Assembly (NCBI GenBank): GCA_015501075.1
Contig: JADNYJ010000031.1
Span: 186,001-250,000, forward strand
From: Gymnopilus junonius
Taxonomy: Eukaryota > Basidiomycota > Agaricomycetes > Agaricales > Galerinaceae
Direction: 5' to 3'
DNA: 64,000 bases
Each line of letters begins with the position of its first letter. Position 1 is the stretch's first letter. The notes under the pieces are model-generated. The model did no database searches and had not been told where the DNA came from. It saw nothing but the letters and a program-made list of their open reading frames with translations. Shown piece by piece: positions 1 through 64,000 of this stretch. The position numbers and the translations under genes are program-made.

Positions 1-705
1 ATTCCCAATATCGATGAGATAGTCATTGAGCTGGGTGCAGGGAGCGCATTACCTTCGCTTTTGTTGAGCACGCAACCTGATCCTCCGTCCGTCGTCGTCA
101 TTACCGATTATCCAGACAATGGAATCATGGGAAATTTGCGCAAGAACATCGAGAGAAATAATGCACTAGTCACTAAGGGGTGTATAGTGCAATGCGAAAG
201 TTACGATTGGGGAAAGGATCCTGTCAAATTACTGTCAGTTCCGAGCGAGTATTCTCTCAACTTTGCGGACTAAAACTTGTGAATATCAGGGAACTAACAA
301 ATTCGCCTCTGCCGGGATACGACGTCGTCATTCTTTCGGATCTACTGCACTTTTTCGACTCCCATGATGTCCTGATAGCCTCGGTTATAATGTTGCTCAC
401 TAAAAAGAAGGAAGCTAGGGTATATGTTGGGGTGAACCATGCAATCTCTCTCCCTTTGCATTTTGGAACTCAAACGTCTTATAATTAAGGCCGGAAAGTA
501 TACACACGCTGACGTGTGCAACAATTTTCTAGTAAAAAGCGAGTCCGTTGGAATACGGTTCGAAGAAATTTCTGATGAAGAAGGTGAAGGCAAATGGTTG
601 GGCACTCTTTCAGTGAGCAATCTTGACCACGAGGCTCTGGTATTACGCAAAAACAATTGTCGATACTGGGTCGGTCGTTGGTCAGATCTCGAGAATTTGC
701 CGTGA
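1..705 (+). CDS. EFM7: EFM7/NNT1-type protein methyltransferase, 5' end missing
   Basis: The 3' part of an S-adenosylmethionine-dependent methyltransferase of the nicotinamide N-methyltransferase-like group. Its yeast member Efm7 methylates the N-terminus and an N-terminal lysine of elongation factor 1A in the cytoplasm. Exons are <1..233, 290..431 and 490..705. Introns are 56 nt (GTCAGT..CAG, phase 2) and 58 nt (GTGAAC..AAG, phase 0). Visible motifs are VIELGAGSALPS (SAM-binding motif I), VITDYPD (acidic loop after strand 2), SYDWG, and YDVVILSDLLHF, followed after splicing by VYVGAGKYTHADV. Joining the exons restores one frame through to the TGA at 703-705. The start lies outside the window, so length cannot be compared. 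Another member of the same methyltransferase group (such as a FAM86 or METTL21 relative) is possible, but the motif order fits EFM7 best. Confidence 0.75.
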
Positions 706-1013
706 TTGCTACAAACAAGCAACTTTCCTGGTTCAAAAGTAACACGTGTTATTATTTCTCTATATATAAGTAAACAATGAAGATATCAGCTTGACCCAGT
801 AGTCGAAATTTTTAATCTATAAGACCAACGCGATACGCGTCGCAATGTCACTCGCACGTGACCTTTGTCACGGGCGCGCTTGTGTTGGCGGAATATTTGT
901 TGGAGCATGGTCCATCATCGCCGCTATAGTAATCCAACCTCCAAGCTCGACAACTTAATTTCATGCCACATTCGGTTTTCTTAGGCGCTATTTTTTCCTC
1001 ACACTCATAGACT
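706..1013. other. intergenic, EXO1 upstream region
   Basis: About 300 bases between the methyltransferase stop and the EXO1 start. It contains a TATA-like stretch (ctctatatataag near 760) and two short ACGCGT-like sites near 835 and 840. ACGCGT is the MluI cell-cycle box that drives DNA-replication genes in ascomycete yeasts. Its role here is only inferred. Confidence 0.35.
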
Positions 1014-4000
1014 ATGGGAATTTCTGGGCTACTACCAGCTCTTAAGTCGATACAGGTTACCAAACATCTTTCAGACTATTCTGGCAAAACAGTGGCCGTT
1101 GACGCGTACGTCTGGCTTCACAAGGGTGTATACTCATGTGCCACAGAGCTGGCTACTGGGAAGGCTACACACAAGTGAGTATTAGCTGAGGGGATACGGA
1201 TTATTCGCTCTTATGTCTGACTATATCCTTACAGATATGTAGACTACGCTATGCACCGTGTTCGTCTTCTGCGGCACCACAAGATCGAACCCTACATCGT
1301 ATTCGACGGTGGTCCTCTGCCAGCTAAGAAAGGCACCGAAACCGAACGGAAAAAGAAACGAGAGGAGAGCTTGGCAAAAGGAAAGGCATTGCTGGCGCAG
1401 GGCAAACACTCGCAAGCGAGAGACTGCTTCGTCAAATGCGTGGACGTCACACCTCAGATGGCATACCAATTAATTAAGGCATGTCAAATGATCTGTCGCT
1501 ATGATTTTTTTCTAACCGTGCCTGCTAGGCTCTGCGGGCAGAGTCCGTGTCCTACGTCGTCGCCCCCTACGAAGCCGATGCTCAGCTTGCATATCTAGAA
1601 CGGACTGGCATCGCAGATGCCATCCTAACGGAAGACTCTGACCTTCTTGTATTCGGGTGCCAAAATGTACTGTTCAAGCTCGACACCGTGGCGGGCACGG
1701 TCGTCTCCATCTCAAGGAAAGATTTCGGTTCCGTTGCAGCTTCTTCGTCTGACGCGAATGGGATTTCTCTCATCGGCTGGTCCGATGTCCAATTTCGGGC
1801 TATGACGATACTGAGTGGCTGCGACTATCTCCCTAGTATTCCTGGTGTTGGGCTCAAGACCGCCTGTGCTCTGTTGAAGAAATGGAAGACTCCAGAGCAA
1901 GTGATAAAGGCCATTGCTATGGAGGGCAAGAAGAGCGTCCCTTCTGGCTACCTGAAGCAATTCAGATTGGCAGAGAAGTGCTTTCAACACCAGCGCGTAT
2001 ATTGCCCGTCAGTGGAAAGGCTGGTCCATTTAACAGACGTGGGCTCAGAGTGGAATGAGGAATTTGATACATATGTTGGGAGGTATATGTTTTTTGCTCT
2101 GTTGCATCGAAAAATATTTTCTGAACTTTTCTTTTGCAGTAACATGGACGCGACGTTAGCGAAGCACATAGCGCTTGGGAACTACGATCCAGCAACCCAT
2201 TTACCAATGGATGATATCAACCCAGGATTCATGCCTCGCACTCTCAAACCTCTCCCCCTTGTCTCCAACAGCCCCAGTAAAGGTGCAAAGCTTAAAGGGA
2301 AAATGCGACAAAGTCTGCCGACTCCGAGCAAACCAACTGGTGGCATTTTTAATTTCTTTGGTATGTTCAAATCCAACTCTGTTAACCCGAGTTTTATCCT
2401 CATTTGTAATGAACAGGGCCGAATCCTATCATACCTCCTCGGGCAAAACCAAACCCAAATCCTCCTGTCGCTGCCAAGCATTCTCATGGAAAAGCTAGCG
2501 GAAAGCGCACTCTGGCCGAAGTCATGGATCAAGACTTGGAACGGAAAAAGAAGCATAGGACGAGTCCGCCAGCAGTCAATTCTACACAATCCAGGTTCTT
2601 TCATACCAACGCCGGCGCAAAGGCTAGCAGCGTTCAACGCAGGCACAGCGACGGCGTTATTGGAGTCGCTGGCCCGTCTCGTTTGTATTCTCTTAGTGCA
2701 GACAAGGAAAATGTACACAATATGGTGGGCGACACCGACGAGGAAATGGCAGAAACATCCGAACCCGAGCTTGATGGTTCTGACCTTTCACTGCGGGCGC
2801 AGTTTGGTAACGACCCAGATCGCGGAAAGGAATTGAATGAGGATGACTTTCCTGACGCCGTGCAACAAGATGACGGATACATCTCACCTTCACCATCATA
2901 TTCCAAGGATGTCCAGGACTTATCTTCGCCGCCTGGGTATTGTTCTAGGAGAACCGACCAAGAAATGCAACCGACAGGCATGATACCCAGCGACAACGAA
3001 CTTGACGATGATTCTTTTGGTGCAGATGCCATTTCGAGCCCTATTTCTATGAAAATTGCTCTTGGCCGACAATATTCATATCAGACATATCAAACACCGA
3101 GCAGCTGGACGGGCGTCCAGAATGGAAGAGATGGTGACAACGGCAAAGTCTTAGTACAAGCAACGCCCACGCCCACTAAGAAGAGTGGTTTATACCCAAA
3201 TATCGACGAGGTGCCTTCGCCTACTCTATACCGCGGTCCAGATTTGCGGACCTTCCTTGGAGACGATGGCGCTACCGAACTTGAAGATGTCGACCTTGGG
3301 CAACTCAGCAAGGGCAGAAGTGGGACCACTTCTGGTTTAACTTCACCTCCCAGCCCCTCACCCGAAACTCCAGACAGTCTCGAATACATCCGCCAACAGT
3401 TTGTGATGAAGACTGGCGTTGGTGTCGATGATTTTGATTTTGAAATCGACGACGAAGAAACAAGGCAAGCCCAGCAAATCAGTGAGAATGTCAAGGCTGT
3501 AATGGACGGATGGCGGCAGAAATTCGCCTGGCAACCAGCTCCGAAGACCGTTTCTAATAAAGAGCCATGCCCACCCCAACAATTGCAAAAGACGACTACT
3601 CCATCCCACCATGGCCTTATCTCGCCAAAAAAGACGAAGATCTTCACACCTGGTGCAAGGCCCACCCAAAGCTCTAATCTGAAGCGTAGCAATGCCATGC
3701 CTAATATAACTCCTGCAGGAAGGCAGTGGAAGGTGACGCCGTACATTCCCCCGAAGTCGGCTCCTTCCAAGCTTCCGAATACCAGTGGAACAGGATTGGA
3801 CGTGAAAAGCTTGAGCAGGCGGAGCTTGTTCCGAGATACGACGACTGTGGTGACCAGCACCGCTACCGGTACTACCACGAGCGTGCATGCTCAGAGGTCG
3901 AGGCAGCTGATTGACCTCACGCTGGACGACGACATCGACGATATAGTACCTACCTCAAGGCGTCCCAATTCTGCCAGAGTCTCTGTGCAACATGGGCAGG

Positions 4001-4035
4001 CGTCGGCTAGTATGAGGCTGGCTCAGTTTCGGTGA
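1014..4035 (+). CDS. EXO1: Exonuclease 1 (XPG/Rad2 family 5'-3' exonuclease)
   Basis: Nuclear 5'-to-3' exonuclease and flap endonuclease acting in mismatch repair, end resection and recombination. Exons are 1014..1174, 1235..1478, 1529..2082, 2140..2360 and 2417..4035, giving 932 aa. The start MGISGLLPALKSI is the canonical N-terminus, because Gly2 threads into the active site. Catalytic acids sit where the family has them: D30 (VAVDAYVW), D78 (IVFDGG), E150 and D152 (APYEADAQL), D171 and D173 (LTEDSDLLVFG). These are followed by the helix-two-turn-helix GCDYLPSIPGVG. The C-terminal half is Ser/Thr/Pro-rich and probably disordered. It holds a PIP-like GGIFNFFG near residue 390 and LIDLTLDDDIDD near 891, a classic SUMO-interacting motif. 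Intron 2 (1479..1528) must use a GC donor, since only that joins QLIK to ALRAESVSYV in frame. Intron 3 (57 nt) has no stop and keeps frame if retained. Confidence 0.95.
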
Positions 4036-4404
4036 GCTCTCATTTCTTCTCCGTCGAGCAATAGTTTTGATGGGTTCTCTGTTACGCGTCATCCAGTCAT
4101 TCTTGAATTTCTTGATCTTAAGTGTTTTTTTCTTGCTTTCGGTTTGCGGGCATCATGCCCAGCTGTAAAATCAATCATTGCTAGCCATGTTATCGTTATA
4201 GGCAATATATATCGGGATACCTACTTAATATAATAACGTTACATTAGCAAAAGCGATTGGTTGACTGTGCATGAAGGACACGAGTAGCAAAAATCAGAAT
4301 AGGTTTGCACCACCTAATTGGTTGAGTACGCGTGGGCGGGTCCTGTACAGCGCTAGCGCCAGCTTCTCAACAAGAATACGAGAGCATTTGGAACAAGAAC
4401 TTTG
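4036..4404. other. intergenic between convergent EXO1 and PIG-P
   Basis: 3' flanks of two converging genes. No open frame or repeat is supported. A TA-rich stretch around 4200-4235 could serve transcript ends. Confidence 0.4.
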
Positions 4405-5023
4405 TTAATGCACGATGTGTTGCTCTTGAGCACGCTTTAAAGTATCGCGATAAAGCACGCTATTGACCACTCCGATTGGAATGTCGTACAACTCTGGAAT
4501 GGCTCCGGGCTTCACGCTGGCAAAGTAAGGATTATGATTCGGGTCTTCTTCCGATGGCAAGGAAATCCGAGAATCTAGAGAGAAGTCAATAAGCGTTTTG
4601 CAACCCAACAAACCGAATTTCTAACCTGTGACTGCACTCATCTCATCAAAGCCAGGAGTACCCCGCAGGGCAATAGCAAAGTATATCACGTATGTCAAAA
4701 GGACCACAACAATCGACCAAGAGGGTATCAGGATTGCCCATTCACTGCCATATAGAAACAATGTCAGCCGCAAAAATAAAGAAAGCTGGGTTGACAGACC
4801 GATTAGGGTACCAAGTCACCCCACACCAGACTATCCATTCATCCGGTAGGATTGCCCATAAGATGTACAGCACGAATAACAGGTAGGTCGACGTCCACGC
4901 AACAAAGCCATAAAATTCAGGTGCGCGACTCCGACGTTCTTCTGGTTCGGGTGGCCAACGATAGGGGGCTGTGGGCGATCTTGGAGAGGTATCTAGGAGA
5001 ACTTCAGCAGCGGATTCTGCCAT
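4405..5023 (-). CDS. GPI19: PIG-P/Gpi19 subunit of GPI-GlcNAc transferase
   Basis: Small ER membrane subunit of the complex that transfers N-acetylglucosamine to phosphatidylinositol, the first step of GPI-anchor synthesis. Exons on the minus strand are 5023..4800, 4744..4626 and 4574..4405, giving 170 aa. The introns are 55 nt (GTCTGT..CAG) and 51 nt (GTTAGA..TAG). Segment 37-60 (EFYGFVAWTSTYLLFVLYIL) is the first membrane helix. It is followed by the family motif LPDEW and, across the first splice, WYPNREWAILIPSW, then a second helix at about 83-101. The C-terminal tail carries DPNHNPYFAS and DIPIGVVN, typical of PIG-P. I chose the ATG at 5023 because the longer frame upstream has no ATG. 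The ends and both splices agree with the usual two-helix size. Confidence 0.93.
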
Positions 5024-5229
5024 ACACGCATCTTCACACTGCAACGAGTGTCGTGGTTATTTGAGAGAAGGAGAGCCTTATGTAATGCAAATGAATAATA
5101 TCAGGGATTATGACGTTGTCTTGTTGAAAACTTGTTCATATACGTAGTCGACTCAGACACTCTCGCTATGTACTCTCATCATGTCATGCATAGGACCTGG
5201 ATCATCGTTGAAAGACGTTGTTGGCTCAT

Positions 5230-6868
5230 GTCCAGAAGTTTTGGAGACCTAGCATTCAAATAAAGCTAACCATACTGTCGTCGCCTTGCACGAAAAGTAT
5301 TGGGGATGATGAGGAAGCCAAGTGGCGCAAGTCACAAGTTGGAATCGGCGAGGTGATGGATGTGGACGACAGTGATATCACTGACGGCTGCTTTGTCCTC
5401 GACATGAATGTCAGCGGTATCCGGATTCAGAAAATTTGGGTACGTGCGGATTATATACGCATTTATGACGAACTCGAGAGATGGTTGGCCGAGGATCCTA
5501 TGGGGAGTGAAGCTCCCAGTTAGATCGTTACCGGACAGCCGGGAATAGGTAAATATTTTTCTATTGCCTGTTTCCCTCACTTACACAATATTCAGGGAAA
5601 ATCGGTTTGCATCTATTATGCGTTGCACCGGCGACTTGGCGAAAAGAAGCCTGTCATTTGGTACACTAACAGGACGTGTTATCTGTTCGTAAAAGAAGGG
5701 GTGTTTACGAAGCCTGCAGAATTTCCCTCATTTTCCTTTGAGAGAATAGTTTGGACATTAATGGACTCCGCCAGTATTGGAGAAGCTATTCCTCCGAACT
5801 TGATAGACCAGGGGACGCGACTTTTCATCATAGTAGCCACTCCCCCGAACAAGCAGCAATGGAAGGGTCTCCACAAGACGACCCCATTCACGATGTGCCT
5901 CATGAATCCATGGACGCGACAGGAAATGCTTTGGTTGTAAGTGCAATTCATTTTCCAGTTTACGCCACATTGATGATACAATATGTAAGTACCTCTTTAG
6001 GACGTCCATAACAAATCTCGACATTACCCATATCACTGCCGTCTACGATGCATTTGGGCCAACACCTCGTCTCTGGAAAGACTCGATCCACAGTGCCTAC
6101 ATGCCATAGTCCCTATCACTCCTAACATTGAATCGATGCTCAGAAACCACCTCGACACTGGGATCGGTCCGACATAATCCGTATTTACAGGCGATTTGAG
6201 AAGGTTGAAGCATCCCGCGCAAAGATGTCCTGCAGCTCACGAGCCGTGTCGACTTGAGCCGACCACAGTCATTGAATCTAGCGACGCTCCATTACTCATT
6301 GAAGATGGCGTATACTACTTGCCCAAGAAGGCAGATCAAATAACAATCGAATCGTTCATTGTATCCAGTGGCTACCTTTACCTCTTTTAATTCACCATAG
6401 GTAAAGCCAACCTGTCAAGGCTGAGCTCAAGGCATTTCTAGAGGCATGCCCAGGCATTCCACCGGCAAGCAATTGGCGGCTTGGCCTTATATTTCCATCC
6501 GACCGGACGGTGGTCTGTCCACAGCTGCCTGACGCATTTGAGGACATACACCTTTATTCAGCTCCCGTCGACGTGAAGTGATGTCCGTACGAATTCGAGA
6601 TAGACCAGAAGATTAGCGACGTGATATCTCCAAGAGTCTTCAAACTGAATGACGATAGTATAGTTTCCCATGAACAGGTTTCCCGCCATATCTTCTTCTG
6701 TCGCTAAATTCCTTTGCCCCTAATCGACAATGTAAGTCAGTATCTTGCCTAATCGTTTGCTTTTGCCTCCTTGTTTGTCAGTTCTTCAACTAATCATTCA
6801 AGTTGCCCAGGTCGCAAGTTACTGGAAAGTGCATGCCATACAATCTTCTATCTCTGTGCAGACATGTT
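5230..6868 (+). pseudogene. decayed crinkler/RHS-like P-loop NTPase gene
   Basis: Remnant of a family that is abundant in basidiomycetes: crinkler-type or retrotransposon-hot-spot-like proteins with a P-loop. Readable blocks in order are IWVRADYIRIYDELERWL, VTGQPGIGK (Walker A), SVCIYYALHRRLGEKKPVIW, FIIVATPP, MNPWTRQEM, YDAFGPTPRLW and the C-terminal VKAELKAFLEACPGIPP. The gene is broken several times. There is a TAG at 5521-5523 just before the Walker A block and an extra A in the run 5598-5601 that shifts frame right after a plausible intron. Further stops are a TAG at 6107-6109 and a TAA at 6388-6390, which replaces a likely Gln codon in LF*FT. A likely short last exon ends near 6868. The usual ubiquitin-like N-terminal region is absent. 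The family assignment is from memory of similar proteins, so moderate. Confidence 0.6.
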
Positions 6869-7377
6869 GAATCTGGCGGTAACTGAATCATCATCGGCCC
6901 GTTACTGCATGCATGTTCAAACCCTATTTGCTGAATGTGAAGTGAAGAGCGGAACATATACAATAATACAAAGGGTATACAATGATTTATGTATCACAAA
7001 ATATCACAATGCAATAAATAATACATGAAGATATGTCTGCAGCGAAAGATGAAACGAATGTGCCGGGTTCTATTCCTTCCGTGAATAGACGGAAGAAAGG
7101 AATAATATAAATAAAGTAAAGCAGTTCGTGTGAGCTCCGATACATGGACATAAACGCACCAGGAAGGAGGTACTTGAAATACTAGCGATGAACCTCCTTT
7201 ATGACGTCCCAAGGCTCCCGGATAAATATGGTCGACAGTACCAGCCTCAGGCCCTCAGTAAACCAGAAACATCGATAGCCGGCAGCCGAAACATTAAACT
7301 GGCCAATAGAGACTGAACTTGATGAAATATAGGAAGGTGGAAATGGGTGATGTACAATACCGAGTTGAGTCTTGACG
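6869..7377. other. intergenic
   Basis: AT-rich spacer at the 3' side of the EH-domain gene. No gene or repeat is supported. Confidence 0.4.
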
Positions 7378-10203
7378 TTATGGAGGTATGACAAAGGAAT
7401 CATCATAAGCCGGCGGCGGAACGCTATTATCCTCCTGCGCTGGCATCGCCCTGCTAACTCTAACGTCAATCTTGAGCCTATGATTCTCCCTTGTCAAACT
7501 CTCGATCTTCTGCTGCAGCTCCGAAATCTTTGTCTGGTTCGATGACTTGAGGTGCTCGAGCTTGCGTTTAATCTCTTCCAACTGGGCTTTGAGTTGTTCG
7601 TTTTCCCGAGTGAGGTTCTCTGTGCCTCTAGACGACGAGGACGAGGAGGATCGGCCGTTTAGGGTGGGATGAGACGATAGAAATACCGGAGGAGGCCTGG
7701 AAGACGAAGGTGAAGAGGGAGAGGAAGAATGACTCTGAGAATGTGATCGCGACTGCGACTGCACAGCGATCATCTCAAGCTCCTGCACACTCTGCTTCAA
7801 CCTCTTATTCTCCCTCTCAAGTTCATCCGCCCTCCCATGGAACTTGCTCGACAACAGCAATTGCTCCATCGACTTCTCCATATCCCTCAACCTCCCCTTG
7901 AGCTGATCGTTCTCCTTCGTCACATCCCTTATCAACACCCTTAACTCACGAGTATTTGCCGTAGACGAAGGTTCCGACATCGCTTTGCCCATATCCGTTA
8001 AACGCGACTTGAGCTCGGTGATTTCCTCGTTCTGGGTTGAGATGGTCCCTTTGAGGGATTCGACTTCGTTTTTGGCTTTGGTAGTGGCTTGTTGAGACTC
8101 GTGGAACGAATCCCTCAACTCGCGCTCATCCTGTGTGACGACTGCCAACATCCGCTCTAGATTCTCGATCTGCGAGTCCTTGCCTGCCATCTCAACCGTC
8201 AGCCTGTCAACCTGCTGGATATACTCGTCCTTGGACCCATTTAAATCAGTTGCCGACAAGACTTCCGACACCGTCCTTTCCATATCTCTTAATTGGGATT
8301 TCAGGGTGTCATTCTCATTCCGTAGGTTCTCGTTGGAATCTCGCAGCCTATTCTGCGCAGTAAGCTGACTGAGCAGAGAGTCAACTTGGGCCGAGAGCCT
8401 CGTCGTTTCCTTCTTGAACTCTTCTAATGCTTCTGTGTTTACTTTATCTGGTGGTCGAGGTTGGGGTGACGGCGTAGGATTCCGTGAGGGAGGAGAGAGA
8501 GAACTAGCAACCGAGTCATCAAATGGAGATTGGACCTCAAATTTCAACGAGTTCGGTGACGGAATGTTCATCATCGAGAATGTGGGAACAGATAGTGGTG
8601 TTCTTGAATGACTCCGTGGAGGTGTAGGAGAAACAGGCATGGACAATGGTGCGGTGTACTTGAGATTTGGAGAAGTAGAGGAAGACGGAATAGTAGGCGA
8701 AGTGAGTATAGGAGTAGTGCCGTTCGGAACTCTGATCGACGCTGTTCGGTCTCTCTTTGGAGGAGGCGGAGGCGGAGGCTTGCTTTTCGCCATGGCAGAC
8801 AAAGTGGGTGACGTCGGACTAGCCACTGAAGTTCGTCTGGAGATTGCAGGTCTAGGGCGCTGGACCAACGGCGATGGAAGAGAGCTAGGAATATTTGCTC
8901 CTGCTAGCCGTTGCCTTATAAGATGTAAAGCTATCGCAAAACCTTCAGGTCTTAGCCGGTTGTCGTTGTTGAGGTTAGCCAGGTCCCTGCAGAGAAAGAG
9001 GCAAGAGGCATGAGTCACAAAATCTAAACCAAGACAAAAGGACGCGCCATATTCGTTGCAAATCTTCAGCGGGTAACCCATATGACAGAAAAAACCGCCC
9101 GACGGGTTCGCCGTCAACGTATCCCTTCTGGTCCACGTCCAGTTCCGCGAAATGTTGATCTGCTTCCGCCTTTTCATGAGGCAGAATGGCCCATGGGTCT
9201 ATGGGTTGGCTGATGTCCAGCGTCGATTTGCTGCTGCTGGGTACAGGGGACAACTGTAGGCTGGAAGCAGAAGGACGTAATGAAGGCATCGACATGTTTG
9301 CCGCTCTGGATGATCGGCGAGAGGAGCTTGGCAGGTCACCAGGTTGGAGGTCGGGGAATTGATTGAGAAGTTGAGGGGGATTGTAGCGGGGACGGAGGAG
9401 ATGAGACAGGATTGGAGGGCTTGGATGAGGTACATCCCTAGTGAAAACTCTGGGAGGTCTAATGACCCTCTCTCTGTCTTGTCAATGAGCTTCCTAGATT
9501 CACATGTGCAAAAGTCAAATCAAGCTCAAATCTATATTAAGAATGCACAGTTGAAACACACTTGATTTTGTAGAGCTCTTCATAAGATAAGTTGGACGTC
9601 ATGAAAGAGTTCAACACTTTGCCGCCTAACAGAGGTCACAGACGCCGTTTAGCAAAGGAGCGATTCAAGAAAGAAACGCCCTGACGCACCCTCAAGCCGA
9701 CCATTAACAGGCCCAGCGTTGATGAAGACGCGTTTATAATGTCGCAGATCGTCTGGGCTGACTGGAGGAAACTGCTGCGGATGCGACGAGGAAGAAGCAT
9801 GCTTCCGCATAACATCCGTTATGCCCTCCAACGTTGGCAATGGACCATCTAGAAGCAAATAAGGCGTCAGTACATGAATTTCGAGTCACCAGAAAGATAA
9901 ATGGCACAATATAGCGCACAACACACCTTTCAATAGCAACCCATCATCCAACGCCTCCCCCATCTGCACCCACCCCATCAACCTAATTGCTACCGCAAGT
10001 TCATCAAGTGATAAATCTCCACTCCCATTCTTATCCGCAATACTCCAAATGTCCCGCAAAATAGTGAATGAGAGCCCACTGCGCTTGAAGATGTCGATTG
10101 CCGCTTCAGAGGAGAGTGTCCTAGCCTCATGGCACTCTGTCATAACTAATATCTGGGCCGCGAGCTGGTGCTCCTCATCTGTCGCTTTAAAGCCCGAGGT
10201 CAT
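7378..10203 (-). CDS. EH-domain endocytic adaptor, Eps15/Ede1-like
   Basis: Scaffold of early clathrin-mediated endocytosis. EH domains bind Asn-Pro-Phe peptides of other coat proteins at the plasma membrane. Exons (minus) are 10203..9927, 9848..9690, 9625..9562, 9493..9340, 9253..9048 and 8986..7378, giving 822 aa. EH1 (about 10-100) has a full EF-hand loop DKNGSGDLSLDE. EH2 (about 115-210) reads YKIKKLIDKTERGSLDLPEF across a splice. EH3 (about 235-325) holds ELDVDQKGYVDGE and IWDLANLNNDNRL. A Ser/Pro-rich linker and a long coiled coil (about 450-800) follow, ending PPPAYDDSF. No C-terminal ubiquitin-binding domain is visible, unlike yeast Ede1. Intron 5 (9047..8987) joins IW to DLANLN only with a GC donor. 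The intron between EH2 and EH3 (9339..9254) is the least certain. Confidence 0.85.
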
Positions 10204-11235
10204 CGAATCGTGAATTGCGAAAATAGTGTCTGTCGAGTCCGCTCTCCTGTGTCGCCGCTAACTATGGAAGAGATCGATGATCCTGGGAGGGACTTTTAGG
10301 AGAATTGGTTTATCGTGCAAAGTAATGCTGCGGTCTGAAGGGAAAGCCAACCCAAAAGGCCTCCAAGAAGAGTTTAATGACGGGGTCCAATATCCGGCGT
10401 GTAGTAAATAGAATGGGTATGGGTGGTATGTGATAGCAAGGTAGGTGGTACTTGTCTTAGGAAGTCCTAGCTGCAATATAAAAATATCCCTTTTTACCTC
10501 GGAAAACCCGACCTGAACCTGAACTGAAAAAAGCGCAGCTGACCAGACGGGTAAAGGCGCCGTGACGGCACTGACAGGGCTGTACACCCTTTCCTAGTCG
10601 CGTTGATTGAATCAAGGCTCTGCTGCTGGGAGTGACATCCACGGATTGGTATAATTGTCGACTCTCGGGTTCCAAAAAAAGTGGTTTGAAACTTGTAGGC
10701 CTAGAAGCGCTGAGCTTGTCGGATTGAATGAATATCTGGACACAGGCTGTAGCGAGACAAAGACGCTTCTACAATACGTGCTTTCAAAGGGGAGCGGGAG
10801 GGGCTGTACGCTGTGGGACGTCGTCTAACTTGATCCTAATTGCGCCTTGGCAAGCGCACTGCCCAACACCACTCGAAGCCGAAAACTCAAGCCGCTTTGT
10901 CAGAAGCCCCTATTTTTTGGAAAGCATGGCCACTGGCCAGGAGGAAAGTCCTTAAATTCATATAAAGGCGAAGAACAATGGGAAACATAATAATTTAGAA
11001 TAGTTATAGGCAGTACATCTGCTTTCTAGGTGGACGAGATAGATGTAGCACAAAGTAACCCTGGCATTTTGAAAGCCTGAGTGTCAATGAGTTTATGACC
11101 TTGTAAACATGAATTCTCTGGATTTACTGATGTATGTTAAAATTGGTGACTCGTGTTTATCCTTTCGATAACGAAAGAGACATACAAGAAATGCTCTGGA
11201 ACTTTCGAAGCATTAAATGACGATAGATCGATTGG
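10204..11235. other. intergenic, upstream of EH-domain gene
   Basis: About 1 kb with no supported gene. The first 200-300 bases should include the promoter of the minus-strand EH-domain gene. Confidence 0.4.
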
Positions 11236-11940
11236 CTAACTGCCGCATCCCGAGATCCTGTGTGTTTCGGGGTTGGGGACGGGTGGGACGTACCTTAGAA
11301 CGACAGTCTCTTCTGCTGGGTAAGTATCGGTCGTCAATGCAGTAAGCAGTGTCGTTGTGACAGGGATGCGACAGAAGATCGGGGCGGACCCAGCCATCGT
11401 GATAGCAGGTATGTATTTAGAATTCAGCTGGGGTCGACCTCCAGTCCTGCGACGAGAATTGTTTTGATTGAAGGCAGCTACAGCCGCTGCGATAAGTTGG
11501 GGGCTCGGGATCGTCAAATGACCCGCTACGCTGATGATGATGATTGTGTTGGCCACAACGATGAATAATTTCGATATGCTCCGAAGCCCACGATGTCTTC
11601 TTGAACGAGGAGCAGATAATCATTCCTCTCATCTCTGACAAACAGATCGTATTTGGCCTCAACACGCTACCCAGCCATAGTAAAGGAAAGCACCGACGCC
11701 GGCCTTTGGCAGATTATGCGATCCTGGTCATCGTAGTCCAAAATGCGCAAAATAAATGCAGCAAAATCGTCGATGCGAGAATCTGGAGATTGAGGCTTCT
11801 CTACCAACCTGAGATATGTACCGGAGGAATAGTCGGTCATCTTTTTGTAACTGTTCGTCCAGCTTCTCCGCTTTGTGGAGGATCGTATCAGACTCATAAG
11901 CCGGAAGTTGGGTTGTGTTGAAGAACGTTTCTGAGTTGGG
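11236..11940 (-). pseudogene. broken member of a multicopy fungal family of unknown function
   Basis: Several minus-strand frames together spell one protein: QLPAYESDTILHKAEKLDEQ, then DDFAAFILRILDYDD, SFTMAGKRVEAKYDLFV, NDYLLLVQED, QLIAAAVAAFNQNN, ITMAGSAPIFCRIPVT and VVLRYVPPVPNPE. I recall this order of blocks (AGK..V.AK.D, LLLVQED, QLIA.A.AAF, APIFY.IPVT, RFVPPVP) from a repetitive, unnamed agaricomycete family. The D..K..QED spacing hints at a restriction-nuclease-like core, but I cannot prove that. The blocks lie in at least three frames. Between DDPEP and QLIA one extra C sits in a five-C run near 11500, and stops separate LLLVQED from the next block. Introns could explain one break but not all, so I call it a pseudogene. 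Confidence 0.5.
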
Positions 11941-12281
11941 GCTTTCTACCCATATATTGAAAGCAAAAAGTTCATTGCCAGTCCAGTCTAAACCTTATTT
12001 TGCGGTTCGTATGAGGTTTGGCGTGGTGGTTCAGTGCAAGTTGGCTTTGAATATTGTGACAGGCTATCAAGCACAAAATATAACCACGACGATCAGTTGA
12101 TTTTTTCTCTATCAATTTACAAACAACAGAAAGGAAAAAAAATACAGGGAGATAGGAAGAGGTAGGGGTATACATCTTGAATAATGTTTTGGAGTACAGA
12201 ATATAGTTATTTAAGCTTGACATAACAATCAGAAGAGAGGAGGGAAAGCATAAACAAAAAATCAGAGAAAGCTTTTGGCTA

Positions 12282-13920
12282 TCAATCCAAATTCAAAAAG
12301 GATTCTTCCATCATCGCCAGATCCAGATAAGAATAGTCTATCATCCCATAGTCATAGCTCAAATCCAATGCCGAAATCGCGCGAGCAATGGGTTCAAGCT
12401 CAGAGTCCAGCTCAACACCGGCCAATGTGTGTGGGACTAAAGTAGAGGACGACGCCCAGGAAGTATAGTCCGTCAAGAACTCATCAGCTGGGAGAGCGAA
12501 CTCGTCGTGATGGGGAAGGTAAAGAGGCGGACCGGTCTGCGTCACTGGCTCTGACATGTGAGCGAGGGTAGGTATATGTACTTGCTCTGTATTCGTCGAA
12601 TACAAATCCAGGTTCACCGGTGGCAATACGGGAATCGTATCATACATGACTTCAGGCTGCCAGAGGTAGGACTTGAACTCATCTTCATACCCAGGTCCGG
12701 AGTAGAAATAATTGGGAAGAATACTCTCGGTGTCGAGGTGAGGGTGAATTGATGAGACGTAACTTGTCTCGAGGACCTAGGAAGGACGATGGTAAGAAAA
12801 TAATTGTGTAGTCGAGAGAGAGTAATTCTATACCTTATGACCAGTCACTAAAATAGGAGCAGGAGTCTTTGACGTCAAGCTCAGCACAGGGATCTTGTCC
12901 GTTGGCACAAAATTGTCGTGTTTTGAAGGAGGAGGGGAAGAGAAGGAAGATGATCGAGAAGGCCGCTCGGAAGGAGTTGAAGGAGCCGGTGCAAGCCTCC
13001 ACACAGCTTGTTGGGCAGCGACCTCCAGTTCGGGAGAAGAGTCAACATCGGAGGAAGGAGCTGAGCTGACAGCGAACGAGGACGACCTCGAGGCTTTCTT
13101 CTTCACAATAGTCGATATCGACGAAGCAGTTTTCCTGGTAATCCTTGTAGCCCCATTCCTCGCAGCGGGACCGAGCAGCTATGAAGACTGATGGTGAGCA
13201 TACAGTTGATAAATCAAAGAGAATGCAAGAGAAAGCATACCGTTTGAGTGAGAGCAACGACCTCCAGCTCAGGTGAAGAATCAGCATCGGAAGAGCTGGC
13301 GGTGAATGACGACGACCTCGAGAAAGACAGCTGAGACCTCTTCCTCACAGTAGCCGACATCGAGGAAGCGGTCTTCTTCGTCCCGCTGGGTTTCGCCTTC
13401 ACACTGTTCCCTTTCCTCGTTGGAGAATACACATAATTGGGATGCCGCAGTGTGTGGGCCATCTTCTCCCTGAGCGCCAAGTCTTCATACACTTGCCTCT
13501 CCTCTTCTTCCATTTTCTTCCAACGCAGGGCAGCCTCCACACTCAGCGTTTGCTGCTTGATCCCAGAGTACTTGTGAGCCGCGATGAATTCCGAGCGAAA
13601 TATGAGGAAACAGTTCCTCGGCCGGGGGATGTGGTTGGGGTCCTTTCGACGCGAATGGCTCCTACGAGGGCCGGATGATTTGGCATCCGGGGCAGGGAGG
13701 TTGGCGATCTCAGAAGGGAGGGCGACATTGGGGAAGGTCGCGGAGGTGGTGAGAACGTTGATTTGGACGTCGAGCGGGGTCCGAAGTGCGGTGAACGCCG
13801 GCCGCGTGATCTGATGGCCGGTGCCGTCTACAACAAGCGTTAGTTCATGAGTTCGGTGCTGATCACGAAAGATGATAACTCACCATAACTTGAGGATGAT
13901 ACGTTGCGGAATGTTGGCAT
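12282..13920 (-). CDS. HMG-box transcription factor, copy A
   Basis: Putative sequence-specific nuclear DNA-binding protein. Exons (minus) are 13920..13884, 13827..13241, 13178..12834 and 12776..12282, giving 487 aa. It starts MPTFRNVSSSS. The single HMG box (about 78-150) opens with DPNHIPRPRNCFLIFRSEF and closes with HPNYVYSPTRK, the form seen in fungal MATA_HMG and Prf1-like factors. After the box come a basic and serine-rich stretch, a repeated SSPELEV module and an acidic, hydrophobic tail that could activate transcription. Exon 3 and its flanks are almost identical to the second HMG gene 3.7 kb away and appear to have been copied from it. As a result copy A carries the KTASS..SSPELEV module twice, once from its own exon 2 and once from the imported segment. 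The binding target is unknown, and nothing here marks it as mating-type. Confidence 0.82.
12723..13168. repeat. homogenised tract, copy in HMG gene A
   Basis: This 446-base tract matches 17151-17597 with about a dozen mismatches. Sequence on the distal side is clearly more diverged (roughly 80% by eye up to 12722), and beyond 13168 the two genes are unalike. It covers exon 3, intron 3 and the start of exon 4. Identity that includes an intron points to DNA-level gene conversion or unequal crossover, not selection on the protein. Confidence 0.85.
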
Positions 13921-16643
13921 AGTGTCAGATAGACTCGAATAGAGCAGTGAATATGGGACACAAGAAGGGGTATTGAGAGGAAGGGGACAAGTAACGCGCA
14001 AGATGAGTCGACGTCGACCCGGGGGTACTTGAATTCAAAGTTGGGTACTTTGCAGCCACAATCTCCCCCATGGACCCGTCTTTTAAATACACAAACCGTA
14101 GGGCCATAAACCCTAATGACAATGGAACTTCGAGATGTCAATCCCATGCTCTGTTGTAGATCTCAGATCGATGAAAATCAGCTTCGAATTCGCGGATGAC
14201 GCAAACGGTTAACCAGGGTTGGCCTAAAAGGCCATCAGGATTTTTTCTCGCCTGCAATCGTCGCTGACTTTGAATTACATGGCCTCGTGCCGTGCCTAAG
14301 TACGGGCCTGTTCGGACTCCAGTGCAATATAGCCAAGCAACGATGGGCTCGTCGCAAGTAACTCCCATTTCCATTGACCTATGACAAATCGACCATACAG
14401 GTAACAGTACAACCTAGAGTCGACGTGGGTTAAACTAAATGTTGAACGCCGAAGTAATGTAGATAACTGTACAAGTTCCAAACGATGTGAACAGTCACTC
14501 CAGTGAGCGAATCAAGGAGACTTCCCAATCGAAAGAAGGAAGCGATCCGAAAAGTCTGGACAAACCTGATTAACTTCAAGTGATTAAATTCACCTTGCCG
14601 CCAGATCGAATCGGAATTCCACATAGCACAGCATAGCACGCGAGAAGACGCATTGTTCCTAGCGCCTATCTAACTGATTAAGCAGAATCTAAATTAATTA
14701 ATCATCGACTGACGTTAGCTGACGTTTGACTTTGAAGTCCGCGAACCAGGGACTTCGGGACGGACGCAATTGTACCAAACGGGGAAATTACTGGATAAGA
14801 AAAATCTATTATTGGAGCTAGATCATGGATCATGGAAGGCCAGCACGCAGCCAAGGAGCCCTTTTAGGCGTAGGATCGTCGAGGGCACGAATAAGGTGTA
14901 CCAATTCGGTTTTTAGCGAACATGACCGCGATAAAAACTACGAAATGGGCTGCTGTGGAAGGAAGAGTCTGGGAAAGATCAGGGTCGATACAAGGAGAGA
15001 GTACAATTGACCTTGACCAAATTTCGATTTTCTGCTCAGGTCTCTTTATCCACTGTCCAGATACATTCCGAAACGTCCGGGTCTGGCAACTTTCAAATTT
15101 CAGCAAGGATACAGTTCATATTCGTATTCTAGAGATGAAGTTACACGATGACGAGCCTGGAGGTGCAACTGCAAGAATACTTAAAACAATGGACAGAGAA
15201 CACTAACCTCAAATGCTTGCAGTGGCCCAGCTTGAGAATCGTTGACTTGCCAAGACAAAGCAATTTTCTATCTCAGCGGCCCCTACAACAACAGGGATGA
15301 CGAAGAACGTACGAACAATGCATTTTTACGGATAAAAATTCGCATCTCGGGCCAATGACAGCCCAACGTCGCATGGGGTTTCTCAAAGTTTCTTCCTGGA
15401 ACCAATCCGGCAACCTAAGGAATAAGTACACCGAGCGACTGCGAGTTGAACGGATGCAAATTAAGAGGGAGCCCCATAAATGGGATCCTTGAGATTCGGG
15501 AATCTCGAGCCCCAGGGCCCTAACTTCTTCCAAATGCCACGCGGGTGAGCGGTCGGGACTCGGAAGCAAAAAAGAAGGTTGACTTTGCTGTGCTCCTGCT
15601 CAAAGGAAGGAATGTTCCGACGTAGCCTGTCAGTCGCTGTCAGACTTCAAGCTTCAGTAAGCACGTATCAGCTGTTGCGTTGGAGTCATGGGGCCCATTT
15701 GTGGATGGTTGCAATCATCGCTGAGGTTCAAATACGAGCCTGAGGTAACCGCGTGATAAGATAAGGATATCGAGGATCATAGCCTATAGGCACTTCTGTC
15801 GGACGAGCAATGCTATAGCTGAGAGATTTCCGGCAGCGACATCCTTTACCCAATTTAATTGAAAAAGGGCAGACAGTAGTCGGACTGCACGACTCGCGAG
15901 AGCGGGTTGCTTACTTTGGGTCAACTTTGAGTTTGAGCTGTAATGAGTACCAGCGACAAGCAAGGGGTATGCAGGAAGTTAAGCGCGAACACAACCTTCC
16001 CCGTGAGAAGTCGGAGTGTGAACTGTGAGAAAAAATACGACCCCACTTTCTTCAATTTTTACAGGCGTTTTGGAACGCGGGGAGCATTTTCCAAAAAATT
16101 GTTTTGGGCTCGGGGACCCCTCCCTCCTAAAATTACTAAATTAGGAAGGAGTTCCCACGGGAAGGTCATGTTACGGACTTTGCCGCTGCATACCCCTTGG
16201 CGACAAGATACATAGCAGAACGTCGTCCATAATACCAGCAGCAATACATTCGATGGCACTTGTATTGTTAATCCAACAACACGGTTATGAAACCAGTAAG
16301 ATGGTATAAAAGAGACGAGAGCTGAGGTGTTTGGTCATTAAATTTTGTAAGTTTGAGTCACATGAGGCGATATAAATATATCGTTACACAGCCACTAATT
16401 AGGTGGTGCAAAAATCGTAACGATAAAAGAAAAGAAAAGAGGTACAGTATTGTACATACAACAGATAAGAAGGCGTAGGGGTATGCATATGTACACTAGG
16501 AACGAGTTTCCGAATATAAAGTACAAGTCAAGGTTACATCTAGAGTTATAAAACGTTTGTCTTGCGCATTGTAATCAATCGCTAGTGTGATGATTTGGAG
16601 AGAAGAAGGAAAGAAGGAAAGGTTGGTACAAGACGAGAATTTA
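13921..16643. other. intergenic between HMG genes
   Basis: About 2.7 kb without a gene I can support. The 13921-14200 part is the probable promoter of HMG gene A. No terminal repeats or coding blocks of known transposons were seen. Confidence 0.4.
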
Positions 16644-18268
16644 TCAAACTGCTTTTTCCTTCCCCTTGCCCCTCACATCCGAAGGAGTAGAGTCAAAATA
16701 ACCACCGTTCAAATAGGTCTCCTCCGACTCTACATCGGACATTGCGTAGTCCATCACATCATAGTTGACACCGTAATCGTAATTCAAATTCAAGGCTGAA
16801 ATTGAACGACTGATGGGGTCCAGCTCGGAGTCAAACTCGACGCCGCCAAATGTATATGGAGTCGAAGTGGAGGATGACGCATAGTCCGTCAAGAATCCAC
16901 CAGCTGCCATAGCAAACTCGTCGGGATAGGGGAGGTAAGGGAGGGGTCCGGTCTGGGACACAGACGTAGGGGTGGACTCAAATAATTCAAATCCAAAGTT
17001 ATTCATGCTCGCCTCCACATTAGAGCCCGATGAGTCCATGTTCATTGGCAGCGATACAGGATTCGTATCGCACATGACTTCAGGTTGCCAGAAGTACGGC
17101 TTGAACCCATCCTTATACGCAGATCCGGAGCCGAAGTAATCGGGAAAGTTACTCTCGGTGTCGAGGTGAGGGTGAATTGATGAGACGTAACTTGTCTCGA
17201 GGACCTAGGAAGGACGATGGTAAGAAAATAGTTGTGTAGTCGAGAGAGAGTAATTCTATACCTTACGACCAGTCACTAAAATAGGAGCAGGCGTCTTTGA
17301 CGTCAAGCTCAGCACAGGGATCTCGTCCGTTGGCACAAAGTTGTCGTGCTTTGAAGGAGGAGGGGAAGAGAAGGAAGATGATCTAGAAGACCGCTCGGAA
17401 GGAGTTGAAGGAGCCGGTGCAAGCCTCCACACAGCTTGTTGGGCAGCGACCTCCAGTTCGGGAGAAGAGTCACCATCGGAGGAAGGAGCTGAGCTGACAG
17501 CGAACGAGGACGACCTCGAGGCTTTCTTCTTCACAATAGTCGATATCGACGAAGCAGTTTTCCTGGTAATCCTCGTAGCCCCATTCCTCGCAACGGGGGC
17601 GTAAACGTAATTTGGAAAGCGCTTCTTGTGAAGTTCCTTCTCCTCCCGCGCCCTATCCCTAAATATTTGCTTATCGTCTTCTAACATCACTTCCCAGACT
17701 TTGGCAGCCACTACACTCAGCGCGTTCTGCTTGAGTTGTACGGAGCCGTTAAAGAAATTGGTGAAGAAGGAGCGGAAGAGGATGAAGGCATTGCGAGGGC
17801 GGGGGATGTAATTGGGGTCCTTCCGACGGGATTTGCGGGAGGTTTTAGTACGGGATGAGATGAAGGTGCGTCGAGCAGGAGTGAGGAAGGGGTCGATAAT
17901 AGGAGTGGTGCAAGTGGGATGACTTTGGTGAGGGTTACTAGATCTATAAAGTGAACGGAACAGTGTAGCTTGCTCGTCTGCCTTGCTGAGATGCGCGGCG
18001 TCGACTTCGTTGTGGTGTTTGGCAAACTTGATCCAGCGACTATCCGGGGTGATGTCAACGGGCACAACCCAATTCAGCACCGGCGGCATGATCTGATCAC
18101 TGGTGATAGGCGCAAGCTGGCCTTCTTTTATGTATCGCAAGAGCAAAGCGTCAGTGATGAGAGATGTGATCGTAAGATAGCTCATGACGACTCACTGTTA
18201 TATACAACTCCGTCAATGCGGGTTGAGTGACGAGTCTTAGTGGAGGGTATGTTGCGGAATGCAGGCAT
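16644..18268 (-). CDS. HMG-box transcription factor, copy B
   Basis: Paralogue of the HMG-box gene 2.7 kb downstream on the same strand. Exons (minus) are 18268..18196, 18124..17262 and 17204..16644, giving 498 aa. It starts MPAFRNIPSTK. The HMG box (about 128-200) reads DPNYIPRPRNAFILFRSFF, has VWEVMLEDDKQIFRDRA in its second helix and closes with RFPNYVYAP. A Ser-rich basic stretch with SSPELEV follows, then an acidic tail rich in Asp, Glu and Tyr ending in DVRGKGKEKAV, where GKGKEK could aid nuclear entry. The introns of 71 and 57 nt have GTGAGT and GTATAG donors. The longer N-terminal segment before the box differs from copy A. The two genes are a tandem pair with one recent exchange. Confidence 0.87.
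17151..17597. repeat. homogenised tract, copy in HMG gene B
   Basis: Partner of 12723-13168. Here the tract sits in its native reading context: exon 2 runs through it without an extra intron boundary. That makes gene B the likely donor. Confidence 0.8.
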
Positions 18269-20454
18269 GGTGTCGGATAGCAGGGATTAGGCGGGGAACT
18301 GGGCAGGGGAGGAGAAAGTGCGCAAGACCCGGAAGTTCTTTGAGGTTTTGAAATCCTCCCCAAGAAGCCATCGTTTATAAAGCTTTGAAGCGTAGGAACT
18401 ATGGCCCCATCCATGTTTGGGAACAAGATGCAAGATCTCTGCCACGGCTCATTTTGACTTTTTTTGCGTTGAGAATGGGAGTGGTCGTCGATCTTCATAG
18501 ATCTTCTTTCCCATTTTCGTTGACAGGGAAGCACAAACAAGAACAAACTATTTCCCAACGCTAAAAATAGGTACACGGAGGTACGCGGACTCTCTAGCCA
18601 TCATTCAATTATGCCATATTGTGCCGCGGGTGGGTTGAGGTTCATCCAGACTTGCCAAGTAACCCCGGCAGCCACTTTCCGACAAAGACCAATTACTGAT
18701 AGCCCTTGGGAGAGCGACATTCCTACTAATGGACACCAACTGCCAGCGGAGTCGATGAATGAGTAATCAGAGAGGCGTCCTAACTATGGGTGAACCGGTA
18801 TATATTAAAGGTTGATTAGGGCCTGAACAGAACTACTTTTCATAGTACAAGCCTGTAATAAGGACACCGGAAGTGATCCATGCAAAACAGTGATCTCATA
18901 ATAACAAGTTAGTTTCGTTCCAGGTGTACGCATTTGAGAAGTAACATGTCGCATCCCTCAACGTCAGTGTCGTCTGAGATTATTATATATATCCTTCGAA
19001 AAGACAAAAAGCGGAAAGTCCGAGGAACCGGTCATTTACCAGAGTGCGTAGTCAGTCGGTGGCGATGACGCTCCTCCCCCAAGAAGGGCTTACATGAAAT
19101 GCGAACTGCGAGGGTAGACGAAAGGGGGTAAGTCATTAGGAAGAGTAAATATAAACACGAGTAGGGTCTTGGGAGCAGGGCATAATGTAAATGCCATGAT
19201 ACTTGCCTTGCGGCAACGCTTCGGAAATCGGAAGAAGAGCCCATGTTCGACATCCAGTCCTTCAAGGATCGCCAATTGCCTGGGAATCGAAAGCAGTTTT
19301 TAGTTTTCCTTGGCTTGCATCAACAATGGAAATTGTAATCGCGTGGAAGAACTTAAGGGGTACCTATAATCATACGCAAGCGCGTTTATAATACATAAGA
19401 AGCTTGGGGTTGTGTTAGCCAGGAAAAAAACCCGTATGCATTATAAGCATACGCACTGGTCAGGGCTTCCGATTCGGACGTCGATGGGTACTCGTTGAAC
19501 GATTGTGAAGTCAGGGGGGCTGTCGTCGGCAAATCGATTCAAATCAACCTGCTTGGTAGAATTCAGCAGACGCCTAGCTTGATGATAGCAAAAATCATGA
19601 CCATGATGCAGGACAATAAATCAGTGAAAAAGTAGTGCATAACATAAGAAATTTTCGTATCTTGAGTCCTTGGCTAGGATATAGTGACTCGAGTCGGCCC
19701 CATCCAGCTCTGTTACAACTCTCTGGGAGATTTTTCCAAAAGTTCTCATGTCTAATAAGTTGTATAAACGAGGATTAATCAGGTAGGGTCTACATGAATC
19801 AGGACTCCGAGCAGTGGCGCGCAACCTCTTTGAATTATGCCTTGAGTGGTCTTCAGAGCGGTCTGCGAATCACACGAATTGGGAACCAAACGAATCGAGG
19901 ATCAAACGAGTTGGGAATTCCCACTCGTATCCGGATTCTGAAAAAATTAAGTAAAGAGGGAGGAAAAATTGATAACTACACAGAGCAGCCTATAAGGCAT
20001 CCCTCAATACCATCGAAATTCTCGCCTCATCGGTGTGGTTGAAGATACTAGTAGCAAGTTGAATGGCGAAAATTTTAATTATGAAGCAGTCCGTTACATA
20101 AGACGGTAATACCTTTTTGAGAGAAAGATAAATCGCTAGCGAAGTGTGGAGGGCAAGAATAGATAGGCAAAGAAGAAATTGATAGCGCTTTCGAGCGACA
20201 GGGACAGGCAAGAGTACAAATTGCGATGGGCGCCGGAAGGAGGAGGAGCGTGAGAAAGACGGGATTGATGGATATTGTGAGGTCATTCCGGGTTCTCATC
20301 TTGTCCTCATCTTTGCCTCATTCATTTACATGCTCAGTCAATCGAATTCAACTCAACTCTTCAGTCGACTTTGAACGCTCTTATCATTAAATTACACCTA
20401 ACACTCACAATTATAAGTACGTGAAGGCTAATTTGTGCAAATTTTTCAGGCTAT
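18269..20454. other. intergenic between HMG gene B and F-box gene
   Basis: 2.2 kb lying 5' of both genes. No open frame shows a recognisable motif. A short possible 5' UTR intron (GTACGTGAAG..TTTTTCAG, 20416-20449) lies just before the F-box start but would be unusually small. Confidence 0.35.
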
Positions 20455-22095
20455 ATGCGACTCTATTCATATTGTGACAGTCTTCCCTGCAGGTTTTATT
20501 CGAAGGCTACTAGTATCCACCGTTGCTCTTGCGGAAATCTTCAGACGCTGGATGACGAAGAACAATATGGGTCATGCACGATTTCCAACGGCGAATCTTG
20601 TGACGCATGTAGGAAAATAACCTCTCTCAACACTCAGATATCAAATGCAAAGAGCGCGCTCGAGGACTTATTGATCCAGCGCCAAGAGCTCAAAGGCAGC
20701 GTCAACCAGTTTCACAGTTCCGTATTTCACGTCCCTTTAGAGGTCACCACCTACATTTTCCAGCTGTATATCGACGATCAGGAAGTCCCTGATGACCCTC
20801 CAGCACATATCCCGAAGTTCCGGAAACCATCGCCGTTGATTTTGGGAGCAGTGTGTCATTCTTGGCATCGGATTGCGTTGTCGATTCCTCGGTTATGGAC
20901 GAATATTTCCATTCAACTCTGTGAAGAGAAGGCCGAAGGACAATCTCAGCTTGTCTGTGACTGGCTCAAGCGCTCTGGCGAGTTTCCTGTCAGCATTGAA
21001 CTTTCTAGTATACTTTCTGGTTATGACCATACCGTGGGCGACAAGTTCCCTGATGAGCTGCCTACGTTACCTTTCTTGCCAATGATTAATGCGATCAACG
21101 AATGTTCGCATCGCTGGAAACGCCTGGCATGTATCAAACTCCCTCCCGCGTTCTGTAACCTTCTTTGTGGAAATCTTCAAGGAACTCCTCTCTTGGATTC
21201 GCTGACAATCCAGGATGCGCCCTCCTATGGCGAAATAAAATTTCACTTGAAAGCTGGGAAGCCCTCCCCAAAAACCATTGGAATTTCAGATCTATACCTT
21301 TGCTCATTCGACGTGGATTTCAGTCGCGTCACCACGATAATTGCTGGCGGGATTACCTTCAGCGACATACTTGACGTCATTCGATCTGCGCCGTTACTGA
21401 AGACATGCACCTGGGTAGATGGCTACGACTTTGAATACTTTGAACCTTCAGGTCAAATTCCATTTGTCCATTCCGAGTTGGAGACATTCAGCTTGGAGAC
21501 TTCGCTACATGAAGACTGTCTGCGTCTACTTGACTACTTGACACTTCCCGCTCTTCAATCTCTTTCGTGCGATTTCTATGGGGAGGACTGTCCGACGACT
21601 AGCCTTAAATCGTTCCTCGAACGTTCATGTTGTCGGCTTTTGGCGGTCAAATTATCTGGAATCGCCATGAAAAAAGACGAGCTTGTCGATCTGGTGCAGC
21701 TTTTACCTGCAGTTCAAAACGCTTCGATTATTCAGGAAAAGTTCTCCATTAATGAATTTCAGCCATTTTATACCTGCCTTCTTACGGATAGCGAGCTTCT
21801 GCCTGCCGTTTCATCTTTGCACATTGCAGTCGACACAGGCTTCAACTGGACCGATCTTGCTTCCTTCGTTTACTATGATATGGAGTCCCATCGCATGAAG
21901 CGACCTTTACGGGTGCTCAAAATCCGCTCCTCAGCAGTGTACGAGCTTCGACCTCGTTACATTTCCCGGGACCGTTTGAAGTTGATTCAGAAGCTGAAAG
22001 ACCAGGGAATAGAAGTTTCTGTTGGAGGTCCGGATGACCTCGCGGATTTCATAGCCCAGTCAGAGGCCAATTCTCAAAAACTGACGCTTGAATAA
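20455..22095 (+). CDS. F-box-like leucine-rich protein
   Basis: Probable substrate-recognition subunit of an SCF ubiquitin ligase, from the large agaricomycete F-box family. It is a single exon of 546 aa. The N-terminus is cysteine-rich (CSCGN, then CTISNGESCDACRK) and is followed by a short coiled coil (residues 60-85, ISNAKSALEDLLIQRQELK). The F-box-like segment starts at about 91 (FHVPLEVTTYIFQLYI) and continues VCHSWHRIALSIPRLWTNIS. The rest has irregular leucine-rich repeats. I use the ATG at 20455. The first 25 residues may not be real, because the homologous tandem copy supports only the part from the cysteine block. A decayed copy follows directly downstream on the same strand. Confidence 0.8.
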   Translation: MRLYSYCDSLPCRFYSKATSIHRCSCGNLQTLDDEEQYGSCTISNGESCDACRKITSLNTQISNAKSALEDLLIQRQELKGSVNQFHSSVFHVPLEVTTYIFQLYIDDQEVPDDPPAHIPKFRKPSPLILGAVCHSWHRIALSIPRLWTNISIQLCEEKAEGQSQLVCDWLKRSGEFPVSIELSSILSGYDHTVGDKFPDELPTLPFLPMINAINECSHRWKRLACIKLPPAFCNLLCGNLQGTPLLDSLTIQDAPSYGEIKFHLKAGKPSPKTIGISDLYLCSFDVDFSRVTTIIAGGITFSDILDVIRSAPLLKTCTWVDGYDFEYFEPSGQIPFVHSELETFSLETSLHEDCLRLLDYLTLPALQSLSCDFYGEDCPTTSLKSFLERSCCRLLAVKLSGIAMKKDELVDLVQLLPAVQNASIIQEKFSINEFQPFYTCLLTDSELLPAVSSLHIAVDTGFNWTDLASFVYYDMESHRMKRPLRVLKIRSSAVYELRPRYISRDRLKLIQKLKDQGIEVSVGGPDDLADFIAQSEANSQKLTLE

Positions 22096-22829
22096 TTGTT
22101 AGTAGTCATAAATTTGATGTTGAATGTCTCGTCTAATCGTGGTCCGTCCAGTATCTGCTTGGCATGATTTGGCACATGATGGGAACAAGATGATAGATAT
22201 TGATAGACTCTACTGGCTGCGAGCAGAGGTGAATATCAATCTGCGCAATCACTCTTAATAAAAATTACAGTCTGCGTACTAGATAACTCGACGGTACAAG
22301 AATTCAAGTAGAGGGCGCATAATTAAAACAAGGGAGAAATACATGTGTATAGTAATTATGAGAACCTCCAAATCGAGCAGTAAAGAGGTCAAAGCCCGAG
22401 CAGTCGGCCTGCGTCTAAAAAAAAGGGACAGAAGTTGCTCAATAGCCTGTGTTCAAGCAAGTTGACTGTGTAAATTTTTATTCTCAAATTTCCGGTTGAA
22501 CGTCTGAGGGTGGTGCGCAGCACAAGACACTTACCTTGATCATTGACATTCACATTCACATGAGGCAGAAAGATCAGAGAATTGAAGATTGAATGGACTC
22601 ATTTGAGTGGTGGAAATTCCAGCAAAGGCAAAGGCAAGCGACGTGAGCAAGAGGCGAATGATGGGCGGGTGGCAGAGGCTTATTAGGTAAAAATTGCTTG
22701 GACCTAGATGTCCAACTTTTGAACAGCGAGTCTCGACTGAGTCAGACCGTTATATAAGTGAGGACTCTTTACATTCTAATCTCCAAGTTACGTCCTAAAT
22801 GCTGGCCTTTCCCTGTGACAGGTTACGTT
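22096..22829. other. spacer between tandem F-box copies
   Basis: No gene seen. A stretch near 22595 (catttgagtggtggaaattc) resembles one near 24755 (gtttgagtggtggaatttgg), so parts of the spacer may belong to the duplicated unit. Confidence 0.35.
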
Positions 22830-24355
22830 CGAAAGGCTTTTGGAGTATGCACCAGTGTTCAAGTCGCGGAAATTGTCAGACGCTAGATGATGAAGAACAG
22901 TACAAGGTCATGTACAATCTCCAACGGCGAATCTTGCGACGCGTGTAGGAAGATCACCTCTCTCTCAATACACAGATATCAAACGCAAGGAGGGTACTTG
23001 ATGACCTGTTGATCCAGCGCCAAGAGCTCAAAACCAAAGTCAACCAACTGCACGGTTCCATATTCTACATCTGGAAATGACTACCCATGTTTTCGAGCTA
23101 TTTGTCAATGACCAGGGAGATTTCTGACGATCTCTCAGAATGTACCCACGAGTTCGAACAACCCGTCGCCGTTGGTTTTAAGAGCAGTTTGTCGTTCCTG
23201 GCGTCGGATCGTGTTATCCACTCCCCGGTTGTGGACGAAATTTTCCTTCCGGTACTGTAAAGCGAAGGCTGAGGGACAGTGTCAACTCTTCTGCGACTGG
23301 CTCAGGCACTCTGGCGATCTTCCCGTCAGTATCAAGCTTTCTATCAACTCCGATAACGACGACTACTACACCGAAGCCAATGAATTCCCTACGTTCTCTT
23401 TCATGCTCATTCTTAATGCGGCCAAGGAATGTTCGTATCGCTGGAAAAGTCTGGCAACCATCAGGCTCCCTCACACACTCTATTCTCTTCTTTGCGGAAG
23501 TCTTCAAGGAGCTCCCCTCTTGGACTCGCTGACGGTTCATACTTCATCTTCATCCTACAAAGAAGGGACAGAATTTCACTTGACTGCAGGGAAGCCCTCT
23601 CCAAGGACCGTTGTTATCTCCCTGATGTCTCTCCGCTCCTTTAACGTGGACTTTACTCGCCTCATCACGATAAGGGCTTGCGCGATTTCCTTGGGGACGA
23701 CATTCTTGGCTCATCATTCGCTCTGCCACTCCGTCACTGAACACATGCATCTGGGAACGTGGCCGTCCCTTTCAACAATCTCTGGGTCGGATTCCCTTTG
23801 TCCACTCTCAATTAGAAACCTTCACCTTGGACGTACCGATGACGTACCCTAACTGTCAGCATCTGCTCGACTACTTGACGCTCCTTGCTCTGGAGTCCCT
23901 TTCATGCGATAAATATTCTTTAAATCTTTCCTTGACCGTTCGCATTGTCGACTTTTGAAGGTAACATTAAGGACATTGTTCCTATAAGCAGAGTCGACCT
24001 CGTCGCTTTGATGAAGCGTTTACTTAACGGTTCAAAGAGCCACGTTCATACCTCCCCCCGCGCTCCTCCAGCATGGACACAATGCTGTTTTACACCAGCC
24101 TTCTGGCGAACGACGACGACGTTCCTTCTGCCATCTGTGACATCCTTGGAAAAAATCGCAGTGAAAGAGGACTTTCGATTGGTCGGATATTGCGACACGG
24201 AGTGTGTTTCCATAAAGCGACCCGAGTTACGTGCGCGCTCACGATCTAGCTATTACTGCGCGTACAAAGCGCTTCCGCCTCGTCCTATCTCCGGAGAGGG
24301 TGTCAAGGTAGTACTCAAGCTGGAAGATCTGGGAGTGAATGAATGTCTTTGTTGA
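22830..24355 (+). pseudogene. decayed tandem copy of the F-box gene
   Basis: Homologous along its length to the upstream F-box gene, with matching blocks AVCRSWRRIVLSTPRLWTKF, CDWLRHSGDLPVSIKLS, ECSYRWKSLATIRLP, CGSLQGAPLLDSLTV and TAGKPSPRTVVIS. Frame is lost repeatedly. One base is gained near 22905 (cagtacaaggtcatg against caatatgggtcatg) and two near 22965 (tctctctcaata against tctctcaaca). The largest open piece (23172-23852) ends in a scrambled C-terminus. The 3' part (23945-24355) is barely recognisable. Conserved text with scattered indels points to true decay after tandem duplication. Confidence 0.8.
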
Positions 24356-24919
24356 GGGTCCACACGTTCCCGAGGGTTTCTTTACCAACCCAACCGACAA
24401 ATTAAAAAGCATGCGGTAAAGTATTGCCTATATAATCCGGTTGAGGTCCTAGTTTTACTCTGCAAAGGGGCATAATAATGTTTGACGTTTGAATAATGTC
24501 GAGTGCTCCTTCTGGAAGTTGTGGACCGTACAGACAATTTTTTTTATAGATGCCAATGGAAAGGAGGTGATGTGACAATCGCTGTGGGCAGGGATGAAGG
24601 TTAATCGAAACGATTGACAATCAGCCTCTCCTAGTCTCGCAGGGGTGCGATTAAGTTGAGCGTTAGATGTGGTTGGTGATTATTCAAGCAGAAGAAAAAA
24701 TGGTTTCAAGATACTTAATGGCTTTGATGCAACGAGATTCATTGAACGACTCTGTTTGAGTGGTGGAATTTGGAAAGGACAAGAGGGAGTGAAGAAAGGA
24801 TTGATGTTTTAGTGATGAGGTCATCACTTTCTTCATTTGCGGAAAACCAGTCGGGCTCGAGCACGTGTCAGACGACTTCGACTTTACTGCAACTTTGGAC
24901 GCTACACTTGTCATTGACT
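24356..24919. other. intergenic, upstream of SEC2-like gene
   Basis: No gene supported. It presumably carries the promoter of the plus-strand gene starting at 24920. Confidence 0.35.
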
Positions 24920-27900
24920 ATGGCTGAGGTTGCCTCTGCAGAGCCTCCACACGAGAATGGCCATCCTCCACCGGAAGAACAGGTCTCCGAGTCTCCTGAT
25001 GCCACCACCACCCAAAGCCACCACCGAGCAGAAAGCACTGCGACATCCCACTCGCTCTCCCACTCTAGCATCCTCACCTCGCCCCAGCCCAAGCCCGCCG
25101 ACCGAGCACCGTCGACAGGGACGCCCAGGAAATGGTCATCGATTCTCTCCGCATGCAGATCCAGGACCTCATCTCCCAAGTCTCGCAGCTCAACACCAAG
25201 CTCGTGAACTCCTACGACCGCGTCTCTGACCTCGAAGACGACCTGCACGTCGCTTCCTCCTCCCTCCGCTCCTCCTCGCTCAAGATCTCACAGCTCGAGC
25301 TAGAGCGGACGCAGCACCTGTCCGCGTTGAACACGGGGTTGTTGGTGGAGAAATCGCATGTGACGACCGAGTTGAACCGGTTGATGGAGAAAGCGACGGA
25401 GGAGGCGGCGCAGAGGGGCCAGGCGGAGAGTGCGCGGATGGCGATTGAGAAGGACCTGGATGATCTCAGCGCGTCGTTGTTCGGGCAGGCGAATGCGATG
25501 GTGGCGGAGGCGAGGTTCGAGAAGCACCTGAGTGAGCGCAAGGTGGAGGATGCGGAGCGGGCGCTGAAGAGCGCGGAGGAGGCCGTGCAGGTGATGCAGG
25601 CGCAGATGCAGACGATGCAAGGGGAGAGGGAGGACGCGGAGAAGAGAGCGCGGGAGATGGAGGTGGCGATGGGGAAGGGTAAGTGGGTGGCACGGAGGGA
25701 AGAGAGGGAGAGAGCGGTGTCGCTGAGACTGTTCAGTGTGCATACGCCGTATTTGGATTATCTGGCGTTTATAGCCCATCTGCGCGTGCTGCACCCCTCT
25801 TCGCCCAGTGCGACTCCGGCCATGTCGACTCTCCTTCAGCTGCCCTTTCTCGTCCGGCTGATGACCGAAGACTCGTATGTGCCCTCCTCTGTACGTAATA
25901 CACGCTAATGTACTCCCTACAGCGAACCCACCGTGCGTCTGGACCTCGCACCGTCACTCAACTGGCTCTCCGGCGCTCCGTCCTCTCTGCCATCCACTCG
26001 GGCCAACTCACCATCGAACCCATCCCCGCCTCCTCCCTCTTCTCCCCGGCCGAATCATCCACATACCCTTCTCCAGCACCACCATCGCAGGCATGAACAG
26101 CACGGGATAATGTCTCCTGCGCTCTCTGCGGCACCCCATCTTCCCTGTAGATATAGCCTCTGACGCGAACCAGAAAAGTCCGTGAGTTTGGGATCCACTT
26201 CTGCAACCAGTTCGTCATGGTCCGGTGCTACTGCGTTTTCAAAAAGCCGGTGTAAATGTGACCGGCACCCCGTCCTCCCTACCCATCGCAGGACTTCGCC
26301 CCTAAGCAGCAGTAATACCCAGATCTTCATATTCCGCCTCGCGTCCTCCCTAGCTCCGGGATCGCGATTGCGAGTTTGCCTTTGCCATCCTTGACTAAAT
26401 CCTCTTCCCAGTCGACGGCGTACAGCGCAAACTCCCATTCCCATACTTATTCATATGGGAATGGTGTCCCCTCCTCGTCTTCGAGTTCGATGCATACACA
26501 TGCCCATACCGGTCCTCCGTCCTCGTCGTCTTCTTCTGTTAATATCAACGGCACACATTACTCCTCACCCAACTTTCTGTCCAACACTACCCCATCACTA
26601 TCACATGCGCACTCCGGTATATCCAACATAAATACGAATTTGAATACCACCAACATAACCACAAACTCCCAACCAACAACGATATACCCCTCTGCCAATC
26701 CGGATGGTGCCTCAACCGACTCCGCACGACCTGTACGCTCTGGGCGTATGTGCGGACGGGCATCGTGGATAAAGTGTGGGAGGAGGAGTTGCCTTTGCCG
26801 CCGCCGTATTCTTCTCATTCTTCTTCTTCTGCTGCTGCTGCTGCTGGGTTGAATGGGTCAGGGTCGGTGTTACCGCTCCATCCTCATCCTCATCATGCGA
26901 AATCACAAGGACAAGTATTACCCCCTGAGCATTTACCGCCCTCAAGTCTGAGTAATGGAAGTGGGAAGGGGGAGAAGCCACCGCCGGTCCCGCCGAGGAA
27001 GAGGGGTCTGTGGGGGATTGCGAGTGCGATTGGGGAGAGGGCGGCTAGTTGGGGGTCTGCTGGGTCTGGGGTGAGGGGAAGGAGGGGAAGGTGGAAGGCA
27101 AGGTGGAGATGAAGTCTGAGGGCAAGGAGGGTAAGGAGAAACCACCTCAACACCCTTCGTTAAACCAGGAGAAGGAGAAGGAGACGAGGAGGTTACCGCC
27201 TCCGTTACCACCTTCTACATCATCTTCTGCCATGCATCGGCTCCACCGCCGCCGCCCTTACCTAAACGCAGCGAAGGGAGGGGGAGGAGTCGGACGCCGC
27301 AACCTTCTCAGGTACCAGCTGCTGATGCTCCTACTGATGCTGAAGGCACTGAAGCTACTGGAAACGCTGATACGGATGCGGATGTATCTTCGACACAAGA
27401 GCCTTCAACTACAATTCCAACTACAACGTCAACCACAACCGCCACCACAACGTCAAATACTCCCCCCCTCCACCCCCTCTTCCGCCCCGCTCCCATCCCC
27501 CTACTCAAAGCACACTCGTACGCCGTCCACAGTGCCGTTACCTGATTCGAGCCTGGGACGCCCTCTGCTCAGTCTGTTGTTCAGCCGCTTTCGAGAGCTA
27601 CGTCGCCTTTAGGTGGCGCAGCATCGGTAGGAGGTATAGGAGGAGCATCGCCGCCGCCGATTCCTAGAAGGGCAGCTGCGCGTGTGAGAGGTGGTACGCC
27701 TGCGCCTGCGTCTGATCCTATAACTGAGAAGAAGGATGAGAGTGAGGAAACGGCTGCTGCTGTTCCTCCTGCTCCTGGTGCTGTTGTTCCTACAGTGGAT
27801 GTGGACAAGGATAAGGATAAGGATGCGGATGCGGAGAATAAAGAAGACAAGGCAGATGAAAAGAAGGAAAAGGAGGAAAGCGAAACCAAGGAGAAAGATG

Positions 27901-28745
27901 TTGACATTGCAGCTGCAGCTGTCACAGATGCAGATGCAGATGTCGATACAGAGGCAGATGTGTTCGTGGACGCGCCCACGCCTGCGCCTGGACAGGAGCC
28001 GGAAGGTGTGTCGGCCGATGTTGCTCCTGTTCCTGTCGGGGAAGAGAAAGCGGAGGAGTATGCTGCTGTTGCTGAAGCTGGGGTTATGAAGGAGGGTGGG
28101 GAGAAGGCCGAGGAGAAGGCCAACGAACAGGAATCCAAGGAGGAGGAGGGGGAGGGGGAGGAGCAGTCCAAGGAGAAGGAAAATGACAAGGAAGAAAAAG
28201 GAGAAGAGGAAAACAAAAACTCCATCGTGGTCGCTCCAGGTGGCGAAAGCAAACAACAGCTGCAGGATGAAGGTGAAGGTGAGGGTGAAGGTGATAAAGT
28301 CAAAGATTCACCCGAGGCCGCTGTGGATGTCGAGACGCCCCAGCACCACCATCAGGATCAGGAGGAAACAGAAGGCGAGTTTGTTCATGTGGGTGGTCAT
28401 CATGGAGCTGAGAAGGAGAAGGAGGGTCACGGTATTGCAGTCGTCGCCTCGGTTGAGAAGGAGGAGGCGAAAGACCGTGATGAAACTCAGGAGGCTAGGG
28501 AGAACGAAGAAAAAGGGCTCCGGGAAAAGGAGGATCGGGAGCGGAAAGAAAGAGAAGACCGAGAGCGGAAAGAAAAGGAACGTATAGAAGAGGGACGAAA
28601 ACAAAAAGAGAAAGAGAAAGAAGAGGAGGAGAAATCCAAAGCGGGTTTCGTGGGCGACGTTACTTGGGAAGAGCGTACGTGGAAGGAGATCGTTAGGCTT
28701 CGGGAGGATATGTTTTGGGCGCGGGTGGGTGGGTTGAGGGAGTGA
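24920..28745 (+). CDS. SEC2: Sec2-family Rab guanine nucleotide exchange factor, frame interrupted in this assembly
   Basis: Exchange factor for a Sec4-type Rab GTPase that drives secretory vesicles to the plasma membrane. Exon 1 is 24920..24982. Likely introns are 24983..25068 and 25875..25922 (GTATGT..CTACAG). The coiled-coil GEF core (25132 on) contains SHVTTELNRLMEKATEEAAQ and DLDDLSASLFGQAN, diagnostic of Sec2/Rabin8. A second conserved block reads EPTVRLDLAPSLNWLS then RRSVLSAIHSGQLTIEP, VSCALCGTP, GWCLNRLRTTCTLWAYVRTG and IVDKVWEEEL. Low-complexity Pro/Ser and Lys/Glu stretches follow, and the end reads WEERTWKEIVRLREDMFWAR. These blocks lie in successive frames, each shift equal to one missing base. 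The clear ones are at C or G runs: near 25970, 26134, 26687, 27068 and 27239. A TGA at 26094 also interrupts one frame. I treat this as one gene with probable consensus errors. A real pseudogene is the alternative. Confidence 0.72.
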
Positions 28746-29312
28746 GGAGGTAGTGAGTATGTTTGTGGAACGCGGGTGTGTGAAGGGGGGCATCTTAGAT
28801 ACGTATCTTACTATCGCTGGCGGTTATCGGTGGTGTTGGTTTTTCATATTTTCATATTATTTATTTTATTCCGGCTTCTTACTTTGATTTGGTTGCTTAC
28901 CATACATATACTTTTTTTTTACAATGGACTTTTTTCTTTCTTCCTTTTCTTTCTTTGTTGGTGGATATAATATCGTATGATCATCATATTACTTACATTG
29001 CATCACAGGCTATTACTCTAGATGCCTGGTGCATGGATGTGCATAGATGATAAAACAGACTATTTCATTCTAAAAAAGGAAATAAGTTCTATTTTAGGAA
29101 GGCTTTAGTCACATTAAGGATTGTTCGTTCGCGATGTGCACGTAAATTCTTAAGTCTGTGTCTGTAAAGTTATAGCATGTCCAATGATAACGATGTATTT
29201 CCAACGCAGCACAGCTCCAGAAGTATTTGTAGATTAAAATATTAAATTTCGTTTCTTCCTTTTTTCCATTTTATTTGCCTTTGCCTTTTCTGTTCGTCTT
29301 CAGTATGAAATC
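28746..29312. other. intergenic between convergent SEC2 and CAB2
   Basis: T-rich 3' flanks of two converging genes (long T runs near 28910-28960 and 29250-29275). No coding content recognised. Confidence 0.4.
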
Positions 29313-30822
29313 TTACGACGGCGCCTTTCCGATCCACTCCAAATGTCTCCTGACCAGCTCAGCGACGATGTCCTCCTCGATTTCTTTGATAGGAAATCCG
29401 GGTGTTTGTACTGTGTCTGCGACGTCGATGTGCAGCCAATGTTCCGAGAAGGAATCGGCTAGTTCCTCTTGCTTCTCCTGTGCATCGTCGGCCTTGGTCA
29501 CACTAATGCTTCCCTCTTCCTCCTCCCCTTCTTCTTGCTGCTTGCCGCTTGCGTCTACTTCAGGAGATGAGGTGGAGGTGGAGTCGGTGACGCCTGGTGG
29601 GAGAGGAGGGAGGGGCTTCTTGGATACGAACACGACTTCGTATTTCCGCCTGTGGAGGTCGTTGCCAATAACCACTTGGTGGCCGTACCGCTCGAGGGCT
29701 TGGCGAGCTTTAGGGATCAGGAGGTTGGGGTCGGTTTCGAGCTGGAAACGTAAAGGTGGAGCGAGGTGGTTATGTGGGAAGTGGGCAGGGAAGGTGAGGA
29801 TGGAGAACTTACTTTGAAAGAGACGATGTATCCCCCTGGTGTCCATTCGTTTACGAGAGGTTTGAGGATCTTGGGGACTTGGTCCATTTCGATGTGCAAG
29901 CTTCCTTTGCCTGATTGGATCTTATGCTCGGACTAGAATTGAAAACATCAATACCCCATGATAAAACACAATAAATAGACACCATACCATCTTCTGCCTG
30001 GGCAAGAAAAAGTCGCTGACGGCAGCCGCGAGGTAAAACATCGCCTTGCGATCCAGGACCGCCATCTCTTGGCTCACCGCCCTCAATAACCACAGATAAT
30101 CATTCACAGTGACGAACGTCAGCGTGTGTAACGTCCCATGCGCATGGACCGCCTTGTACGCTGTCAGCACGTGGAGCAGGTCCTCCCGCTTGTTCGGGGT
30201 CACCGATATGCGGGGCGTCGAGCCCTCGCTGCCATCTGTGAAGGGGGGAGGGTCGATGTCGAGAAAGTCGAGGAAGGGGTTGGTCGAGTGCGAGTAGTGT
30301 CTGCTGAAGGGCTGCAGACTGAACTGGCGGTGCATGAAGATGACGGCGTAGCCTGCTTTGAGGAAGTATTCAGCTGAAGTCGCGCCTCGCGTTCCTGAAT
30401 AAAAGGGGGGAGAAAATTGAGTGGGAATGAAGTTGGAGATGGATGGATTGACAGAATAACGGACCTGCACTGAAGTTGTCGAGGAACCGGACCCTAGAAG
30501 AGCGGACAGCATGAGCCTCTTGGATAAAGGGAACTCGCGAAAAAAAACGCGTTATAGCTTGAATCGCGCTCTCACACGTTGAGCTCTAGAGGTACAGTCG
30601 TACCACCACTCTATCATAGAACGAAAAAGTCAAGTATCAGAGTGTTTCCAGGTATCATTTCATAGATAGTAGACTCACCGTAACAAGAACGACAGCCCGG
30701 CCCTCGCTCTTCTGTCTCTTGACAAACTCGCGCACGTTCTCTACGTCATGCTGCAGCGTCAACGGCGGGGGTTGGGTGGCGAAGTACTCCTCTGCGGAGA
30801 AGGTCGTTGGCTCTGTGTGCAT
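29313..30822 (-). CDS. CAB2: phosphopantothenate-cysteine ligase
   Basis: Second step of coenzyme A synthesis, coupling 4'-phosphopantothenate to cysteine in the cytosol. Exons (minus) are 30822..30679, 30610..30576, 30493..30465, 30394..29988, 29932..29813 and 29741..29313, giving 387 aa. All phases agree. Two exons are only 35 and 29 nt. The nucleotide-binding start reads VVLVTSGGTTVPLE and then, across splices, VRFLDNFSAGTRGATSAEYF. Other family blocks are AAAVSDFFLP, SEHKIQSGKGSL, VPKILKPLVNEW, SFKLETDPNLLIPKARQALE and VVIGNDLHRRKYEVVFV. Length and motif order fit the eukaryotic enzyme (DFP domain). An acidic insert (GKQQEEGEEEEGSISV) near 305 is a local addition. It converges on the SEC2-like gene. 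Confidence 0.95.
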
Positions 30823-31713
30823 CTTCCTGAGTCTGATATGTAATCGACGATCACAAATTTATTTCGGTCCGCCTCCAAAGTTATTCAACGGATCCTGGGG
30901 TTCCGCTGGGCTTGCTCCAGTAGATAGATGGACAGATGTAATGCAATGCAGGTGTCAATGAGCCTATAGATTGGAAAGGAGGAGGTGAAAGATCAGAGAA
31001 ACATCGGTCCACGGTGGTGGAACGATAGTAAATTTGTAACCGGTTGACCGGTCAAAGCGGGAAACGATTTTCTTGATCCCTCTCCACTACCATCATGATC
31101 TACGGAGCTGCTGCAGGCTAATCCTGGCTGCAAAGCTCAGTCAGCTTAAGGATGGAGTTCAAGAATATACGGACTCGAATACCAAAACTTTTCAGCGCTC
31201 ACATTGACGTCTTATCTTATATTTTAAATGTCAGTGCTCTGGCTCTCGAGGCATCTCAACGGTTCCTCTTTGGTTCCGTCGCTGTTGATAATCATGATCT
31301 GCCACTTGTCTGCAGCTGCCAGGTGCAATGGACATGTCTTGGCGCGTTCATCGTTACCAAAATTGCATTGTTGCTCTTTCCGGAGTCTGCTTGGTCATTT
31401 GAATATAGATTCCAGGGCGCTGGTTCGCCACCGCAATAGAAAAGCACGGATAATCTCACGATCTGCTCCCGAGTCTGTGTGTCAGTCTTAGTTATGACAG
31501 GCCTTTCCATACCCTTGGAACCAGTAGCACAGAGACTACGAAATTTGTGTTACAGGCTTACCCCTCCAAGCTGAGTCTATTCCTGCTTCCTGGACAGCTG
31601 TCGTCTCCAGAGACGATAAGTAACGACAGTGAGATGTCGACATCATACCTTTGGGGACCATTGCTTCTTCCTGTCGTTGTCGAGACCCCAAGTCCGAGAC
31701 CCTCGTCGCTCAG
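30823..31713. other. intergenic between CAB2 and Ras-like gene
   Basis: Shared 5' region of two divergent genes. A 95-codon open frame at 31152-31439 starts with ATG and looks partly hydrophobic but has no family signature, so it is not called. Confidence 0.35.
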
Positions 31714-32620
31714 ATGCCCTGTCCTTTGCCTTGGTCTGCTAGAAAGAAGCGCTGGAAGATATTGCTTGTAGGTGATCGGGAAGTGGGAAAGACGTCATTT
31801 GCTTACCGAGTTTGTTCTTTCTTTTGATACGATTTTTGATTTCATTTCTAATGCTACTGGCGGCCTAGTTCTCCGATGATATGTACGGTGAGATTCACCA
31901 GTCCAGTCTCCTTCGTCGCGCCCGTTCATGTTACTGAGCCCAGATTATCTAGAGGTGAGAGATATATTTCCATGTGAAACGAAACACCTAACAATTTCTG
32001 TACAGGAATTTTTTGACAAAATGCTATTCAGCGAAGGTCATGTCAAAGAATGTGCCATCAACGAGAGGGAAAATTGCTGGGTATCACTATTAGATTCCTG
32101 GATAGTCCAAAGTAAAAATTTTCTCCGTTAATCGCCCTCAACTGAAATTTGAAGGCATTAACAGATCACTACTACGATTTGGACGATGATATCCCGTCAG
32201 TCGTTACGCAGTGCTGTTTACCGATAGAATTAATGCATTTTCTTTCTTATGTTCAGGTTCTATCATGGTGTTATCCTTTTCTACTCTATCACTTCAAAGT
32301 CCTCGTTCCAAGATGTAGCAAGAACGTGTCGACAAGTTCCATTTAACCCTAAACAAGACCCGAATCTCGTTTGCATCCTCGTAGGGACAAAATCCGACCT
32401 GACCTCTTCTCGCGAGGTGACGACAGAGGAAGGCGCGGCGTTGGCCAAAGAGCTTGGCTGTCAGGCATTTCTCGAAACATCTGCTAAATCTGGGGCGAAT
32501 GTCGATGCCGCGGTGCTGGCTATGGTGGAGGCACTTAGAAAGGCCGCTGCTGCAGCCCGAGCATTAGATTTTATGATGCCTTTCAGGATGGTCAGAGACT
32601 TGTTGCGCGGTTGCGGATGA
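31714..32620 (+). CDS. atypical Ras-like small GTPase
   Basis: Putative small G protein. The start MPCPLPWSARKKRWKI leads directly into LLVGDREVGKTSFAYR, a full P-loop (G1). The last exon (32257..32620) carries FYHGVILFYSITSKSSFQ, LVGTKSDL (G4 with Thr for Asn) and LETSAKSG (G5). In between, exon pieces read EFFDKMLFSEGHVKECAINE, CWVSLLDSWI and ALTDHYYDLDDDIP, which align with the switch regions. The G3 motif DTAGQ is replaced by DSWI, so GTP hydrolysis is doubtful. The C-terminus ends RDLLRGCG without a CAAX box. The intron 32196..32256 is clear. The donor before 32155 is weak (GTCCAA), and the exons between 31810 and 32020 are uncertain. It could be an early pseudogene. Confidence 0.55.
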
Positions 32621-33335
32621 ATTGGGGACCTTTGATTTGTTACTGGTGCTCATTATTATTTAGAGGCGATTATTGCTTTGTATCATCCAGTGAAGACAGT
32701 GTGGGGTGCATCAAGAAATGGGTCTACATACATGTATTGGGACTTTATTGAAATTTATTATGTTCCATTTTTCGGATACTTTGTCATACACATGTGTAAT
32801 CAGTGCCTCAGTGTTTGACTGTTTAAATGGGCCATATATTTTGTTTTTGTTCAAAATTCATCAGGACTCAGGCGAGAGTTGATCATTACGTAAATCGAAC
32901 CAAGTCAGCGCAAGTTGCAACTGTCACTAATTTGAACACCTACCAAAATAACCAAACGCTTACAACACAACTTCCAATCACCCGCACAGGGTAAATGATA
33001 GCTTTGTCGCCACCACCAATCACTGTTCTACTAGATCCTGAGAAGTGAGGCCCCCTTCTGGTTTCCTGGAGGTGCTGTGCATTAACGACAGATCAAGGAA
33101 GGCCATTGTTTAAACTTTACAGCAACTCCAAGAACGTACCTATTGGAGCAGTGTTACTGACATTGTCGGGATTGTGATCTCTTCTTCGGGGAAAAGGGAC
33201 ACTTATTTGAGGATCTTCCATGGAAGATCTACTTGCTTGCAGTTCAGATCATTCAACTTACTGCGAACGTGCCAAGGCTGCCAACTTGGGATTCCAGAAT
33301 AAGTGAGGAAAATATAGTTTTATTTGAGAGCTATA
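32621..33335. other. upstream region of F-box/LRR gene, duplicated at 39.6-40.05 kb
   Basis: From about 32885 this stretch (attacgtaaat.gaa..aagtcagcg, then cactaatttga.cacc) matches the region before the second F-box/LRR copy. The duplication therefore included the promoter. Both copies have GTGAG..TTTAG ends around 33302-33354 and 40000-40052, which suggests a 5' intron close to the start codon. Confidence 0.6.
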
Positions 33336-35105
33336 ATGCTGATTCAGCGCTTTAGCACGTCTGGCGTAGCCAGCGACAAAGATTGTCTCCATAGACTCGA
33401 CAACGACACTCTCCTCCAAATCTTTGACAAGCTCCGGCCCCAGGGTTACCTCCGTTCTCTGTCTGTCACATGTAAATGGGTCCGGACGTCATGCGCGCCA
33501 ACACTTTTCAGCGAGTGTTCTGTTAAGTCGAAGGAACTTTCATCTGGGAGGTCTCACTTCCTTCCGGAATCGTTGTGGTACTATGTTCGGTGTGTTTTTA
33601 AGCTTGATTTTAACTGATTTCCGGCACTAATGGCATTCCACACCTCAGCACCCTGAGACTTAACGAGTATTTTCTCCGATTGAATGCAAGTCGAGACTGG
33701 GTGACCGGTCTGTGGGGGTTTCCTCCTGCTGAGTCCCGCGAGGATATAAAGATGGAAAAGGAGGCCTTAGCACTTGAATCACGCGCAGGCTCATTCCTAG
33801 AAGAGGCTCTAAAGCATTTGCCATCCTTGCACACCGTTATTGTCGATAACGAGAGTATGATGGCGACGACCGGTCCAGACAAGGCGGGAATTCCGTTACC
33901 TGTCATTCTAGCTATTCTCTCGGTTCCACAGGTCCAGTGTTTTAAGGTCTCTGGCTATTTGTACCACCCCGTGGACCCTTCTCCCGCACGTCGGCGCCTC
34001 GCTCTCTCCAACCTCACGTCTTTCATATATGACATCCCAATCTTTCGTATGCAGCCGCGCACCTTCTCGTCAGAGGGTGCCCTGCTCAACCTCATCATCC
34101 CTGCGCTCCGGCTTTCCCTGGAGAAGTTAGTGCTCCCAGTAGAGAACGCTCCGCTGCAGAAGATGTATATGGAGGAATGGCCTAGTCTGCGCGTCCTCAC
34201 TCTCTATGGCCAACGTCGAACGGTCGTGAAGCCATGTATCCCATATATCACCATCCTCGCCCGCATGCCCAAACTTCAATCTCTCAACCTTTTCTTTGCC
34301 AATCCATGGAATATCGATCCGCAGGCCATCTGGCCGCAGGGCTTCTCTATGAGTTTCCCTTGGCCAGAGCTTCAACAATTGACCGTCACCCAACCACATG
34401 CGGGTGACGTGCTTTGGGCACACCTCCCTGAGAGTTTGCGGACACTTTCACTCCGTTGTTGGCCACGTCATTGGGAACAGGAAGCTTTAAGACGCCCATA
34501 CCGATACCTCTCCCCGCTGCATCAGGCAGAAGTTCATTGGCATACACCGCTTCTATCTTCGTCCGATATGCTCCACATCCTACAACAATGTCAGACACCC
34601 TTTCTTGACCACCTTGATATTGAGTATCAGATTGATAATCAGGAGGCTGCGCTTTTGCAGCATATCAGCTCTGTATTCCCTTTGCTCAAGGTATTAAAAA
34701 TAAGTCGGTATCAACACCCGGCCATAATGATGCTCCCTCTAGTAGGTTCATTCTATCACTTGCACTTGAATGTTACTCATAATGAAATTTCAGACAGATA
34801 TTGTAAATGCATTGGTGCCCCTCAAGGCCATTTGCACACTATATTTGTATGCTGATGAACTGCCTTCTTATTTCTGTGTGGGGAAGCAAGAGGTGGCATC
34901 TTGCAATGATCTTCTTGTTCAAGATCTCACAAGAAACATGAGTAAGACACTTGAGGTCATCTATGTTTCCTTTGGCCATCATCTACAAAGAGATTGGAGG
35001 GAATTCAAGATCATCCGAGCTCTTTGTAATAATACCAAGTCTGACATAATGTTCACTGTAGAACATTGTGCTGATTCTGTTCTTGGACTTTTATCTGTGC
35101 TATGA
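33336..35105 (+). CDS. F-box/leucine-rich-repeat protein, copy 1
   Basis: Probable SCF ubiquitin-ligase adaptor of a lineage-expanded family. Exons are 33336..33589, 33649..34741 and 34794..35105, giving 552 aa. The introns are 59 nt (GTGTGT..CAG, phase 2) and 52 nt (GTAGGT..CAG, phase 0). The F-box (about 14-55) reads DCLHRLDNDTLLQIFDKLRP then LSVTCKWVRTSCAPTLF. Leucine-rich repeats follow, with WPSLRVLTLYGQ, MPKLQSLNLFF and ESLRTLSLRCWP. The start is uncertain. In the second copy the aligned start is ATG (MPDIVSTKDC), but here that codon is ACG, so translation must begin upstream or across a 5' intron. Part of exon 2 (about 34110-34290) is nearly identical to the second copy. Confidence 0.75.
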
Positions 35106-35203
35106 TTGGTGAAGAGTGGCACTAACTAGAAAGATGTGGAGATTGCACAAATTCTTTCCAGGACAGTAATTAGTAATCATATACTATATACAGCATGTAT
35201 GCA

Positions 35204-37702
35204 TTATTCAAATGTGGGTAAGGTGTGGTTATCTGGTGTCAACTGGGCTAGACGAACATAGTTTCCTTGGGGTGAATTGAACAGTCCAACAATCATTGTC
35301 TGAAACCATTTCTGCAAAACAAATTTTTCCAAAGGATGATCAGTAGATAGAGCTTAGGATACAATAACAACTTACAATTCCTAGAACTCCAACTGACATT
35401 CTTTTTGTTGGGCCTAAAAGGCCCTCTCTGACACCGTTATGATTAACGTAGACAAATGGCCTAATGTTCCCAGTGACAGTGACATGTTGTTTGGACATTC
35501 CCTCAAAAATATACTTGACACGATAATTTTGAAGATCAAAATCATCAGGAATTGTGAAATAAGGAGCCTCATCATTCAGAATTGTAGGCCTCCTATTGAA
35601 CAGTGAAGCCATTTGCTCAATCATGTCTGGAGAAAGATAAGACATGCTTGATCCTATATTATCCAAAATTGCTTTAACAGGCCAAAGAAACAATAGGATT
35701 TCAGCAGATGCTCACCAGTATCCAGGATTACATCAATAGGTTCTTCCTGTCCACTGCTACCCACATGAGCAATAATCTTTTGGTCTTTCCATCCTGATGG
35801 CAACCACTCCTGAAGAATGAGATACTTTAATCTGATAACCCACTTGCCCCACAAAAGTGCTGTCTCAATTGTGGCATATTTTTGATGATAGCTGAATGCC
35901 TTCAATACCAGGCCAAGAATTAAAGGCAATGAATCTAAAACATCTAAGTTATATTATTTAAATATAGTATAAACAAAATAATATGCTTTACGAAGAGTTC
36001 TCTATTGCAGTACTGACTTTCCAGGCTGATGGTATATGAAACAAAGGTAGATGGAGATGCCATTAGTCTGTGAGTAGTTATATCAGATTACTGGTAAGTA
36101 ACATTGGTCAGCATAAATATTTACCAGCTTGTCTGGGCCACTTTTAACAATCTCTTGAACAGCTTCAATAAAGGTAGTAGGGCCCTATTAAATAAATAAT
36201 CAGATTGTCAATGACATGCACAATCTCCTAGATTCCCAGAATAGTAAATATACACACTGATAACACTGTCTTGCCATCAATTTGGAAATGGGAGGACTGT
36301 ATACTGTGTGATATAAAATAATGTTAATTAGATAAATTAAAATGTAACTACATCATGACTGAGACCACTTACTTCTGTGATCCAAGGGCAAGAGTTCCAT
36401 CCATACCCTTCATTAGTGTCCCACGTTTTAAAGCAAATGCAACTGCGAGAAAATTTCCAGCAATAATACTTTCATTCATCTCAGATGCCCATGTCCCATC
36501 TAGTCCAGGGAATGAAGTGTAACTTGGCACATGAATAGTATATTGTGTTTCATATGTCACCTTGGAGAATCCAACAGCTAAATAATACCATAGCAGTGAT
36601 AAAGAGTCAAGAGTATCCACCATGACATACAGAGGCTTACCTGCACATGCATTATCTTCATACTTGATTATGCAAATTGGCTTTCCAGCCATTGTATCCG
36701 GATAAAGGCCATTAAAGTCATGCATCATGACCCCCGGGCGAAGTGCCTCACCTGCTGGCCATGCTTCAAGATGCCCACGGGAGGTAACCCTAATATAGTG
36801 CACCCCTGAGACCCAACTGATGTTGAGAAGATAGCAAGCTCAATGTCTGACCGTAAATTTAGCATAAGAAGACATACCTTGTTGTAGAACCTTTAGCATG
36901 AAAGCTGTGTATGAGATTACGACTACCACAGGACAGCATTGTAAATGCCTACCAGTGTCAATTAGTAAATCAGTATAAACTGCCTCCTTGTTGGCGGGCC
37001 TACGGATGCTAGGCTGGATAATGGTCTAAAGCCAAAAAAATGATTTAATTCAATCTACACATCAAAACAAAAAAGCGAGGCTTACCAACTGTGCAAGATA
37101 TCCAAATTCTTGTTGCAAAAGGTAAGTCAGTATGCACTGCAAAACTAAATTTAATATAGGGAAAAATTCACGATATTGACCACTGTCCAATGCACCAGGC
37201 CGCATGATTGAGGTGCCAGCTGAGGGCTGCTCCACCCGTACATGGCCTGAATAGCCAGTTTGCTTAAGTGAAGGCCCTTCGTCTGAGTCAGATTCATCAA
37301 GCTTCAGGTGCCACATCTCAGCCTTGATGAGCAAAATTAGAAAGAAAGAAAGCATTCATTCAAATACACGTACACTCAGATCTCCACTGGTATCGACAGC
37401 TGTTGATGTGGGTGACCAATCTGGTTCCCTATAACTTCCTGCGAGATGATCACCTGGGTCAATGTCCACAGGAGTACTGGATGCAGCCCTCGGGGAGTCT
37501 TGAACATAAGCATCATTCTCAGCGAGGAGGTAGTGAAGGCGGTGGACGTCATAAAGGTGCTGCAGAGATGTAAGTTCAATGACGGCGATCGAAACCTCAT
37601 GACAAGAACCGCGTAACTTACACGCTGTGCAGCGGACACATTCTCAGATGGTGCTGTAAGGTTGAATAAGATGAAATCTTTCTTTGCGGGGGGCGACTCC
37701 AT
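35204..37702 (-). CDS. aspartic-peptidase-like (pepsin family A1) protein, intron-dense
   Basis: Thirteen short exons on the minus strand give one frame of 584 codons: 37702..37622, 37559..37374, 37322..37086, 37025..36953, 36890..36878, 36816..36641, 36577..36373, 36303..36258, 36184..36129, 36067..36018, 35943..35716, 35671..35376 and 35311..35204. The splice from EAVYTDLLIDTG into STTSWVSG builds a perfect pepsin active-site motif near residue 191. Later blocks (VAFALKRGTLMKGMDGTLALG, then YLSPDMIEQMASLF) also fit family A1. The second catalytic motif should be D-T/S-G but reads ILDNIGSSMSYL, so the protein may be catalytically dead or altered. No signal peptide is visible at MESPPAKKDF. 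Intron 9 needs a GC donor (36128) to stay open. Composition is far more AT-rich than neighbouring genes, which suggests a different history. Confidence 0.62.
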
Positions 37703-38939
37703 GGTTTATGTTGAAAGTGCGTCAAGAAGGTGACTGTACCGAGAAAGAAAGGTGATATCGAGGTGATCGCCTGGCAAGAAAAGGGAGGAGGGTCATGCCC
37801 GCGATGGCTCTGATAAGAGATTCGGAAGAACCTGGGAAGAATGTAGGCGGCAGTAGTTCAATGAGGTCACCTGTCAGAGGAATCATCAGGAAATGACACA
37901 CACACATGTCCTCTGCGTCTTATTGAATTATATATTGCAGCTTCACCTTAGACTCAGCATGCTCGCGAATCCAGCCTTTAGACTCCGTCTCTAAGTGGTA
38001 CAGCACAATTTCGTATAGAACAATAGGCAACAAGAGTTGATCGACTGGAGTGGCGGAGCTCCAATCCAGTGGGATTTCTCCCAGACAACAACCGGCCAGT
38101 GCAATCGGGCTTCGAGCTTCCGCATCGCTTGGAGACAGCACACATCAACTCTTGTACTATATGGCATTGGGTGTGTTGTCTGGCAAAGTAACCGATGAGC
38201 AAGACATCGGGGAACGTGAAGGACAAAAACTTGCTCACGTCACGTAATCAGCTTGCAGTTCATGCACTCCCAAACGGTTTGACGGAACCATATTTGTTGT
38301 AAAGCACGATTGGACGGAGGTGAGACGACCCGGAGGTAGTTGACGGAGGACTACAAGCTGAAATTTCACCAGAAAAGTTGGGTGGCGGTAGGCAGGCATT
38401 GTCCTTCTTTAGGAGTGGCGAGTGGAAGCAGAGGTAGGTACCGTAATAAATATGACTGTATGTAGCAATTAAGAGACATCAGAAAGATGAGGGGATAACT
38501 TACGAGAAAAAAAAAGTGGTGAATGCACTGCGACGTGATTGTGAGTCATGTTGAGCATTTCTCGGGGCAGACAGCTGGAAATCGTCGACCCTATTGCCGG
38601 AAGCAACACGGGCTTCTTTGCAAGCATAAATCACGCCATTGTACCACTTCTTGATGGGGACGATGGTCGCTGGTGTCAAAGGTGGAAGGTCATCGAGTGG
38701 TGGTGATTGATCCCAGAAAAAAAAGAGGAAACCGTGTGCAGAGAAATACAATGTACCTTGATCAGACTGAAGTTGAGGGTCAAATTGTCTAGGAGCTGAA
38801 AGGAGGCCGTAAGTACAGTGAACATAATGTGGTTGGGGGCAACGAACTGCACTGGTCTCAGAAGAGGGGGCGAGGGCGCAGAGATCGGAGATGACCAGAC
38901 GGAAACGTGAAGTGTTGCAGTTGATGGTGTCGAGAAAGA
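37703..38939. other. intergenic, unassigned open frames
   Basis: Minus-strand frames at 37920-38141 and 38500-39021 look protein-like in places (for example PIVLYEIVLYHLETESKGWI and VISDLCALAPSSETSAV). I see no family motif or convincing splice model, so no gene is called. Confidence 0.3.
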
Positions 38940-39155
38940 GAGCCAGTGAAGAAAAAACTCTTTCATATATAGCATCCCAATCTTTCGTGCGCAACCTTGC
39001 GCCTTCCCTCGGAGGGTGCACTGCTCAACTTTGTCATCCCAGCTCTTCATCTTTCCATAGAGAAACTGGTGATTCCTGTAGAGAACGCACCACTACAGAC
39101 GATGTACATGGAGGAATGGCATAGTCTGCACATCCTCACTCTCTTGGGTCCTCCC
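38940..39155 (+). pseudogene. fragment of an F-box/LRR gene
   Basis: A third, partial copy of the F-box/LRR sequence. It aligns with exon 2 of the copies at 33.3 and 40.05 kb (IPALHLSIEKLVIPVENAPL, YMEEWHSLHILTL). It begins and ends abruptly and runs straight into a fragment of the G3BP-like gene. One C is missing in the run before the GGAGGG block relative to the intact copy. Confidence 0.85.
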
Positions 39156-39580
39156 GCATCCACGTTCCTCCGGCGCACCTCCTCTCGGTCGACTCACCGG
39201 CCTATCCTTCTTCGTCTCCACCGAAATCCTTACCTGGCCGACCTCACCCCCGGTGTCCACCCACCGCCTTGATGCAGACTTGCGGTAATCGTCTTCTTAG
39301 TGCTCTCCTAGCTCTGTAATTCGAGCATGCTTTCGCGCGCGATCTCGACGATCTTGATGATGCTGAAGCGGGATGTGAGGGCGCGGTGAGGCGGGTGGAT
39401 TGGTGGCAGTGAGCACCATTGCCTTGGCCATGTTTAGGTCCTTGGTGCTGGTGCTGGTGCCCAGCAGGCCCTGGCGCTGCCCGCTTTGTTGTGGCTGCTG
39501 TTGCTGCTGATGTTGCCTTTGCGGTCTCTGCGGTCTCTGAGCAGCAAGCGCAGGTGACGGAGTAACAGCACCACCAGCAT
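39156..39580 (-). pseudogene. degenerate fragment of the G3BP-like gene
   Basis: About 425 bases match the 3' coding part of the G3BP-like gene (about 53485-53995) in the same orientation. Shared landmarks are ggccgactcaccggcctat, cttcgtctccaccgaaatcc, gcatgctttcgcgcg and gcaggtgacggag. Many small deletions and substitutions abolish the frame. It is abutted by F-box sequence on both sides. Confidence 0.85.
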
Positions 39581-40053
39581 TACGTAAATAGAACTAAGTC
39601 AGCGTCACTAATTTGAGCACCCCCAGCATATTGTCACTAACTTCAAGTACAGTAACTTTAGGCCACTGCTCATAAACGATACTTTGTAACCGCTGTTCTG
39701 TCAAACCTTGGCAAGTAAGTCCTCTTTGGGTTTCTGTGGGTGCTATAGTACATTTACGACTGCAAAGACTGTGACCAAGGAGGCCATCGTTCTCCACCGC
39801 TCAAAGAACTTACATTAATGACGATAGCGGCGGGCTACTGAGCAACAGTATCACTGACGTTCCCAAGTTTGACGGTTTTTATATCGAGAAAAAGGACATT
39901 TACTTGAAGATGCGGGACTCGTCCGATTGGCATTCAACGACTAACGTTATTTACGCGGAAAGTGTCAACCCCCGATGCGACTCTGAAATCCAGATTAAGT
40001 GAGAAAAATATGGTCTTAGTTGAGATTTATAATGCTAATTCTGCCCTTTTAGC
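39581..40053. repeat. duplicated upstream region of F-box/LRR copy 2
   Basis: Matches 32885-33355 with scattered differences. With the coding part it forms a duplicated unit of about 2.2 kb, spaced about 6.7 kb from the first. Confidence 0.7.
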
Positions 40054-41807
40054 ATGCCTGACATAGTTAGCACCAAAGACTGTCTCCGTAGACTGGACGA
40101 CGACATTCTCCTCCAGATCTTTGACAAACTCCGGCCCCAGGGTCACCTCCGTTCTCTATCTACTATATGTAAATGGATCCGGTCGTTATGCGCGTCAATA
40201 CTTTTCAGCGAGTGTTCTGTTAAGTCAAATGAACTTTCCTCTGGGAGGTCGCACTTCCTCCCAGAATCGTTGTGGTGCCATGTCCGGTGTGTTTTTAAGC
40301 TTAGTTTTTCTGATTTCCAGCACTGAGAGCATTATGCACATCAGTATTTTGAGGCTGAGTGGCTATTTTCTTCGACAGAAAGCGATTCTCAGTTGGGGAA
40401 GGGGTGAGTGGGTTTTTCCTTACCCAGATACCATTGAGGTCATCGAGGAGGAGAAGGAGGCGCAAGCCCGTGAATTGCGCGCGGGCACATTCCTGGAAGA
40501 GGTTCTTAAATGTTTACCATCCTTGAACACTGTCATAATCGATAATCTGAGTAATGCGGCGACGGAAGGACCAGATAAGGCGGGGGTCCCGTTGCCTGTC
40601 ATTCTAGCTATACTCTCGACTCCCCAGGTCCAGCATTTCTCGGTCTCTGGCTACTTGTACCATCCTGTGGATCCCTCTCCTGCTCCTCCAACAAATCTCG
40701 ATCTCGCCAACCTCACTTCTTTCATATATTATATTCCAATCCTTCGTATGCAACCTCGCACCTTCCATCAGAGGGTGCACTACTCAACTTCATCATCCCC
40801 GCCCTCCGGCTTTCCCTGGAGAAGTTAGTGCTCCCAGTAGAGAACGCTCCGCTGCAGAATATGTATATGGAGGAATGGCCTAGTCTGCGCGTCCTCACTC
40901 TCTATGGCCAACGTCGAACGGTCGTGAAGCCATGTATCCCATATATCACCATCCTCGCCCGCATGCCCAAACTTCAATCTCTCAAGCTTTTTTTTGCCAA
41001 TCCATGGAATATCGATCCGCAAGCCATTTGGCCGGAAGGTTTCCATATGAGTTTCCCTTGGCCAGAGCTTGAACAGTTGACTGTTACCCAGCCACATGCA
41101 GACGACAGGCTTTGGGCACACCTACCAGAGAGCTTGAGGGTTCTTTCGCTTCGTTGCTGGCCTCGTCGTTGGGAACATCAAATCTTAAAACGCCAACGTG
41201 ATGCTCTCTCTCCATTGTACCATGCCAGGATTCGTTGGCATACGCCACTCCTGTCATCATCTGATATGCTTCAGATATTACGACAGTGCCAGACTCCCTT
41301 TCTCGAACACCTTGATATTGAGTATCAGATCGATAATCAGGAGGTTGAGCTTATGCAGTATATTAGTTCTGCATTCCCCGTGCTCAAGAAACTAGAAATA
41401 AGCCGGTATAAAAATGAGGCGGCAAGAACACCTCCGCTGGTGAGTCCTTGCAATGCTCATGAATACGCGATACTCATGATAAGGTCTAGACAGATATTGC
41501 TCTTGCCTTGGCGCCTCTCAAAGCTATCCGTGTGTTGTGTTTGTACTTCGATGAACAATCTTCTTTGCGTGAGGTGAAACCAGAGATATTTCGGAATGAC
41601 TTGGATGTTGCTGCCTACGATCTCGCAAGCAACATGGGGAAGACCCTTGAAGTTATTCACCTCTCCCTTGGGTATTACCCACATATGGGTTGGAGCAAAT
41701 TTTCAGTTGTTTGGGCCTCTCATGAAGATGCAAGCTTTGATGAAATTGCTTTACAACATCATGTTGGTAAACCTACTCTTATCCTTGATGTTTCTTCTGT
41801 GTTGTAA
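40054..41807 (+). CDS. F-box/leucine-rich-repeat protein, copy 2, one-base frame break
   Basis: Paralogue of the gene at 33336-35105. Exons are 40054..40286, 40345..41439 and 41490..41807, with splice sites at the same places as copy 1. It starts MPDIVSTKDCLRRLDDD with an F-box, followed by the same leucine-rich repeats (FPWPELEQLTV, ESLRVLSLRCWP), and ends LILDVSSVL. One base is missing at the CC run 40765-40766: accttccatcagag should read as ttc-c-ca-tca-gag to match TFSSEGALLN of copy 1. Everything else is intact, so this is either a very young pseudogene or an assembly error. A 180-base stretch after the break is virtually identical to copy 1. Confidence 0.75.
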
Positions 41808-44800
41808 TTAGTATAACCCAATATATTCTCGATTAGTATCAGGAAGATGCCTGGGAAACAGCATGTCAGGAGTTTGGTGTTTGTACCAGCACTACAGCTT
41901 GGCAAGGTATTTACAAGAATAACTGAAAAGGGCAAATATCCCGAAGGACAGACTACTTATAGCGGCGGGCGGCATGATATAAAGTGGTAGTGAGGACCAA
42001 CACAGGTCACCGACTCAAAGTCGCTGCCCCTCAAGGCTGCCTCAGCGACGCCAAAAGATTCACCATATCAGTTGATGTGACACTTTCCCCTAAACGACGG
42101 GCACTGAAACCAAAGACAAAAAAGAGGTCAGCAAGTGAAGCATGTAAGAATAACGGATAAATGGCCTCATTTGGGAGATCGTTATTTCGATCAGCAGAAA
42201 GTTCGTTATGCGTTCTATTCTGCGGCTAACGCTGCTGCTCTCCAGCAAGCCCAAAGAGAAGCTGAAGAAACGATGTCTAGTGGATTGCTCGAGATGTCAT
42301 CTGAAATTCGAAGGGGTGTAGTAAATCATGATGGTCGATGATCAGGGGGGTCGAAGGTGATAGAGAAATCTAATCAGCCTTGGAGAGCGCAAGGTGAGAA
42401 TTTCGTGGACGATAACAGTTCCTTCGGCCTCAACGACAATGTTCCAGCGAACCGCAAGAGAATCATAGTAGCATCTTATGGCTACTCCTGGATCTGGTCC
42501 ACATAACGACCCCTACTCCCAATCCACACTACCGCACCCATCTTTAATGTGATCAACGCCCCGCACATACTTCCTCATCTCCGTCCACCGAGCTACGAGA
42601 TCGGATCAGTCGCGAGTTTAAAGATGCCTTGATATGCTGGGCGGTTGCGAAGGTAGGCGACGAATCTATTAGGTCCTCCGTACCGATGCTCAATGTCTCT
42701 ATCTCGTCGTTGGGCTGCATGGAGGCTGGACGTGCTATACTTCTTGTCGTCAATGATGGTAAGATTGCTGGAGGTCAAGCGGCAAGGCGAGAGCTTGCGT
42801 AAACGGAATGACCGTCCCAACTGTATTACGGGAACCCCAAGTAACGCAACATAGTGTCACTGAATTCAACAAAGGGCGCGTTACCCCACGAGAAGTCAGC
42901 CGTTGAAGAAAGGGACTTGGTTGCACGGAGGAGGTGCCAATGCCGAAGGCGAAGGCTGAGCCTGGGATGTGCTAACAACATGGAGATGGTCTCGTTGGAC
43001 AGATGCGAGAGAATATGGACGGGAATGCTTCGCGTGTCGATAAGAGCAGTCAGAGTTGTTAACGCAGACGGGTAATCGTAGGCGTGGGTCTTTCACCGAA
43101 TTCAAGGATTTGGATGCATTTTTAATTGGGGACTGTTGGGGACTGGCGCGGCCGAAGCCTGCAGCTGTTCTTATCCAGGAATCGGAGGCACGCAGGTACG
43201 TCGGCAGACATGACGATGACTGCATATAATGGATCAGTGTTCAAAAGAAGAAGAGAAAACTGAGGAGAGAAGACGTACAGGAAGAAAGGCTGCGAAGATA
43301 AAAACAAGTCTGAATGGAAAGATTGCCTAACGAGCCTTCCTTGATGATATATGCGTGTCGATGGAAGATGGAGAGTGACCACCCAGCGAAATCTGATTTT
43401 GTGATGTCTCCGTCCATATCTATCCAGACAGAAGAAAGGGAAAAGGCAAACACTAAAGAAGACGTGCGCTTGGCCAACGTGCATTACAACTTCAGTGTAT
43501 GCGGTGGTGGATATCAATGTGGCGGAAGACGGGAGAAAAGCACTGCGATTTCTTGGCCAACTTCATCGCCGGGAGTAACACCAGTACGTTCGTTTGAACG
43601 TAGGTTGCGCGGTTGTATGCTTCTTGACGAGGACGACGGTAGCTGATTGGTGATCACCACTGCAATAAGTTCGTAATCTACGCGAGTACCCATCGAACCA
43701 GGTAGCTTCAGAGGTCGAAATCTTGCGTTACTTGGCATATCTAATGGACAATAACAAAAGAAATGGGATTGTCAGTCTGACAGTGCATTACAACGAGATC
43801 ATATCCAGGACGTACTGCAACTCATTTATGGCCGAACTTCCCGCCCATCCTCTGACCGTTCATCGAAGAGTTTGAAGATGTATGTGGCTTGGCGATTCGC
43901 GCTGTCGGATGGCCTACATTGAGAGCGGCCGAAATACAAGGCCCTTAAAGGTGCCTAAAGGTCGAAAGATGATGATGAGCAACACAAATTCATAAGAAGA
44001 GAACGAAACGCTTACAATGGGGAGCGAGCAAGACAATGGTAATGGACAGAAAAAATGAACAACAGCGATGTCGCTGCCGATGGCTGGGTCGAAAAGGGCT
44101 GATAGATGAGGGCAATGCATTCCTTTGCATTTATAGAAAAGCGGACGAGGCTGATGGAAAAGCGATGTGAATATATGTGATACTCAGGAATAGAGCACAG
44201 CTAGCCCAGTTCGGATGGGCACGGCTTCCGCAAACGATGAGAGCAGTTGCATCGTAGGGAAGTGGCAAGCGAGATCATTCGCGTTGGGCGACAAACGTAG
44301 GTCGAATGTGGGCTGATTAACAGTGTCGCCTCATTTCTAGAGCCAGAGGGAGCATAAACGTAGGGAGTAGTGTTGCCCACATTCTGCGATATGATATCAT
44401 GAGACTCAGAGTAAGTCGTACCGCGTCAAGGAAGTAATATTACGTAAGTCAACCTGAAGTAATCAAGTCCAGGGGATCTACATAGACTACCTCCTACACT
44501 GTGTAAACGGCTGCTCTTCACAAACAAGGAGCTGCCAGGTCGATACGATAAACACACCCTTGACGGATGGCAGGCTCCGATGATTCCGCAGCATTGAGCC
44601 TAAACAAGGAATTGTACGAACAGTTTCTACGCTGTGTTGGAAGGTACTCAGGACAACACCAAGGAGCAGCAGTGAGCTCCTGGTAAGTATAGCCGACTGT
44701 AGTCATTTGCGACCGTTATTCCGTTGCGAAGAAGTAAAGTTTGCAGAGCCTGTTCAATGTGAACAGTGCAAGGTTCTGGAGGAGGTCAAAGTCGTCTTCG

Positions 44801-46130
44801 TCTTCATCGACCGCGATTTCGTTGTCGTCGTCTTCGGCATTCAGAATCTCCTCGTCTTCGCCCTCGCCCAAGTTCTCCTTTTCAACATTAGATTCGTCCC
44901 GATCATCCATCGCGGGTTCTGATGCCTTCGTCTTCCTCGAAATTTCTTTTTCCTTTTCTTTCCCAATCACCAGTTGTCGCAAACAACCTCTCCCTAGTCG
45001 CAGTACAAAGTAATGCTCTGCATCTTTGGTCGTCCTGTGTATCTCCCCAAGGACAGGTCTGTGCATCGTCTGTTCGCAGACTGAGCCCAGGGCCTGGGTT
45101 TGATGCCACGAGAAAGGGATATGGAGTGTCGGAGACCGCTCTTGTGGTGCCTTTCCCCAATTGAAGTGATACAGACTCCTCGCCGTGAGTTAATGACGGC
45201 TTACGAGCCTTTGCTTAGGTGGTTGGAGTTACAGAGGATGTCGTCCTATTGATCGTTGGAAGGTGAGCAAGTGAACCAGTTTACAGGGAATGAAGGTTGT
45301 CGTTCGCAGGGTCAGGTCAGGATGTAGGTTCATTGCCATCGCGAGCAGGGAAGCGACACATGGAAGTCATTGTCGATCGATAGAGGTAAGAACGGCGAAC
45401 AAGGTCAAGGTATGTAAGGATTTGTACACTTTTGCATAGCCTAGCAAGCGTTGACATGAGTTCATTATCGCCTTTGCTCTCAACTCCCGGTCGTCCGATG
45501 AGTTGCCTGGAATTGGGTTCTGTGGTCCGCCTAAGTCATGACGAAGGGAGGACTTCGTGAATAGTGCGTCCGCACGGAGGACACATTGAAACGTACCATT
45601 GAGCTCTTGTTCACCGTACCACTTAGTATTGTATTACATCTCAGGCGCAAAGATTGTAATGCCTTCGTATGCGCTATAGCCCGAGGCTCTGATCCAAGTT
45701 TCCGACTGTTTATTCGGCCTGATGCTGAAGAAGAGCTAGTCAGAAAGAAAATGAGGTACATAAGGGAGGGGATGCACTTTGACGACTAAAAACCCACTAC
45801 CTTTAATGTCCCTAGAAGCGGAACGAAGATATGAGTGAACAAGTAAAATACAAGGCGAACGGCACTGTGCTTACAAGCAGAAACAGAGGAGGGGTTTGAG
45901 AAATCGACCAGGCAAAGTCGCTGATGCCTATGGCATGACAAGGAGAGTAGGTGAGATTTACACGCATGCTCTACAGCCTAATCGGAGGTCAATGGACAAG
46001 TGCAAATATAAGCGAACAAATCACAGGTGAAAGGCATAGCGGGCTGCAGTCGACCTGGGGAGAACGGCAAGTGAAGTAATGACGGTGCGCGAGATCCTCA
46101 TTAATAACAGGCACACCAGCATCCGTCGGG
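41808..46130. other. 4.3 kb without recognisable genes
   Basis: Several medium open frames occur (for example 42135-42341, 43122-43517, 44716-45066), but none shows family motifs, good splice signals or sequence coherence. The last is a run of Asp/Glu in a frame overlapped by other frames. I see no terminal repeats here. It may hold degraded transposons beyond recognition or long non-coding transcripts. Confidence 0.3.
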
Positions 46131-46247
46131 ATTACTGTTGCATTTCGTTCAATTCACCGGTCACGGGTCACAGGCCCTCCAAAATCGGCGAAATGTCACA
46201 GTTGTCCGCGGTCACAAGGCTGAGTGGCGAAACCATTTGATGTGGTG

Positions 46248-46420
46248 CAGGCTCCTAAAACCAGCCTCTAGTATCGCTCGCAAGAGCTTCATCTGAGAGC
46301 AGGACACATGTGTTTCATCAGAGAGCAAACACGGTCAAATATTTTGATGTACAAACAAAGCTAAGGGCTCAAGCTCGCGATATAGAGGCTGGCATTTTAT
46401 AGATTCACGTGATCTGCGTG
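46248..46420 (+). repeat. left terminal inverted repeat of the MITE
   Basis: Inverted partner of 46845-47018. Identity is highest at both ends of the repeat (first 40 and last 60 bases) and lower in the middle, where a few bases are inserted. Confidence 0.85.
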
Positions 46421-46844
46421 AGCAATGTCAAGGCTGTTTTTACAGTGTGACGCGCAGGCGCGTCACCAGAACCATGCCCAATTTGGAACTGCTGAATTTC
46501 CCCCCTTACAATTAGGAGGTAAACCCCTTTCGTCGTGTCGATTTAGCCATGCCACTTGTTCAAACAGTTAAAAATAAATACAATTGGCACAATTAGCAAT
46601 TATGCCACTTGAATAAGTGAGAAACATGCAAAGGTAACCTTCCCATGGTGTTATTGTAATGAGTGCAAGTGAATGGGTTCACCTAATTGTCCACAAAAAT
46701 ATGGCTCTCCTGCTCATTCACACTAGAATTATGGTAACCAGTAATGGTAGACACATTATTAAAGAAAACTTACACCTAATTTGCATAAATATGGGGGAAG
46801 GAACTTAATAAGTACTTGAAAGAATTATTAAGACAGTTGCCCAC

Positions 46845-47018
46845 ACAGATCACGTGAATCTATAAAATGCCAGCCTCTATATCGCGAGCTTGAGCTCTTA
46901 AGTTTGTTTGTACATTTGTTTGTATGTCAAAATATTTGTATTTCTCTGATGCAACACTGCATCCCGCTCTCAGGTGAAGCTCTTGCGAGCGATACTAGAG
47001 GCTGGTTTTAGGAGCCTG
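46845..47018 (-). repeat. right terminal inverted repeat of the MITE
   Basis: Inverted partner of 46248-46420. Contains gatcacgtgaatctataaaa in inverted register with the left copy. Confidence 0.85.
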
Positions 47019-47983
47019 GATGTGGTGGTGCACACTGCACAATCCTCGGTAACCACCCGGCCCAGTCACATGCCATGTCACCACGTGACACCACCAATTT
47101 CTTGAGACATCGCGTTTGCGCCTTCCGCACCACTGATTCGAAAAATTTAAAGTGTGGTATTTAGAAATGTGATGTAAATGCATGCATTGACAGTATTTTA
47201 AGTAAATGAAATTTAATACTGGGCTAATAAATGCGAAATCAGTCATAATTGCCTGCCAAATATGAGCCTCTAGAATGATTAGACTGCAGCTCATCAACCA
47301 CAACAGTTGGGAACATGGTTGGTAGATGTATTTTGCTTTAAATTTAATTCTGAATCGATCTACATGACCTTTTTTTTTTAATTTTTGTCCTTCATCCCAA
47401 GATAGACCCCAAAAATACGTACTTTAACATGGTTAGAGGGCATTAATTAGAATTCTAATGGTGTAGATTAAAGGAGAAATAAAAACTGACTATTTCGTTC
47501 CTGCAAAGCTAGTCTCAATTAGCTCTCGTTATAGAGTTGCAGCATTCGCAAGTCAGAGCCTGCAAAATAGGCGCTGCACAGCCACTGATCTTAATCCGAA
47601 TTAGGATGCGCGGCTCATGGTAGGTGCATGGCGTGTGCATTGTGGCCTTGCATGGCGGAAATACTGCAGAAAAGGTGTTTCCTTGTTGTTGGAGTGCCTT
47701 TTAGACCTCTACCACCATCACAACCAGCATATTCTCAGAAATACACCCTATCTCACCGCTTTTTTCATCTTTTTAGATTAAAAAGCATAGCCAATAGCAC
47801 TGTAAGTCATGAACTGTCTCTAGATCACCCTTTTAAATTCAAGAAAGTCATAGATACTCTCTGACTTAGCTGTAAAACTACTTTCTAGCAGCAATATCAA
47901 CCAAATCAAAGGTATTAATTTAATAAGCTACACTATATAATCTATTTACTTACCATATTTGGGCAGAATTTTCTATCACTATC

Positions 47984-50976
47984 ATGCCCAAATCAGCAAA
48001 GCTGAAACAGCTGGCTGCTGCTGCTGCAAAAGGCCGAGAAACTATGGCTGAAGCAAAGGCTGTATTGGATTCTGGGATGGAAATGGATACTCTCATAAAT
48101 AAACTCCAAATGGCAAACTTGCACATTGAAGAGCTGGAGCAGCTGCTCGCTGAGAAAGACAAAGAATGTCGCAAACTGCAGCTTAATCTGGAGAAAGCCA
48201 ATGAGAAGCTGCAAATATCCAAAGGCAATTCTGCCAATTGGAAACAAAAGCACAAGGACACATATCATGAGCTCTGCATGCAGCGTCAAACGACAAAACG
48301 AGGGCAAAATAAAGTAGCTCAATTGGTGGAACGGGTTGAAATTCTCAAGAAGGCTGAAGAGGAAGCTGCTTGCCAGTATCTTACAGGATCACGGCAGTCA
48401 GCTCAGGCTCTTGAAATGCTCAAGAAGGAAAATGAGGGCCTTCAAAGTGACCTCTCTAAATCTATGACCCGATGGACATCACAGCTCGAGAAAATGCAGT
48501 CTAAACTTATGGCTTCCAATGAAGACCTCAAGGCCTTGCGTCAAAATGCATCTAAATTGCGCAAGAATGTTGCACACTCTAAAGAAGCAAAAGAACATGC
48601 CATTGCAACCATGAAGGCAAAGATTGTACAACAACGATCTGTTCACCATTTGATGAGCAAGGGCATTTTTACAGAAGAAACTCGCAATGTTGTTGGTTTG
48701 CTCGTTAAAGCTGGCTGCTCACGAAATTACATCAGTGAGGTTATTTCCACAGTTCTGAAGTCTGCTGGAATTACCACTGTTGGTACCATCAGTCATCCAT
48801 CCATTATGCGCATTCTTCATGAGGGATACTTTGCTGCACAGATTCAGCTTGGATATGAGATGAAGAATGCAGAGAGCATGACCTTCAGTGCTGATGGAAC
48901 AAGCCATCGGAGTGTCAACTACAATGCTCACCATGTCCATTATCTTGCCGAGGATTATGCATCACCAGAAAGCAATGCCAAACAATGGGTCACCCGAACT
49001 TTTGGAATCCAATCCTCACGGGATGGTACTAGTGAGGAGGCTATTGCAGACTGGGAAAAAGCTCTCAAGAAAATTATCCAGGTCTACAATGAGAGTCCAT
49101 TTGGAAAGCGCTCTGGCAGTCTGGTCAAATATGTTGATCTTTTGATCAAACTTACTGGAATGAATACAGATCACTGTGTGAAGGAAAAAAAGGATGCCAG
49201 AATGCTTGAAGAACTAAAGGCTTGGGCTGTTGATCAGAATCTTGGAGAAGAAAAAATGTTAGAGATGTCGATGGAGGAAGTTTCGGCATATTTCAAGAAA
49301 GCAGAGGAGAAAATGATCAAAAAGGCTGGTGGTCAGAATAAATGGAACAACCTATCTGATGTCAAGAAGGCTGAAAGGAAGGCAGCTATGATTGAAGAGG
49401 CAATAGCTGAGCTAGGAAAGGAAGCATTTGAAGAGCTCTCTATGGAAGAAAAGCAGATTTTATGGCTTTTCATCTGGGCAGGCTGTGGTTGTCACAAGGA
49501 TCTAAACACAGTTCGAGGAGGATATCTAGCAATGGCACAATGGTGGGATGAGAATGAGAGTGAAGAAATACAGTGTCCTGTCCTTCTTGCAAACCGCGAT
49601 AATGATCCAGTCATGCAGGAGTGAGAGGCTTTCATTGTGCAAGGCGATACTCCGACACCAGCTCAAGAATGTGCATTCCACAAGTCTACTCGTGGTGCTA
49701 TCAAAACTGCAGAAATTGCTGGTGCAATCTTTAATCACAAGAATGATAAATTAGGCCATCATGATCTCTTTTGTTTTTGGTGGTGGGAACATATCGGAAC
49801 TCCTTTCACATTCCCTGATACATCCAACAACCAGTTTCAGTCCTACTGTGATGCAGCAGCAGCACTTGTTCTCCACTCCGACAATTTCAAGGACTTCCTT
49901 GAAAGTCTCCATGTCAATAAGAAGATTTTGACACTAAATCACATGGAAACAAATCTCAAAAAAGCACTTGATTGTTCTTCAACAACAACTGAGCTTGCTG
50001 TTCTTGCAATCTATGCAGAGGCTGTTTCATATCCATATATGAAAACCATTCATGCTTCTCAGGACAAGCAGCAGAACATGCTTGACTTGGGCCCACTTCA
50101 TTCCCGTGTCTATAAGCATATGCAGAAGATCATTGAGAATCCTGATATCCTGATCAGCAAGGATGCAGATTATAAATCAGCCACCCTTGATGGTGAGGAA
50201 TGGCAGAATGCAGATGTTGTAAAGAAGATACAGGATCTTATTCCAACACTTCCCCACTTTCGCGATCTTTTGATTGCTTTCTTCAAAGGAGCAGCAGAGA
50301 CATGGGAACGGTTCACATCTGAATTTGCTCCAGGTGGTCTAATTGATGAAGCAACAGTAGAGGAGAAAGAGCTTGCATGGATGCCTGCAACAAATGATGA
50401 AAATGAAGGAGCCCTAGGCTCTTTTCGACATCTTATGCGATATCAACCCAGCTTACACTCCTCAGTTACAATGCATTGTCAATGTTCTTCCGCAACAACA
50501 CACAAGCATTCATGGCTGCAAAGTTTACCAAGGAGGAGGACTATCGCTATCTACATACACTTGCTCGCAATGCCAATGGGGAAGAGAGAAAGCAGTGCAA
50601 GGAGCTTGTTGAATTCTGTGACAAACGACAAGCAGAGAAAACTGCACGCAAGAATGCCCAGGAGCAGAAAGCTAGAGAGACTGCAGAGCGAATGGCTGGA
50701 TTGGAAATTATTCTTGACAAAGAGAAGGTTACAGGTCTTAAAGGTCAAAGTCTGAAGGATCAGTTGAAGCTTTTCAAGAGTGCTGGAGCACCAAATTTAC
50801 AGCAAGGACCTCTACCAACGTTGGTTGGTGACATCCGTAAAGCACTGGCAGATGCAGTTGATTTGAGTATTCAGGGTACCTGGAAGCCTTGGAATGATGA
50901 GGGGAGTGAGGATGAGGATACAGAGGTCCCAGAAGATGAAGAGGATGATGAAGAGTGTTGGGAGGATATGATTTGA
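47984..50976 (+). pseudogene. transposase-like gene of the 5.5-kb element, disabled
   Basis: One long coding region of about 998 codons. The N-terminal 220 residues form a heptad-rich coiled coil (LEQLLAEKDKECRKLQLNLE and similar), perhaps for multimer formation. The rest has blocks I recall from a repetitive agaricomycete family: TFSADGTSHRSVNYNAHHV, GMNTDHCVKEKKDARMLE, WLFIWAGCGCHKDLNTVRGG, PVLLANRD, TRGAIKTAEIAGAIFNHKND, FPDTSNN, FTSEFAPGGLIDEAT and WMPATNDENEGALGSFR. The first Asp (FSADGT), the TDHC and the NDENEGALGSFR segments are candidates for a DDE-type core, which is inference. It ends in an acidic tail. Two lesions break it: an in-frame TGA at 49622-49624, probably a former CGA, and one lost base near 50455. 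I cannot place it in a named superfamily. Confidence 0.75.
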
Positions 50977-51239
50977 TAGTAGACTGCATAAGATTTTGCT
51001 ACAGAAGCACAATTTCCATTTATATTTGACATTTTATGTGTTATAACATAGTGTAAATAAACTATACAGGCTATAGTATTTTTATTCTGCAAAAAAAATG
51101 GAGGGAAACCGTCAAGAAATAAAGGAAATGCGTTGTATCAAGAAAAGTGAGGCGAGTGGCTGTGTGACATCATGTGACTGGGCTGTGACGTTGCCGAGGA
51201 TTGTGCAACACCATTTGATGGCCATAAATTTGGTCATTT

Positions 51240-51540
51240 TTGCGCTTAAAATCGCAAAAATCACCCCAGAACTGGTGAACTGCCACTCTGGCATTCTTAA
51301 ATTACTAGAAATAAAAGTTGTGAGACTGTAATTAGTTAAACTAAGTATTTTGTGGCTTAGAGGTCAATGTCCGAGTCTTCATAACTGGGTTTGATATCAT
51401 GCTACCAAAATCGGACAGATGATTGCTACGTAAGTAGTCGAAAAAGAACACATCAGGTGAGAATCAAACCCACTGCCTAGAGCAGTCATTGAACTACTTT
51501 GACACATACTACCAGTCCACCACGACAACTCTGTAAGACC
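51240..51540 (-). mobile_element. tRNA-derived SINE in the right end of the transposon
   Basis: The reverse strand of 51535-51455 reads like a tRNA head. It has a box A-like TGGACTGGTAGTATG and a box B-like GTGGGTTTGATTCTCAC that folds as a T-arm. No proper anticodon arm or acceptor stem closes, so it is not a working tRNA. A non-tRNA body follows downstream on that strand. The far end near 51240 is approximate. Confidence 0.55.
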
Positions 51541-51660
51541 AGTGAAATTTTAGGTAGGTCACAGGTCCCAAGCCCACCTGGTGAACCTGGCATTTCACCG
51601 GGCAGGTCACAGGTCACAGGGGGTGGTGAATTGAATGAAATGCAACAGTAGTTTGGTGCA

Positions 51661-52028
51661 AAGGACAAGTCCTGCAGGGCGAGTTCAGCCACGGTTGCAC
51701 AGCCACCAGCGTTCCTCAAGGCTGGCAATGCGAAAACAAAGCTACTTGATCTTTCACTCCCATCCTGACAAGATCTCCAAGCATTCAGAACTCCCTCAAT
51801 CACGTTGACGCGGTGTCTCAACCGAAAGTCAAGATGTCGCATCCAGATCAAATAGAAGAACCCCGGAAATCGAGATAGCAAATTTTGAAGGACCTTAGTA
51901 GGCGGGCGTATCAGTCGCTCACTTTCTCCAGGGCCCTCCAAGCGCGTGAATAGGGCTACTCATACCGCTCATACACCGTCTGCCCCCGACTCCACTCCAG
52001 GAAACCACTCTTTTGATGATTTAGATAT
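51661..52028. other. short spacer right of the transposon
   Basis: No supported gene. Only weak open frames are present. Confidence 0.35.
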
Positions 52029-52745
52029 ATGCGAAGTAAAGCTGCTCTGGTGACGCGGACGGCCCGCGTACTTGGTGCTGTCGCTGCTCCTGCAATATTT
52101 GATGCTCTTCTTGATGCAAGCTCGGCTATGCAGAACCATCCTTCTGATAACTCGAACCCACGCCTCGGCACAAATCTGGCAATGGGCGGACTTCCTAAGG
52201 CTTCAGCTGCTCCTGCAGCAGTCAATGTTACTCCCGACTCAGCCGCAAGCAACAATACTTCTGATGACTTCAACCCTTGAAAGAATGCTTATCGACGAAT
52301 TGGAGGACTTCATACTTCAATAGCTGCCCCTTCAACTGCAGCTCAGAGCATAAAAGCTACCGGTAATACTGCCTACGAAGGATTCAAATCGGTGATGGAC
52401 GTACGTTATGAGTGCTCTGACATGTTCCTTCCTCTCAAAACAACTGCCGGAGTGCTTGTCTCAATCATCAAGATCGCAGATGTACGTAGCTCAGCTGTCT
52501 GATTATATTTTTATCTTATTTTGAACATCCATCTAGATGGTAGCTGGAAACCAGGAGCGCCTCAAAGATCTTCAAGGGAAAATGAATAGGACACTCTGTC
52601 GTGAAGCATTATCAAGAGTTGCAAGTATAAAAGCCGAATGTAATTGCAAGCCGCCATTGTTCTTTTCGACAGAGGTTCAAAATGTCCGAGGAATGGTCAC
52701 AATGTTGAGGGCGGAAAATGGGCGCATACGCAGCGAGCTCATGTA
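52029..52745 (+). pseudogene. 5' fragment of an NLR/NACHT-type gene
   Basis: Resembles the N-terminal effector region found before NACHT ATPase domains in agaricomycete NOD-like receptors: NTAYEGFKSVMDVRYECSDM, FLPLKTTAGVLVSIIKIAD and, after an intron of 55 nt (52482..52536), GNQERLKDLQGKMNRTLCRE. The first exon opens MRSKAALVTRTARVLG. A TGA at 52278-52280 interrupts it in frame, unless a small intron removes it. The last exon ends at a good donor (at|gtaagtaatg, 52746), but no continuing exon, NACHT P-loop or repeat domain follows before the next gene. The rest of the receptor has been lost. Such receptors are thought to act in non-self recognition, but this copy cannot. Confidence 0.55.
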
Positions 52746-53363
52746 AGTAATGTTGTGGATGGAAAAGAAAAGCAATGAGTCAAGTTTGAAGCGGCGAGCA
52801 AGGTACTACATGGACAAGCACGACAATAGGGCAGGATTGACTAATTGAGATAACGCCGCAACGACGACGAAGAGTTGAGTTAGATACATACGACATAATA
52901 AAGCATAATGGCATAACGGAGAAATAAGATAATAATTTTTTGAGCTGTGCCCGACGCCCGAACATTCAACCTATAGCCATTGTGATGAAGCAGGCAGCTT
53001 AGTAGTAGCAGGCCGTCGAGGCATATGCAGGTCGGCAGTAATTTGAAGGGCGGAGGGTGATCATGACGAGGGAGAAAATTGCAATGAAGATTGAAGTGAA
53101 GTTGAATGACAAAAGAAAGTGCAAGTGCATAACAAACGATGAAAAGAACGCGGCACAACAACAACAACGACATGAAAGTGGAAAAAGGTACAGCATAACA
53201 ACAACATGAAAAGAAAGAAAGGAGCAAAGAGGAAGGAAAGAAGGAAGAGAAGAGAAGAGGAAGGAAAGAAGGAAGAGAAGAGAAAAGACCGGCCAAGCTA
53301 CCTACTCCTACGCAAAGAAGAGACCCAGTTCCCAGTATCAACGAGCCATCTCTACCAAACTAC
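52746..53363. other. 3' flank of the G3BP-like gene
   Basis: No gene recognised. Contains a purine-rich tandem repeat listed separately. Confidence 0.4.
53205..53285. repeat. purine-rich tandem repeat
   Basis: About 80 bases of A and G. The unit aggaaagaaggaagagaaga occurs twice in near-perfect tandem (about 53231 and 53260). On the minus strand it is a C/T tract just after the stop of the G3BP-like gene. Confidence 0.8.
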
Positions 53364-55356
53364 CTACTTGCCGCCAGCACCGCCCCTGCCCCTGCCGCCC
53401 CCACGTCCACCTCTGAACCCACCGCGACCATCCCCATTCACATGCGCACCCTGTCCTCCTTGACCCTGTCCTCCCGGACCCCCACGTCCCTCCCCACCCG
53501 GCGCACCACCCCTCGGCCGACTCACCGGCCTATCCCCCCTCTCCTTCTTCGTCTCCACCGAAATCCTCACCTGGCCGACCTCACCCCCAACATCCAACCA
53601 CACCCCACCCTCCCCGCCCTGATGCTGCGGCAGACTCGCGGTGATCGCCTTCTTAGCGCTCTCCAGGCTCTGGAATTCGAGGAACGCGCATGCTTTCGCG
53701 CGGACGATTTCCAGGTCCTTGATGGCGCCGAAGCGGGTTGTGAGGGTTGAGGAGAGCAGGGTTTGGGAGATGGGTTCAGTCACGCCTTTGATGAAACATT
53801 GGGGAGTGGTGATGGATTGTGCGGCGACGTAGGTGGGGTGGGGTTCGTGGCCGTGAGCACCTTGACCTTGCCCGTGTTTAGGTCCTTGATGCTGCTGCTG
53901 GTGCCCTGGTCCTTGGCGCTGCCCACCGTGCTGTTGCTGTCCTTGAGGTCTCTGAGCAGGAGCGGCAGGCGCAGGTGACGGAGCACCTGGGCCACCAGCA
54001 GGAGGAGCAGCAGCAGCCTCGGTCGTTCCACGCGATTCCTGCGCGACCGCCGGACCCCATTTCTTGGAATTGGAAGCCGCGAGCGACGCCCATGAGCGAG
54101 GAGCAGACGGCGCGGCTGGTTGGACGGGTGCAGCGCGAGGTGGAGGTGCAGCTGCTGGTGCAGGTGGTTGTTGTTGGGCGGGTGATGGAGCGGCGGGGGC
54201 TGCGGCGGGTTGAGGAGCGGCGGGGGTTGCTGGACGTTGTGGTTGGGGAACAACAGGAGCAGGTGTGGGAGCAGGAGAAGGTTCGGTGGGAGCTGCAGGG
54301 GCGACAGCAGGAGCAGCCGCGGGCTTTTCGGGCTCTGCAGCAGCAGGGTGGATGCCGTTGGGCTGGGGAGCGGGAGCAGCGGGGGCCTCTTGAGCAGGTG
54401 CCGGTGATGGCGCGGCAGCGACGGGTTCAGGAATGTCAGTGGTGGGTGCCTCCTCGATGGGTGCAGCAAGGGGGGTAGGTTCAGGAACGGGAGCAGCGGG
54501 AGGAGGGGTAGGTTCGCGAGGGGGCTCGTACACCGGTTCGGGAGCAGCGACGGGTTGGATAGGCGCTGGCGGCTCCTTGACGACGGGAGCAACAGGTGCA
54601 GGAACGACAGGGACGGGGGCAGGAGCAGCAGCGGGTGGAGGGGCGGTGGCAGGCTCCTCGGCTACATCACTGGCATCCTCGCTGTCCACGGTCTCTTCCT
54701 TGAGGAAGCGGAAGATGTCGTTGAGGACAAAGTACCCGTTGGGCTGCTCAGCGAGGAAGAAGGTCTGGACGAATTTCCTCCACTCTTCGCCGTGGTTGGA
54801 CATTTCGCCGATGACCTGGATGATGATGCCACCATTCAAGGAGGACTGGGCGTCTACGGAGTGGATGAAGACCTTGCAGTCGTCGAATCCGATGGAGGTG
54901 ATTTTGTTGTGGATTTCCTGATTGGGTGGGGGTTATTAGTGATGTGAACGTCATCGGTGATTTTTTTAGGGAGAAGGTGAAAATAAAATAAGAGGCGGAT
55001 AGTTAATTGAATGACGGGAATATGAACAAGGGGCGTGCGTGGCGCCTTGGCGCTGTGATTGGGTGGCACAGGTGGCACCGTTCTCCTCTACTAGCGCAAA
55101 TTTCGCCAAAAGGCTCATGAAGCACGAAAAGGAACAGGAAAAAGAAGAGAAAAGGGAAAACACGAACCTGTTGACCATGGCAAGCCTTGACCTCCTCGCC
55201 CTCGGTGCCGTGGATAAAGGTAGAGTTTTTGTTGTAGAAACAATGGAGACGATGGGGCTCCTTGTTGACAAAGGTATAATACTGGGGAACGAACTGCCAT
55301 CCGACCTCGGATGGGACGACGTTGGAGTGTTGAGAGCTGGGTGCCGTGGCGGTCAT
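53364..55356 (-). CDS. G3BP-like RNA-binding protein (NTF2 domain plus RRM plus RGG)
   Basis: Cytoplasmic RNA-binding scaffold of the G3BP/Nxt3/Bre5 group. Relatives assemble stress granules and pair with a ubiquitin protease. Exons (minus) are 55356..55168 and 54917..53364, giving 580 aa. The 250-nt intron is long for this window. The NTF2-like domain (about 15-135) reads VGWQFVPQYYTFVNKEPHRL, HCFYNKNSTFIHG, GFDDCKVFIHSVDAQSSLNG and FVLNDIFRFL. A long Pro/Ala/Gln linker follows. The RRM (about 434-525) has CFIKGV (RNP2-like) and KACAFLEFQS (RNP1-like, with Cys-Ala-Phe in place of the usual aromatic pattern). The tail GGFRGGRGGGRGRGGAGGK is an RGG box. The start is the first ATG and matches the family N-terminus. 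A degenerate piece of this gene lies at 39.2-39.6 kb. Confidence 0.92.
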
Positions 55357-55753
55357 GATGGTGACTGTAAGGCAGGGGAATCGACGCGTAAGTATGAGAG
55401 CAAAGAGAAAAGAAAGAAGGAGAAAGGCTTACAAGAAGAATTAGGATGAAAAGAAAGAGACAAAGAGACTCTAAAGAGGAGTAGCTGAGGGAGAGTGTGG
55501 GGGAGTTGTCAACGACGACAAGCAAAGGTCAACCTGAAAAAATATTTCGCAATCCCATCTTACTCGTTCGGCATTCTCCGTCGGTTCACATCGAGTCATT
55601 CACTATGTACGGGCCAACCAATATTATGGCCCAACGACAGCATAGCATACGCAGACGACAGAACATCGGTAATACTCACAATGACATGTTATCAGACCCT
55701 TCACAACACACCGCACTGCATTCCGTGAAATAAATCAGCGCTGCCAAGCCCCA
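55357..55753. promoter_or_regulatory. shared promoter of divergent G3BP-like and het-C genes
   Basis: 397 bases separate the two start codons, so the genes must share or overlap regulatory DNA. A C/T-rich tract lies on the G3BP side. No specific site is claimed. Confidence 0.6.
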
Positions 55754-58700
55754 ATGCGGTCCTATAATTATACACCGCCTCCACCATACCCGCCTTTCTT
55801 TTCCGAACCACCACCAGCGTCCAACCATGGGCCGCTACTCCAATACCAGCAACACACCTACCTCTTTCTCGTCGTCTTCTTTTTCGCCTTTTGTCTGTCC
55901 AATAATGGCGTATACGCCTTTGGAGCGGGGAATATCCCATCGTGTGTCTAGGTCTGCAGCGTAAATCCCAGCGCTGATTTTTATCTTTCTGTAGATTCGC
56001 GTACATGGAGGGAAGGGCATTCCGCCATGGCGACATTGTATGATGCTCTCTATCGCGTTCAGCCGATCTCTGATTAGATTGCTTTTTTGTTCATTTTTTA
56101 TGATCTTATGATGTACAGGAAGATGCCCTACAGGAATTGATCAAGAAGGGCGGTGGAGGGTTTGCACTCGCCAGCATGCTCTCCAAAGGGTCCAAGTTCG
56201 GTGGGCTGGATATCAAGCGAGTTTACTTTGGGTGCGCCAAACTTTGTCTGAGCACTCGATAACCTTTGATTTTGATTCGCTTTAGAAATTGGCTTAGGGA
56301 TTACAGTCAAGCCGTGGATATCGCCTCGTTGAAGAAGCTGCCGCTCCAGGTGTGTATTCTTACGCATATACGAGCAGCATTGTCTGATAAAATGCTTTAC
56401 AGACGATCATCAATCTTTGTATGGCACTGGGCTTCCTGGTATGCATTCACCACCTTTCAGAGGTTTGCAGGGTCTAAGCTGACTCCTTCGTAATCTAGGC
56501 TCATGGTTACGCGACCCACGAATTTGAAGTCACCCCCGAACGTCTCGGCGTATACCTTCCTGTGCGTACGTTCTTCCCTCCACTCCCTCCTTTACCCTGT
56601 TCTTCCACCGGTCACAACGCCATCGGTCTTCGTCATTCTACCCTAGCCATTCTTGTCATATGTTCTCCTCCTACTCCACTACAGCCCATTACACCCGTTT
56701 TACCTTGTTCTCCTTCCGTCCTGCTCCGCCTTTTTCTTCCTATGGTTGATTTGGATTATCGACACTGACATTACCCTTCTCATTTTCAGACGGAACACAT
56801 TGATAACCCTAAAGGCTATGGCGAAGGCGAAGACGCGAGGAAATACAACCCCAACCTACGACCTCCCGTTGATGTATGTACACTTTCCAGTAATTATATG
56901 CGGTGTTCCTTTGCTCATGACTCTTTCTCTTCCTCTCTTCCTCCTCTCATTTCTTCTTTTCTCTTCAAACACGCATATAGCCCCAAGAACTCGAAATCGA
57001 CCCCCGCACGGGGATGAAGAACTACATCGCAAACGGTCCGTATCCGTCTCTCATAATTACCTTGTCGATATGATAAAGCTGACATAACTCTGACTTCACA
57101 GAATCGGGCCGCTGGGATACCTCCAAAGCGCTTGTGCGCCGCACACTTGAGCAGTGCATCCACCGTGGCAGACAGCATCGCGCGAATGGACAAAAGGCGG
57201 ACGAGTATGAGGCTTATAGGCTTCTTGGGCAATTGGTATGCGTCTCTTTCTCTTTTCTTTTTTCCCCTGCTTTTTATTTCTTTTTCCCGTCCCGCTCATG
57301 TCACCTTCCTTTTCTTTTCTTTCTTTCCTTTCCTTTTCCTTCCTCATCTCATCTCATCTCATCGTTCTCATTTACCAACCCTTCCCTCCCCCTAACAGCT
57401 ACACACCCTCGAAGACTACCCCGCCCACTCCAACTTTTGCGAGCTCGCGCTCATCTCGATGGGATACACCCAGGTCTTCCCGCACGTGGGCGATCAGGTG
57501 CGCGTGCAGGCTCCCAACGGGAAGTGGGTCGCGCCGATCGTAACGGGTTCGTTTGGGTCGAGTGATTTTATACATAGTTTATTGGGAGGTGGGTTTTTTT
57601 TTTCTGGACGGATTTTCTTTTTGAGGTGGATGGTGCTGATATTTTTTGCGCTTTTGTAGAGGCTACGGATCATTTGGTATGTTGACATTTGGAAAGTTAG
57701 GTTGAGCTGTGCTCAGATGCCTTTTCTTTCTTCTTCCTCTTCCGCACACGGACGCCGTCCATAGAGTCAAGTAAGTCTGATTGATTCATCACTTTTCTAA
57801 TACCCAACATTAACCTTGAAAATAGGCATCTGTAACCGACCTCAACCGCGAACTAGACAAAGCACGCTCCAAATCCCTCTCCCAGACCTCCTCGCGCGGA
57901 ATGGGCGGCGGTGCCCCACTCAACCCCGCTGATGCGCTGCGTGATTTGTTCTTCACCATTCCTGGGGGCGGTGGATCGGAGATGAGTAGGGATTTGGATG
58001 CGATTGAGAGGATTCGGCGGGGCCTGGTGGGCCTGGCGGAGGAGGGATGGGTGGGCAAGGAGGTATGGGCGGTGTGGGAGGAGGAAAGAATCCGGAGGAT
58101 ATGAGTCCTCAGGAGTTGCATGCCGTGCTGTGGCAGGTGTTGACGTTTAGAGATAGCGGTAGGTTGTTTTCTTGGGTTTTTTTCTCGCTTTTTTTCTTGT
58201 TGTTGATGGCTCTTTTTTTGGTCTTTTATAGTGGTTAAGAAGATTGAGAAGACGATTGGTTAGTTCTTTGCGTGCTTGGAGTTGTTGTTGCAGTGGTTGA
58301 TTGTTGGTGTACAGAAAAAATACCTGGACTTGGGCCCTTGATTGAGAAGATTATGGATTCGATCTCGGGTGAGGATTTTCTCTTTTTTTCTATGTCCTTG
58401 GATCATGATTGAGCTGCCTTTTTTGCCAAGTTTTCGTGTTCACCACTTTGGAGGTATGGTCTCGTTCTTTTTGTTCTGCAGCGTTGGGAATTTTGTCTTA
58501 TTAACAATCTTCCCTTCTGATAGCCGTTCCTCAAACCTATTCTCAAAGCTGCCACTTCTGGATTATCCGCTGCTTCGGGTGAGGTTATCGATAACCATGA
58601 TCAATACGAAGCGTTTAATGATCCTCGTTGTGTGAGTCTTTCTTTCTCCATTGGGAAATGCTGAATGTGACCTGACCTGCTGTCTTTGTTTGTAGTCTGA

Positions 58701-60074
58701 CCCTACGCACTCGTTTTTGAGTAAAGATCACTTTGTAAGTTTTGCCTTTGATGGTGTTCGTTTCTTTGTCAAGAAAGTTTATTATCTTTCCCTTGCGCAA
58801 TAGAACCTCATCTTAAATGAACCTGCTGGTCATGTCGCCAGGATCATTATTGTGAGTTTTTCGTCGATATTGAGCGTAGGTTTTGGATTTTGACTGTTGA
58901 AAAGACCTACACAGTGAAACAAGTTGTCAAAGCTTGGGATGACACTTCTGTGAATGTCCATCAGCTCACTGAGGATGTCCTTCAGTGCTTGTAAGTAAAA
59001 ATCCACCCCACTTGCATCTTATCAAGACAGATTTTAATGCCACCCTTGACCAGATTCCACCCCGACTTCCACAACTCCAACTCGCAAATCCAACGCGAGA
59101 TGCTACAGTACATGCGCGAATGGATCAACAAAGTACCCAACCAACACTCTGTCATCCAACGGCTCTCCAAAGAATCCGTCCGGAACCACCAAAACACGCG
59201 CTTGGGCGGCGAGGGTGGTGCGGCTGCCTCTCAGGGCTCATATGCCGAATCGCAGGCGCATAATGTTCAGCATGCGATTGGGGGGTATGTTCAGGGTATT
59301 CCTGGGGTGGCGCAGGTGTCGAGTTTGATTGGAGGTGTTACGGGTGGTGGTGCTGGGCCGGGGAGGAGGGATATGCCTGGTATGCCTGGTGGTGCTCCTG
59401 GATTCCCTGGTGCGGGTGGTATGCCGTCGTCGCATGCTGTTCCGTCGCCTCCGCCTCCGATGACGGGACAGGCTGCGTCGTATTATGGAGGTGGTTCGGG
59501 TGGATATGCTCCTCCGCCTGGTGGACTCAGTGGATATGCACCGCCTTCAGGTCCGCCGCCTTCGTCGTACGGTGGTGGTTCAGGACCGTCTTATCCCCAA
59601 CACGAGCCCGTTCGACAAGGAAGTGGGTATGCGCCTGCGTACGACTATGCTCCTCCTGGAGTTGCATCGTTCCCTGGTGCCGGACCTAGTTTCCCGACTG
59701 AAGGTCACGGTCAAGGTCTAGGACATGTCGACACACCGCCTGCCTTCCCTCCTTCCTTCCCTGGTGCAGAGACTCACAATTTGCATGGACACCACGGGCA
59801 TCATGCTCATCATCAAGGGACGCTTCCCTCAGGAGGAGGGTACGCACCGCCCTCTGGACCACCGCCTGGTGGGTTCCCCGCTCCCGGAGGAGGGTATGGG
59901 ATGCCAGATGAAGGAGCGCCGCCGTTTGGGTTCCCCGGTGCTGATCCTTACCAACAACAACAGCAGCAGCAGCAGTATCCTCACGGACAGGGCCCGCCGC
60001 CTCAGTTCCCTGGTGCTCAGCCCAATAACAGTGGTGGAAGTTGGTTTGGTGGTGGTCAGCCTGGTGCTTGGTAG
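55754..60074 (+). CDS. het-C: Het-C family protein, 21 exons, one-base frame break in a G run
   Basis: Homologue of the Neurospora heterokaryon-incompatibility protein HET-C, widespread in filamentous fungi. Exons are 55754..55941, 55995..56037, 56119..56231, 56286..56349, 56403..56438, 56499..56561, 56790..56873, 56981..57035, 57102..57235, 57399..57588, 57660..57676, 57765..57770, 57826..58158, 58232..58258, 58315..58368, 58431..58453, 58524..58631, 58696..58734, 58804..58851, 58915..58990 and 59054..60074. A hydrophobic N-terminal segment (YLFLVVFFFAFCLSNNGVYA) should act as signal or anchor. Family blocks are FGAGNIPS, MEGRAFRHGDI, GNWLRDYSQAVDI, TEHIDNPKGYGEGEDARKY, ELEIDPRTGMKNYIA, HTLEDYPAHSNFCELAL and SDPTHSFLSKDHF. 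The C-terminal 250 residues are Gly/Pro/Tyr-rich. Frame slips by one base at the GGGG run 58019-58022. The 58852-58914 splice also lacks one base of phase. Confidence 0.88.
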
Positions 60075-60544
60075 AGCGGGAAGAAATGAAATGGCATTTC
60101 GAGGTGGTGGATAAAGTTGAATAAGATTTTGATTGTAAGTAAGACTGGGATGGAATATTGACGTTGACATGCTTGTACTCTTTATAGTGGCTATAGTCTT
60201 CGTCGACTTTAAGTTTATATAAATGGAGAATTTTAGACCACTCTGTAGTTGGACAGATTTGTTGAGGAGCTTGCTTCCATAGCTTCCCACTACTGTACAC
60301 TCCGTGGGAATAAGCAAGTGCAGGCGGCGAAGCCAGATGCGAAAGCGTTCTTTATTCATCGTTTCACATTGCCATTTTGTTACCATTGAGCGCCAGCGTC
60401 CAGCGGTCGGGGAGATCGCTGTTATCAACGTTCCTTTTGGTCTCGCTTAAACGAGTTACGTTCACTCAGGCTGCGCTTGTGAGCACACAGCTTTTTAGAA
60501 ATGTAACGATAAATAGCTAACAATTATTTTTTTAAACTTTTCCA
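60075..60544. other. intergenic between het-C and kinase-like gene
   Basis: 3' flank of het-C and 5' flank of the kinase-like gene, both on the plus strand. Nothing else recognised. Confidence 0.4.
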
Positions 60545-61810
60545 ATGTCCCTTTTCCCTGAAGAACAACTCGACTCTCCCGCGGGCTACTTTGCTGCCAA
60601 ACCTGGACAAACGCCCGACAAGAAACGATGGACGATCGTCCGCAAACTTGGATGGGGACCTCGATCATCCACCTGGTTAGCGTTTGATAATGGCCAAGAA
60701 CGCCATGGTCAATACGGGGCCATCAAGATCTTGACCGTTGCAGCAACAGAGGATGGGACAGGCGCCAATGAGCTCGACATTTTTCTTGGTCCTATGCAGA
60801 ACGTTCGAAGAGGCGTTCCGGAGCTCCTGGGCCATTTCTATGAACGCAACCCTTTCAGGCGACAGAGGCACCTTTGTTTTGTGTTTGGCGTGTTGGGACC
60901 TTCAGTCGAGGATCTAAGACTGAGCAAAGATTTTCCTGGGCAATGTCTGCCTCTTCATGTAGTTCAAAAAGTTATTGGCGATGTATCTGAGAGACTAGTC
61001 AGTGTGGGTCATCACAACAAGGTCGTTCACGGTGGTGAGTAATTAATATCTATAAAGCGATCTCAGAACTTATAATGTATTTTGCAGCCGTCACTGCAGA
61101 CAATTTTCTAGTCGAAACAGCGCGTGATATACGCGATGTACTTGCCGAATCACCGAACGAGAGCGTAAAGACGATCTTGGGGAGTGATGGTATCTTATAT
61201 CCCTCTGTTAAATCTCAGCCCATCGACCACGATCACAAATGGGATACCTTGGCAGAAGATATCATGCACGCCCAAATTTATTTGAACAATTACGCGCATG
61301 GTGAGGCCCATCTTTTTACCAAGCTCATACAGCAATGTGGTTCTTAATATCTCAATTTTAGCCAGCCGCATAGCAAAGGCCGTTCAGCTGTACTTGCCTA
61401 AACATCTCCTCCCTCCGGAAGCCCTGCAAGGTGAAAAGATTGATATTAAATCTGACATATGGATGTTGGGATGCACTGTAGGTCTTCTTCTGGTGTTCAA
61501 TGCATGTTTCGAGATCACTCAAGTACATCGTCCACAGACATATCATCTATTAACTGGCGAGCAACTCTTCTCTGAAGCATACGTCAATTCACCGGTGGAG
61601 ACAGCGACAGAAACATTAAAAAATCTCCAACATATACTTGACAATTCCAACAAGATAGAGAAGAAAGATATTCCAGCTACCGCCTCGTTTCTCAGATCAT
61701 GCCTAGCGATAAAACCCTCTCAAAGGCCGAATGCTGTCAAATTTTTAAAGGGTGATTGGGTTAGGACCAGTTGTTCATGTGAATGGCATGATTATAATTC
61801 AGATTATTAA
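60545..61810 (+). CDS. SRPK-like protein kinase fold, predicted pseudokinase
   Basis: Exons are 60545..61034, 61088..61300, 61362..61477 and 61538..61810, giving 363 aa. The order of motifs matches fungal SR-protein-kinase-like genes: KRWTIVRKLGWGPRSSTWLA (glycine-rich loop), YGAIKIL (the VAIK lysine is present), HLCFVFGVLGPSVEDL (hinge), LPPEALQGEKIDIKSDIWML (APE and Asp of helix F) and CLAIKPSQRPNAVKFL. Catalytic residues are missing. The HTDIKPDN loop of relatives is VVHGAVTADNFLV here, so the catalytic Asp is gone. No DFG is found where it should be (YLNNYAHASRIAKAVQ). The reading frame is otherwise clean, so it is probably expressed as a pseudokinase or scaffold, not a dying gene. The last intron (60 nt) has no stop in frame and could be retained. 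Confidence 0.78.
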
Positions 61811-62306
61811 ATTCAGAACTGTATTTCTTATACCAACCCTTTGATCTCTCAATGTTACCGCGTCATTCTTAAGCTTACCGTCCTCTGTTGGGATTATCAC
61901 AGCTGCAGCGAGATTGATTTTCCACGGGCCAGCCTATCACTAATCATACATCCTCATCTTGGGCATACACCGACCTGAAATGTCCGAAGCTTTTGGAGAG
62001 CTACGGAAATCCATGTAGCCTGCTTTCCTGACCAACTATATAGGCCAATGAGTACTTCATTTTCCATGATTACCATTGGCTCCTTTTCCGCAATAGCGAG
62101 GTCGAGAGCTCCCCAAAGTACCCTGAAGTACACAAATGCGCAGCCCTTCCAAATTCCAAATTAGCAACTTGAGTGCAGGGAATAGATACGGAGTCGTCAT
62201 TTAGTAAGAGACACTGAAATTCTCGATAGTCGAAATTGGTCACTTCTCTCGGGAAGCAACCTGTAAGAATAAGGAATGAATAAACATCCTCTGTTCAAGC
62301 CATCTT
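61811..62306. other. intergenic between convergent genes
   Basis: No gene or repeat supported. Confidence 0.35.
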
Positions 62307-63600
62307 TCATTTCCAGGTGAATTGATTTTCCCTTCGTAGTGTTTTACTTCTGATACTAAGTATCCGGTTAAATCCTGGATCACCCAGACATTGGGTCCAT
62401 TCAATCAATCTCTCCCAAACTTCCTTTGTTGCCCATTCGCTTCCAGGATCTTGGGTTAATTTTGCGCCACAGTTCAGCCTCGTCGGAGGGAACCTCCAAA
62501 ATGCAGTGATGTCCGAAGATTCTTGAGCGGCGATTGATGAGCTTGAAGACGTCATCAAACACTTATGCTGGAAGTGATTAAATGTGATGGCTTTCAGCCA
62601 AGAAGGGTGTCGTTGTAGGTCCATCGGTGATAATTGGCAATGTAAAGGTGATTAATTCGGGGTGTAGCTTGAGCGAGCCACAAAGTGCCAGAAGGTATGA
62701 CCTATTGCCCATAGGAAAATACACAGTCGATAATAGCCAAAGGATTGAACAGAGCGGAATGGAACGAAGGTCAATTCCTCTTTGAAATAGTGACCATCAA
62801 AGTCCACATCTTCAAATATGACGACATCGACTTGCGGAGCATACACATAATGCCAAATATGGTTGGCAATTGCCTCACAACTGCAGCGAAAATGCTTAAG
62901 TGAATGTGTGGTGACAGGCCGATCTTGCTCTTGCCATTCAGGAGGAGGATCGAAGAAATCCCCCTCCAAATGACAAAATTTGACTAAAGGCAGGGATCTA
63001 AGAATATCAAGAAATGACTGGAATGAGAAACATATATCAGTATCTGTCGATCGCTCAACTCGGAGTGTCATAATTTTTTTGCAAGGCAGCTGCGTGATAA
63101 AGAAATCATGATCTAGTCTAGCTTCGGCAATGTTGCTAGTGCTTAGTGGAAAGGCTCGATAACGAGGAAAGCAAGCCAATCCCCCGATTATCTCAAGCCT
63201 GAATCCTGATAAGGTTTGGAGCTGCAATGCTTGAAAATAACAGGAAGTCAGGATGGAGTGAGTATACGCGGACCAGCTCGGTTTAGCAACGAAAAGCTGC
63301 GCCATCTAAATGCAGTTGTGGAAACTGTAATAACCCATTGAGCCCACTGGGATTGGTGCTCGCTGTCATTGGTAAGGATAAAACGGATATCAATGAGACG
63401 GGTCTAAGACCTGCGCAGGTAAAACACGAGACGGTCGAAATCCCCATGGCTGAACGTAGTTGTAAACGCATCCCACAATTCTGCAGATAAATAAGCAGTC
63501 ATACGCCACTCACGGCAGACTTTCGACAAGACATTTTCCACCAGCCGATCTTTGCACGAAGCACAGGACCCCTGAAAGTACTCTGAGATGCCGTTACCAG
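62307..63600 (-). pseudogene. F-box/LRR-like gene remnant
   Basis: Minus-strand frames resemble the leucine-rich part of agaricomycete F-box proteins: LIDIRFILTND, LQFPQLHLDGAAFR, LQLQTLSGFRLEIIGGLA, IMTLRVERSTDTDICFSF, LPLVKFCHLEGDFFDPP and, near the end, HPSWLKAITFNHF. The largest open piece (63305..62652) stops at a TAA, after which coding-like sequence goes on in the same frame to 62307. Upstream pieces lie in other frames, and no F-box motif is intact. Introns might join some parts, but I found no consistent model. So either a decayed gene or one with an unresolved structure. Confidence 0.4.
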
Positions 63601-63830
63601 ATCCGGATAGATTTTGGCAGAAAATTTTTGAATGCCATAGGGCTATCCGGATAGGAATTTCGAGTTTCTGGCAAAAACCCAGAGGCGGGATTCCGGATAG
63701 ATATCACCCTGGGCGGGGGAGCCCCGAGGCGGATCCGGATGAAATTTTGGGTTACTGAGGGATCGAACTCAGAGACTTGTAGATGTACCCGACATTCTAA
63801 CCTGTAAATCACAGCACTGTTGTGTTTACT
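63590..63830 (-). mobile_element. tRNA-derived SINE or tRNA-like element
   Basis: On the minus strand a tRNA-like head lies at about 63826-63745. It has gctgtgatttacaggttaga (D-arm-like, box A region) and CTGAGTTCGATCCCTCAG, a near-perfect T-arm with box B. It lacks a proper acceptor stem and CCA-side pairing. The following body has repeated ATCCGGAT motifs (63598, 63645, 63691, 63732), which is unlike ordinary spacer. A degenerate tRNA gene is the alternative. Confidence 0.55.
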
Positions 63831-64000
63831 TTCGCAAATGACTATACTGTATAGAATCCATTAAATTTTCCGCTCTTCGAAGTTTTATGAGACGGTCCGA
63901 TGCGACATTGACTCCCTTCTCGAATCTCTATCGCACAGCCCATATGGCCTAGATATCCGTCAACGACTGGAGGCTATTTAAAGAGCTGAAGGATAACGGA

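Follow-up and report, generated by a model that had tools for sequence, protein, structure and literature searches.

A defective Gymnopilus junonius transposon encodes a predicted Hermes-like transposase unassigned at the level of sequence profiles

Introduction

The Glu of hAT transposases lies in a context of the ER.FS type, and some members of the superfamily have no N-terminal BED zinc finger. Target-site duplications (TSDs) of hAT elements are 8 bp long, with 5, 6 or 7 bp in named subgroups; elements with 7-bp TSDs are described as hAT7 (PMC12730594), and subterminal repeats have been reported at hAT ends (PMC4763223). The C/DxxH motif is given as common to hAT, P, MuDR, Kolobok and Dada (PMC3706591, PMC10045372). 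Transposases of the P superfamily (P element, Galileo and THAP9) are arranged as D, D, C/DxxH, a helical insertion and E; in the P element the insertion is described as covering residues 339–528 (PMC8230255) and the distance from the second Asp to the Glu (D2-to-E) as 228, and a 7-bp TSD is mentioned for Galileo. Dada, which also belongs to the C/DxxH group, is described with a DxxH motif, TSDs of 6–7 bp, an N-terminal CCCC and a C-terminal CCHC zinc finger, small RNA genes as targets, occurrence in fungi including Laccaria and a D2-to-E distance of 176 in Dada-U6_DR (PMC3706591). KDZ (Kyakuja-Dileera-Zisupton) and Plavaka are DNA transposons of basidiomycetes. One account assigns an 8-bp TSD to Zisupton, 2–5 bp to the CMCT group with Plavaka, whose ends are mostly CA..TG, and a 6-bp TSD with TAYGG..CCRTA ends to rust IS3EU (PMC12730594).

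Here we analyze a transposase frame and its surroundings in a 64,000-nucleotide stretch of the Gymnopilus junonius genome (contig JADNYJ010000031.1, positions 186,001 to 250,000; hereafter the window). The locus is probably a defective copy of an autonomous cut-and-paste transposon. Its product would be a Hermes-like DDE transposase with a C/DxxH motif, and the family is best regarded as a lineage of its own at superfamily rank.

Results

The transposase frame is interrupted

The limits given in an earlier note, 47984 to 50976, are right, with an ATG at 47984 and the last stop at 50974–50976, and the four motifs listed there (FSADGTSHR, GMNTDHCVKEK, FIWAGCGCHKDLN and NDENEGALGSFR) are all found in the window's translation. 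The frame that it treated as open once repaired is not open: a TGA is present at 49622–49624, after which the frame resumes in the same phase, shifts to the third frame near 50440 and ends at 50976. This is a dead copy of a transposon, with the following parts.

47984–49624, plus strand: first part of the transposase frame, with coiled coil, N-terminal helical domain, Asp, Asp and CxxH, ending in TGA
48662–48871, plus strand: N-terminal helical domain (residues ~227–296), within which the Hermes alignment begins
48893–48895, plus strand: predicted catalytic Asp 1 (FSADGT)
49169–49171, plus strand: predicted catalytic Asp 2 (NTDHC)
49484–49495, plus strand: CxxH motif (CGCH), immediately following predicted strand 5
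49625–50449, plus strand: second part of the frame, which holds the bulk of the all-helical insertion together with the predicted catalytic Glu
50405–50407, plus strand: predicted catalytic Glu (NDENEG)
50407–50976, plus strand: C-terminal part, in the third frame (frameshift)

The proposed coiled coil of about 220 residues corresponds mostly to a single predicted helix on the N-terminal side of the catalytic part (residues 31–219 in the model of the relative P0002). Some of the relatives listed have no coiled coil, P0177 (792 aa) among them, but these may be truncated gene models.

The predicted fold resembles that of Hermes

The RNase H fold anticipated in the earlier note is present in the predicted models, where its three candidates for the triad, the Asp of FSADGT, the TDHC segment (through its Asp) and the Glu of NENEG, all fall at catalytic positions. 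In the structural comparison Hermes clearly outranks the other matches for both predicted models, with low Foldseek TM-scores of 0.12–0.47 and 0.18–0.34; the P element structure lies outside the 50 listed rows of this comparison, which excludes nothing. The modeled layout consists of an RNase H core, the CxxH after strand 5, a helical insertion of ~300 residues and the Glu helix, with extra helices between Asp2 and strand 5 (~430–493 of P0002). GCGCHKDLN contains the C/DxxH motif, the Glu is found in the context NEGxLG and the D2-to-E distance is 415 in P0002. Across 34 sequences, invariant Cys residues occur only at 398, 501 and 621 and a nearly invariant one at 503, and none of either kind lies before Asp1. 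Because the predicted fold is hAT-like, the earlier designation as a transposase of an unassigned superfamily is true of the sequence, as the Pfam searches below indicate, and not of the architecture.

Common termini and 7-bp duplications define the element

Aligning genomic copies, the check proposed for TIR and target duplication, revealed common termini and placed the element as follows.

46236–46242, no strand: left TSD, TTTGATG
46243–51213, plus strand: transposon, including a nested MITE, delimited by the common termini and an exact 7-bp TSD
47028–47081, plus strand: remainder of the 5' TIR, whose outer end TGGTG is at 46243–46247
51164–51213, minus strand: 3' TIR, TGGTGTTGCACAATCCTCGG reading inwards
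51214–51220, no strand: right TSD, TTTGATG

The C281 copy and two C296 copies are 98% identical to the window from 47036 to about 51215 and have both ends in common, and a C13 copy shares the window's 5' end and breaks off near 50438. Reading inwards, the terminal sequences are TGGTGGTGCACAATCCTCGG and TGGTGTTGCACAATCCTCGG; with up to two mismatches allowed, the terminal pattern matched the genome 26 times, against 0 for the reversed control. A scripted test found an exact 7-bp duplication in six of the seven copies having both ends: TTTGATG in the window, TTAAAAG in C281, TATGCAG in C296a, TTTCCAG in C335, and CTTTAAG in both C296b and C556, which count as one insertion because their flanks are identical. 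The same test found no TSD for C170. Including C46, whose GTGCCAG was identified by eye in these data, there are six independent insertions with a 7-bp TSD. The final base is G in all six and the penultimate base A in five, and the target sites have no common sequence beyond this 3' AG/TG preference.

The C281 copy measures 4,183 bp and has an imperfect TIR of ~88 bp. The subterminal repeats seen before are confirmed in it as GTCAC, six of ten sites lying within ~65 bp of the ends. The clear TIRs of the earlier note do exist, ending at 46243 and 51213, while the outermost pair belongs to a host MITE (see below).

Two side observations concern these copies. G000:C296:28-8603 (L024) holds two almost complete copies, oppositely oriented and ~0.2 kb apart, and the presence in C556 of both flanks of the second C296 copy suggests a segmental duplication. 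A TIR-like 20-mer, TGGTGATGCATAATCCTCGG, is located within the coding region (48948–48967, minus strand) in the orientation of a 3' end. In five copies it differs from the 19 specified terminal bases at a single position, and in a sixth at two; paired with the 5' TIR it could make up a short pseudo-element, or the resemblance could have arisen by chance in coding sequence.

The transposon lies within one MITE and contains another

46133–51650, no strand: host MITE holding the transposon, ~540 bp when uninterrupted, with outer 26-nt inverted repeats at 46133–46158 and 51625–51650
46248–47018, no strand: 771-bp palindromic MITE in the 5' TIR, with the 9-bp duplication GATGTGGTG at 46239–46247 and 47019–47027

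Remnants of the host MITE occupy 46133–46242 and 51210–51650, and its further genome matches number at least about 40. In all 11 other copies examined (519–546 bp) it is uninterrupted through TTTGATG; the outer 26-nt repeats, being part of this MITE, were rejected as the element's TIR. The TA at its ends may be its own target duplication. The palindromic MITE has inverted arms of ~180 bp and 144 matching pieces across the genome. The nesting gives the order of events: the MITE, then the transposon into it, then the 771-bp MITE into the 5' TIR. Elsewhere in the window, two similar LRR/F-box-like reading frames (33614–34855 and 40067–41577), recognized by eye, are apparently a local host-gene duplication.

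The family is widespread and was under purifying constraint between subfamilies

A query of window residues 221–821, with the coiled coil left out and the stop read as X, retrieved 421 homologues (threshold E ≤ 1e-3), of which the top 120 were listed. A paralogue from the same genome retrieved 121 (best 120 listed) and a more distant paralogue 27. Many of the listed homologues from other sources are uninterrupted proteins of ~990–1000 aa. Hosts named among the listed matches, presumably all Agaricomycetes, include Pholiota, Laccaria, Coprinopsis, Suillus, Serpula, Trametes, Artomyces, Athelia, Schizopora, Botryobasidium, Mycena and others. Annotations of the named relatives among the matches listed go no further than hypothetical, uncharacterized, unnamed or glutamic acid-rich protein, and no match listed for the three queries is called a transposase.

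Comparing three near-identical copies with C170 or C46 gave dN/dS of 0.105–0.119 in all six comparisons, a rough value since dS between subfamilies (1.8–1.9) is near saturation. C170 against C46 gave 0.42. The 421 homologues and the inter-subfamily ratio of ~0.11 argue that the transposase frame is not a product of chance. Among the three near-identical copies the ratios were 0.88, 1.10 and 3.33, with no sign of constraint since the last burst. Transitions make up 92 of the 102 variable columns in four near-identical copies, and 47 of these lie in a CpG context, a pattern that fits decay driven by methylation.

No Pfam transposase profile matches the relatives scanned

Fifty-five relatives, picked for diversity from 239 listed homologues, were scanned against Pfam. 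Of the 45 families matched at E ≤ 0.5, the best 25 were listed and the remaining 20, each represented by a single member, rank after E 0.11; the top matches are coiled-coil profiles, below their cut-offs. A strong match to a named superfamily, named earlier as a refuting result, did not appear: no transposase profile was found below E 0.11 in the 55 relatives, including Dimer_Tnp_hAT (PF05699), BED, the KDZ profile PF18758, the THAP finger and P-type RNase H profiles. Neither BED nor the THAP and P-type profiles matched at E ≤ 5 in six proteins, and no transposase profile matched at E ≤ 1 in the window's three frame pieces. The same 58.0-Mb genome yields 95 matches to PF05699 and 79 to KDZ.

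Searching the sequences of solved structures with the ORF gave no match at E ≤ 1. The family profile did not retrieve Hermes from PDB sequences (hmmsearch, E ≤ 10); its only matches were two transthyretins and a plectin (E 0.42–5.2). An hhalign comparison with seven of this genome's KDZ sequences, a thin sample, gave a probability of 0.1. A corresponding hAT comparison was discarded as a test because its control failed for three of five pairs: L065, which contains GCERSFS, gave probabilities of 97.4 and 100 against two of the other stretches and 0.1, 0.1 and 0.3 against three. The six fetched stretches were a poor sample, one of them (L069) looking non-hAT by inspection. A viral-contig relative (L021) was rejected as a coiled-coil match only (30%, residues 137–213), and two C56 matches (24%, E 5.6e-4, residues 174–305, partly coiled coil) were not counted.

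Discussion

The family looks hAT-like in its predicted fold, yet shows none of the sequence features of hAT that were tested. In the models it shares with Hermes the RNase H fold, the CxxH after strand 5 and the helical insertion of ~300 residues preceding the helix that carries the Glu; subterminal repeats and a similar TSD length are further likenesses. So close are fold and size that a very diverged hAT branch, its coiled coil replacing the N-terminal BED finger, is a possible reading, if a less likely one. The wide structural margin of Hermes in both models and the fitting CxxH and C-to-E spacing speak for such a branch, as do reports of subterminal repeats at hAT ends (PMC4763223) and of 7-bp TSDs in hAT7 elements (PMC12730594). 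These are set against the lack of PF05699 and BED matches below E 0.11 in the 55 relatives, while the window's genome yields 95 to PF05699, the failure of the family profile to retrieve Hermes, and a Glu in NEGxLG rather than an ER.FS type of context. The family also differs from hAT in its TGGTG ends, its predicted extra helices between Asp2 and strand 5, the coiled-coil N-terminus of the window's subfamily and a TSD of 7 rather than 8 bp.

That the family already stands in Repbase under an existing superfamily, for example Dada, P or Zisupton/KDZ, is improbable. Dada resembles it in TSD length, motif and fungal occurrence, and P in overall arrangement and the TSD mentioned for Galileo; but the D2-to-E distance of P0002 is far above the published values for Dada-U6_DR and the P element, whose insertion is also shorter, and THAP and P-type profiles find no match below E 0.11 in the 55 relatives. 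The CCCC finger described for Dada contrasts with the absence of a conserved Cys before Asp1, and the 34-sequence Cys pattern does not correspond to Dada-type fingers; nor is there a fixed site in small RNA genes, the window's site lying inside a MITE and the target sites differing. KDZ and Plavaka share a basidiomycete distribution but no profile match below E 0.11, and the hhalign result for KDZ, from its thin sample, points the same way. The 7-bp TSD of six independent insertions differs from the 8 bp of Zisupton and, with the TGGTG..CACCA ends, from Plavaka/CMCT and IS3EU. KDZ, P, Plavaka, IS3EU and Dada thus each depart from the family in at least one tested feature, and IS256-type ISCth4 is described with a much shorter insertion and a bacterial copy-out mechanism (PMC7780238). 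A host coiled-coil gene family lying between unrelated repeats would suit the uninformative annotations of the named relatives, but this reading, to which we give almost no weight, is already contradicted by termini and TSDs common to homologous copies, by the predicted RNase H fold with its conserved DDE residues and by the dispersal of 98%-identical copies in the genome.

The sequence comparisons made here did not place the family in hAT, KDZ, P, Plavaka or MuDR; by comparison with Pfam, PDB sequences and published descriptions it may be a superfamily of its own. We give somewhat better than even chances to an undescribed eukaryotic cut-and-paste superfamily, widespread in Agaricomycetes, with a 7-bp TSD, TGGTG..CACCA ends, a diverged Hermes-type domain and a coiled-coil N-terminus where hAT carries its DNA-binding finger. 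Repbase is described as separating superfamilies by non-convergence in iterative search (PMC4455052). Among the titles and abstract openings listed from the open literature, no description of the family was found; the 23 TIR families of a Laccaria transposon survey (PMC3411680) could include members.

The TIRs, the 7-bp TSD, the uninterrupted target, the conserved triad and selection are read directly from the copies, and the models support the RNase H fold and hAT-like insertion. On this basis, the ~990-aa transposase, with its predicted DDE triad, C/DxxH motif and Hermes-like arrangement, would oligomerize through its coiled coil and helical domain, which may also bind the ~88-bp imperfect TIR and the GTCAC subterminal repeats. 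The DDE residues and the CxxH histidine would cut at TGGTG, probably via hairpins on the flanking ends by analogy with hAT, and the freed 3' ends would attack target DNA 7 bp apart, giving the 7-bp duplications observed.

Hundreds of predicted proteins now unnamed or hypothetical would then be transposases of a single family missed by Pfam, so that published figures for genes and transposable elements in Agaricomycetes are probably inaccurate. Should the family lie outside hAT, it would be another eukaryotic lineage, beside hAT and P, with a large helical insertion in a C/DxxH enzyme, and would help in studying the role of that insertion and the change of TSD length between 7 and 8 bp.
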